A stretch of 26,915 nt of DNA. It comes from a virus. The position numbers were made by a program, and so were the translations under genes. This document shows positions 1 to 26,915 of the stretch, piece by piece. The notes under the pieces are model-generated. The model was not told the DNA's origin. It did not search any database and worked only from the letters and a program-made list of their open reading frames with translations. The DNA lies in IMG/VR virus record IMGVR_UViG_3300003690_002313, positions 1 through 26,915 of that record. One strand, given 5' to 3'. How positions within the stretch are numbered: the first letter of the stretch is position 1; each line of letters begins with the position of its first letter.

Positions 1-295
1 TCTTATCCTCCTTGATCCTATCATAGTCGTCGCGCCATTCATCGATAGAAGGAAGGAAGTATGCTTCCACCCCAAAGATAGGTTTAAATTCTTTTCCCTC
101 GGACTTCATCTTCTGCCAGTGTAAAAACTGATGCGAGAATCCATTCATGTTCCCGTGGTCTGTCAGGGCAAGTGTTTCGCCCCCGTTCTCATAACAAAAA
201 TCCATATGTTCATCTGGATATCCGATGGCATCAAAAATAGAGCCTGCTACGCTGTGTGCGTGCAAGCCAACAAAAGGAATCTTTTTTTCGTTCAC
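1..295 (-). CDS. DnaE-type DNA polymerase III alpha subunit, N-terminal PHP domain (3' end beyond the window)
   Basis: The frame is open to the left edge and only about 98 residues are visible. They match the start of the PHP domain of C-family replicative polymerases: FVGLHAHSVAGS near residues 8-19 (the metal-binding LHxHS motif), ALTDHGNMNG near residues 42-51, and KPIFGVEAYF near residues 69-78, which corresponds to the bacterial KPIIGCEVYV strand. The start is GTG at 295-293. Its GTGA overlaps the TGA stop of the upstream gene, and a GAGGG ribosome-binding site lies 8 nt upstream. Known DnaE proteins perform template-directed DNA synthesis, and their PHP domain may carry metal-dependent proofreading. 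Whether this is a full polymerase or a stand-alone PHP protein cannot be decided here. It would be a second polymerase besides the family A enzyme at 12188-13375. Confidence 0.85.
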   Translation of the reverse strand, partial: MNEKKIPFVGLHAHSVAGSIFDAIGYPDEHMDFCYENGGETLALTDHGNMNGFSHQFLHWQKMKSEGKEFKPIFGVEAYFLPSIDEWRDDYDRIKEDK

Positions 296-1140
296 TTGTT
301 TCTCCCTCGATACATAGTACTAGTGTTCGGACGTTTGGTTCTTTTACCAAGGTCCGATGATATAAATTTAACATAACTTTCCCACGTTGTCAAGTCATAA
401 AAACTATTCATTTCCTGTACCGTTCCAGCTGGGCCGTCACCAAAAACGTCGTCTAATCCATAGCTCAGAGACACTAGACGCTCATCCGGTGGAAGTTTTT
501 CTGTGGGCATCCCTTCGTCCGGTGCTTTCCACACCGACGAATTGGTCGTGATTACATGTTTTGCTCTGCGCCACTCGTCCGAATCTAATACAAAACTCAG
601 CGGCATGCCGTCCTTTACGGTTTTTCCATTATGTGAGAAATAAAACGGTGCGTTCTTACGTAGTAAAGAACGATGTTCCAATACCTCTTTTGGGTCCATC
701 ATCCCCATAGGAAAAGAAACATAATACTGGGTGGGCTGTGTCCACCTTGAAAACATGGTCTTAACCCAATAGGCTACATTGCATCCCCAGAGCGCTGACC
801 ATGCGTAGTTGTCTACTTTGTCGCGATGCTTGGGATGAATAGGTACATAGTAAATCGGAACCTCCAAATGCTTGGTGTGTCCAAATTTAACAAATGTTCC
901 TCTCTGTATACTATCGATGTCGGTCGCGTACTCCCCGAGGCGGTGTCGCAGGAGCGGTGCGATGTTGTCATTAGCAACAATCCAAATAGAAGTGCAACCC
1001 GCGTGCAAGCATTCGTAAACGCTAGCTTCGAGTGCTGTGTAGTTGGGCGCGACCGCCACCAAAGATGCGTCCCATTCCATTCCAAACTCCGCACTCATCC
1101 CCGCCACTGGAATAATCCCGGGCATGTTTAGTTTACTCAT
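292..1140 (-). CDS. Possible GT-A fold nucleotidyltransferase-like protein
   Basis: This is a 282-residue protein of uncertain function. The N-terminus (PGIIPVAGMSAEFG, then ALEASVYECLHAGC and SIWIVAND) has the layout of a sugar-phosphate or IspD-type nucleotidyltransferase: a first strand with a small-residue loop, a helix 'A.E.SVYECL.AGC', and a second strand ending in IVxND. A later segment QYYVSFPMGMMDP could correspond to the nucleotide-binding strand. The classical GxGxRxxxxxPK loop is not intact, so activity is uncertain. The ATG lies inside the upstream gene's end (8-bp overlap), and the TGA stop overlaps the GTG start of the DnaE-like gene. The three genes at 1-1795 therefore look translationally coupled. 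Fold assignment is inference from pattern; the reading frame itself is secure. Confidence 0.45.
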   Translation of the reverse strand: MSKLNMPGIIPVAGMSAEFGMEWDASLVAVAPNYTALEASVYECLHAGCTSIWIVANDNIAPLLRHRLGEYATDIDSIQRGTFVKFGHTKHLEVPIYYVPIHPKHRDKVDNYAWSALWGCNVAYWVKTMFSRWTQPTQYYVSFPMGMMDPKEVLEHRSLLRKNAPFYFSHNGKTVKDGMPLSFVLDSDEWRRAKHVITTNSSVWKAPDEGMPTEKLPPDERLVSLSYGLDDVFGDGPAGTVQEMNSFYDLTTWESYVKFISSDLGKRTKRPNTSTMYRGRNK

Positions 1141-1795
1141 GAAGAACTATTCGATCGTCCAGGTCATCAAATGGCTTCAATTGAAAAGTATTTTTAATGG
1201 TATGACGGAAGGAATGTGTAATCTTTAGACTGCGTCCGTCGGGTTGTTTAATCTCCTCGTGGCTAATGACGCTTGTAGTCAGTATGTCTTTAAAATCTCC
1301 CGATGTATTCCTATCTATGCGATTTGATGTAACAAATTCAATCAGATTAACAAAGGCACCCCGGGGTTTGAGTACAATATCTCGACCTACACAGGACCCA
1401 GCAGTGATATCAAACATATCATGCACCAAATAATCTGTGATTACTTCCTCCACTCCTAGGCTCCCACAGTTATCCAAATCAAAAAGATGGAGCTGCTTAA
1501 AGTTAATAAGGACTTTTGTGTTGCCCTCTGTGACAATCTTAAGTCTACCCTCCTCATTCAATCCAACTGTCTGTACATCAAAAGGGATAGGCAATAAGGA
1601 TCTCATCCCGAGATCAAAAATCCCCTCGTACCACTTACTTTTGATGTCTTGGCATCCGACAAAGTGATGGAAGGGTCGCTGGTCGCTATTCACAATCAAA
1701 TGATAGCCGTGCTCTCGTGCAAACGAAACCGCCTCCTCTCGCCATCCAAGGACAATGTGGTCGAAGGTATATTCAAGAGGAGGCAGTTCCATCAT
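1133..1795 (-). CDS. Unassigned protein, first gene of the DnaE-linked cassette
   Basis: The 220 residues fit no family I can name. The N-terminal segment YTFDHIVLGWREEAVSFARE, followed by GYHLIVNSDQRPFHHF, alternates a hydrophobic strand with a helix in the manner of a Rossmann-like half-fold, but there is no glycine-rich nucleotide loop. The rest is mixed alpha/beta without signal peptide or membrane segment. Two adjacent ATG codons (1795 and 1792) could start it. No Shine-Dalgarno sequence precedes them. A promoter-like sequence (1802-1830) would place the transcription start at about the first ATG, suggesting a leaderless message. The 3' end overlaps the next gene by 8 bp, linking it to the nucleotidyltransferase-like and polymerase genes. 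Confidence 0.7.
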   Translation of the reverse strand: MMELPPLEYTFDHIVLGWREEAVSFAREHGYHLIVNSDQRPFHHFVGCQDIKSKWYEGIFDLGMRSLLPIPFDVQTVGLNEEGRLKIVTEGNTKVLINFKQLHLFDLDNCGSLGVEEVITDYLVHDMFDITAGSCVGRDIVLKPRGAFVNLIEFVTSNRIDRNTSGDFKDILTTSVISHEEIKQPDGRSLKITHSFRHTIKNTFQLKPFDDLDDRIVLHE

Positions 1796-1801
1796 AGTAC
1801 T

Positions 1802-1830
1802 AGTATAGCACCACTGATTAGTTAGGTCAA
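1802..1830 (-). promoter_or_regulatory. Sigma70-type promoter upstream of the 220-residue protein
   Basis: Minus-strand TTGACC (1830-1825), a 17-bp spacer and TATACT (1807-1802). Both hexamers match consensus at 5 of 6 positions. It fills the gap between the GroES-like stop and the next gene. The predicted start of transcription, about 7 nt past the -10, falls at about 1795, which is the A of the first ATG. Confidence 0.55.
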
Positions 1831-1834
1831 GAGA

Positions 1835-2110
1835 TTATTCAGCCAAAATCCCGATTACGTGGTTTTCTTTAATGACCGTGAAGGTCTCGCCGTTGTGTTG
1901 GACGTCGCGGAGCATGTGTGCCTCCACAACAAGCTGCAATCCGGTGCCCCAGAGGGTTCCGTTTTCGCCTGAGCAGCTGACTACTTCAACCACCGCGAAC
2001 GGGTTTTCTACTGCGCGGTAGTCCTGAGGTAACAAGATGCCGCTGTCTTCTGTGTCTGTGTCCTCTATAGCTCGTACTACGAGGTAGTTATTTACTGGTG
2101 ATAGTGTCAT
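1835..2110 (-). CDS. GroES-like co-chaperonin (Cpn10)
   Basis: The 91 residues match the Cpn10 fold. The start LSPVNNYLVVRAIE corresponds to the first GroES strand (LRPLxDRVVVR). Next is a mobile-loop segment EDTDTEDSGILLPQ (about residues 16-29), whose ILL takes the place of the GroEL-contacting IVL tripeptide. The C-terminal strands TFTVIKENHVIGILAE match the GroES end (EYLILRESDILAIVE). Cpn10 rings cap GroEL. Phage versions such as T4 gp31 replace GroES so that the host chaperonin can fold phage proteins, classically the major capsid protein. The length is close to host GroES (about 97) and shorter than gp31 (111). Its ATG overlaps the IscU stop (ATGA at 2110-2107), so it belongs to the same transcription unit as iscA-iscU. 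Confidence 0.8.
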   Translation of the reverse strand: MTLSPVNNYLVVRAIEDTDTEDSGILLPQDYRAVENPFAVVEVVSCSGENGTLWGTGLQLVVEAHMLRDVQHNGETFTVIKENHVIGILAE

Positions 2111-2481
2111 TTACTCTCCAAATCTTCTATTGCCGCCTTGATTGCCTCTTCGGCCAGCACAGAACAATGTATTTTTACAGGAGGTAAGCATAGTTCCTCC
2201 ACGATGTCTGTATTTTTTATGTCTGCGGCTTCTTTTAGGGTTTTTCCTTTAATCCACTCAGTTGCTAAGGACGATGCCGCGATCGCTGAGCCGCAGCCAA
2301 ATGTCTTAAATTTAGCATCGCAAATACATCCCTTTTCATCAATCTTAATTTGCAGTTTCATCACGTCCCCGCATTCGGGGGCGCCCACAATACCGGTTCC
2401 CACGTTTTTATCTGTTTTATCCAACGACCCTACGTTCTGGGGGTTGTCGAAATGATCTAATACTTTTTTTGAATAAGCCAT
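2107..2481 (-). CDS. iscU: Iron-sulfur cluster scaffold protein IscU
   Basis: The 124-residue protein is full length and aligns by eye with E. coli IscU almost throughout. It starts MAYSKKVLDHFDNPQNVGS and keeps all cluster ligands: Cys37 and Asp39 in APECGDVM, Cys63 in FGCGSA, and His105-Cys106. The LPPVK motif (residues 99-103), which host HscA recognises, is intact. In bacteria IscU receives sulfur from IscS and assembles [2Fe-2S] or [4Fe-4S] clusters before handing them to carriers. The phage copy would need host IscS and HscA/HscB, none of which is seen here. Start: ATG with AAAGGAAG about 8 nt upstream; 12 bp separate it from iscA. The close proteobacterial character suggests acquisition from such a host. 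Three extra cysteines (52, 54, 98) are unusual. Confidence 0.95.
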   Translation of the reverse strand: MAYSKKVLDHFDNPQNVGSLDKTDKNVGTGIVGAPECGDVMKLQIKIDEKGCICDAKFKTFGCGSAIAASSLATEWIKGKTLKEAADIKNTDIVEELCLPPVKIHCSVLAEEAIKAAIEDLESK

Positions 2482-2493
2482 AATATACTTCCT

Positions 2494-2802
2494 TTAACTA
2501 AATGATGATCCGCAGCCACACGTTGTGTTCGCACGCTTGTTGTTAAATACAAAACCTTTTTGCTGTAGGGTGGACACATAGTCAACACTTGTCTCCTGCA
2601 GGATCTCCGCACTATAAGGGTCAACATACACGATGGAGCCGGGGGTGTCAAGCAAAATATCTTCTTCGTCAAATTCGGTTTCTATATTCAGGGCATAGCT
2701 CATCCCCGAGCAGCCTCCGCCCTGGACGGCGACGCGCACCATTTCGTTCTCTTCTAGGGCACTCGCAAGTTGCTTAATAGCAGCGTCGGTAAAGGTTAAC
2801 AT
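2494..2802 (-). CDS. iscA: A-type iron-sulfur carrier protein (IscA/HesB family)
   Basis: The 102 residues carry the three invariant cysteines of A-type carriers: Cys31 in GGGCSGMSY and Cys95/Cys97 in TTCGCGSSFS near the C-terminus. The middle (DPYSAEILQETSVDY) fits the family's DxxSxxxLxGxxIDY segment. Such proteins accept clusters from IscU and deliver them to apo-proteins. Sequence alone does not separate IscA, SufA and ErpA; the symbol is chosen because iscU follows 12 bp downstream. It begins 9 bp after the reductase stop with no clear Shine-Dalgarno sequence (AT-rich leader), so it is probably translated by coupling. Context: ribonucleotide reductase, IscA, IscU and GroES form one tight unit. 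Confidence 0.9.
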   Translation of the reverse strand: MLTFTDAAIKQLASALEENEMVRVAVQGGGCSGMSYALNIETEFDEEDILLDTPGSIVYVDPYSAEILQETSVDYVSTLQQKGFVFNNKRANTTCGCGSSFS

Positions 2803-2811
2803 TTTATATAA

Positions 2812-5238
2812 CTAGCCACATTTGGCAAAACCACAGTTATTACAGGTAATGCACCCTTCCACATATACTAATCCTTCGGTCTCACACTCGCCACAAGTCT
2901 TCTCAGTAGCGGTTTGGCCGTCAGGGATATAATTCTTTAAGATTCTGGCGATACATTTGGCAAAACTAAACATATCACTATCGCGATCTTTTTGTAGTTG
3001 TTCCACCACATACTGAATGTTAGCGCCGTGGCGCAGACCAAGTGAAATCATTCGGGTAAACGCTGAGTGGTTAGGGTTATCAAAAACTTTTACAAGATCT
3101 TTGATGATTATCGTATCGCCATTCTTTCCAACTTTTAAATCATAAACCGAATTCATAGTCTTACGAGGATTCTTAACTAAAATCCCCTCTACCTTGTCAC
3201 GAGGAATTTCAATCAAGTTTGAAAGACCTCCCATCACTTCGTAAGGCTTGTCGCCCATTAGTCCCACCACAACAACCCACCTTTCTCCTTTAATAGTGGA
3301 GTGATGAATATTACATTGTAGTTCGATCGGACGTTTCGGAGCTGTATTTTGCGGAAACGTATTACTCTCTTCAGATTCTGTAATCAGAACCCCTGAGCGA
3401 GAACCCTCTACATAGACAGTCACCCCTTTAAGGCCTTGGCGCCAGGCTTCCATATAAAGATCAGCCACTACTGCAGGCTCGGTCCCCTTGGGAAGATTAA
3501 TAGTAGAGCTAATACTGTGGTCTATATTTTGTTGAATGACGGACTGTACTGCCACACGTTGTCGCCAGTCTATACTGTTCGACTCTACAAAGAATGCCGG
3601 AAGAGGCCCGGGATCTTTGAATGGGTGCCACTCCAACCACGCCTGAACGTTGTGATGATGTACAGTGTATTCTAACCACCGGTCTCCCAGCTCATCTATA
3701 TGATCTGCCTCTACATCCTGTTCATCATGCGACAGCTTGCGCCGTCGAATGTAAGAGTTTCTAAAAATGGGCTCAAGACCAGAAGAAGTCTGGGACATGA
3801 TCGACACGGAGCCCGTAGGCGCATTTGTAAGAATAGAAATATTACGACGTCCATGCTTCGCAATCATTTCCTTTAGATCGTCCGGAAGGCGCTGGATAAA
3901 CTCGTTGTTTTCCTCGATGTTCCAGTCAAATGCTGGAAAGGCGCCACGTTCTTGTGCAAGATACACGCTTTCCTCGTAGGCTGCGTCCCGTAGGGTGCGA
4001 TAGATTTTCTCAATGATTACAAGGGCTTTGGCGCTATCATATGCAAGATTTAAGCAGGCTAGCGCATCGGCCAATCCATGAGTACCTAAGCCCGTCCGGC
4101 GCCCATTAGAAGCCGCCCCATAGAGCTTAGCCCACAACTCTTTTTCGTCTTTAGTGTCAGCTACGCGGGCGATCTTATCCAACTTTTCTAGTTCAAGTTC
4201 TACCAAGTCATCAGACAATCGCATACCCACAGACGCAACTTCGCGTAACTTCCCAAAGTCAAACTCTGCATTTTTTTCAAAAGATTTTTTTACGAGACTT
4301 TTTAAATTCAAAGAAAGAAGTCTACAGGAATCGTAGGCAGAGAGAGGGATTTCCCCACACGGGTTGGTGGTCTTCGTCTTAAACCCGGGGTATGCATGGG
4401 CGGGAAGATTCTTAGTAATGTTGTCCCACATAAGAAGTCCAGGCTCGGCAGTCTTGGTGGCCGACTCAATAATGGTACCCCACAAGGTCGCGGCATCTAC
4501 CTCAGCTGTGTACTCAGGTTCGTCAGCATCTACCGGAAACTGCAAAGTAAACGTTTCGTTATTTTCCACGGCTTTCATAAAGCTATCGCTTATCTTAACC
4601 GAAACATTTGCACCGGTTACCTTAGTAAGGTTGTGTTTCATCTTAACAAATTGTTCAACGTCAGGGTGGCGAATATCCATTGAAATCATCAATGCTCCGC
4701 GGCGGCCGTTCTGACCAATCATTCGACAAACATACGAGTAAAAATCAGCGAAAGACCAGGCACCAGTAGTAGAACGAGCAGAATTATTAACAGCGGCCCC
4801 CTCGGGACGAAGGCAAGAGATATCAAGCCCAACACCACAGCGACGCTTGAACAAATTAGCAAGGTCTTTGCCGGCATCCATAATAGACGAAACATTGTCC
4901 TGCGGATTGTCGACAACCACACAGTTAGACAGGGATACATTAACATAATCATTTCCTATTCCCATCATAGGTGAACCTTGTGGAACAATATATTTAAAAT
5001 TTTTGAGGAAAGAATATATCTCTGCCTCAGTCAAATGATTAGACTTTCGTGTAATAAACTTATCTTCCATGCGCGCGAACTCTGTGGCCATACGCTTATG
5101 CATCGCGTCAGGAGTCTTCTCCATAAAATTGCCCTTCTTATCGCGCAGGCAATACTTAGTCATAAAAACGTTTGTTGCTAACTCGTCGCCATTAAAATAT
5201 TCAAGAGTGGCCTCTCGCACTTCACTTTCCTCAAACAT
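2812..5238 (-). CDS. nrdJ: Adenosylcobalamin-dependent (class II) ribonucleotide reductase
   Basis: The 808-residue protein reduces ribonucleotides to deoxyribonucleotides using a B12-derived thiyl radical. Visible landmarks: Cys106 in SLSNC (redox cysteine), the GVGLDIS and STTGAWSFADFY region (residues 136-166), TNPCGEIPLS with the radical Cys294 and Glu296, Cys305 (second redox cysteine), NAPTGSVSIM (472-481), and GLKGVTVYVEGSRSG (603-617). The C-terminus holds a TSCPD-like region and a cysteine cluster (CGEC, CITCNNC, KCG) typical of long class II enzymes, where it relays electrons or binds zinc. No small (NrdB-type) subunit is present, consistent with class II. Start: ATG with GGAGG 7 nt upstream, overlapping the helicase end. 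The phage relies on host cobalamin. Confidence 0.95.
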   Translation of the reverse strand: MFEESEVREATLEYFNGDELATNVFMTKYCLRDKKGNFMEKTPDAMHKRMATEFARMEDKFITRKSNHLTEAEIYSFLKNFKYIVPQGSPMMGIGNDYVNVSLSNCVVVDNPQDNVSSIMDAGKDLANLFKRRCGVGLDISCLRPEGAAVNNSARSTTGAWSFADFYSYVCRMIGQNGRRGALMISMDIRHPDVEQFVKMKHNLTKVTGANVSVKISDSFMKAVENNETFTLQFPVDADEPEYTAEVDAATLWGTIIESATKTAEPGLLMWDNITKNLPAHAYPGFKTKTTNPCGEIPLSAYDSCRLLSLNLKSLVKKSFEKNAEFDFGKLREVASVGMRLSDDLVELELEKLDKIARVADTKDEKELWAKLYGAASNGRRTGLGTHGLADALACLNLAYDSAKALVIIEKIYRTLRDAAYEESVYLAQERGAFPAFDWNIEENNEFIQRLPDDLKEMIAKHGRRNISILTNAPTGSVSIMSQTSSGLEPIFRNSYIRRRKLSHDEQDVEADHIDELGDRWLEYTVHHHNVQAWLEWHPFKDPGPLPAFFVESNSIDWRQRVAVQSVIQQNIDHSISSTINLPKGTEPAVVADLYMEAWRQGLKGVTVYVEGSRSGVLITESEESNTFPQNTAPKRPIELQCNIHHSTIKGERWVVVVGLMGDKPYEVMGGLSNLIEIPRDKVEGILVKNPRKTMNSVYDLKVGKNGDTIIIKDLVKVFDNPNHSAFTRMISLGLRHGANIQYVVEQLQKDRDSDMFSFAKCIARILKNYIPDGQTATEKTCGECETEGLVYVEGCITCNNCGFAKCG

Positions 5239-5241
5239 AGT

Positions 5242-6621
5242 CTAGCCTCCATTGTTCTTTTTAAACTTTTTGTACTTCTCAACCAAATTTTCTTTTTGTT
5301 TCTTAACGCTAACCTCTGCAAGTACGTCTTCTGATGATGGGTCAAGGACCTTAATATAAACATTTGATGTGTCCATGAAAAGAGGGTAGATAAGACCGTC
5401 GGGTCCATTACGATTTTTAGCAATGAACAGCCGGCCGCCATTTGTAGCCTTATCCTCTACTGTTCGGGAAATACTAAAAATAAAGTCTGCCACAAAGCAC
5501 TTATTAAATGCTTCGGAGATTGATTCCATCGTAATAACTTCGGCATTTAACCCGGATCTGTTAGTCTGTGATGCTGTCCACACTGGGCATTTATACTCTG
5601 ATGCGATGGCACGCAGTTCTTCGTAAATAGACTCCAGCTCGTTTCTTTTCTCCTTAAGATATCGCACCGGACGTAATAAATCTCCATAGTCAATAATAAT
5701 CAGATCTACATTGACATTACGCATGCGCAACTTTTCTAAATGATTGCGCACAGTTTGTGTGGAAGCGGTCTTAGTGGGGTATTCTTTAATAATAAGTTTT
5801 CCCTGGATATCTTGAACTTCTTCGTAAATCTTTTCTTTAAAAGAGATAAGACTCGACAAAGGAATCTTAGTGAGACACGAATCATAACGTGAGGCTACCA
5901 CCATATCTTGTAATTCCAAAGTATAGTGAACGACAGTCTTCCCTTCTCTAAGCGCTTGGGTACCTAAATGAACCAGCGCCATCGACTTGCCGGCGCCGGT
6001 CGGAGCGATAACAACGCCCAACTCTTTTTGTCCCAGTCCTCCCTTACAAATGTCATCGATAAGGTCCCACCCAGTGCTGGACGGGTTGCGAAAGCGTGGC
6101 TTAAATCTCTCTTCGAAATCCTTCTTGTAGTCATAGCCCTCGTCGTTGTCCATCCCTAACTTAAGTGAATCATTAATCACCTGAGAGATTTCGTCGAAGG
6201 ATGAGTTCTGAAGGAGCCCTATAGACTTGACCATCGCCGACTTAAGGTTCTGCTTTTTGCAAAAATCTAATGCGGTGTCCTTGATATATTCAACATCGCT
6301 GACCGCGGTCACCTGACTCCTCACATAGTACTCTCGTACTTGTTTAGAGGTCAGTTCGTTCTCATTATCTAACTCTGACCTAAGGATGGTCTTCATAATA
6401 TCTCGGGAAGGGTGAACCTCGTACTTCTTGCGATAATCAAATACCTTATTTAAGAAGCACTTGAGATAATTCAACTCCAAAAAGTTTACATCTAGTACCT
6501 CCTCAATCTGATCAGCAAAAGTGCGATCGTCTAAGATCAACATACATAACTTTTCCTGAAAAGACTTCCCGTATTTTGAAAAGTTTACAGGCTCACTGTT
6601 GAATTTCATAGCTTCTTTCAT
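5242..6621 (-). CDS. Replicative DNA helicase (DnaB / T4 gp41 type)
   Basis: The 459 residues have an N-terminal helical domain (about 1-180) and a RecA-like motor. The Walker A loop is APTGAGKS (206-213), the Walker B region is DLIIIDYGDLL (306-316), and the sensor segment TASQTNRSG (349-357) matches the DnaB SQLNR motif. A hexameric 5'-3' helicase that unwinds the fork is expected. No primase or loader is recognisable in the window. No Shine-Dalgarno sequence precedes the ATG. A promoter-like sequence in the end of the upstream nuclease gene (6631-6659) would leave a leader of only a few nucleotides. The ribonucleotide reductase follows after 3 bp, so the two are co-transcribed. Confidence 0.92.
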   Translation of the reverse strand: MKEAMKFNSEPVNFSKYGKSFQEKLCMLILDDRTFADQIEEVLDVNFLELNYLKCFLNKVFDYRKKYEVHPSRDIMKTILRSELDNENELTSKQVREYYVRSQVTAVSDVEYIKDTALDFCKKQNLKSAMVKSIGLLQNSSFDEISQVINDSLKLGMDNDEGYDYKKDFEERFKPRFRNPSSTGWDLIDDICKGGLGQKELGVVIAPTGAGKSMALVHLGTQALREGKTVVHYTLELQDMVVASRYDSCLTKIPLSSLISFKEKIYEEVQDIQGKLIIKEYPTKTASTQTVRNHLEKLRMRNVNVDLIIIDYGDLLRPVRYLKEKRNELESIYEELRAIASEYKCPVWTASQTNRSGLNAEVITMESISEAFNKCFVADFIFSISRTVEDKATNGGRLFIAKNRNGPDGLIYPLFMDTSNVYIKVLDPSSEDVLAEVSVKKQKENLVEKYKKFKKNNGG

Positions 6622-6630
6622 TGTTATTTA

Positions 6631-6659
6631 ACAATACTACTTTCTGAGCGCTTTGTCAA
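6631..6659 (-). promoter_or_regulatory. Promoter-like sequence upstream of the helicase gene
   Basis: Minus-strand TTGACA (6659-6654), a 17-bp spacer and TATTGT (6636-6631; 4 of 6 match). The -35 lies in the last codons of the nuclease gene. The predicted start is about 6624, only about 3 nt before the helicase ATG. Confidence 0.45.
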
Positions 6660-7602
6660 GGCAGATCCGATTCATAGTTGCATGCAAGTCGTCCCAATTA
6701 AAGACGCCAAAGCCGTCTTGATTCATCATGCGAATGATCTCAGTTTTGTTGTAATCATATTCAAAATTATCCAGCGCATAATGAACTTTGTCGCGACACT
6801 GCAACGACAGCGCCGGAGCATACAGTTGCATCAATTTATAGTTCTCTATAATTACATCTCTATACTCCAAAACGTTCGTGAAAAACTTAGCTTTTGACTC
6901 AGTTTGTAAACAACAATCAAAAATCTCCTGTAATGTCACATCCTTATCCTCTCTCAAAAAATTAAAGTTTTTTGAAATACTTTTGAGGCCGGCTCGGGGT
7001 ACCCCCGCTAGGTTATCAGAAGGGTCCCCAGCAATCGCGCGTGCCATGGCAAAGTTCCGGGGGTGAATATCAAAATCCTCAACGATATTAACCTGAGTAT
7101 GAACCTTCTTCTGGACGGGGCGAAAGAGAACAGTCTCTCCGTCACACAATTGAAGAAAATCCTTATCGCTGGAGACAATCACTTTCTCCCAGCCATTGTA
7201 CTGTTCCATTTGTGTCGCATAAGCAATCACATCGTCAGCCTCAACCTCGTCGAAGCGAAGCTGGATGACGGGGAGTTCATTTAGATACTCAATCAATCGA
7301 AGCTGTTGCCACACCATATTGGAGCGTTGCTGCTCGTCAGTCATGTCAGTTTGCCGATTGACACGGATGGGCTTTCTTCCTGCCTTATAATTCTTGTTTT
7401 GTTCTCGGCGCTTGCGACTTCCGCCGGGGCCATCCCAGATAATCATCACGATGTCAGGCTTAATGTCCCGACAGAGCTTCTGCAAGATGCCTAGGAAGCC
7501 CTTCAGGCCCCCGATGGGCTGTCCGTGGACCGAGAGGCTGGGGTTGACGATAAAGGCCCGGTAATAGGCGTTCAGGGCGTCAATGATCATTACTCTTTTC
7601 AC
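6637..7602 (-). CDS. 5'-3' exonuclease / flap endonuclease of the FEN family (T4 RNase H-like)
   Basis: The 321 residues show the acidic metal-binding pattern of 5' nucleases: Asp8 in MIIDALNAYYR, Asp57 in IIWDG, the EVEADD cluster (residues 119-124), SSDKDF (144-149), and GDPSDNLAGVP (192-202), the helix-hairpin-helix entry that grips duplex DNA. The arch region after Asp57 is rich in Lys/Arg (RKRREQNKNYKAGRKP). Such enzymes remove Okazaki primers and flaps, and the gene sits next to helicase, recombinase and ssDNA-binding genes. The start is GTG at 7602 overlapping the deaminase stop (GTGA). An in-frame ATG four codons later (MIIDALN) is an alternative. Confidence 0.93.
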   Translation of the reverse strand: MKRVMIIDALNAYYRAFIVNPSLSVHGQPIGGLKGFLGILQKLCRDIKPDIVMIIWDGPGGSRKRREQNKNYKAGRKPIRVNRQTDMTDEQQRSNMVWQQLRLIEYLNELPVIQLRFDEVEADDVIAYATQMEQYNGWEKVIVSSDKDFLQLCDGETVLFRPVQKKVHTQVNIVEDFDIHPRNFAMARAIAGDPSDNLAGVPRAGLKSISKNFNFLREDKDVTLQEIFDCCLQTESKAKFFTNVLEYRDVIIENYKLMQLYAPALSLQCRDKVHYALDNFEYDYNKTEIIRMMNQDGFGVFNWDDLHATMNRICLDKALRK

Positions 7603-7982
7603 AGTCTCATTCTCTCAATCTTGCCATGTTCATTAGTATAATAGACGCGACGCACACCCACATGGCGCATGGCTGCTTCGCACATAGGACAAGGCTTGCT
7701 AATACGAGCCTCTCCTTCTTTGTTGATCCGGGCGACATATACGTCGGAACCCTGTGTGGTCGAGCGGCTCATCCCGAGGATGGCCCCCAACTCTGCGTGG
7801 AGGGTGGCTTCGCCGTGTCCCTCTTTACGAAATCTTGCACCGAAACTACAATGCCGGTGCTTGTTGCAGGAAATACTACGAACGGAACTGCCCTTAACTA
7901 GGACGGCTCCGTGCCTAAACTTTCCATAACTTGATTGTTCCGCTACTCTCTTGGCGAACTCTATATATCTCTTGTTCTTCAA
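7599..7982 (-). CDS. Zinc-dependent nucleotide deaminase (dCMP/cytidine deaminase fold)
   Basis: The 127 residues contain the deaminase signatures HAE (residues 62-64, zinc His and proton-shuttling Glu) and PCPMC (97-101, the two zinc cysteines). The N-terminus (EFAKRVAEQS, then HGAVLVKG) fits the usual helix and first strands. The family includes dCMP deaminases, which convert dCMP to dUMP for thymidylate synthesis, and other cytosine or purine deaminases. The substrate cannot be told from sequence; dCMP is favoured by the setting near ribonucleotide reductase and MazG. It is shorter than T4 dCMP deaminase (193) and lacks its extra zinc segment. The start is TTG with AGGGG 6 nt upstream. A strong promoter with an operator-like dyad (8004-8041) lies just ahead. 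Confidence 0.85.
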   Translation of the reverse strand: MKNKRYIEFAKRVAEQSSYGKFRHGAVLVKGSSVRSISCNKHRHCSFGARFRKEGHGEATLHAELGAILGMSRSTTQGSDVYVARINKEGEARISKPCPMCEAAMRHVGVRRVYYTNEHGKIERMRL

Positions 7983-8003
7983 CTGTAACCCCTAACGTAT
8001 GAA

Positions 8004-8030
8004 GCTCCTATGAGTATACCTCACAGGAGC
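8004..8030. promoter_or_regulatory. Operator-like inverted repeat over the -10 of the deaminase promoter
   Basis: A 27-bp dyad centred on 8017. Outer arms GCTCCT (8004-8009) and AGGAGC (8025-8030) are perfect, one position is mismatched, then TGAG (8011-8014) and CTCA (8020-8023) pair, around a 5-bp centre TATAC. The centre lies in the -10 hexamer, a typical place for a repressor site. In a transcript reading through from recA it could also form a hairpin, but there is no following T-run as in a terminator. Confidence 0.5.
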
Positions 8031-8041
8031 CTCGGTGTCAA
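8013..8041 (-). promoter_or_regulatory. Strong sigma70-type promoter for the deaminase-nuclease genes
   Basis: Minus-strand TTGACA (8041-8036), a 17-bp spacer and TATACT (8018-8013). This is the best consensus promoter in the window. It is largely intergenic, with the -35 overlapping the stop of the 64-residue ORF. The predicted transcription start, about 8006, gives a roughly 24-nt leader that carries the AGGGG ribosome-binding site. Confidence 0.7.
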
Positions 8042-8232
8042 GGGTTTTGTTTTATTATACGAGCACAATCAAGATCGTCGTATCTCTCCCACAAACGATA
8101 TCGATGCCGGAAGGTTGTCTTGTGGTTATAACTCCACTCAATACGATCTTTTAATATATTGCAGGCTGGGCGACGAGGAGGCTCACAGTGTGTGAGCATC
8201 AAAAAGAAAAACATTGCAATGTTCGGATCCAT
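8038..8232 (-). CDS. Small unassigned protein downstream of recA
   Basis: The 64-residue frame starts at an ATG 10 bp after the recA stop, with a well-placed AGAGGA 5 nt upstream, which is the main reason to accept it. The product starts with a short hydrophobic stretch (IAMFFFLMLTH), then is rich in Arg, Tyr and Trp (RHRYRLWERYDDLDCARII). No family is recognised. The stop overlaps the -35 region of the deaminase promoter. The basic, aromatic C-terminal half could bind nucleic acid, but that is a guess. Confidence 0.55.
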   Translation of the reverse strand: MDPNIAMFFFLMLTHCEPPRRPACNILKDRIEWSYNHKTTFRHRYRLWERYDDLDCARIIKQNP

Positions 8233-8242
8233 AATGGTCCTC

Positions 8243-9364
8243 TTATTCTTTATCTACGTCGTAGAAATCCTTAGCGCTACCCTCGCGTGTATCAAACTTA
8301 CGAATGATCTCTTCATCCATAATTTCAAACACCCGGTTCTTGAACTTCTTCTCTTTAAGTTTGTCGGTCCAATGAGCGCTCTGGAACTTCTCTTCAGTTC
8401 CGTCCTTGTGGACCAGCGAGAACCATGCGCCTGCTTGTTTTAGATTGTCGGAGCCTTTAATGGCTTCCAGCCAACTCTCTTGGTCCTGAATGCCAACCGC
8501 GTCGGTGCCCCATAGAATTTTAAAAGCACAGTTGCGTCCTTGCGTTCCGAAGCGAGACTTCTCAAGCTTGACCTTTACCTCGGAGCCGATGCGAAACCGC
8601 GCTTCGTCTTCAATGAAAGCGGACTTGGCCTTACGGCCAGTCAACCAGATGCGAAGAGAATATACATAGTGCATCGCCTTTCCGCCTGGGGTAATGTAGG
8701 GTGTCGTCATTGCGACGATGCGGGCGTTCGGTCCCTGTGGGATGTTGGTCTTTAACTGGTTAAGAACCAGGAAGGCTGACTTTGTGTTGGCGATCGGAAT
8801 AGTCAACTTAGACATTCCCTTTGATAAAATGCGAGCTTTCATTGCCATCGTAGATTGAGGATTGAAATCTCCCTCCACATCTGTAATGGTTGGGGTCATA
8901 GCTAGCGAGTCCCAAATGAACAAGGTTCTTTCGGTTCCAGAGTTTAAAACACTCTCAACAGTCTCTAGAACGTGCTCAACAGATTGGGCTTGCACATAGA
9001 TAAGCTCATCCAAATTGCACCCCGTTCGTTCTAGGAATCCTGGGTCAATCGCTGACTCTGAATCCATATATATCACTGTCATGCCCATCTTCTGGGCGTT
9101 GCCTGCTACTTGCGCAGCCATAAAAGATTTACCGGTTGATTCTAATCCTGCAATCTCTGTAAACTTGCCAACAGGCACGCCCCCAAGTTGTCCCCTACAA
9201 ACAATAGAATCCAGCCAGCGCGAACCGGTTGGAATCCACTCTTTTACTTCAGTTGGATTTGCTTTCTTAAGATTGTGCGCTACATCAAGACCGGATGTTT
9301 TGTTGATAAGCGTTCGAAGCCCATCAACTGATATTTTTCCTGCCTTTGATTTGCTCTTAGCCAT
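8243..9364 (-). CDS. RecA/UvsX-type strand-exchange recombinase
   Basis: The 373-residue protein has the RecA core: Walker A GLESTGKS (73-80), Walker B TLFIWDSLA (147-155), and the DNA-binding loop region following LVLNQLKTNIPQGP (199-212), matching RecA's IFINQLR. A basic start (MAKSKSKAGK) precedes the core, and an acidic C-terminus (KDFYDVDKE) ends it. It should form filaments on single-stranded DNA and drive recombination-dependent replication and repair, as UvsX does in T4. The ATG follows the upstream stop directly (TAAATG) without a visible Shine-Dalgarno sequence, so translation is probably coupled. Its partner, a gp32-like ssDNA-binding protein, lies three genes upstream. Confidence 0.93.
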   Translation of the reverse strand: MAKSKSKAGKISVDGLRTLINKTSGLDVAHNLKKANPTEVKEWIPTGSRWLDSIVCRGQLGGVPVGKFTEIAGLESTGKSFMAAQVAGNAQKMGMTVIYMDSESAIDPGFLERTGCNLDELIYVQAQSVEHVLETVESVLNSGTERTLFIWDSLAMTPTITDVEGDFNPQSTMAMKARILSKGMSKLTIPIANTKSAFLVLNQLKTNIPQGPNARIVAMTTPYITPGGKAMHYVYSLRIWLTGRKAKSAFIEDEARFRIGSEVKVKLEKSRFGTQGRNCAFKILWGTDAVGIQDQESWLEAIKGSDNLKQAGAWFSLVHKDGTEEKFQSAHWTDKLKEKKFKNRVFEIMDEEIIRKFDTREGSAKDFYDVDKE

Positions 9365-9892
9365 TTAGTTATTAAGAGTTAGCGTTCCGTTAACAGTTTC
9401 AACCGAAACATCAAATCCACTAACCAGAGAATCTGCTGTAGCTAACGAAAAAGTATTCTTCTGATTCTCTAGGTCGTAAAGATCGCCGGCTCGAACTCGA
9501 ACAGTAGTTGAAATCTCGCACCGACCGCGCTTATAATCATATTGCTCCGTAGAATACTCCACTGAATATTCATTGTCATAAATGGTGCTCACCAGTACAT
9601 CTGTAAGATATTCCTCAAACCATCCTTCACGATCATACTCATCAAGTGCGCCATTAGAGCGCATTTCGCTTACAATATCAGAATGTTCACTCGGGGTACC
9701 CCACTCTGAATAAACGCGTACCCCCGAGGCCAGGAGTCCCGCCAAAAGACTAACGGTATCCGTTTCGGACACCGTCTCTTCCACGTGACTTTCCTTAATG
9801 TGCCACACATCTGCTCCCTCGTTATAACTGAGAGTTAAATAATCATCGTCGTCGACGTTTAGTTGCCGTAGCGTATTTACAATATCGCCCAT
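9365..9892 (-). CDS. Unassigned acidic protein between Hc1-like and recA genes
   Basis: This 175-residue protein matches no family I recognise. It is strongly acidic (for example NVDDDDYLTLSYNEGADVWH near residues 11-30), has no membrane segment, and its C-terminal half looks like beta strands (CEISTTVRVRAGDLYDLE, FDVSVETVNGTLTLNN). The middle (REGWFEEYLTDVLVSTIYDN) is probably helical. The ATG has AAGGAAC about 8 nt upstream, and a conserved RNA hairpin lies 27 nt ahead (9920-9943). It sits among DNA-binding genes, so an accessory role in recombination or replication is possible but not shown. Confidence 0.7.
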   Translation of the reverse strand: MGDIVNTLRQLNVDDDDYLTLSYNEGADVWHIKESHVEETVSETDTVSLLAGLLASGVRVYSEWGTPSEHSDIVSEMRSNGALDEYDREGWFEEYLTDVLVSTIYDNEYSVEYSTEQYDYKRGRCEISTTVRVRAGDLYDLENQKNTFSLATADSLVSGFDVSVETVNGTLTLNN

Positions 9893-9919
9893 TTTTAAGT
9901 TCCTTTTCTATATTAATTT

Positions 9920-9943
9920 GAGACCCCTGTATCCCCGGGCCTC
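9920..9943 (-). promoter_or_regulatory. Intercistronic RNA hairpin, copy A
   Basis: In the minus-strand transcript GAGGCCC pairs with GGGTCTC (7 bp, one G-U) around a 10-nt loop GGGGATACAG. It begins 17 nt after the Hc1-like stop and ends 27 nt before the next ATG. A matching element lies at 10169-10193. There is no T-run, so it is not a simple terminator. Confidence 0.6.
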
Positions 9944-9960
9944 CCTGCGGCTGGCAGAGT

Positions 9961-10149
9961 TTAACCTGCGTTCTTGTTCTCTTGAACCTCGAGGCGAAGC
10001 TCCTGTGCTAGGGTCTTCACTTCCTGCATTGTCTTACGAACCCGGGTTCCGGCAGCATTGTTTCCGTTGCTGAAGAACTTGTCGTGATCGTCTCGAGTTC
10101 CCTCGAGTAGTGCAATCAGTTGTTCTAGACGATTTGTATCAGTAGTCAT
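9961..10149 (-). CDS. Histone H1-like (Hc1 family) nucleoid-associated protein
   Basis: The 62 residues match short Hc1-type proteins: a helical start (RLEQLIALLEGTRDDHDKFF), then GNNAAGTRVRKTMQEVKTLA, whose GNKAAGxRVRKxxQxLK pattern is the family signature, then AQELRLEVQENKN. Hc1 proteins were first described in Chlamydia, where they compact DNA; short relatives occur in Bacteroidetes and elsewhere. This copy lacks the long Lys/Ala tail of chlamydial Hc1 and is only mildly charged. It could bind phage DNA or RNA. ATG with AAAGGAAG upstream; it follows the ssDNA-binding gene and is flanked by two related RNA hairpins. Family assignment is from remembered pattern. Confidence 0.7.
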   Translation of the reverse strand: MTTDTNRLEQLIALLEGTRDDHDKFFSNGNNAAGTRVRKTMQEVKTLAQELRLEVQENKNAG

Positions 10150-10168
10150 AACTCTTCCTTTCTAAAGT

Positions 10169-10193
10169 GAGACACCTGATAACCCTGTGCCTC
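10169..10193 (-). promoter_or_regulatory. Intercistronic RNA hairpin, copy B
   Basis: In the transcript GAGGCAC pairs with GTGTCTC (7 bp, one G-U) around an 11-nt loop AGGGTTATCAG. It begins 16 nt after the stop of the ssDNA-binding gene and ends 19 nt before the Hc1-like ATG. Relative to copy A the middle pair of the last three changes from C-G to A-U on both sides, so pairing is kept. Confidence 0.6.
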
Positions 10194-10209
10194 CCTGTGG
10201 GGGGGATTC

Positions 10210-10980
10210 TTAAAGAGCGCCAAGCTCCGCGAAAGCAGCATCGACGGCGTTAGCTTCGCCGTCTGCGGACTTACCATACTTTTCGGTTTCGCTACTAACC
10301 GATTCAGGATCGTCAACTTGTGCATTGACAAACATATCAAGAATAGTCTGTACGTCGTCAGTTGTCTTTCGCTCAAACAAACCAGTAAAATCTGGGATGC
10401 TGTCGAGAAGCTCTGCGCACTTATCAGGCGTCAGGTCCTCGCATAGCGGGGACGATCGGCGTCGAGGCACAAGCTTCGTCTGGGGGAAGGAAGCCCCTGG
10501 CGGCTTCCCGTAAGTCATCTGAAGGTCGGTGCCGGTTTCGGTGTCGGTGATGTCACCATACTCCGGATTCAGCACGAGAGTCAGAAGATTCTCGTAGGCA
10601 GTCTTGCCATATCCCCATACACGCACACCCTTTTCTTCCTCGCCGCGAACCATCACGGGGCTGAAGAAACGCTGTCGCACGAAGAGGGACTTTGCGACCT
10701 TCTTGCTGTGCTCATCGTTATTGTCTGCGCCTTCACGCCATAGCTGTGAGGCAAACTCACATACAGGACACTCGTCGCTGTAGTTGCGCTTGGGACATAG
10801 AAAACCGCCCTTCTCAACATTGTAGTGAAACCACATTTCCTTGAAGGGGTCTCCGTCCGCTGTTGGAACGATTCTAATAGTCTGGTCGCCGTCTACAGGG
10901 CGCCAGAAAGTGTCATTTGAGTTACCGTCTCCACGTAATGACGAGAGCTTGTCTCTCATCTTATCTAAGTTAATACCCAT
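10210..10980 (-). CDS. Single-stranded DNA-binding protein (T4 gp32-like)
   Basis: The 256-residue protein has gp32 architecture. A basic N-terminal segment (LDKMRDKLSSLRG) could serve cooperativity. The OB-fold core carries a zinc site, His52 with Cys62, Cys71 and Cys74 (FLCPKRNYSDECPVC), in the same order as gp32 His64-Cys77-Cys87-Cys90. The C-terminal tail is acidic and flexible (DDPESVSSETEKYGKSADGE). It should coat ssDNA at the fork and recruit helicase or recombinase through the tail. It is a little shorter than gp32 (301). ATG with AAGGAG 7 nt upstream. An internal promoter in the preceding gene (11223-11250) may give extra expression, as expected for a protein needed in bulk. Confidence 0.85.
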   Translation of the reverse strand: MGINLDKMRDKLSSLRGDGNSNDTFWRPVDGDQTIRIVPTADGDPFKEMWFHYNVEKGGFLCPKRNYSDECPVCEFASQLWREGADNNDEHSKKVAKSLFVRQRFFSPVMVRGEEEKGVRVWGYGKTAYENLLTLVLNPEYGDITDTETGTDLQMTYGKPPGASFPQTKLVPRRRSSPLCEDLTPDKCAELLDSIPDFTGLFERKTTDDVQTILDMFVNAQVDDPESVSSETEKYGKSADGEANAVDAAFAELGAL

Positions 10981-11013
10981 TTTTTATCTCCTTATAGTTG
11001 GGTTAAAGTACGA

Positions 11014-11871
11014 TCAGCCAATATCCTGATCGTCTAGTAATTCTTTATATGATTGTACCACAGATGAATACTTAATGCAATAACAATATTTTTGTTCATA
11101 GGTGGTTTTAAAGACTCCGTATGAAATATTAATATTTTTCTCTATCTTTGACTTCACGAAATTATTAATCTTCCTAAACAAAGTACCATCATTCTTTAAG
11201 TCATCTTCGTTGATACCATAGTAGTATACCACCTCACGAGGGAATGTCAAGTCATAAAACCATTTTTCTTCAGCATCCTCCTCTTCTAAGTCCAGGATCC
11301 CAATTGTCGCTATTCGACTGAGGGATGATGGGTCCACAAAACTCCCGATGACCGGCTCTGTGTTCCGAAAAATATTTAGCATGTGGATGGTATTCACAAT
11401 GCCTTGATTAAGAGTGTCGTAATATCCAATGATAGATATCTCACCAATGCTCTTCTCTAACAACGTGTTATCGACTAGCCAAATTGCTTCAATGAGACCA
11501 GATCGAGCATACTCTTGCAAAACATTCCTTACAATCTTTTCTTGCATTTTTTGAACCTCACTGGCCAACGCCAAATCCGGCTGGATGTACACCACAGTTA
11601 TCTCATTCTCTTTGATCTGTTCTAGAAGCCTCAAAATACCTCCCGATATCTGACCGCTCCCCGCTACAACAACATAAACCTCTTCGTTTGAAAACTTGAG
11701 CTTTCTTTTTAGATTGGGGAAATGAGTGTCATAATCTTCATGATTCTTTCTTTTCTTAATCGTGATGTCAGCCTCTTTAACAGTGTCAATAGTATAAGTT
11801 TCATACTGAGGAAACTTTGAAAATCCCCTTGCCACATTCGAACCGGCTTTTCCAAGACCCACAATTATCAC
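11014..11871 (-). CDS. Divergent FtsZ/tubulin-superfamily protein
   Basis: The 285 residues follow the FtsZ nucleotide-binding domain in order. MIIVGLGKAGSNVARGF (1-17) resembles the first strand and G-rich loop (VIGVGGGGGNAV), with IDT near 28-30. VVVAGSGQISGGILRLLEQI (67-86) occupies the place of the tubulin signature GGGTGSG. VQKMQEKIVRNVLQEYARSG plus IWLVDN resembles FtsZ's RRxxxAxxGIxxL...VIPND. YYDTLNQGIVNTI (150-162) matches the FRAADEVLxQGVxGI helix. The synergy-loop position reads GSFVDPSSL, so the usual NxDxxD/E is degenerate. Known phage relatives (PhuZ) form filaments that position phage DNA. Here polymerisation and GTPase activity are uncertain. GTG start overlapping the MazG stop (GTGA). 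Confidence 0.6.
   Translation of the reverse strand: MIIVGLGKAGSNVARGFSKFPQYETYTIDTVKEADITIKKRKNHEDYDTHFPNLKRKLKFSNEEVYVVVAGSGQISGGILRLLEQIKENEITVVYIQPDLALASEVQKMQEKIVRNVLQEYARSGLIEAIWLVDNTLLEKSIGEISIIGYYDTLNQGIVNTIHMLNIFRNTEPVIGSFVDPSSLSRIATIGILDLEEEDAEEKWFYDLTFPREVVYYYGINEDDLKNDGTLFRKINNFVKSKIEKNINISYGVFKTTYEQKYCYCIKYSSVVQSYKELLDDQDIG
11223..11250 (-). promoter_or_regulatory. Internal sigma70-type promoter in the FtsZ-like gene
   Basis: Minus-strand TTGACA (11250-11245), a 16-bp spacer and TATACT (11228-11223). It lies in coding sequence. The predicted start, about 11216, is some 235 nt ahead of the ssDNA-binding protein gene, which it could drive. Confidence 0.5.
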
Positions 11872-12191
11872 TCGTCTTCAACCCACTCTAGGATGAACCC
11901 CAGATCAAAGCCGCCGTGGCTCACACGCTTTGCGGTCGCTTCCGCTAGAATTGTATGCTCGTGAATACCAAGCCGATGGCAAAGAAAGTTCATTATTTCC
12001 ATAATGTCGGCAGCTTCTTCGGCGCACGGATTCTCTACAAACTCCATCACTTCTTCTTGCAATTTTCGCATAGAATAATCCTTGAGGCGCTCGCCATGCT
12101 CTTGGCGTATGCCAAAGTCCTTTCCCGATTCTTGAATGATCTCTGGAATCCGGTCGCGGACGAGCTTGTGATATAGCTTCTTCTGTTTCAT
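11868..12191 (-). CDS. MazG-like nucleotide pyrophosphohydrolase
   Basis: The 107 residues match the all-alpha NTP pyrophosphohydrolase superfamily. The start YHKLVRDRIPEII is typical of phage and bacterial members. The metal-binding acidic motifs follow as KLQEEVMEF (43-51) and CAEEAADIMEI (56-66), then a Lys/Gly-rich end KRVSHGGFDLGFIL. Family members split NTPs or dNTPs to monophosphates and pyrophosphate. Phage versions may clear unusual dNTPs or dampen alarmone signalling, but the substrate is not evident here. The ATG overlaps the polymerase stop (ATGA) and the GTG of the next gene overlaps its stop. A promoter lies about 60 nt upstream inside the polymerase gene. Confidence 0.8.
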   Translation of the reverse strand: MKQKKLYHKLVRDRIPEIIQESGKDFGIRQEHGERLKDYSMRKLQEEVMEFVENPCAEEAADIMEIMNFLCHRLGIHEHTILAEATAKRVSHGGFDLGFILEWVEDE

Positions 12192-13375
12192 AGTCTCAGT
12201 TCCTTCATTTCACCAAGGCTTCTCCCCGCGGAGACGTTAACCTTGAACATATCATACCGCGTCTTCTTGAAGGTGTCAAGCAAATTTAAAATTTCATAGC
12301 GATCTTCCTCAGCGAGGTCGATGTACACTGCATCATGAATAAGAAACGAAATGTGGCTTTTTCTCCCCTTCAAAAGTTCATACACTTTATGTGCTTGCTC
12401 ATGCACCATGTCAATTGTGGTGCTTTGAACGATATAGTTAAGAGCGTGATGCTCGTCTACATTCTCTATTATTCTACCATAATCTGTCTCGATTTTACAG
12501 CCATTCCAGTACTTATTTCGCACCAAATCCTTGTTATATAGATGCTCTAAGTCCTTGTTTTTCTTGCTCGAATAGAGCCATGCGAAGGTCTTCTCCTTGG
12601 CACGCTCCCGGGTCACTTTGTTGTCAAAAACATTCTTTACATTCCAGTCGTGAATATCATTTTTGGGTTGTTCTTGTCCGGAAAGCGCCAGCAACACCCG
12701 CAACTCCGCTGCATTGAAATCAAGCTCCACGAGCCAGTCGTTCTTTGGTTTAATACACGCGCGGAACTCCTTGTTCATCGTAAGGATTGGAAAGCTGTTA
12801 GGGTTTGCCGCCAAGCGGCCGGTAACAGTTCCCCATGGGTTATAGTCGCATATGTGCTTCACGGTTTGAAGAGTCCGGTGAAAGTTTTGTCCCTTTACAG
12901 AGCTTAAAAGATGACCAATAGCCCCCACATCCACGGTTAAGGGTTGCGAACGAATACTCGAAAGCATCTCCACCAGGTCATACATGAAGTCATAGTTGGC
13001 TGGGCGCTGGAGCGTATCAAAAACATGCTGGGTGATCCTGTTTTTAGCCTCCAAGTATTGAAACAAGAAATACTCGGGTACCGCGTCATATAAACAGTTT
13101 TCTTCCAGCGATAGACACGCCGTTCTAAAGGCTTTCACACACGCTCTGAGCGTCTTCTTAATCTCCGACCACTCCTGCCTCATGTCTTCGGGACAAACGT
13201 CTGTAAGAGTCGCTCCCTGCGTGTAAATGCGGGCAATTTCGTATGCCATCCCGGATAGGTGTGGAGAGTAATCCCACGTTTCCCCTTCCAGCGGAGGCTT
13301 GGACCGGGCATTAATCAAATTAGCGGCATAGTAGCCACCACATTCGGTATTTGAATCTAAAACCTGAAACAGCAA
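12188..13375 (-). CDS. Family A DNA polymerase, polymerase domain only
   Basis: The 395-residue protein has the three palm/finger motifs of Pol I: motif A VELDFNAAELR with Asp219 and Glu224; motif B with Arg256, Lys260, Phe264 and Tyr268 in the spacing RxxxKxxxFxxxY; and motif C FLIHDAVYID with His347-Asp348. TVTGRLAANP (183-192) is the conserved TGRLSSxxPN segment. The glutamate that normally follows the motif C aspartate is alanine. There is no 3'-5' exonuclease domain; about 180 residues precede the core, far less than in full-length Pol I (928) or T7 polymerase (704). Split family A polymerases are known in far-T4 phages, so the exonuclease may be a separate gene outside this window. TTG start with AGGGAG 5 nt upstream. 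Confidence 0.9.
   Translation of the reverse strand: MLFQVLDSNTECGGYYAANLINARSKPPLEGETWDYSPHLSGMAYEIARIYTQGATLTDVCPEDMRQEWSEIKKTLRACVKAFRTACLSLEENCLYDAVPEYFLFQYLEAKNRITQHVFDTLQRPANYDFMYDLVEMLSSIRSQPLTVDVGAIGHLLSSVKGQNFHRTLQTVKHICDYNPWGTVTGRLAANPNSFPILTMNKEFRACIKPKNDWLVELDFNAAELRVLLALSGQEQPKNDIHDWNVKNVFDNKVTRERAKEKTFAWLYSSKKNKDLEHLYNKDLVRNKYWNGCKIETDYGRIIENVDEHHALNYIVQSTTIDMVHEQAHKVYELLKGRKSHISFLIHDAVYIDLAEEDRYEILNLLDTFKKTRYDMFKVNVSAGRSLGEMKELRL
12251..12279 (-). promoter_or_regulatory. Sigma70-type promoter upstream of the MazG-like gene
   Basis: Minus-strand TTGACA (12279-12274), a 17-bp spacer and TATGAT (12256-12251; 5 of 6). It is embedded in the last codons of the polymerase gene. The predicted start, about 12244, is about 53 nt before the MazG-like ATG. 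Confidence 0.6.
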
Positions 13376-13384
13376 AAGTGCTCC

Positions 13385-14689
13385 CTAATAAAGCTGTTGA
13401 GTGATCGACCCAACTGTACTTATTTTACCTGTTCTGATCTGGTTGTCAAGGTTTTTAAATACATTTTCATTTATTAGTGGATAATCAATCCCATAAATAT
13501 AGTCGCGATAGATTAGGTTAATATATTCTACTACATTTTCAAGTCCGGATAATTCTTTATCTGGACGAAGCTCGTAAATCGCCGCTAGCTCATTTTTGAG
13601 CTTCATTGTGATTTGAAATGGCTCTGCTGCCTCCAAGCTGCGTAAATTGAGATACAAATCTGTCATATATTTATCACTAAGTATCTCCTCAATAGCCGTG
13701 GGTCCGGGCGCCCGATTATGATTTACTAGATATGACTTATCACATTTGGCTTTATAAACGCGCTTTTCATAAAGCGGGTTGAGTACAATATATTGATTAT
13801 AGGAATTAAGCAGAAACATCTTCAATATAGGAATGTCAATCATGTGAGCATGTTCATAATAATGATCAAAAAAGTTAGTATCATCCACCGGATCGCCTTC
13901 TGAGGTATTATACTGTGCTATATACTTCATAATAGAGTCTGAGAATAAATCAGCCGTAAGAAGCCATGGCATATTTTTATTAACAGTAAACCCGTATTTT
14001 TTAGCGCAGCGTATATAAAAGATAAAGTTAGGATCTGAAATATATTTCTCATATTTATACTCGTCACGATCGAAGGGGCCCTGGTCAACAGCCACACACA
14101 AGCCCGAGCTAAAAATATCTATAGCGCTAGAAAGAGTATAGTTGGCAAGCGTGATTGGAATCGTGGGGGCCACTTCCTGAAGATATTCAACATATAATTC
14201 TGTAAAAGTTCTAAAATCTTTTATCTTGTCCGTAAATCGCGGGTATACCTCGGTAAAAGATTCATAAACTATATTTAGAAATTTCTTATAATGATGAAGA
14301 GAGCTATTATGGCCACGTTTAGCGCGCACTTTTGTCATCTTTTTGTTACCAGTAGGATTGGAAACCCCTATTATCGTTGCGTTAGCCATATGTTGGCTAA
14401 ACGCATCAAAGGCATCCGCCACAAAGTCTAACAGATATACATCTGGTCGTTCTGCATATCTAGGAACTTTAAGGCGATTTTGCTTTAAACTAATAGTGTT
14501 TTGTACCCTGTCAATCTTCCCATAGTATTGTTTGTCATACCAAGTATCAAGAGGTGCAAACACGCGAGTAGGATATATCTTTTCTTTATAAAGGAGCCTT
14601 TGATAATACATTGCCAACGACGCCAAGCCATTGTGGCCGCCGGGGGCCCTTAAATCGGCCGCTCTAAATTTAATAGGGGGTGCTGCCAT
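13385..14689 (-). CDS. Unassigned protein at the boundary of tail and replication modules
   Basis: The 434 residues match no family I can name. The protein is soluble-looking, rich in Tyr, Asn and Lys (for example IDIPILKMFLLNSYNQYIVL near residues 287-306), without signal peptide or transmembrane segment. It follows a baseplate gene by 26 bp and precedes the family A polymerase by 9 bp, so a virion role is favoured by its neighbours upstream, though a replication role is not excluded. Base composition is more AT-rich than the adjoining baseplate gene. The ATG has no strong Shine-Dalgarno sequence; the motif CTATTTAAAA (14700-14691) sits directly before it. Confidence 0.75.
   Translation of the reverse strand: MAAPPIKFRAADLRAPGGHNGLASLAMYYQRLLYKEKIYPTRVFAPLDTWYDKQYYGKIDRVQNTISLKQNRLKVPRYAERPDVYLLDFVADAFDAFSQHMANATIIGVSNPTGNKKMTKVRAKRGHNSSLHHYKKFLNIVYESFTEVYPRFTDKIKDFRTFTELYVEYLQEVAPTIPITLANYTLSSAIDIFSSGLCVAVDQGPFDRDEYKYEKYISDPNFIFYIRCAKKYGFTVNKNMPWLLTADLFSDSIMKYIAQYNTSEGDPVDDTNFFDHYYEHAHMIDIPILKMFLLNSYNQYIVLNPLYEKRVYKAKCDKSYLVNHNRAPGPTAIEEILSDKYMTDLYLNLRSLEAAEPFQITMKLKNELAAIYELRPDKELSGLENVVEYINLIYRDYIYGIDYPLINENVFKNLDNQIRTGKISTVGSITQQLY
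13422..13449 (-). promoter_or_regulatory. Sigma70-type promoter upstream of the family A polymerase
   Basis: Minus-strand TTGACA (13449-13444), a 16-bp spacer and TAAAAT (13427-13422; 5 of 6). It lies in the 3' end of the 434-residue gene. The predicted start, about 13415, gives a leader of about 40 nt with the AGGGAG ribosome-binding site. It would separate replication genes from late tail transcription. Confidence 0.55.
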
Positions 14690-14715
14690 ATTTTAAATAG
14701 TCTCTCTGGCGTCTT

Positions 14716-17700
14716 TTATGAACTCGGGTTGCTACTGGGCGACGGTGCAGGCCCTGCGGCGCTGCAGCCGCTATTGTCTTCCAGAGGTCGCCCAACGTTG
14801 TCTGTGGTGGGCGCCGCTGGCGGGGTAGCCCCGTGGTGGAACTCTATGCCTTCCTGTAAAGCCGTGATCGAGGTCTTAAAAGATGTTTCTGAGACTTCAG
14901 ACTTCACGCCAGTTACTAAATAATAGCCATGTAGTCCCAGATAGTTCAACTGTTCCCTCGCCGTATTCATCAAAAGAGGACTAACATAAATATATGTGCC
15001 GTTCTTATATAAATTGTTGCCCACCATATCAATCGAAACTGAATAAAGTTCTCGGAGCTGCTCCGGGCCGAGGGCGCCATCCTTTTGTATTTTTGCCTCT
15101 CGGAGGTAGGGCATGTCTTCCCTCTTGAAGCTAACTTTTTTCAGCAAGCTGCAGGCGGAGCCGATATATTGATGATAGATGCCGCGCTCCAGATCGTCCT
15201 TGAAATTGGCTGTCAAGTTACTTGGATTTGTGTCGGTGGATATCAAGATCATTCCCATCCCAACATCTTTAATATCGGCCGCGGCCGTCAAGGCCGCCGA
15301 CGCCCGGGCGATGGCTTCGATCGAAACACACCCTTTTGATTTTGATAGGGCCGGGGCCTGTCCTTTCTTATTATAAGATATAGGCTGTACATCAAAGCGC
15401 TGAAAGAGTTTTAAGTTTTTACCGAAGCAGCGGCCGCGGAGTGCGTTTGTAATTAACTGAGCTGTCATATCTTTAATAAAGTGAAGCAAGTAATAACTGT
15501 CGCGATCCTTGTCGATTACGTTCTTGATATACCAGTTCTGGAAGGATCGAATCGAAATGGGGATATCCCCTATATTAATAATTTTATATAACTTAGACAA
15601 ATTGCGCGAGTTGCCCCCGGTATTCGTTATTGCTTGTTGATAGAAAGAATCACGCAAATCACCACATTGAGCCCACTTGTCAATATTTTCGACAGTGGCA
15701 GCAAACTGAGCATCAATAAACTGTGTTTGTGATAAAAAGAAAGAAAAATCGAGGGGTTCTCCTCCATTATTTTCATCTATCTGCAGCAAGATATTATCAA
15801 TCATATCACCGAGATACATAAAGTTTATCGAGACTAGATCATCTTTCCCTTTCTGGGCTTTTTTATTATCTTTTTTCGTTTTCTTTGCATCTTTCTTGCC
15901 TGCTTTGTCTTTTTCAATCTCATCCAGTAATGCGCTTTCATACTCGGACGTTTTACTAACAGGGACGTCGGTGCCAAGCTTCTCGCGGGCACGTGCCATA
16001 CGATCTTCTTCTGACATTTTAAACTGTTGCTTGGCTTCTAGAAGTTCCGATACCGGAATATCAATGTGATATACTTTATCTGCTTCGTACAGTTTAGCCA
16101 ACAATTTTCGATATCTTGCAAGCTTATCTGTTTCTTCAAGTTCTTTTATTTCTTCTAAAAGTTCCTCTATTTCTTCCTCATTTTTTTCTTCTTGGTCGGC
16201 TTCGACACGGTCCGCGTCCTCCGACTTAAGCTTGTCTAGTTTCTCTCGCTTAGCTGTAATCGTATTCTCGTTCTTGCCGGGTGAAAAAATATCAGAGTTC
16301 GGGGCTGTCATGACCCCCGTCAAACTAGCTTGATAATTAACGGTTAACTGTAAGCTGCCGTTTTCTTTAAAATCAATATCGTGACGAGTTTGCTGTAAAA
16401 ACAGCGAAACGCGCGTTGCCTCGATGGCGTCTTTTAGCGCTTGAGCCCGAGTCATATTATTGTCGGCCGGAGAAGGCTGGCCCAGCTCAGGATAAATCTT
16501 TTCAAGATTAGGAGGGGTCGCCCAGCCTGCAACCACTTTAATCCGGAAGTTGGCTCCCGTATACTCGCGGTGTTTAACATCAAGACATGGATTCTTGGGC
16601 TTCTTCGACGGACTCGATCCTTTTTTCTTCTTCCTTATGCCCGGCGAGTTAATAATAAGATCTAAAAAGTTTGGTTCTGGTTCTCCATCGGCGCCCAGCG
16701 CGCCGGCCTGTGAGGCTTTATCGAAAAAATCGCCCACAGACTGAAACCACACCACCAGGGTGGCTGTTATATTATTGTCCACCTCTTCGGGCTGAACGCC
16801 TTCGAGTGCCCAGGAAAAGCTTTTAATACCTGCGCCGGGGACGCGGCCGACTTCCCCGGACATAATGCTTTCAACGTTTTGTTGACTTACAAAGTTAGGG
16901 ATTTTAAGCGGCGCCTCTTTTCCATTAGGTTTTCCATTTTTGTCATAATCCACACGAGAAATTTTTATATAGGGGACGAGGAGGGCATGGATATCAGGAC
17001 ACAAACTTAATATCTCTTTAACGGCAGCAGTTTGGCCGCCGTGATTTATAATACTGAGAGTATCCCCCGGATCTCCATTTGTATCAACAGTGATGAGTTT
17101 TTGATAAGGGCCGGAGAGTTCCTCGTGTTGGTCTTTTAATTTCATTATCCTCTCCAGGAGCACACATTGATAATCAATAGGGTCAAGGGTGACTTTTTCT
17201 TCCTCTTCTTCTTCTTCGGCGCTATCGGAGGTTGACCCTTCGCTAGCGCCGGCTGCGGCGGCGCCACCATCGCCAGCAGCTGCCGGGGCTGCATCGCCTG
17301 CTGCGCCCGCGGGAGTATCAGCGCCTTCGCCGGCCTGGGCGCCGGAGTCTGCATCGGTTGCATATTCATCTTTGTCCGCGCACGGCTGTTCAATCGCTGT
17401 CGCTTCATATATTGCAATCAAATAGTTTTCGGGAGACCCTTCGTCTTTTTCGGTGCTGCTGCCTATAGGGGGCGCACCGCTGGTGAACTGGCCGGAGTGG
17501 CGTCCGACCCAGTTAGTATAGACAAACTTCATGGAGTTTTTGAGACTCCCGACTGTTATCGTTGCACACTTAGTTTCTCCATCATAAGGAGGGGTGGTGT
17601 TAAGATGTTCTATGAGCTGCCGACGGCCGAAATTATAGGCGCGACGGGGGTTACTGTTCCACGATATCTCATCGCTCCGAGTGTTCGCTGGCCAGCCGAT

Positions 17701-18192
17701 CTCGACCCGCCATCTATCCCCGCCAAGATCGGTGATCTTAGAATCCTTTGAGCCCCTTGAAAACAGGCTCGGGCCCTCCAGATCGCCAGAGGGTTCAACG
17801 CCAGAGGGGGCACTCTCGTCGTCGTCTGCAGCGTCGTCATCGCCGGCGGCCGAGTCGTCGTCGTCGTCATCGGCAGCGTCGTCGTCATCGGCAGCGTCGT
17901 CGTCTTCTTCCTCTTCGGCGGGAGTCACATCATCAACAGCAACAGACCATACGGCAACAACGGAGCCCGAAGCAACGGAGTCGTCATATGAAGTAACACT
18001 ATCGTTGGTTACGCCGGATAAACTAAAAGAAGAATCAGAGGTACTGTTTTTATTGTTTACAAAATCCTTAATCTGGCTTTTAGCTGCCAGCTCCAACTCT
18101 TCTTTGGTATCCTCGTAGTCGTCCTGATCTGAGAAATCAGGCGCCATTTCGACGGTTGCAACGTATCTGCCCCCTTGTTCAACAACAGCCAT
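14716..18192 (-). CDS. Large baseplate/tail structural protein with acidic low-complexity insert
   Basis: The protein has 1158 residues. Residues 92-126 are almost only Asp, Glu and Ala. A second low-complexity stretch (about 283-332) is Ala/Gly-rich and ends in a run of Glu. About 640-800 is highly charged and probably coiled coil (EELLEEIKELEETDKLARYR). The last 300 residues are more ordered: YIYVSPLLMNTAREQLNYLG, then GYYLVTGVKSEVSETSFKTS, a pattern like the C-terminal domain of hub proteins (gp27/gpD-like), where a short strand ends in '...L.GYY.VTxV'. Hub function is inference from this and from position, right after the gp53-like gene. ATG with AGGGA 6 nt upstream, 2 bp after the preceding stop. 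Confidence 0.65.
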   Translation of the reverse strand: MAVVEQGGRYVATVEMAPDFSDQDDYEDTKEELELAAKSQIKDFVNNKNSTSDSSFSLSGVTNDSVTSYDDSVASGSVVAVWSVAVDDVTPAEEEEDDDAADDDDAADDDDDDSAAGDDDAADDDESAPSGVEPSGDLEGPSLFSRGSKDSKITDLGGDRWRVEIGWPANTRSDEISWNSNPRRAYNFGRRQLIEHLNTTPPYDGETKCATITVGSLKNSMKFVYTNWVGRHSGQFTSGAPPIGSSTEKDEGSPENYLIAIYEATAIEQPCADKDEYATDADSGAQAGEGADTPAGAAGDAAPAAAGDGGAAAAGASEGSTSDSAEEEEEEEKVTLDPIDYQCVLLERIMKLKDQHEELSGPYQKLITVDTNGDPGDTLSIINHGGQTAAVKEILSLCPDIHALLVPYIKISRVDYDKNGKPNGKEAPLKIPNFVSQQNVESIMSGEVGRVPGAGIKSFSWALEGVQPEEVDNNITATLVVWFQSVGDFFDKASQAGALGADGEPEPNFLDLIINSPGIRKKKKGSSPSKKPKNPCLDVKHREYTGANFRIKVVAGWATPPNLEKIYPELGQPSPADNNMTRAQALKDAIEATRVSLFLQQTRHDIDFKENGSLQLTVNYQASLTGVMTAPNSDIFSPGKNENTITAKREKLDKLKSEDADRVEADQEEKNEEEIEELLEEIKELEETDKLARYRKLLAKLYEADKVYHIDIPVSELLEAKQQFKMSEEDRMARAREKLGTDVPVSKTSEYESALLDEIEKDKAGKKDAKKTKKDNKKAQKGKDDLVSINFMYLGDMIDNILLQIDENNGGEPLDFSFFLSQTQFIDAQFAATVENIDKWAQCGDLRDSFYQQAITNTGGNSRNLSKLYKIINIGDIPISIRSFQNWYIKNVIDKDRDSYYLLHFIKDMTAQLITNALRGRCFGKNLKLFQRFDVQPISYNKKGQAPALSKSKGCVSIEAIARASAALTAAADIKDVGMGMILISTDTNPSNLTANFKDDLERGIYHQYIGSACSLLKKVSFKREDMPYLREAKIQKDGALGPEQLRELYSVSIDMVGNNLYKNGTYIYVSPLLMNTAREQLNYLGLHGYYLVTGVKSEVSETSFKTSITALQEGIEFHHGATPPAAPTTDNVGRPLEDNSGCSAAGPAPSPSSNPSS
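17815..17915. repeat. GTC/GAC-rich tandem repeat encoding Asp/Ala runs
   Basis: An 18-bp unit, gtcgtcgtcatcggcagc on the plus strand, occurs twice head to tail (17860-17877, 17878-17895), flanked by degenerate trinucleotide GTC tracts. In the coding frame it gives Asp-Ala blocks of the large baseplate protein. Such tracts change length easily by slippage. Confidence 0.8.
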
Positions 18193-18194
18193 TT

Positions 18195-18536
18195 CTAATC
18201 CCTATTATACAATCTCAGAATATTCTCAAGCGGAAGAGGAACAAAGACCATCTCGCCAGTCGTTAAGTCTGCTTCGGTGGGGGTTTTATTAAAAAGGGCA
18301 ATCACCCACCAATACTGTGCGCTTCCATAATAGTGGATCGCGAGTTTAAAAAAGCGATCGCCAACTTTCCATATATGGCGCTTTCTGGTAACATCCGCAA
18401 GTTCGGTTGCGGTTGGGTATCGAAGAGTGGGGGTACTGTAATGGCGCACTCCCTTAATATGTCGCTCCTCAAAAAGCCTATCATAAAGGGGTTCTTGATT
18501 AAAAAATATTCTTCTTGTATCGTATCTTGTCGGCAT
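18195..18536 (-). CDS. Baseplate wedge protein, T4 gp53-like (LysM-like domain)
   Basis: The 113 residues show the gp53/LysM-like pattern. After an N-terminal arm (TRRIFFNQEPLYDRLFEERH) comes IWKVGDRFFKLAIHYYGSAQ (about 54-73), then YWWVIALFN and a closing 'TTGEMVFVPLPLENIL'. This corresponds to 'W..GD.Y..LA..YYG....WW.IA..N....P....GD.I.IPLP' as seen in phage wedge proteins. In T4, gp53 locks adjacent wedges around the hub. It is shorter than T4 gp53 (196), consisting mostly of the LysM-like part. ATG with AAGGGGAG about 6 nt upstream; 11 bp after the preceding stop and 2 bp before the next start. Confidence 0.75.
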   Translation of the reverse strand: MPTRYDTRRIFFNQEPLYDRLFEERHIKGVRHYSTPTLRYPTATELADVTRKRHIWKVGDRFFKLAIHYYGSAQYWWVIALFNKTPTEADLTTGEMVFVPLPLENILRLYNRD

Positions 18537-18547
18537 TGTTTCTCCCC

Positions 18548-19363
18548 TTATTCTAGTATTTCTGTCTCAGTGGCAATCTCTTGCTCTATAAGACGATCAT
18601 TATCAATGTCGCGAACTTCATCGACCTCGTGCTTAACATAAAAAGCACTTGGAAACTTTCCATCGATTTCTTCATTACCGAAAATATATGTAGGTGCTCC
18701 GGCTGGGCCCATTTCTCCCTCCGATAATTGGTTACCGTCATACCAACCAACCAGATGAGTATGAAGAACTGTATACTGCAGCTGCAAATTTAAAACTTTG
18801 GGAACATACGCCCGTTTACTTTCAAAATATTGATCATACTGGGTGGTTGTTTCTTCGTCAACGTCGGACGTAACCACAGGTTCCATTCCCCCTCTTGGCA
18901 AGAAGCCGCCCATCGAGGCATCTGGATTATATGTGAGGCCGGCCAAATAGCCAATCAGGTTTTTCCCACTCAAAGGGCTGGCTATTAGGTTTGTCCATTT
19001 CATACCAATCAGAGGCGCCGCTTTAAGAGTGTTCTGAACGCTTCGGGCTCCTTCTTCATAAACTGGGTATAAAAATTCTATCAACTTATTAACGGCCGCT
19101 AAATTAGCCAAGGCTTCGCTGCGATCTCCGGATACCACATCAAAACTTAAATTTATGGCACGCTGCGTATTTTGAAATGTGACAAGAGGATCCATCCGGC
19201 CGTAGACCGTTTCGCTCCCCCACGTCGAAGTATATGCATCTGAAAACTCGGTGACCCAACCCTTGAACTTTACAACATTTTGGGTTGGTAAATGAGTAAT
19301 AATGATCTTAAAGAAATCAGAGCCAGCTAGCCCAGGATCGTAATATTTATTTGGTGCGTTCAT
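18548..19363 (-). CDS. Baseplate/tail-tube junction protein (probable gp48/gp54-like role)
   Basis: The 271-residue protein has a central segment VKFKGWVTEFSDAYTSTWGS (35-54) followed by VYGRMDPLVTFQNTQRAINLSF (about 57-78). I recall similar segments in baseplate or tube-associated proteins of several large myophages. The C-terminal third contains LNLQLQYTVLHTHLVGW, consistent with beta-rich tail proteins. The gene lies directly downstream of the tape measure, where T4 encodes gp48 and gp54, the proteins that cap the hub and start tube polymerisation. The role is inference from synteny and pattern. ATG with GAGAGGG 4 nt upstream, immediately after a 20-codon ORF (TAAATG). Confidence 0.6.
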   Translation of the reverse strand: MNAPNKYYDPGLAGSDFFKIIITHLPTQNVVKFKGWVTEFSDAYTSTWGSETVYGRMDPLVTFQNTQRAINLSFDVVSGDRSEALANLAAVNKLIEFLYPVYEEGARSVQNTLKAAPLIGMKWTNLIASPLSGKNLIGYLAGLTYNPDASMGGFLPRGGMEPVVTSDVDEETTTQYDQYFESKRAYVPKVLNLQLQYTVLHTHLVGWYDGNQLSEGEMGPAGAPTYIFGNEEIDGKFPSAFYVKHEVDEVRDIDNDRLIEQEIATETEILE

Positions 19364-19427
19364 TTATCCCTCTCTACTCCAAGCGTGGCGCGCGTATTTT
19401 AAATAGAAGCCAGTCCAATTAATCATT
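19364..19427 (-). CDS. Possible 20-codon coupled ORF
   Basis: An ATG (19427-19425) overlaps the TAA of the preceding small ORF (TAATG) and runs 20 codons (MINWTGFYLKYARHAWSREG), ending in TAA directly before the next ATG. Its last codons contain the ribosome-binding site of the 271-residue gene, so it may serve mainly as a coupling leader. There is no independent evidence that the peptide matters. Confidence 0.25.
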
Positions 19428-19539
19428 ACTTCGCCGCATAAGCCCCTATGGGAAGCTCCTCGATAACTTTCTTAACAATATTTTCTATGGGCTCATCTCC
19501 TAGATATATCCGCAGCGGCGGCACCTCCGGGGGCGGCAT
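19426..19539 (-). CDS. Possible 37-residue protein overlapping the tape-measure end
   Basis: In the +1 frame relative to the tape measure an ATG (19539-19537) opens a 37-residue frame. It begins inside the last codons of the tape-measure gene and continues about 65 nt past its stop, with protein-like content (LGDEPIENIVKKVIEELPIG). Its stop overlaps a further ATG. No Shine-Dalgarno sequence is evident, so it could be translated by coupling, or be a frameshifted alternative C-terminus of the tape measure. The tail sequence looks like a genuine amphipathic helix. Confidence 0.4.
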   Translation of the reverse strand: MPPPEVPPLRIYLGDEPIENIVKKVIEELPIGAYAAK

Positions 19540-22500
19540 TGGTGTCGGCTGCAGCCGTCCCGGCGGGTTTCGCCGCAAAAGTACCTTCTTTAACAGGTTC
19601 GGGCGTAATCGGTTTCGCTGTAATAGTACCTTCTATAACGGCTTCGGGTGTAATCAAAGAATTATTAAACTCAGCCAATGCTTGAAGTTTCTTTACATTT
19701 AGAAATAGTAATGCAGCTGCGAACAGCCCGAGGCCCTTGGCCATGTCGCCAAGCGCTGCCCCAAGAAGGACGAGGCCCGGTAGGCCGTCTGCCATAATGC
19801 TCATAGACGCAGCCATCTTATCCATACCACTACCAACAAGAAGCATCCCGGTACCTAGAATCATCAAGGCCATCCCAAGTACTGCAATCGGTATAGCTGC
19901 CAATCCTAAAATCGGTGCGGCAAAAAGAAGACTCAAAGCTAAAACTCCAAATCCATAGGCGGCCGATATGAGACCTCCAGCTAGTTTTATTAGATTCCCA
20001 CCCAAAATCCCAAAAGCTCCTCCCAATTCAATAACAAATGCCGGCGGAATCAGAAGCATATTGGTTGTCAGCATCTGCATACCAAGCCCTATAACCATCA
20101 GTGCGGCGCCGACGGCCTTTAAAGCCAGCGACCACAGGAAGAGTGGGATAATCGAAAGTGCTATCATAGGAAGTGATATCAACAAAGCGCCGGCCATGGC
20201 TACAAACCCAATAGAGGCTAATAGGAGGCCACCTGCAAGGGTCAGCATTGCTATCCCCAGCCTCCCAACTGCCATAGCTAGCTCCATCATCTTATCGGGA
20301 GGTATTGTCAGGGCAGCATTCATAAAGAGTGCCATTCCTTTTGCGGCTATCATCATCCCCAATCCCATTACTACTGCCGCCATGGCAATTCCAAGTAAGG
20401 GTCCTGTAATTAGCAATAGTGGTATTAGAGCAAATGCAGCACCAATTCCGGCAGCAACCAACCCTACGCCCAACACTATCAAAGAGCCGCTCAGGGCATA
20501 TAGGGATAATGCCAGCTGGAACATAAGCACCGGCGGGATTTCAGACAGTTTTTCAATAAATAGCCCGAAGGCCCCCACCAGCAACGACAAGCCGTAGGCA
20601 GCGAGAGCAATGCCTGCTCCCATAAGTAAGAACGCGACGCCTAGGGCGATCAGGGGGATCGAGACCGGAGTAGCCGCGGCGCCGAGGGCCACTATCGCCG
20701 GGATCATGAAGTATAGAATGGCAACAAATCCGCCCATTACGAGCCCTATTGCCAGAACGGCGCCCACAATTTGTCCTCCAGTTAAAACTTGAAAGGATTC
20801 AACGAGCTTTGACAGACCCAGCGCAGCAATCGCGATGCCGCCGCCGATCATTAAAATGGCCGCGCCGAATGCAAGCATTTCTTTCCATGTGTCCTTAACC
20901 GCTTCGCCAAGCTGTTTGATTCCCTCAGTAAACGACTCCCATCTGCTTGTAGTATCAGGAGCGGGGGGCCCCGGTATTGGGGGCGCAGGAGGAGCGGGGC
21001 CTGGCGCCGGGCCCGGTCCTCCAGGAGGTCCCCCGGGCGGGCGCCCAAGGATTCGATCTCTGAGGTTCCCCAGCATCCCTCGTACGCCGCCGCGGTTCGC
21101 AACACCTTGTCTGGCTTGTTGAAATTTAATGACGGCCATAGTGAGCGCTGCCAGCGTGGCGACCGCGGTGATGCCTCCCCTCACAAATTTCTGAAACCCT
21201 TCTGGCGTATCATTCAACAGCCCTATGAGCCACGAGAACCCCTCGACTATCTTAGCGAAAGGCGTCAACATTACATCCATGGCCGTGATCAAACTATAAA
21301 AAGCATTCTTAAGCTTATCCATTACGGCCTGGGCTTCGCGCGCTGTCTCTGCAATCTTCTCTTGATTGCGAATCTCCATCTCTTCGGCCGCGGATAGTTC
21401 ACCAAACATTCTACGGGCGGTGTCAACGTCGACGCCCAAAGCATCAGCAATTGCCAGTTGTTCGAACTTGTTAAGTTCTGAGTAAGTTTGGCCGGCCATA
21501 TCCATTGATTGCTTAAGCATATCAATACGTTCTGCTTCTGAAGCATTTAACATATCGATAGAATTAAGGTAGGGGCCGCCTAAAATTGCATTAAGTTTGC
21601 CCACCTTCTTTGCGGCGCCATCAAAAGTATCAAAAGCCTTGCCAGATATAGCAACCAACTCAGAAGTAGACAACCCGGTGGCCTTGGATTGCTTTTCTAA
21701 ATGTTGAAACACCTCAACCACATCTTTACCATAAAAAGCGAGTTGCTTGGAAACTTGATTAAAGTCTTCGAACACTGCTTTGGTGGATTTTCCTAAGCTT
21801 TGGGCCGTCGCATGAAGCGTTTCAGTCAGCCCAACCAGTTCGCTCTCGTTAAATCCTAGCGACTTGGTGGCCCGATCGAAGATTTGACCAGAAGTTTGGC
21901 TACTAACCCCCAATGCATCTAACGCGACCGTTTGAGCAGTAATAGCCGTTTTTTGATCTTCAGATAAAGTGGTAAAATCGCTATACCCATCATACAGAGC
22001 GCCCATAGCTGCTGCGACTTCTTTGTGACCGGCGCCAAAGACGGCTACCTGGTCTCTTGTATTGGAAATCACCTTTCCATATGCCCCCATCGCACCGTCG
22101 TCTGCTGCGCCGGTCATGCGCCGGAAAGAAGCAGCCGATGAATCAGTGGCCATCGCAAGATTAAAACTTTCTGCGGCAATCTTTTTAAATACATTGAAGA
22201 ACGCCTCGCCGGAGGCGATGCTATCGATGGTTGAGGTCGCCCAGCCGTCAAACTCCGCGGCCGTTAAGGGTATTACCCGGGTAAGGTCTTCGGCGGCGCC
22301 ACCGATACTTAAAAAGCTGTTGGCTAGGTGGCCTGCTTTGGCTTGACCAAGTTCAAATTGTTGGTTAAGTTTTGCTTGAGCTTTGGCGGCGTCGACTTGC
22401 GCTTCAGCTAAGTCTTGTAATGCAACCCTTTGTTTCTCGTATACTTCCCAGCTGCGAGCGCCGGCCATCTGCTTGAGAATCTCTAGTTCTTCTCTTTTTC

Positions 22501-22756
22501 TTTTAAGATACGCTTCTTCTTCTGGGGCCAGTTCCCCCATGGCGCGCTTTTTGTTCGCTAAAACCCGAACTTCATCCTCGGTAGCTTTGCGGCTGGCTTC
22601 CGCTTGCTCCTTCGAAGAGGCAAAATCACCTGGAGTTCCTTCAACTGTGCGGGGGGCCCTTCCGCCGGGGCCGGAAGCGGGTGAGCCGCCCTGCGCAGCC
22701 GCGAGTTTTTCTAATGATTTTATAAGGGCTTCAAGTTGTGCGTCGGAAACCGCCAT
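19493..22756 (-). CDS. Tail tape measure protein
   Basis: The 1087-residue protein is the longest tail gene product bar one and lies between tail-assembly and baseplate genes, as tape measures do. Residues 1-140 are charged coiled coil (DEVRVLANKKRAMGELAPEE). About 140-560 are Ala/Ser-rich helices with LGVSSQTSGQIFDRATKSLG-like segments typical of tape measures. A Pro/Gly linker follows (about 573-600). About 628-1010 is a nearly continuous series of long hydrophobic helices rich in Gly and Ala (IGGGIAIAALGLSKL, IGLVMGGFVAILYFMIPAIV). The protein sets tail length inside the tube and probably enters the host envelope at ejection, where the hydrophobic half could form a membrane channel. ATG preceded by AGGGGG. 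Confidence 0.88.
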   Translation of the reverse strand: MAVSDAQLEALIKSLEKLAAAQGGSPASGPGGRAPRTVEGTPGDFASSKEQAEASRKATEDEVRVLANKKRAMGELAPEEEAYLKRKREELEILKQMAGARSWEVYEKQRVALQDLAEAQVDAAKAQAKLNQQFELGQAKAGHLANSFLSIGGAAEDLTRVIPLTAAEFDGWATSTIDSIASGEAFFNVFKKIAAESFNLAMATDSSAASFRRMTGAADDGAMGAYGKVISNTRDQVAVFGAGHKEVAAAMGALYDGYSDFTTLSEDQKTAITAQTVALDALGVSSQTSGQIFDRATKSLGFNESELVGLTETLHATAQSLGKSTKAVFEDFNQVSKQLAFYGKDVVEVFQHLEKQSKATGLSTSELVAISGKAFDTFDGAAKKVGKLNAILGGPYLNSIDMLNASEAERIDMLKQSMDMAGQTYSELNKFEQLAIADALGVDVDTARRMFGELSAAEEMEIRNQEKIAETAREAQAVMDKLKNAFYSLITAMDVMLTPFAKIVEGFSWLIGLLNDTPEGFQKFVRGGITAVATLAALTMAVIKFQQARQGVANRGGVRGMLGNLRDRILGRPPGGPPGGPGPAPGPAPPAPPIPGPPAPDTTSRWESFTEGIKQLGEAVKDTWKEMLAFGAAILMIGGGIAIAALGLSKLVESFQVLTGGQIVGAVLAIGLVMGGFVAILYFMIPAIVALGAAATPVSIPLIALGVAFLLMGAGIALAAYGLSLLVGAFGLFIEKLSEIPPVLMFQLALSLYALSGSLIVLGVGLVAAGIGAAFALIPLLLITGPLLGIAMAAVVMGLGMMIAAKGMALFMNAALTIPPDKMMELAMAVGRLGIAMLTLAGGLLLASIGFVAMAGALLISLPMIALSIIPLFLWSLALKAVGAALMVIGLGMQMLTTNMLLIPPAFVIELGGAFGILGGNLIKLAGGLISAAYGFGVLALSLLFAAPILGLAAIPIAVLGMALMILGTGMLLVGSGMDKMAASMSIMADGLPGLVLLGAALGDMAKGLGLFAAALLFLNVKKLQALAEFNNSLITPEAVIEGTITAKPITPEPVKEGTFAAKPAGTAAADTNAAPGGAAAADISRR

Positions 22757-22767
22757 TGTTTAACCCC

Positions 22768-23085
22768 CTAGTTTTTGAACGGCCACCTTAAGCCTGTCTC
22801 ACCTTCAAATCCGCCAACCGCTCTAGACAGCTCATATTTGCTCATCATCGTGCGCGAGTCTCCGAGACCATATTTCATATAGGCGTCCATATAACGCTTC
22901 TCGTTACCAAGGGCCTTCATAAAGGACTCAATTTGAGCTTGTGTACCTTTTATTGTGGTTGGGAAATCAAATCCGGCATGATATAAATCAATAAGCATTT
23001 TTCTCACGCTTAACGAAAAGTCCGTGTAAAGACGCTCGTTGAGGATAAGTTCTTTATTGTCTAGATTGATTACTGTTTTTTCCAT
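22768..23085 (-). CDS. Small tail-module protein upstream of the tape measure
   Basis: This is a 105-residue protein of unknown fold (TVINLDNKELILNERLYTDF, later KYELSRAVGGFEGETGLRWP). A longer frame from TTG at 23103 is possible, but the ATG at 23085 has a GAGGG 8 nt upstream and is preferred. Position just ahead of the tape measure, after the frameshifted gene pair and its terminator, suggests tail assembly or hub function. The stop lies 9 bp before the tape-measure ATG and contributes to its ribosome-binding site (TAGGGGG). No membrane segment or metal motif is visible. Confidence 0.7.
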   Translation of the reverse strand: MEKTVINLDNKELILNERLYTDFSLSVRKMLIDLYHAGFDFPTTIKGTQAQIESFMKALGNEKRYMDAYMKYGLGDSRTMMSKYELSRAVGGFEGETGLRWPFKN

Positions 23086-23116
23086 GCGGACATCCCTCAC
23101 CAATAAATAGTTATAT

Positions 23117-23145
23117 AAAACAAAAGCCGCTCAAAAGCGAGCGGC
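23117..23145 (-). terminator. Rho-independent terminator after the gp26-like frameshift pair
   Basis: On the minus strand, perfect 7-bp arms GCCGCTC (23145-23139) and GAGCGGC (23132-23126) enclose a 6-nt loop and are followed by TTTTGTTTT (23125-23117). It starts 3 nt after the stop of the short downstream frame. Its presence inside the tail module implies attenuation of transcription or separate initiation for the tape-measure group. Confidence 0.85.
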
Positions 23146-23147
23146 TC

Positions 23148-23351
23148 TTATCTCTTATGTTTTGATTTAGCCCCTTTTTGGGCTGCCTCCATTTGTTCGT
23201 TTTGAGTTTCGAACTCCTTAATCAGGCGCCGAACGAACCATCTGCGCAGTTGAGTGGGAAGGTTATAAGCTTCAAATATTGACCACCCACCATGGTGTTT
23301 TAATACAAATAACTCTTCATAAACGGCTTCTTGATACTCAGGACTTAGGCC
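23148..23351 (-). CDS. Short downstream frame (67 codons) joined to the gp26-like gene by probable frameshift
   Basis: In the +1 frame relative to the gp26-like gene, this frame encodes GLSPEYQEAVYEELFVLKHH, GGWSIFEAYNLPTQLRRWF and a basic end (AAQKGAKSKHKR). The HGGWS..EAYNLP..LR.WF core is protein-like, and I recall it from short ORFs in other phages at this location. No ATG, GTG or TTG is available between the frame's preceding stop (TAG at about 23385) and this conserved core, so independent initiation is unlikely. The T7 run at 23352-23358 just before the zero-frame stop offers a slippery site. The expected product is a fusion of about 352 residues. Confidence 0.75.
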   Translation of the reverse strand, partial: GLSPEYQEAVYEELFVLKHHGGWSIFEAYNLPTQLRRWFVRRLIKEFETQNEQMEAAQKGAKSKHKR

Positions 23352-24210
23352 AAAAAAACTCTGCCGTGATCGGCATACCTACTTTCCCCATATGATTACA
23401 ATTTTCACATTCAAAATCAAAGTTAAGATCCAAATCCGGCACAAGCGTATCATACGTTGCGCGGAGTTCACGTGAAAGGCGCGTGGGGCACTTCTCAACA
23501 AATCGTTTTATTTGGGCCCGGTCGGTAATATCATTAACCTGAACCACAATGGCTTCTAGCTGATCAGTGATGTTAGTATCTGGAAGCTTCAGTTTCCGTT
23601 TTTTCTCTCGACTAAGGGTAATCCTCTTTTCGTCAGCTCCTATTAAAAGTTTTACTTCAATGCCTAGGCCCTCATATTTCTCAAATGTAATAAGATAGTT
23701 TCCATTTTCCAATTGTTCTACCTGCTGAGAGGCTTCTTGTGCTTCTTTGGTTTCAAGCGCAGCAAGATCGAGGGTCGTCTCATTCTGTGTGGTACACGCG
23801 GGGCAGGTAATTGTTGTGTTATAATCGGCGCCGAAGCCGGTCATTCGGGCTGCAATCAAAAGAGCGTTTTTGTCACCTATTAAAAGATTGCTAGCTTTAA
23901 CCTTTTTGTTGACTACTAGTGAATCAATCAATCGATCAAGCGCGATGCCTTTTTTAATCAAAGCCTCTGAAGTAAGGATATCCTCTTCTTTAGCGGTCAT
24001 GTGTCGAATTTCTACACTCTCCACTCCATGCAGAGGATGGTTTTCCTTGTAGAGCGCACCCTTACTAGGAATGTCCACAAACTCTGTGGGGCTAATGAAC
24101 GAGAATATATCGTCTGGTTGTTCTGTTTGCTGTCTAAGAGCAGCGGGGGGAGGGATTGGCGCATCAGGCTGGGACGCACCCGTTCTCTCCGAGTTATTTC
24201 TTCGTGCCAA
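23338..24210 (-). CDS. Baseplate hub / tail-assembly protein, T4 gp26-like (T4_baseplate family)
   Basis: The 290-residue protein resembles the family named after T4 gp26. After a Pro-rich start it has FVDIPSKGALYKENHPLHGV (44-63), MTAKEEDILTSEALIKKGIA (71-90) with LDRLIDSLV, and IGDKNALLIAARMTGFGADY (111-130). Two Cys pairs, C136/C139 (TCPAC) and C268/C271 (CENC), should form a zinc ribbon. The C-terminus (GMPITAEFFWPKS) ends at TGA just past a run of seven T, where ribosomes probably shift into the 67-codon frame. The gene lies between tail tube and tape measure, the standard place for tail-assembly chaperone pairs. TTG start at 24210 with AGAAGGTG 4 nt upstream; no in-frame ATG nearby fits better. 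Confidence 0.8.
   Translation of the reverse strand: MARRNNSERTGASQPDAPIPPPAALRQQTEQPDDIFSFISPTEFVDIPSKGALYKENHPLHGVESVEIRHMTAKEEDILTSEALIKKGIALDRLIDSLVVNKKVKASNLLIGDKNALLIAARMTGFGADYNTTITCPACTTQNETTLDLAALETKEAQEASQQVEQLENGNYLITFEKYEGLGIEVKLLIGADEKRITLSREKKRKLKLPDTNITDQLEAIVVQVNDITDRAQIKRFVEKCPTRLSRELRATYDTLVPDLDLNFDFECENCNHMGKVGMPITAEFFWPKS
23352..23358 (-). other. Slippery T7 run, probable programmed frameshift site
   Basis: The transcript reads GAG UUU UUU UGG in the zero frame, four codons before UGA. Slippage of tRNA-Phe forward by one (or back by two) on the seven U enters the GGC CUA AGU frame that encodes the conserved 67-residue extension. A rare single-tRNA codon (UGG) in the A site would favour pausing. 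Confidence 0.65.
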
Positions 24211-24239
24211 AGGTCACCTTCTTTCTGTGTTAGACCCGA

Positions 24240-24863
24240 CTACTGTGCTCCGCGACTGAGAGCGGAGCCTTCAAGTACTGTTTCGCCTAGGTCCGCGTTC
24301 GCTTCATTTGCAACGTACGTAGCCCAATCATACCTGATCGTCAGCTCAATATTAAGTAATTCTTCACCACTGTAGTCCAAATCGCCAAACTTAGCATTAG
24401 TGATGAAAGGATTGTTTAGTTTCCATGTGCCAATATCTTGACCAAATCCATTAAGCTCAACAATCTCCACAGCACCCAAAGTCGCCAAAGCGGACGCTTT
24501 GTTGGGAGTTCCTGGTCCGGGGCCGGGGCCACCGGGGTCTCCGCCACCGCCAAAAAAGGCGTCTTGATCGCCGGGATCAAAGTAGCCAGCTCCATAAAGA
24601 GCCCTATAAAGAAGCTCATTGCCATCGGGCTCAACGGCATTGATTAAAGTTGCACTTACGGTTTCCCAGGTAACGGCGCCAGGATAATAATACGTGTTAC
24701 CAAGAAACTTATGCTCTGTCTCTCCGATAGTATACGCGGGCTTGGTGACAGTCTTAGCTAAGTAACGAATGTCTCCTCCTGCGAGCGTGCTCAAATTTGG
24801 AAAATTCAATAGAAATCTATGTTGTCTCCGCGGTTCTGATGATGCTAAGTTCCAAAATGCCAT
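24240..24863 (-). CDS. Tail tube protein (T4 gp19-like)
   Basis: The 207 residues match contractile-tail tube proteins: an N-terminal RQHRFLLNFPNL, then RYLAKTVTKPAYTIGETEHK (33-52), FLGNTYYYPGAVTWETVSAT (53-72), and a C-terminal GDLDYSGEELLNIELTIRYD that gives the repeated inner-tube strand. A Gly/Pro-rich insert (about 105-119, GGGGDPGGPGPGPG) interrupts the core and is probably a surface loop. The protein stacks as hexameric rings inside the sheath. It follows the sheath gene as in T4. ATG with AGGAGA about 9 nt upstream; a 9-bp hairpin lies in the 69-bp gap after the sheath gene. Confidence 0.88.
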   Translation of the reverse strand: MAFWNLASSEPRRQHRFLLNFPNLSTLAGGDIRYLAKTVTKPAYTIGETEHKFLGNTYYYPGAVTWETVSATLINAVEPDGNELLYRALYGAGYFDPGDQDAFFGGGGDPGGPGPGPGTPNKASALATLGAVEIVELNGFGQDIGTWKLNNPFITNAKFGDLDYSGEELLNIELTIRYDWATYVANEANADLGETVLEGSALSRGAQ

Positions 24864-24890
24864 TTTTAAATGTCTCCTGTAAGATCTAGA

Positions 24891-24898
24891 TTAAATAG
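24891..24898 (-). promoter_or_regulatory. CTATTTAA motif upstream of the tail tube gene (one of four similar motifs)
   Basis: CTATTTAA on the minus strand. Similar copies occur at 14700-14693 and 19405-19398, and CTATTTAT at 23109-23102, each before a tail gene. It could be a phage late-promoter element, but spacing to the start codons varies (3 to 35 nt), so the role is unproven. Confidence 0.25.
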
Positions 24899-24924
24899 TG
24901 CAGGGAGATTAAAACCTCCCTGCA
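24899..24924. promoter_or_regulatory. Perfect 9-bp hairpin between sheath and tube genes
   Basis: Inverted repeat TGCAGGGAG (24899-24907) and CTCCCTGCA (24916-24924) with an 8-nt loop. In the sense of transcription it is followed by CTATTTAATC, not a solid T-run, so it may be a weak terminator or an mRNA-stabilising or processing structure that adjusts sheath-to-tube ratio. Confidence 0.6.
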
Positions 24925-24932
24925 TTTATTTA

Positions 24933-26915
24933 TTAATCGTCGAAAGATGCTCCCGTTCTTGTAATATTGAAATCGATTGCAATAAATTCGATTGCGCGTG
25001 TCGGCTTCAAGAAGATCTTCGCATACATAATGTTCCGATCAATCAAGTCTGGAGTCGTTGTGGTGTCGTCAAGTATTACCTTGAAGTCTGAGAGACCGAA
25101 GTTACTCTTAACTCCCTGTAAGAAGGGCTCAACTTGTGCCTTGAAGCGGTCCCACGTTACCTTCACATTAGGATCAAAAAGAATGCGCGAAGCAATCTGC
25201 GAGATGCGCTTCTTTATGAAAATCATCAGTCGACGCACGTTAATGCGATCAAGTGCCGATGGCGTAACCTGCAGGGTCTTCTGACCAAAGATTACAATAC
25301 CTTCAGCCGGGAACTTGGCGATGGGGTTAATATTCGCAGCGTAAAGATCATCACGATCCTTTCGGCGCAGATGATGGGCCACATCAACCACTGGGATACC
25401 AGCTGAACCTTCCGTTAGTCCGCCGCGGTTGAAGCCAGCCGGCGCAAACCAGACCTGGGTCTTCTTCTGAGAACTTGAGAAAGTGCCCAGAGCCGCCACA
25501 GAGGGAGGAGCCCAGATGAAAGAGCCGTTTAGAGTATCTCGTGCGCGAACCCATGGATAGAAAGTGCAGCCATACGAAGAGTTCAGACCTCGCGAGCGCA
25601 TGTTATTAACAGCGTCGCGAATTGAGCTTTCCGTATTGTTGCGTACCTCGGTCTGGCCGTCTTCTCGTGGTGAGAAACCGCCAGGAAGGTCAATAATCGC
25701 CAGTGCATCGGCACGATCTTCGCAAGTACGAAGAAGGTTTGTCGTAAGGCCTTCCTGCTTGAGGCCAGGCATCGTTGCCAGGTTCATTTCAACAACCTCG
25801 GGATCTGCGATTGCATCGATGGTGCGACGAATAGTGTTAAAAACATAACTATTCTGATCCGTTGCGCTAGAGTTCAGATATCGAGTGCTGCTATTGAAAG
25901 GATCCATCTCATCGACTTCAGTTCCATCGAAGCCGCCATAAAGGGGAACAGTGAATCTGTCATAGCCGGCATCAAGAACGCCGCTAACAGCGCCGTCCAC
26001 AGCAGTCAGAGACTGTCCTGCGCGGCCGCCACCGGAACCAGCATGGGAACCACTCACCCAAGCTCCAACAGAGCCTGAAACGTCGTCGAGCGTAAACTCA
26101 ACAGAGCGTTCGCTACCGGCGGGAGAAGCAAACATTGACCCAACAATGCCGCCGCGGGGGCGGAGAAGGTCGATGTTAGAAGGGTCAAACACCGTGCTGC
26201 CAGGACCCTTGGCCGTCTGGTACCCAAAATATGCATCCGTATTGTTGCTCAAGCTACCTGCTGAGGCGCTGGCACGCAGTTCGGGAGCGGGATAGAGGAC
26301 AAGGAAGTTGGCCGGACCGGAAGTGCCGCCGAGAGTTCCCGCGATAAAGACAGATCCGCTACTGGCGGCCGTAAGGCCCGGGTACGAGTATCGATTCGCG
26401 TTGCCGGTCGAGCCAGAAATCCAGTTTCCCTTCTCGTCGGTGGCCACCAACTCCTCGTCATCATACTTAACCATTCCTTGGAATCCAAAAGGAACCAGAA
26501 CAGGATTAGTGATACCAGCATTAACGTCTGAGTTCATCTCAACACGAATATATTTTGAATTATTGTCCCAGTCGCCGGCCTGAATATATCGACGCTCGGT
26601 CTCTTCCCAGGTTAGACGCTTATCGCCAATCTTACGGGCAACATAGTTAGAAGAATTGGGATTCAAATCACAGTTGGCAAACATCTCGACCACATTTACA
26701 ACATTATCAGAATCACTGAGATGTCGGACGACCACAGTAAAGGCGCCATAGTCGGTTGAATTGTTTGTTGAACGCTTGATGTCTTGAATAGAAACTTTAA
26801 TATTTCTGTTGGTCCAGTCACCGGGCTCTTCGAGGGCCACAATCTTAAAAAGGTTTTGTGGCAGATCTGCGGGGCCCAAACGACAACTAATACTCTGAGG
26901 ACTTTCCGAGCCCTG
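24933..26915 (-). CDS. Contractile tail sheath protein (T4 gp18-like), 5' end beyond the window
   Basis: The frame is open to the right edge. A TTG at 26879 could start a 648-residue product, but codons upstream (SPQSISCRLGPADLPQ) continue the protein without stop, so the gene is 5'-truncated by the window. Sheath hallmarks: the early NVVEMFANCDLNPNSSNYVA segment, a central Gly/Ser-rich variable region (about residues 150-300), FYPWVRARDTLNG and WAPPSVAALGTFS (the conserved 'P.P...AG' sheath core), LRRKDRDDLYAANINPIAKF and the C-terminal arm PTRAIEFIAIDFNITRTGAS, which links neighbouring subunits. It drives tail contraction. T4 gp18 has 659 residues, so little is likely missing. Confidence 0.92.
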   Translation of the reverse strand, partial: QGSESPQSISCRLGPADLPQNLFKIVALEEPGDWTNRNIKVSIQDIKRSTNNSTDYGAFTVVVRHLSDSDNVVNVVEMFANCDLNPNSSNYVARKIGDKRLTWEETERRYIQAGDWDNNSKYIRVEMNSDVNAGITNPVLVPFGFQGMVKYDDEELVATDEKGNWISGSTGNANRYSYPGLTAASSGSVFIAGTLGGTSGPANFLVLYPAPELRASASAGSLSNNTDAYFGYQTAKGPGSTVFDPSNIDLLRPRGGIVGSMFASPAGSERSVEFTLDDVSGSVGAWVSGSHAGSGGGRAGQSLTAVDGAVSGVLDAGYDRFTVPLYGGFDGTEVDEMDPFNSSTRYLNSSATDQNSYVFNTIRRTIDAIADPEVVEMNLATMPGLKQEGLTTNLLRTCEDRADALAIIDLPGGFSPREDGQTEVRNNTESSIRDAVNNMRSRGLNSSYGCTFYPWVRARDTLNGSFIWAPPSVAALGTFSSSQKKTQVWFAPAGFNRGGLTEGSAGIPVVDVAHHLRRKDRDDLYAANINPIAKFPAEGIVIFGQKTLQVTPSALDRINVRRLMIFIKKRISQIASRILFDPNVKVTWDRFKAQVEPFLQGVKSNFGLSDFKVILDDTTTTPDLIDRNIMYAKIFLKPTRAIEFIAIDFNITRTGASFDD

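Follow-up and report, generated by a model that had tools for sequence, protein, structure and literature searches.

The window considered here is the whole 26,915-nucleotide stretch of the IMG/VR virus record IMGVR_UViG_3300003690_002313. Its minus strand carries a run of four genes: nrdJ (2812..5238), for an AdoCbl-dependent (class II) ribonucleotide reductase (RNR) with a six-Cys C-terminal domain; an A-type Fe-S carrier (ATC; 2494..2802); the scaffold IscU (2107..2481); and a GroES/gp31-like co-chaperonin (1835..2110). A DnaB-like replicative helicase (5242..6621, minus strand; PF03796, phrog_19) lies upstream of nrdJ. Two frequent downstream neighbors without a Pfam or PHROG match, g2 (1133..1795) and g1 (292..1140), follow on the same strand. 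Nine base pairs separate nrdJ from the carrier and 12 bp the carrier from IscU, while IscU and the GroES-like gene overlap by 4 bp. The four-gene run described in a first-pass annotation, with 12 bp between its two Fe-S genes, was thus confirmed in coordinates, strand, and spacing for all four open reading frames.

Ahead of the g2-g1 pair stands a sigma-70-like promoter, TTGACC-17-TATACT with a TG (1802..1830, minus strand). Such a site occurs upstream of g2 in 21 of 30 distinct sequences, the window's own included, and the transcription unit that carries the cargo probably ends here. No recurrent promoter was seen before IscU or the GroES-like gene, and the T4-type late promoter TATAAATA gave a single match, the number expected by chance. 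All records compared are linear and possibly fragments.

Frame and cargo proteins

The genes at the two borders are of recognizable types. NrdJ passes the TIGR02504 NrdJ_Z equivalog cut-off (481.4 versus 399.95), and its last 27 residues hold six Cys in the pattern CxxC...CxxCxxC...C, with spacers 2-10-2-2-4; the residue numbers in the published account of such a domain give 2-9-2-2-5 (PMC5704485). Given the zinc data in that account, this tail is unlikely to be an Fe-S site; the domain belongs to the zinc/redox type of that account, in keeping with the earlier view that the class II reductase is not the client of the Fe-S genes. The GroES-like protein (phrog_3188) scores 21.1 against PF00166 (Pfam Cpn10), exactly on the cut-off, and falls under all GroES equivalog cut-offs (best 24.2 versus 96). 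Its predicted model (pLDDT 75.6) has Cpn10 structures as top Foldseek matches, with T4 gp31 at rank 14 (E 3.2e-3), and the protein is accordingly predicted to share the Cpn10 fold of gp31 and GroES, although structural alignment with gp31 shows only 12% identity. Across 29 relatives, L26-L27-P28 of the ILLP loop motif show little or no variation.

The cargo protein IscU matches PF01592 (E 2.4e-51), the TIGR01999 iscU equivalog (213.4 bits, cut-off 192.4), and phrog_8429, “NifU-like Fe-S cluster assembly protein” (E 4.4e-38). In an alignment of the window's IscU with 15 others picked from the 80 viral IscU loci, C37, D39, C63, H105, and C106, together with LPPVK at 99-103, are the same in all 16. 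We take the three Cys, the Asp, and the His to be the ligand set, and LPPVK the chaperone-binding motif; the description of a complete IscU bearing both therefore stands. Median dN/dS over 35 pairs is 0.057, and phage IscU is under strong purifying selection.

The first cargo gene had been called IscA, a label that proved too specific. The protein is an A-type carrier by PF01521 (E 1.2e-20; score 74.2, cut-off 26.3) and by the TIGR00049 subfamily (99.6 versus 58.8), with the CSG and CGCG cysteines present, and it falls below the equivalog cut-offs for IscA (TIGR02011; 72 versus 150.6), ErpA (89.8 versus 117), and SufA (87.4 versus 136.2). It matches phrog_17776 (E 9.1e-25), and its dN/dS is 0.22 over eight pairs. 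A viral scan with the carrier as query returned one locus. Both cargo proteins look functional, and IscU would be predicted to assemble and pass on a [2Fe-2S] cluster.

An IscU equivalog with a neighboring carrier recalls the bacterial isc operon, whose other genes include IscR, HscBA, and Fdx. The likeness is partial: here the carrier precedes IscU and is no IscA equivalog, IscS family matches are lacking in 16 of 16 contigs, and IscR, HscBA, and Fdx are not among the annotated neighbors in the window. As the search turned up no phage IscS, the sulfur probably has to come from the host.

A slot between nrdJ and the GroES-like gene

Comparison of 83 distinct nrdJ loci, the window included and identical 3' ends merged, indicates how the arrangement varies. 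The helicase lies upstream of nrdJ in 80 of 80 nrdJ-query loci; the GroES-like gene is present in 45 of the 47 distinct loci of this query with at least 1300 bases downstream, and g1 in 34 of the 35 with at least 3000. Helicase, nrdJ, and the GroES-like gene thus form a near-constant frame; between the latter two, the carrier and IscU are inserted independently of each other and can be replaced. When 10 duplicates and 9 loci without clear assignment are set aside from the 80, 61 resolved loci remain, with neither Fe-S gene in 39, the carrier only in 7, IscU only in 8, and both in 7. In two of those nine unassigned loci (L181 and L182), GroES is matched weakly and neither Fe-S gene is present. 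A wider set of 77 loci (82 non-window distinct loci less 5 without clear assignment), enriched in IscU through the IscU scan, gave 41, 7, 17, and 12 in the same order. Mapped onto the nrdJ tree, IscU needs at least 12 changes and the carrier at least 14 with 77 rows; with 62 rows (nrdJ query plus window) the minima are 11 and 12. The proposal that the four genes form a single functional “protein maturation” set finds no support in these counts, with nrdJ and GroES standing without any Fe-S gene in most resolved loci and the two cargo genes varying separately.

One locus (L016) preserves an insertion scar, in which the IscU reading frame continues into a second copy of the nrdJ C-terminus, 23 residues long and diverged. 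The sequence after the scar matches, by eye, an HNH gene directly behind nrdJ in L138; Pfam HNH genes occupy the nrdJ slot in L127 and L138.

The neighborhood looks viral. Of the best 80 viral IscU loci, 28 show the order nrdJ-(carrier)-IscU, 23 of them flanked by helicase and GroES, so that the association is not due to chance. G+C around the locus (0.446-0.460) is like that of its neighbors, and the IscU tree (139 rows, 130 columns, bootstrap not settled; two window copies, L016, L032, and near-identical rows omitted) places the window's IscU within a starred phage-only clade of 24 rows. On recurrence, composition, and this phylogeny we see no sign of the host-phage chimera that the first-pass annotation had kept in view, and we reject it. 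Nor was a recent host donor seen among the bacterial matches listed (best 80, from two short patterns): the closest IscU there is 78% identical and the phyla are mixed, so no host is inferred. The copies in L030 and L032 look damaged.

The phage IscU lineage occurs at two kinds of place. Outside the nrdJ slot, the carrier-IscU pair (67-68% / 85-86%) adjoins radical-SAM genes in L015, L017, L018, and L019, with a ferredoxin also beside it in L018/L019. IscU further sits beside RNRs only 26-31% identical in L047, L064, L065, L066, and L061; the order in L047 is RNR, ferredoxin, IscU, carrier.

Candidate clients and competing explanations

The first-pass annotation had looked for the client in another enzyme, of the phage outside the window or of the host. 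No Fe-S client enzyme was recognized within the window; a candidate did appear in the five longest family contigs examined, each of which carries a PDDEXK_1 nuclease with a four-Cys signature. Two nuclease proteins match PF12705. One N-terminal Cys (C19) and three C-terminal ones (C245, C251, and C259) are invariant in the 30 aligned of 80 nucleases found. The C-terminal spacing is mostly C-x5-C-x7-C, and C-x2-C-x7-C in some; that of Cas4/AddB is C-x2-C-x5-C. Sequence comparison with the PDB gave no meaningful match; the best matches to the predicted fold are Cas4-family ACE1, AdnAB, a putative exonuclease, and SSO0001, with AddAB within the top 15. All four Cys fall where the model has pLDDT values below 50 (19-33 and 239-260), and the putative cluster site is therefore read from the sequence, not from the fold. 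This Cas4/AddB-type nuclease, with its putative [4Fe-4S]-type signature, is the best-supported candidate for a phage client. It is also present in two contigs (G017 and G027) where IscU and the carrier were not found; the insert would therefore boost the nuclease without being essential to it. Five other family contigs, all fragments (G003, G013, G015, G019, and G020), yielded no copy of the nuclease.

Our preferred reading, to which we give a probability of roughly 0.6, is that a T4-like phage carries accessory Fe-S cargo in the slot between nrdJ and the groES-like gene, feeding chiefly the phage Cas4/AddB-type nuclease. The expression timing, cluster transfer, and client identity that we infer would run as follows. 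As the gene order suggests, and with no promoter recurring ahead of IscU or GroES, the cargo would probably be transcribed along with the genes for replication and nucleotide supply from a promoter lying upstream. Host IscS would load sulfur onto phage IscU, which would build clusters whenever host supply or turnover became limiting, and a phage or host A-type carrier would relay them to apo-proteins. The likeliest phage recipient would be the nuclease, joined in some members by radical-SAM enzymes and ferredoxin. Neither of the latter serves throughout: radical SAM as a general client was rejected at 0 of 11 nrdJ-IscU-type contigs and 0 of 11 further records, and ferredoxin as a constant partner at 2 of 19 contigs (L029 and L047, each with one next to IscU, lie outside those 19).

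The cargo might instead act as a classic auxiliary metabolic gene set, mainly serving host Fe-S enzymes (respiration, ferredoxins, Fe-S repair) for energy and redox upkeep during infection. Help against oxidative or redox stress is proposed in an oxygen-minimum-zone virome paper (PMC8940887), and both the optional status of the cargo relative to the nuclease and the nrdJ-type contigs without radical SAM are compatible with such a role. It does not predict the pair beside radical-SAM genes in one sub-lineage or the ferredoxin near it in L018, L029, and L047, and we regard it as possible but rather unlikely. A near-neutral hitchhiker, which recombination and homing endonucleases would carry about at the nrdJ 3' end and which would barely affect fitness, would account for the frequent gain and loss, the HNH genes in the same slot, the recombination scar, and the two damaged-looking copies; the IscU dN/dS of about 0.06 and intact ligand set mean that IscU is used, which makes this explanation very unlikely.

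A third possibility turns on the reductase itself, with the cargo maturing a ferredoxin that reduces the Cys-rich C-terminal domain of NrdJ. A class II RNR with this domain was not reduced by its own thioredoxins or glutaredoxin, and its donor is described as not known (PMC5704485); RNR lies beside IscU in the 28 family loci as well as in the five with distant RNRs, and in L047 a ferredoxin stands between RNR and IscU. Against this stand the 39 of 61 nrdJ loci without any Fe-S gene and the rarity of ferredoxin given above, and the adjacency may mean no more than that nrdJ flanks a slot open to insertions, HNH genes among them. We consider the idea improbable. A little more doubtful still is its general form, in which the recurrent RNR-IscU linkage is functional and IscU and the carrier serve to mature a ferredoxin, of phage or host, and this ferredoxin is the donor that Cys-rich-domain class II RNRs have been missing. 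If true, the phage would make its own reductase-plus-reductant module.

Relation to known Fe-S cargo in viruses

Fe-S genes as phage cargo had been thought unusual, and here the literature says otherwise. Nishimura et al. 2017 (PMC5332604) report T4-like marine viral genomes with iscU and/or an A-type carrier, which many close relatives lack, plus Cas4 and radical-SAM genes, and propose viral as well as host clients. Those genomes resemble the present family in being T4-like, in the patchy occurrence of IscU and/or the carrier, and in a setting with Cas4 and radical SAM. The section of that paper on these genes is silent on the nrdJ|groES slot, on independent gains and losses of the two genes within it, on any insertion scar, and on an IscU clade confined to phages, and it places its six viral IscUs with gammaproteobacterial ones, whereas ours falls among phages only. 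HMO-2011-type phages, a different phage type, likewise carry IscU and an A-type carrier (erpA) (PMC9038755); the main text of PMC9531940 does not mention IscU. The matching phage families in PHROGs are phrog_8429 and phrog_17776, the latter without a function there; Pfam and NCBIfam class its member in the window as an A-type carrier.

Fe-S cargo in ocean viruses was thus already known, and what is added here is the slot, the long persistence among viruses, and a likely viral client. An entry in lists of iscU in viromes becomes a defined unit, an Fe-S insert that is dispensable, yet constrained, and has a fixed border in the genomes of a T4-like phage family. It offers natural pairs with and without the insert and a concrete candidate phage client. 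On this evidence, IscU seems able to endure as a separate viral lineage and to occupy more than one site within a single phage family, rather than being freshly derived from hosts.

The slot between nrdJ and groES

The minus strand encodes all recognisable long genes of the window. Read as transcribed, they run from tail sheath and tail tube through tape-measure-like and baseplate-like genes to a DNA polymerase and a MazG-like gene (the tape-measure, baseplate and MazG names being assigned by reading of the sequence), then SSB, UvsX, dCMP deaminase, 5'-3' exonuclease and a DnaB-like helicase, and finally nrdJ (2812-5238), an A-type carrier gene (2494-2802), iscU (2107-2481), a groES-like gene (1835-2110), g2 (1133-1795) and g1 (292-1140). 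The record ends with the window, at 26,915 bases. The places that the first-pass annotation gave to nrdJ, carrier, iscU and the groES-like gene are confirmed, with gaps of 9, 12 and -4 bp. A 285-aa protein (11014-11871, minus strand), present in relatives too, looks FtsZ/tubulin-like by eye, with a glycine-rich, nucleotide-binding-like N-terminus and a VVVAGSGQISGG stretch; Pfam gives a sub-threshold TrkA_N match only, and PHROGs no match.

IscU scores above the TIGR01999 equivalog cut-off, retains the full ligand set and LPPVK, and is matched by solved ISCU/IscU structures across almost its full length. The carrier scores above cut-off for the broad A-type carrier model and below it for the IscA, ErpA and SufA equivalogs. 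NrdJ exceeds the TIGR02504 cut-off, and its six C-terminal cysteines are arranged like the domain that, in the accessible part of a study of class II ribonucleotide reductases (RNRs), binds zinc and relays electrons (PMC5704485). Sequence matches to the GroES-like protein are weak; Cpn10 structures, including T4 gp31, match its predicted model, and in its ILLP loop motif L-L-P is invariant or nearly so among 29 aligned relatives.

The Fe-S pair is an insert in the slot between nrdJ and GroES. Among the best 80 of 140 loci retained from a scan with nrdJ, all 80 have the helicase upstream. Of 47 distinct loci that extend 1300 bases or more downstream, 45 show GroES (the remaining two having a weak GroES match); of 35 that extend 3000 or more, 34 show g1. 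Once 10 duplicates and 9 unresolved loci are set aside, the slot holds neither gene in 39 of 61, the carrier only in 7, IscU only in 8 and both in 7. On a quick nrdJ tree, where recombination near the nrdJ 3' end may inflate the counts, IscU presence across the loci of both scans (29 of 77 rows) needs at least 12 changes, against a mean of 23.5 when shuffled (0 of 200 shuffles as low); carrier presence (20 of 77) needs at least 14, against 17.7 (3 of 200). With nrdJ-query rows and the window only, the minima are 11 (16/62) and 12 (15/62). The pattern for IscU is thus one of partial inheritance with frequent gain or loss, and that of the carrier is nearly scattered. Most relatives have g1 and g2, two genes with no assigned function, after GroES, and in many a promoter-like site precedes the two.

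Phage lineage and traces of movement

Of a host-phage chimera we see no sign: the window is phage DNA, nrdJ-IscU recurs among viral loci, and its IscU falls in a phage-only clade. Among the best 80 of 96 loci from the IscU scan, 28 have IscU adjoining an nrdJ that shares 72-88% identity with that of the window, with the carrier between or absent; helicase and GroES were both seen in 23 of these, and one of the two is missing in the other 5. In a tree of 139 IscUs, built on few columns and not firm in its deeper forks, the window's clade contains 24 rows (98/93) and another phage group, with 27 (92/86), lies next to it. A species-genome scan gave 78% identity for the closest bacterial IscU among the matches listed, the best 80 of which spread across several phyla. 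Several unannotated "phage" records in a phage collection (H4, H9, H11-H16, H21, H26-H28) also have IscU/SufU or A-type carrier genes; their hosts by name are Salmonella, Listeria, Staphylococcus, Enterococcus or Escherichia, and they may be host DNA misclassified as phage.

One locus, L016, may preserve a trace of exchange. Its order is nrdJ, carrier, IscU, and the IscU frame reads on, with no intervening stop codon, into a repeat of NrdJ's last 23 residues, encoded by DNA that differs from the first copy; beyond lies sequence matching, by eye, the HNH gene directly behind nrdJ in L138. The pattern is as would be expected had a donor segment with both genes replaced the nrdJ 3' end, and it may also be an assembly error in a short contig. 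HNH genes occupy the same slot elsewhere (Pfam HNH_3 in L127, HNH in L138); the L129 slot gene resembles that of L127 by eye, and L009 has a 270-aa zinc-ribbon-like protein with no Pfam match. The carrier or carrier-IscU junction looks damaged in L030 and L032. Downstream of GroES in L028, two g2-like stretches lie in tandem, 78% and 48% identical to the window's g2, which suggests another recombination scar.

The same kind of pair occurs in other surroundings in L015, L017, L018 and L019. Radical-SAM genes adjoin it there, and L018/L019 also have a 4Fe-4S ferredoxin beside it; because two pairs of these loci look nearly identical, the four are probably two lineages. G008, the contig containing L018, shares tail genes with the window's phage family and is without nrdJ.

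A second hypervariable slot lies between GroES and g2 (L127, L135, L140, L150, L155 and others). Its unrelated proteins have short N-termini in common, such as MKLIMENWRKFLKEE or MKLTKARLRQIIKEEI, also found elsewhere in G016, G017 and G018. These are similar to the signals that target internal head proteins of T4 to the capsid, so the slot proteins may be packaged and injected. The motif was counted at the N-termini of 7 of 226 ORFs in G017, 5/219 in G016, 3/165 in G018, 2/77 in G003 and one each in G015, G008 and G011, against 0/986, 3/1056, 2/821, 5/602, 2/660, 1/705 and 5/912 control windows elsewhere, the last leaving no excess in G011. By eye, the post-GroES slot of L172, L179-L189 and L190 has a thioredoxin-like, nucleotidyltransferase-like or thyX-like gene, and G011, a 170-kb relative, has a talC-type transaldolase-like gene (147188-147856).

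Expression, selection and candidate clients

Judged by codon-level constraint, the cargo is in use: median dN/dS is 0.057 (maximum 0.10; 35 moderately divergent pairs), compared with 0.22 for the carrier (8 pairs) and 0.092 for GroES (197 pairs). A sigma-70-like site directly precedes g2 in 21 of 30 distinct sequences, including that of the window (1830-1802, minus strand); such sites number 0/68 upstream of IscU, 0/56 of GroES, 0/65 of nrdJ and 1/41 of the carrier. The scan also gave a 10-of-12 match near the carrier start (2828-2801), of a kind not rare in the region (27 observed versus 19.7 expected by chance). The replication and nucleotide genes and the cargo appear to be transcribed together by read-through.

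The host is the probable sulfur source, since none of the 16 records searched has an IscS-family match. One search detected radical-SAM genes in 4 of 15 records, each of them carrying the pair in the other setting; a second search, of 11 records, found none. The best phage client candidate would be a PD-(D/E)XK nuclease found in 9 of 14 records searched. It occurs in the five longest family contigs examined (G016, G017, G011, G018 and, from a separate search, G027) and in G006 and G008, and was not found in the shorter G003, G013, G015, G019 and G020. Four cysteines are invariant in 30 aligned of 80 found, and the predicted model matches Cas4-family ACE1, AdnAB, SSO0001 and AddAB, the cysteine-bearing stretches being poorly modelled. 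In G017 and G027, both with the nuclease, no IscU or carrier was detected, so the cargo would boost it rather than be required.

RNR genes 28-31% identical to the window's precede IscU in L047, L064, L065 and L066, with a ferredoxin between the two in L047; in L061 the RNR ahead of IscU has a glutaredoxin-like tail (class I-like by eye). A cargo-served ferredoxin might conceivably be the missing electron donor of cysteine-rich class II RNRs. For the one such enzyme tested, neither the organism's own thioredoxins nor its glutaredoxin served as donor (PMC5704485). Of 19 records, G008 and G018 have a ferredoxin domain, each with IscU and carrier; other IscU-bearing contigs, G011 among them, have none, numbers too few for a test.

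Relation to known viral Fe-S genes

Nishimura et al. 2017 (PMC5332604) described 16 viral genomes with such genes, the A-type carrier in 14 and IscU in 6, missing from many close relatives; some also have radical-SAM, Cas4 and other Fe-S genes, and viral as well as host clients were proposed. HMO-2011-type phages bear iscU and erpA according to the portion available of PMC9038755, and virome papers, as far as accessible, itemise such genes too. Openly available text on phage iscU, A-type carriers and Fe-S genes with RNR or GroES gave no description of the nrdJ/groES slot. This kind of cargo is already known; what is added here is detail on it, namely the slot, the putative scar and a phage lineage of IscU.

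Follow-up and report, generated by a model that had tools for sequence, protein, structure and literature searches.

A conserved pseudoknot element predicted at cistron ends in uncultured phages

The stretch of DNA analyzed here (the window) is a 26.9-kb fragment of a virus from IMG/VR, carrying on its minus strand a gene block with two intercistronic hairpins. The block comprises ssb, encoding a gp32-like ssDNA-binding protein (10210..10980; PF08804, E 8.7e-15; phrog_1192), a 62-aa Hc1-like gene (9961..10149; PF07432, E 1.2e-21), a 175-aa gene without a Pfam or PHROG match (9365..9892), and a uvsX/recA-like gene (8243..9364; PF00154, phrog_97), which closes the block and has no copy of the element described below before it. 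As given in a preliminary description, the hairpins lie at 10193-10169 (GAGGCAC/GTGTCTC) in the ssb/Hc1-like gap and at 9943-9920 (GAGGCCC/GGGTCTC) in the gap between the Hc1-like and 175-aa genes, each with a CAGG on its 5' side; the stem of the first starts 16 nt past the stop codon at 10212-10210 and ends 19 nt ahead of the ATG at 10149, and that of the second starts 17 nt past the stop codon at 9963-9961 and ends 27 nt ahead of the ATG at 9892. This observation of two hairpins is correct yet incomplete, having missed a third strand. Comparison with related phages shows that both represent a single conserved element, about 37 nt long, that folds as a compact H-type pseudoknot: in each, the CC directly preceding the hairpin on its 5' side is paired with a GG in the loop.

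In the numbering used here (columns 1-37) the element consists of a 7-bp stem, S2 (columns 12-18 with 30-36), and a 3-bp helix, S1 (columns 4-6 with 20-22), which joins the bases immediately 5' of the hairpin to the loop. Copy 1, after ssb, spans all 37 columns at 10168..10204 on the minus strand and scores 60.2 bits with covariance model R1 and 55.5 bits with R2. On the evidence of covariation in relatives, its 5' S1 strand, CCC (columns 4-6; 10199..10201), is predicted to pair with the GGG inside the loop (columns 20-22; 10183..10185), and the S2 arms are GAGGCAC (columns 12-18; 10187..10193) and GTGTCTC (columns 30-36; 10169..10175), four of whose seven pairs covary. Copy 2, after the Hc1-like gene, lies at 9919..9954 on the same strand (56.2 bits with R1, 54.6 bits with R2), with S2 arms GAGGCCC (9937..9943) and GGGTCTC (9920..9926), likewise supported by covariation in relatives, a 5' S1 strand GCC (9949..9951) and, from sequence comparison, a 3' S1 strand GGG inside the loop (9933..9935). 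This copy is an exception at pair 4-22, where G9951 stands opposite G9933, so only the two Cs are pairable and its S1 has two of the three pairs.

Judged from the window alone the hairpin pair is only weakly unusual: the bare stem pattern GAGGCN{10,20}GTCTC gave at least two matches in 9 of 100 shuffles of the window. Single-sequence folding energy, computed with a program that models no pseudoknots, did not single out copy 1 (z about 0.1-0.2) and gave z of -1.6 to -2.0 for copy 2. The significance of the two sites comes instead from the covariance model built from relatives, which scores them at 60.2 and 56.2 bits against 9.1 bits for the best other site in the window. The preliminary description had named a lack of further copies and of conserved pairing in related phages as grounds for rejection; scans of the window with R1 and R2 found no copy beyond these two, but in relatives the pairing is strikingly conserved.

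The comparison drew on 227 motif calls, of which 223 remained after removal of four false ones (three overlapping, one in L328); seven copies with inserts or long loops were left out of the alignment, A3. Across 123 distinct copies, 99.9% of 1107 pairing cells, two S1 pairs included, hold a pair, versus 92.2% in shuffles. Both sides change at four S2 pairs (12-36, 13-35, 17-31 and 18-30) and at two S1 pairs. Pair 4-22 occurs as AU, CG, GC, UG and UA, being formed in 85 of 97 distinct 22-mers (44% in shuffles) and, when distinct S1/loop combinations are counted, in 40 of 45, where 10,000 shuffles averaged 18.8 and peaked at 30. A longer S1 was rejected, columns 3-23 pairing below chance (28/72, mean 33.0) and the register 3-22 at chance. 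Several loci (L331/L121, L332, L342, L349, L351 and L365) have an additional complete hairpin within the pseudoknot loop of their first or last copy, and there the S1 strand and the final AG are retained.

The S1 helix was further examined by a forward test, in which IMG/VR was scanned with a pattern that required C at column 21 but placed no constraint on the 5' strand of S1: all 38 distinct matches have G5 and C6, and all 38 pair at 4-22. With column 21 set to G, CC stands at columns 5-6 in all 78 distinct matches listed, and the same pattern scan with A or T at this column returned no matches. Among the 116 distinct matches listed for the two classes (G21 and C21), which come from related and hence not independent contigs, 4-22 is paired in 114 (shuffles: mean 50.2, maximum 69) and the other two S1 pairs are matched in 116. 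Because most of S2 was prescribed by the patterns, as was the purine strand, these scans bear on S1 and say little about other variants of the element. The gene strand of 84 distinct stem-loops contains 44 G.U and 0 A.C cells; this wobble asymmetry and the covariation together show that selection acts on the transcribed RNA strand. The earlier proposal of selection on RNA structure, made from a single compensatory exchange, is in this way strongly supported. Covariation also disposes of a candidate reading as a hidden Shine-Dalgarno sequence or a GGAG site for a RegB-type nuclease, which was rejected because columns 12-13 vary together with the bases they pair with, giving GGGGGG or GGAAGG forms.

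The placement of the element was assessed from 258 SSB frames, of which 157 remained once identical ssb ends had been removed, the 157 locus rows including some fragments (L203 on the minus strand and the second rows of L227 and L340). In 80 close relatives defined by SSB homology, the element directly follows ssb in 76 and follows an inserted gene in four, and one to four copies occupy successive gaps of the block. The first copies of these relatives, like window positions 10199-10205, show a run of about seven Cs (sometimes CCCCTCC) just before the element; it is kept at first copies even where a gene has been inserted after ssb and is missing from later copies. From the stop codon to C5 the median distance is 9-10 nt in every group, and among the matches listed that have a clear upstream frame 74 of 81 lie 5-15 nt past its stop. 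The distance to the next start is more variable, this codon usually lying about 17-33 nt beyond the element. Such anchoring might suggest action on a ribosome that has just terminated, with the element aiding release, stopping scanning into the next gene or promoting re-initiation, and by the usual size of the ribosome footprint S1 would begin about where the leading edge of the terminating ribosome lies. We give this reading little probability, as it predicts neither the replacement by terminators nor the G-poor tail described below, and no slippery site was seen at the stop and no long read-through or frameshift frame was found. A stimulator of read-through or frameshifting was rejected in its own right because the extension frames are generally short, with a median of about 20 codons in each of the frames.

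The element is not specific to ssb. Of the 116 matches listed, 43 come after ssb, 38 after a different frame (100 aa or longer) and 26 after a frame of 40-99 aa, some of which are probably not genes; nine have no frame within reach. The 38 non-ssb frames of at least 100 aa among these matches form 19 sequence clusters, and some of them are insertions into the ssb block. Within the C21 class, ssb lies upstream in three cases, another gene in 25, a short frame in four and none in six. An AAA ATPase and a Cas4-like exonuclease are among the other upstream genes, most of which have no family match. Phage contigs bearing the element span about 35% to 72% G+C. Large records reached through ssb or Hc1 relatives contained strong copies in 34 of 34 cases, and those reached through chance pattern loci a weak match in one of four; in a second set of large records 21 of 29 had a match, and one of these, the 181-kb G039, contains a further copy some 41 kb away. 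Most large records have the element almost exclusively in a single block, that of ssb.

These distributions bear on the suggestion, made in the preliminary description, that the hairpins serve autoregulation in the manner of T4 gp32. A broader form of this idea would have SSB or another phage protein bind the knot and spread into the next ribosome-binding site, repressing the downstream genes. The invariant nucleotides of loop and stem and the G-poor tail would suit such an operator, as would the T4 precedent, where the pseudoknot is likewise followed by an unstructured stretch (PMC3014915). However, the window has no copy upstream of ssb, the element is anchored to the upstream stop rather than to the downstream start, many copies lie after genes other than ssb, and ordinary terminators replace it in sister phages with the same SSB family, leaving gp32-style autoregulation unsupported and the operator reading in general decidedly unlikely. 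The gene 32 pseudoknot of T4, T2 and RB69 resembles the element in being H-type and linked to a phage ssb, but, as that source describes it, belongs to the 5' leader, while the element has a different sequence and follows the stop of ssb or of other genes; this difference in position itself makes autoregulation of ssb through the element unlikely, though SSB may still control downstream genes.

Sequence comparison indicates that in distant relatives intrinsic terminators have repeatedly taken the place of the element after ssb. Among 80 distant SSB relatives the element comes after ssb in 45 loci and after an inserted gene in six, 15 have a classical terminator without the element, one locus is truncated, and 13 fit neither rule. 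Inspection by eye of these 13 found irregular copies in four (L297, L319, L344, L351), GC hairpins with short U runs in three (L281, L335, L345) and other long hairpins in six (L302, L316, L326, L340, L341, L343). The last six lie within the first ~110 nt after ssb, where relatives have the pseudoknot or a terminator, and four of them (L302, L326, L340, L343) have a C run in the loop. On an SSB tree of 104 of the 148 proteins, thinned by identity, built by a quick method and open at half of its inner branches, 10 changes are required to account for the terminator label, of which starred branches force five or more; on this tree the short-U hairpins of L281, L335 and L345 were labeled by hand as terminators and L344 as the motif.

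The sequence beyond the element is also distinctive. The first 8 nt after it are nearly free of G. In AT-rich phages this tail is U-rich, with a T fraction of 0.46 over 195 copies, whereas 301 control gaps gave 0.26 at the corresponding distance; for this difference, as for the spacing, p-values are too small because related contigs are not independent. In the GC-rich contigs of the C21 class the tail is C-rich and not U-rich; at the first copies of close relatives, copy 1 of the window among them, T is barely enriched (0.29 vs 0.23). The element could be a leaky intrinsic terminator with a pseudoknotted hairpin, the transcript being released in the tail without other factors. Its exchange with classical terminators at the same place, the U tract in AT-rich phages and seven loci that score as terminators through the motif's own hairpin and tail all speak for this, but the C-rich tails of the C21 contigs and the near-lack of U enrichment in window-type first copies indicate that intrinsic termination is not the whole story, and the conservation of sequence is far above what a terminator needs. 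As a sufficient account it is thus unlikely. Terminators of T4-type phages (PMC2988022) are similarly found after ssb with a GC-rich stem, and share the U tract with the element of AT-rich phages, but differ from it in that the element is pseudoknotted, is conserved in sequence and has no U tract in GC-rich contigs.

Alignment of relatives supports the fold, the transcribed strand, the anchoring to the stop codon and the repeated exchange with terminators, and the role that we infer from these as most likely is definition or protection of the 3' end of the upstream message. The particular form favored here, at slightly less than an even chance, is that the element defines and protects the end of the preceding cistron by stopping exonucleases and, in some phages, by leaky termination as well. 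A pseudoknot anchored to the stop codon of the preceding cistron would halt 3'-to-5' exonucleases entering from ends generated a short way downstream, within or past the G-poor tail, and in AT-rich phages the U tract after the knot could contribute to leaky termination. Expression of the upstream gene would in that case exceed that of its downstream neighbors, and inserted genes would be insulated by the element. With usually only ~17-33 nt to the next start, the element should not be a complete block unless there is a promoter inside the upstream gene. This 3'-end reading would explain the anchoring to the stop codon, the terminator swaps, the unrelated upstream genes and the G-poor tail, and makes RNase processing, which the preliminary description had offered as an option, or 3'-end formation at the element plausible. 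Against it stand the C-rich tail of the C21 contigs, the near-absent U enrichment at window-type first copies and the confinement of the element to the ssb block in most large records. It also leaves the invariant nucleotides unaccounted for, as a plain barrier would not need them; these suggest a specific binder.

A precedent for such a barrier is the E-hairpin of galE in E. coli, which blocks 3'-to-5' digestion at a cistron junction (PMC9239205). The galE hairpin and the puf intercistronic stem-loop, to which that paper refers, resemble the element in that they sit downstream of a stop codon in the gap separating two cistrons, at a site where the upstream message may acquire its 3' end, but are plain hairpins of single operons, in contrast to a pseudoknot conserved in sequence across many phages; the blocking of exonucleases shown for galE would be carried over to the element by analogy. 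The STAXI motif (PMC2864571) also consists of repeated pseudoknots near ssb and other DNA-handling genes, but its copies are in tandem and often have UUCG tetraloops, whereas those of the element are separated by genes and have no UUCG loop; no STAXI row was returned by Rfam at gathering score for the window or at E up to 10 for three stretches. The PeSL cassettes of T4-like phages (PMC4503421) are stem-loops in intergenic gaps of a region where genes come and go, and in this they are like the element, which differs in usually occupying one block per genome and in its conserved pseudoknot. In PeSLs an early promoter is joined to the stem-loop; a scan for promoters other than phage-specific ones found no promoter-like match on the minus strand of either window gap.

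The region between ssb and uvsX is an insertion spot for accessory genes (L024, L031, L046, L215, L223, L226, L233, L314), which usually have a copy of the element on both sides. The families found between copies are LAGLIDADG_2, a GHKL ATPase and a sulfotransferase, with weaker matches, below the cut-off, to GmrSD_N and AIPR. An inserted gene tends to carry a copy at its own end, which fits cassettes that need their own 3' element. The same observations could be taken to mark a boundary at the DNA level, a hairpin or repeat where genes are inserted or shuffled: accessory genes lie between copies, one of them a LAGLIDADG homing endonuclease, and extra genes are accompanied by extra copies. The wobble asymmetry and covariation, however, place selection on the transcribed strand, and the loop type differs between copies at different positions of one block, making this a very improbable primary function; even under RNA-strand selection the element could act as an accidental patch of homology, recombination between repeats being possible as a side effect.

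A small riboswitch or other ligand-binding RNA might equally be a compact pseudoknot with invariant nucleotides, but is hardly probable at all for an element that is anchored to the ends of unrelated genes, is present in up to four copies in one block and matches nothing in Rfam. Searches of Rfam 15 gave no match at gathering score (window) nor at E up to 10 (three stretches) other than chance-level rows, one of which, to the DUF2815 RNA (E 1.7), partly overlaps copy 2. In named phages (50,697 records) blastn with six motif variants returned nothing or chance rows; the best, in SP6-like phages, was discarded as it falls inside the RNA polymerase gene where annotated and reaches at most 12.6 bits. 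Microcystis phage Mel-JY01 has a syntenic SSB-RecA pair with an 8-nt gap lacking the element. A literature search, with limited coverage of subscription papers, found no report of the element. The element matters as a structure established by covariation, unmatched by any Rfam 15 family, that many uncultured phages carry where their genes end. As a possible generalization, though one less likely than not, it may represent an unrecognized, widespread class of cis-acting phage RNA, a modular pseudoknot that tags cistron ends. A single factor in common, from host or phage, would read it, and it would move together with accessory genes and determine how strongly the operon beyond each gene is expressed. 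Control of 3' ends by the element, if real, would explain how these phages could obtain abundant SSB but less recombinase from a single operon and how the block takes up new genes, and the natural swaps of element and terminator provide matched pairs for asking what the element does.

In bacterial genomes the pattern scan yielded 11 stretches, with convincing copies, three in number, only in L365 (DQKQ01000158.1); a match in L356, at 31.4 bits, was rejected as it lies inside a coding frame. L365 is a 5.6-kb contig binned as a Flavobacteriales MAG, on which no ssb frame was seen; its three copies, on the minus strand at 447-1131, surround a cold-shock-domain gene and a small gene that is also found in the ssb block of other phages. 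Elsewhere in the window, at 12188-14689 on the minus strand, a DNA polymerase A match is confined to one 395-aa frame, the adjoining 434-aa frame having no Pfam or PHROG match, and the polymerase may be split across frames.

Follow-up and report, generated by a model that had tools for sequence, protein, structure and literature searches.

The gp26-like gene and the 67-codon reading frame that follows it on the minus strand very probably form a single recoded gene that encodes a tail assembly chaperone, in which a +1 ribosomal shift, favoured by an upstream RNA hairpin, would join the two frames. They lie in a metagenomic IMG/VR virus fragment of 26,915 bases, which is referred to here as the window. 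The arrangement is shared by many marine T4-related phages.

Most ribosomes are predicted to stop at the TGA of the gp26-like frame, which would yield the short form of the protein (TAC-N). A minority would shift at UUU UUU UGG, where tRNA-Phe would slip +1 from the UUU at 23355-23353 to the UUU at 23354-23352. The GGC at 23351-23349 would then be read next, giving a long form (TAC-NC) with a three-helix gp51-type domain. The hairpin, carried in mRNA that has just been translated, would refold behind the ribosome beside the E site and make slippage forward more likely than slippage backward. The lambda G/GT pair suggests by analogy that tail tube subunits may be recruited by the extension and that the tape measure protein may be coated by the short form.

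The gp26-like gene and the small +1 frame

The minus-strand gene order is sheath, tube, gp26-like gene, 67-codon frame, a small ORF, and probable tape measure. The gp18-like tail sheath (24933..26879) matches phrog_23 (6.5e-63) and PF17482. The gp19-like tail tube (24240..24863) adjoins the gp26-like gene upstream and matches phrog_4542 (2.8e-20). The probable tape measure protein (19493..22756, 1087 aa) lies downstream and is assigned by size, hydrophobic segments, and position, having no family match in Pfam or PHROG. The pair therefore sits between tail tube and tape measure, as the preliminary description had placed it. Between the small frame and the tape measure gene is an ORF of 105-111 aa (22768-23103, minus strand) with no significant Pfam or PHROG match; Mel-JY01 has a small ORF at the same place. 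Elsewhere in the window, downstream of a gp53-like gene, positions 14716-18192 (minus strand) encode an 1158-aa protein with no PHROG match. Its N-terminal third has long Asp, Glu, and Ala runs, and stretches rich in Lys and Glu follow.

The gp26-like gene (23338..24210, minus strand) encodes 290 aa, starts with TTG behind an upstream AAGGTG, and ends with TGA. It is the predicted short form. The protein matches Pfam T4_baseplate (PF12322) with E=2.7e-15 and 57.1 bits, against a curated cut-off of 24.5, over profile positions 12-219 of 219, and matches phrog_150 (baseplate hub) at 1.2e-18. It contains the Zn-ribbon cysteines CPAC and CENC. AF2 was run on the gp26-like part and the extension as separate halves, and the gp26-like model has a pLDDT of 85.8. 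A Foldseek search with this model returned nothing significant (E above 1), and a sequence search of solved structures gave no chaperone match. When 465 chains were re-aligned to the model, the top two rows were YqbN (3klu), which we take to be a tail chaperone homologue, and the HK97 TAC (2ob9). Each has a Z of 5.5, a value too low to be relied on by itself, and the next row has 3.5. The modeled resemblance of the gp26-like protein to known chaperones is thus modest.

The small frame (23148..23351, minus strand) runs from GGC (23351) to TAA (23150-23148) and lies at +1 to the gp26-like frame. Its 67 residues, GLSPEYQEAVYEELF...KHKR, form the predicted gp51-type C-terminal domain of the long form. 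The 3' end of the gp26-like gene reads GAG UUU UUU UGG CCU AAG UCC UGA, and the stop soon after the T run, with a +1 step leading into the second frame, is as the preliminary description had it. The content of the small frame, which had been judged to look conserved, has 50-87% protein identity in most relatives; the block TTTTTTTGGCCT is nearly invariant, with variable positions on either side. The AF2 model of the extension consists of three helices with a pLDDT of 90.

The small +1 frames and the -1 gp51 frames of cyanophages match profile to profile (96.6%, E=6.5e-10) and are homologous. The window's small frame has no direct phrog match, including to phrog_634 (gp51 C-terminal domain). 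By its profile-to-profile homology alone, the small frame is assigned to the gp51 C-terminal domain. Both domains are thereby homologous to T4-like gp26/gp51, which are published chaperones, and this supports the earlier suggestion that a gp26-type protein and its small partner would be the tail assembly chaperone pair here.

DUF6760 (PF20546) was considered as a family assignment and rejected, with 20 bits against a curated cut-off of 27. A link to contractile injection systems through DUF6760 was rejected as well: the match in the window is below the cut-off, eight phage genomes have no match, and the controls have sub-cut-off matches only.

Conservation and variants of the putative slip site

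The putative slip site, UUU UUU UGG, is at 23350..23358 (minus strand) and is assigned by conservation and natural variants. It contains the T7 run at 23358-23352. Of 580 relatives found among viral contigs, 80 were kept, and a second search with the sheath added overlapping loci. Both parts are present in 137 loci, of which 89 are distinct, the window included. The small frame is at +1 in 89 of 89. The site is TTT TTT TGG CCT in 85 of them, TTC TTT TGG CCT in three, and TTT CTT TGG CCT in one. Because the same +1 relation and site occur in all 89 distinct loci, chance is excluded.

Around the shift there is almost no variation at bases -7 to +4, while the flanks vary, in proteins whose identity goes down to about 45%. 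The gp26 stop may be TAA, TAG, or TGA, and its position also varies. TTT serves as the second Phe codon in 88 of 89 loci, compared with 74% TTT over the rest of these genes, a preference whose nominal P is overstated because the loci are related. A -1 shift at the window site meets TAA after two codons (TTG GCC). The canonical -1 arrangement, X XXY YYZ with the downstream frame at -1, is not the one in the window, where the relation is +1, in keeping with the expectation of a shift unlike the common -1 type. A plasmid search returned chance matches only, and an Rfam search returned nothing above gathering. One relative from a Winogradskyella bin (L452:3190-3250) has the junction TTT TTT TTC CCT rather than TTT TTT TGG.

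Three further viral searches, which started from Flavobacterium phage immuto, whose site is CUU_UGG, from Microcystis phage Mel-JY01, and from the huge phage LR756508, gave 139 distinct loci with a readable end. The +1 frame is open across the junction in 133 of these Mel-JY01-like, immuto-like, and huge-phage-like loci. Their sites are TTT TTT TGG (86), TTT CTT TGG (27), TTC TTT TGG (10), CTT TTT TGG (3), TTT or CTT before TAC (3), and TTT CTA TGG (4). YUU followed by U, which would allow the P-site tRNA to re-pair at +1, is present in 129 of the 133, and the other four are UUU C. Rhodothermus phage RM378 (TTT TTT TGG AAT) is counted among the 86, and a search from RM378 returned only itself. 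Single examples of more distant gp26 ends with an open +1 frame are Streptomyces phage BRock (L182), where the end suggests UUU_CGC, Streptococcus phage GXN1 (L178), where the end suggests UUU_CGU (or CCC_CGA), and Listeria phage LIS04 (L179), where it suggests UUU_UUA.

A sequencing or assembly indel in the homopolymer, with the gene truly in one frame, is suggested by a T7 run in a metagenomic fragment. This explanation is already refuted by conservation and its probability is practically nil: the same frame relation occurs in about 220 distinct loci and in the isolates Mel-JY01, immuto, and RM378, and includes sites that are not homopolymers.

Transcriptional slippage, in which RNA polymerase would make mRNAs with 6 instead of 7 U and so fuse the frames, is very unlikely. 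A T6 transcript would be in frame, and T7 is present in 85 of the 89 loci. However, no T run longer than four exists in 42 of the 133 sites (TTT CTT TGG or TAC, TTC TTT TGG, and TTT CTA TGG), and the run is interrupted in four of the 89, with the same frame relation and product, which is evidence against slippage by the polymerase. Such slippage would also have no need for a hairpin upstream of the run.

The preliminary description left the shift as either +1 or -2, and of these only the +1 part has stood. A -2 ribosomal frameshift, which would add one extra Phe, reaches the same frame, has a precedent in phage Mu (PMC5009743), and is permitted some re-pairing by the T7 run. It is nonetheless highly improbable. 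At UUC UUU UGG, found in 3 + 10 distinct loci, a -2 shift puts tRNA-Phe on UCU with nothing to pair, whereas a +1 shift puts it on UUU with full pairing, which favors +1. The upstream hairpin would also be expected to oppose backward movement.

The small frame could instead be a separate gene, started by stop-start coupling or from a non-standard codon, and this is unlikely. In its favor, 54 of 74 cyanophage-type -1 loci have an ATG just past the gp26 stop that is annotated as the gp51 start, and two small ORFs among the immuto-like loci (L355 and L361) have their own ATG. These two are derived and are the only such cases found within the +1 set. Some ATG, GTG, or TTG is present in the longer open +1 frame in 106 of 124 distant +1 loci, but stands behind an SD-like motif in only 20, and such start codons are not diagnostic. 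Against a separate gene, the +1 frame of the window opens just 27 nt ahead of GGC and has no ATG, GTG, or TTG from its opening through 57 nt past GGC, in agreement with the initial observation that it lacks a usable start. No start codon at all is present in this frame in 58 of the 89 loci, and one stands behind an SD-like motif in just 2. A separate gene would leave the near-invariant YUU_UGG and the TTT-codon preference unexplained, and protein similarity begins at FFGL, which is inside the overlap. A +1 ribosomal shift remains the preferred reading of the junction.

The predicted hairpin upstream of the putative slip site

A potential RNA hairpin, UGCCG-AUCA-CGGCA, is located at 23362..23375 (minus strand) and is the proposed +1 stimulator. 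It did not figure in the preliminary description. The hairpin ends 3 nt before the T run, which places it 3 nt before the putative E-site UUU and 6 nt before the P-site UUU. It came to light when the window junction was folded and is backed by synonymous shuffling, pairing, and covariation. Folded as a single sequence, the window junction has no unusual overall structure (z +0.84).

Synonymous shuffles that keep the amino acids and the family codon usage were used for comparison. In the window's family, the region from -25 to -8 folds better than the shuffles, with a mean z of -2.6, and with a z of -2.94 (se 0.21) over 56 representatives of less than 80% identity. All other upstream offsets scanned have a z of about 0, as does the downstream region from 0 to +135 nt, where a downstream RNA stimulator was sought. 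In 66 of 71 loci the 3' arm has ACG as its Thr codon, versus 15% ACG over the rest of these genes. ACG is lacking in a few rows, several of which form a stem in a shifted register, for example, GCCGC-UAACU-GCGGC. At degenerate positions, pairs are formed in 61, 55, and 37 of 71 distinct sequences, versus 10.2, 31.2, and 12.4 expected. When relatives are included, one stem pair changes from G-C to A-U in 7 of 44 rows. The stem scores higher for covariation than all 500 shuffles and all slid versions, a score inflated by related rows. Judged by these comparisons, the hairpin in the window's family is under strong synonymous selection; as compensatory change is clear at one pair only, this selection might act on the nucleotides for some other reason.

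The hairpin signal is weak among representatives of the Mel-JY01-like (z -0.9) and immuto-like (z -0.6) +1 lineages, and the cyanophage-type -1 class has no such hairpin (z +0.25). Ahead of the hairpin, about 28 to 37 nt before the junction, the gp26 codons of the window's family show a purine-rich synonymous bias, in which Gly, Lys, and Val favor GGR, AAG, and GTG well above family usage.

In reporter work, an upstream hairpin that refolds near the E site lowers -1 and raises +1 frameshifting in both 80S and E. coli 70S ribosomes, and it mimics the internal Shine-Dalgarno duplex of prfB (PMC6321510; PMC3639245). The effect depends on hairpin stability, and the -1 attenuation depends also on closeness, with about half lost between 2 and 5 nt (PMC6321510; PMC3639245). 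The hairpin studied here has 4-5 bp in most loci and is far weaker than the 12-bp hairpin tested in vitro. Poly-U is ambiguous between -1 and +1, and a -1 shift in the window soon meets a stop, so a device that blocks backward and favors forward movement would fit this site.

Some Bacteroidota have a hidden anti-SD (PMC9976891), and the hairpin was considered as a substitute for a Shine-Dalgarno duplex in such hosts. This was rejected: starts in the window's family stand behind SD motifs in 58% of cases, versus 8% in the control, so the hairpin is not a stand-in for an unusable anti-SD. For immuto-like loci, the corresponding values are 13% and 10%. Most binned relatives (L447-L454, MAG contigs) are in Flavobacteriales bins, and L447 keeps both the site and the hairpin. 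Shine-Dalgarno starts are rare in Bacteroidota and are used by the window's family, which makes the binning or the host assignment doubtful.

Known systems and alternative arrangements of the junction

Lambda G/GT and its relatives, reportedly treated by Xu in 2004 and reviewed by Atkins in 2016 (PMC5009743), likewise pair a short form with a long form that arises rarely, by frameshifting, and lie between tube and tape measure, the chaperone role being presumed for the window's pair. They differ in that the lambda shift is -1 and in that the protein families differ, save for a possible shared fold. Other shift directions among tail chaperones are -2 in Mu and a probable +1 in the archaeal myovirus HSTV-2 (PMC5009743).

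As summarized in PMC10885494 and PMC12846349, the work that assigned the tail assembly chaperone role to gp26/gp51 in T4-like phages is that of Vladimirov, Gautam and Davidson (2022, Virology 566:9-15), so the chaperone identity of these genes is not new. By the same two accounts, the short gene of T4-like phages contains -1 poly-T slippery sites, and some of these phages instead have a short gene and a long fused gene. The window's pair shares with these the N-domain family (PF12322/phrog_150), a homologous C-terminal domain, short and long forms, and the neighborhood. The difference is -1 at poly-T, or two genes as in T4, versus a putative +1 at UUU_UGG with an upstream hairpin.

In the +1 shift of prfB (RF2), at CUU UGA C, a P-site YUU likewise slips onto UUU, with a duplex upstream by the E site, and CUU_U itself is used by some relatives of the window's site. 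Unlike prfB, the window has UGG rather than a stop in the A site, an mRNA hairpin rather than an SD:anti-SD duplex, and a different gene and purpose. In engineered refolding hairpins (Cho 2013, PMC3639245; Huang 2018, PMC6321510), a hairpin beside the shift site also favors +1 and opposes -1. Those +1 tests were reporter constructs, whereas the window's hairpin would be a natural conserved +1 element. In the literature covered in part here, no natural phage example of an upstream +1 hairpin was found, nor, in a search with subscription papers mostly outside its scope, an earlier +1 report for T4-like gp26/gp51. As far as found, what is new is the +1 version of the T4-like frameshifted chaperone, with its upstream hairpin.

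A query with the gp51 frame of P-SSM4 gave 574 phage records, from which 22 junctions were read out. A gp51-type frame is present at -1 after T TTT TT[C/T/G] in cyanophages, Pelagibacter phage HTVC008M, and KVP40-like Vibrio phages, and also in Rhizobium, Agrobacterium, Aeromonas, Pseudomonas, and jumbo coliphages. Among 74 distinct cyanophage-type contig loci, the -1 relation holds in 73, and 73 contain the heptamer T TTT TTC. Where the heptamer is present, the codon before TTT TTC ends in T whatever the amino acid (Ser, Ala, Asn, or Asp). In public T4-like records including P-SSM4, HTVC008M, KVP40-like, Rhizobium, PBECO4, and Paride phages (L163, L165-L175, L181, and L183), gp51 is given an internal start, appears as a stray hypothetical, or goes unannotated; the -1 frame, which is conserved, starts inside gp26 at FF.

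The T4 genes 26 and 51 are on opposite strands (L184:4803-6229). Both proteins match the whole of PF12322 and can be aligned to one another (E 2e-6), and gp51 has in addition a phrog_634 domain fused in frame. They are paralogs, in which gene duplication took the place of frameshifting, and are probably the published case. In the two immuto-like loci with separate starts (L355:2170-2520 and L361:2170-2500), the +1 frame is broken and the small ORF, which has a new N-terminal stretch, is started by an ATG of its own just past the gp26 stop; frameshifting has apparently been lost for a separate gene. On a 236-kb contig, a cyanophage-type locus (L236:2001-2894) fuses gp26 in frame to the gp51 domain and lacks T TTT TTC. 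The same two domains thus occur in five arrangements: +1, -1, separate ORFs, in-frame fusion, and duplicated genes.

In the tree, a +1 clade of 21 rows is supported at 95/94, and a clade of the -1 class plus T4 at 100/99. The jumbo -1 pair PBECO4/Paride falls among the +1 rows at a placement so weakly supported that one and two direction switches are not separable. The direction has changed at least once.

Taken together, it is reasonably probable that this is a natural phage +1 element, in which a refolding upstream hairpin, rather than an SD duplex or a downstream structure, drives tRNA-Phe on UUU_UGG. In this single family, the junction would have switched among -1 (U UUU UUC, with no hairpin in the cyanophage class), +1 (UUU_U with a hairpin), and separate and paralogous genes, all of which would make a short and a long chaperone.

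In the public genomes examined, the annotation lacks the long chaperone form or splits it, and it labels the small frame hypothetical, mis-starts it, or omits it. If the hairpin works as predicted, it would be a counterpart in nature to upstream hairpins that have until now been studied in engineered +1 reporters. The hundreds of natural variants of this one junction are material for asking what makes a bacterial ribosome go +1 rather than -1. The direction of a functionally equivalent frameshift would be free to change in evolution while its position and product are kept.
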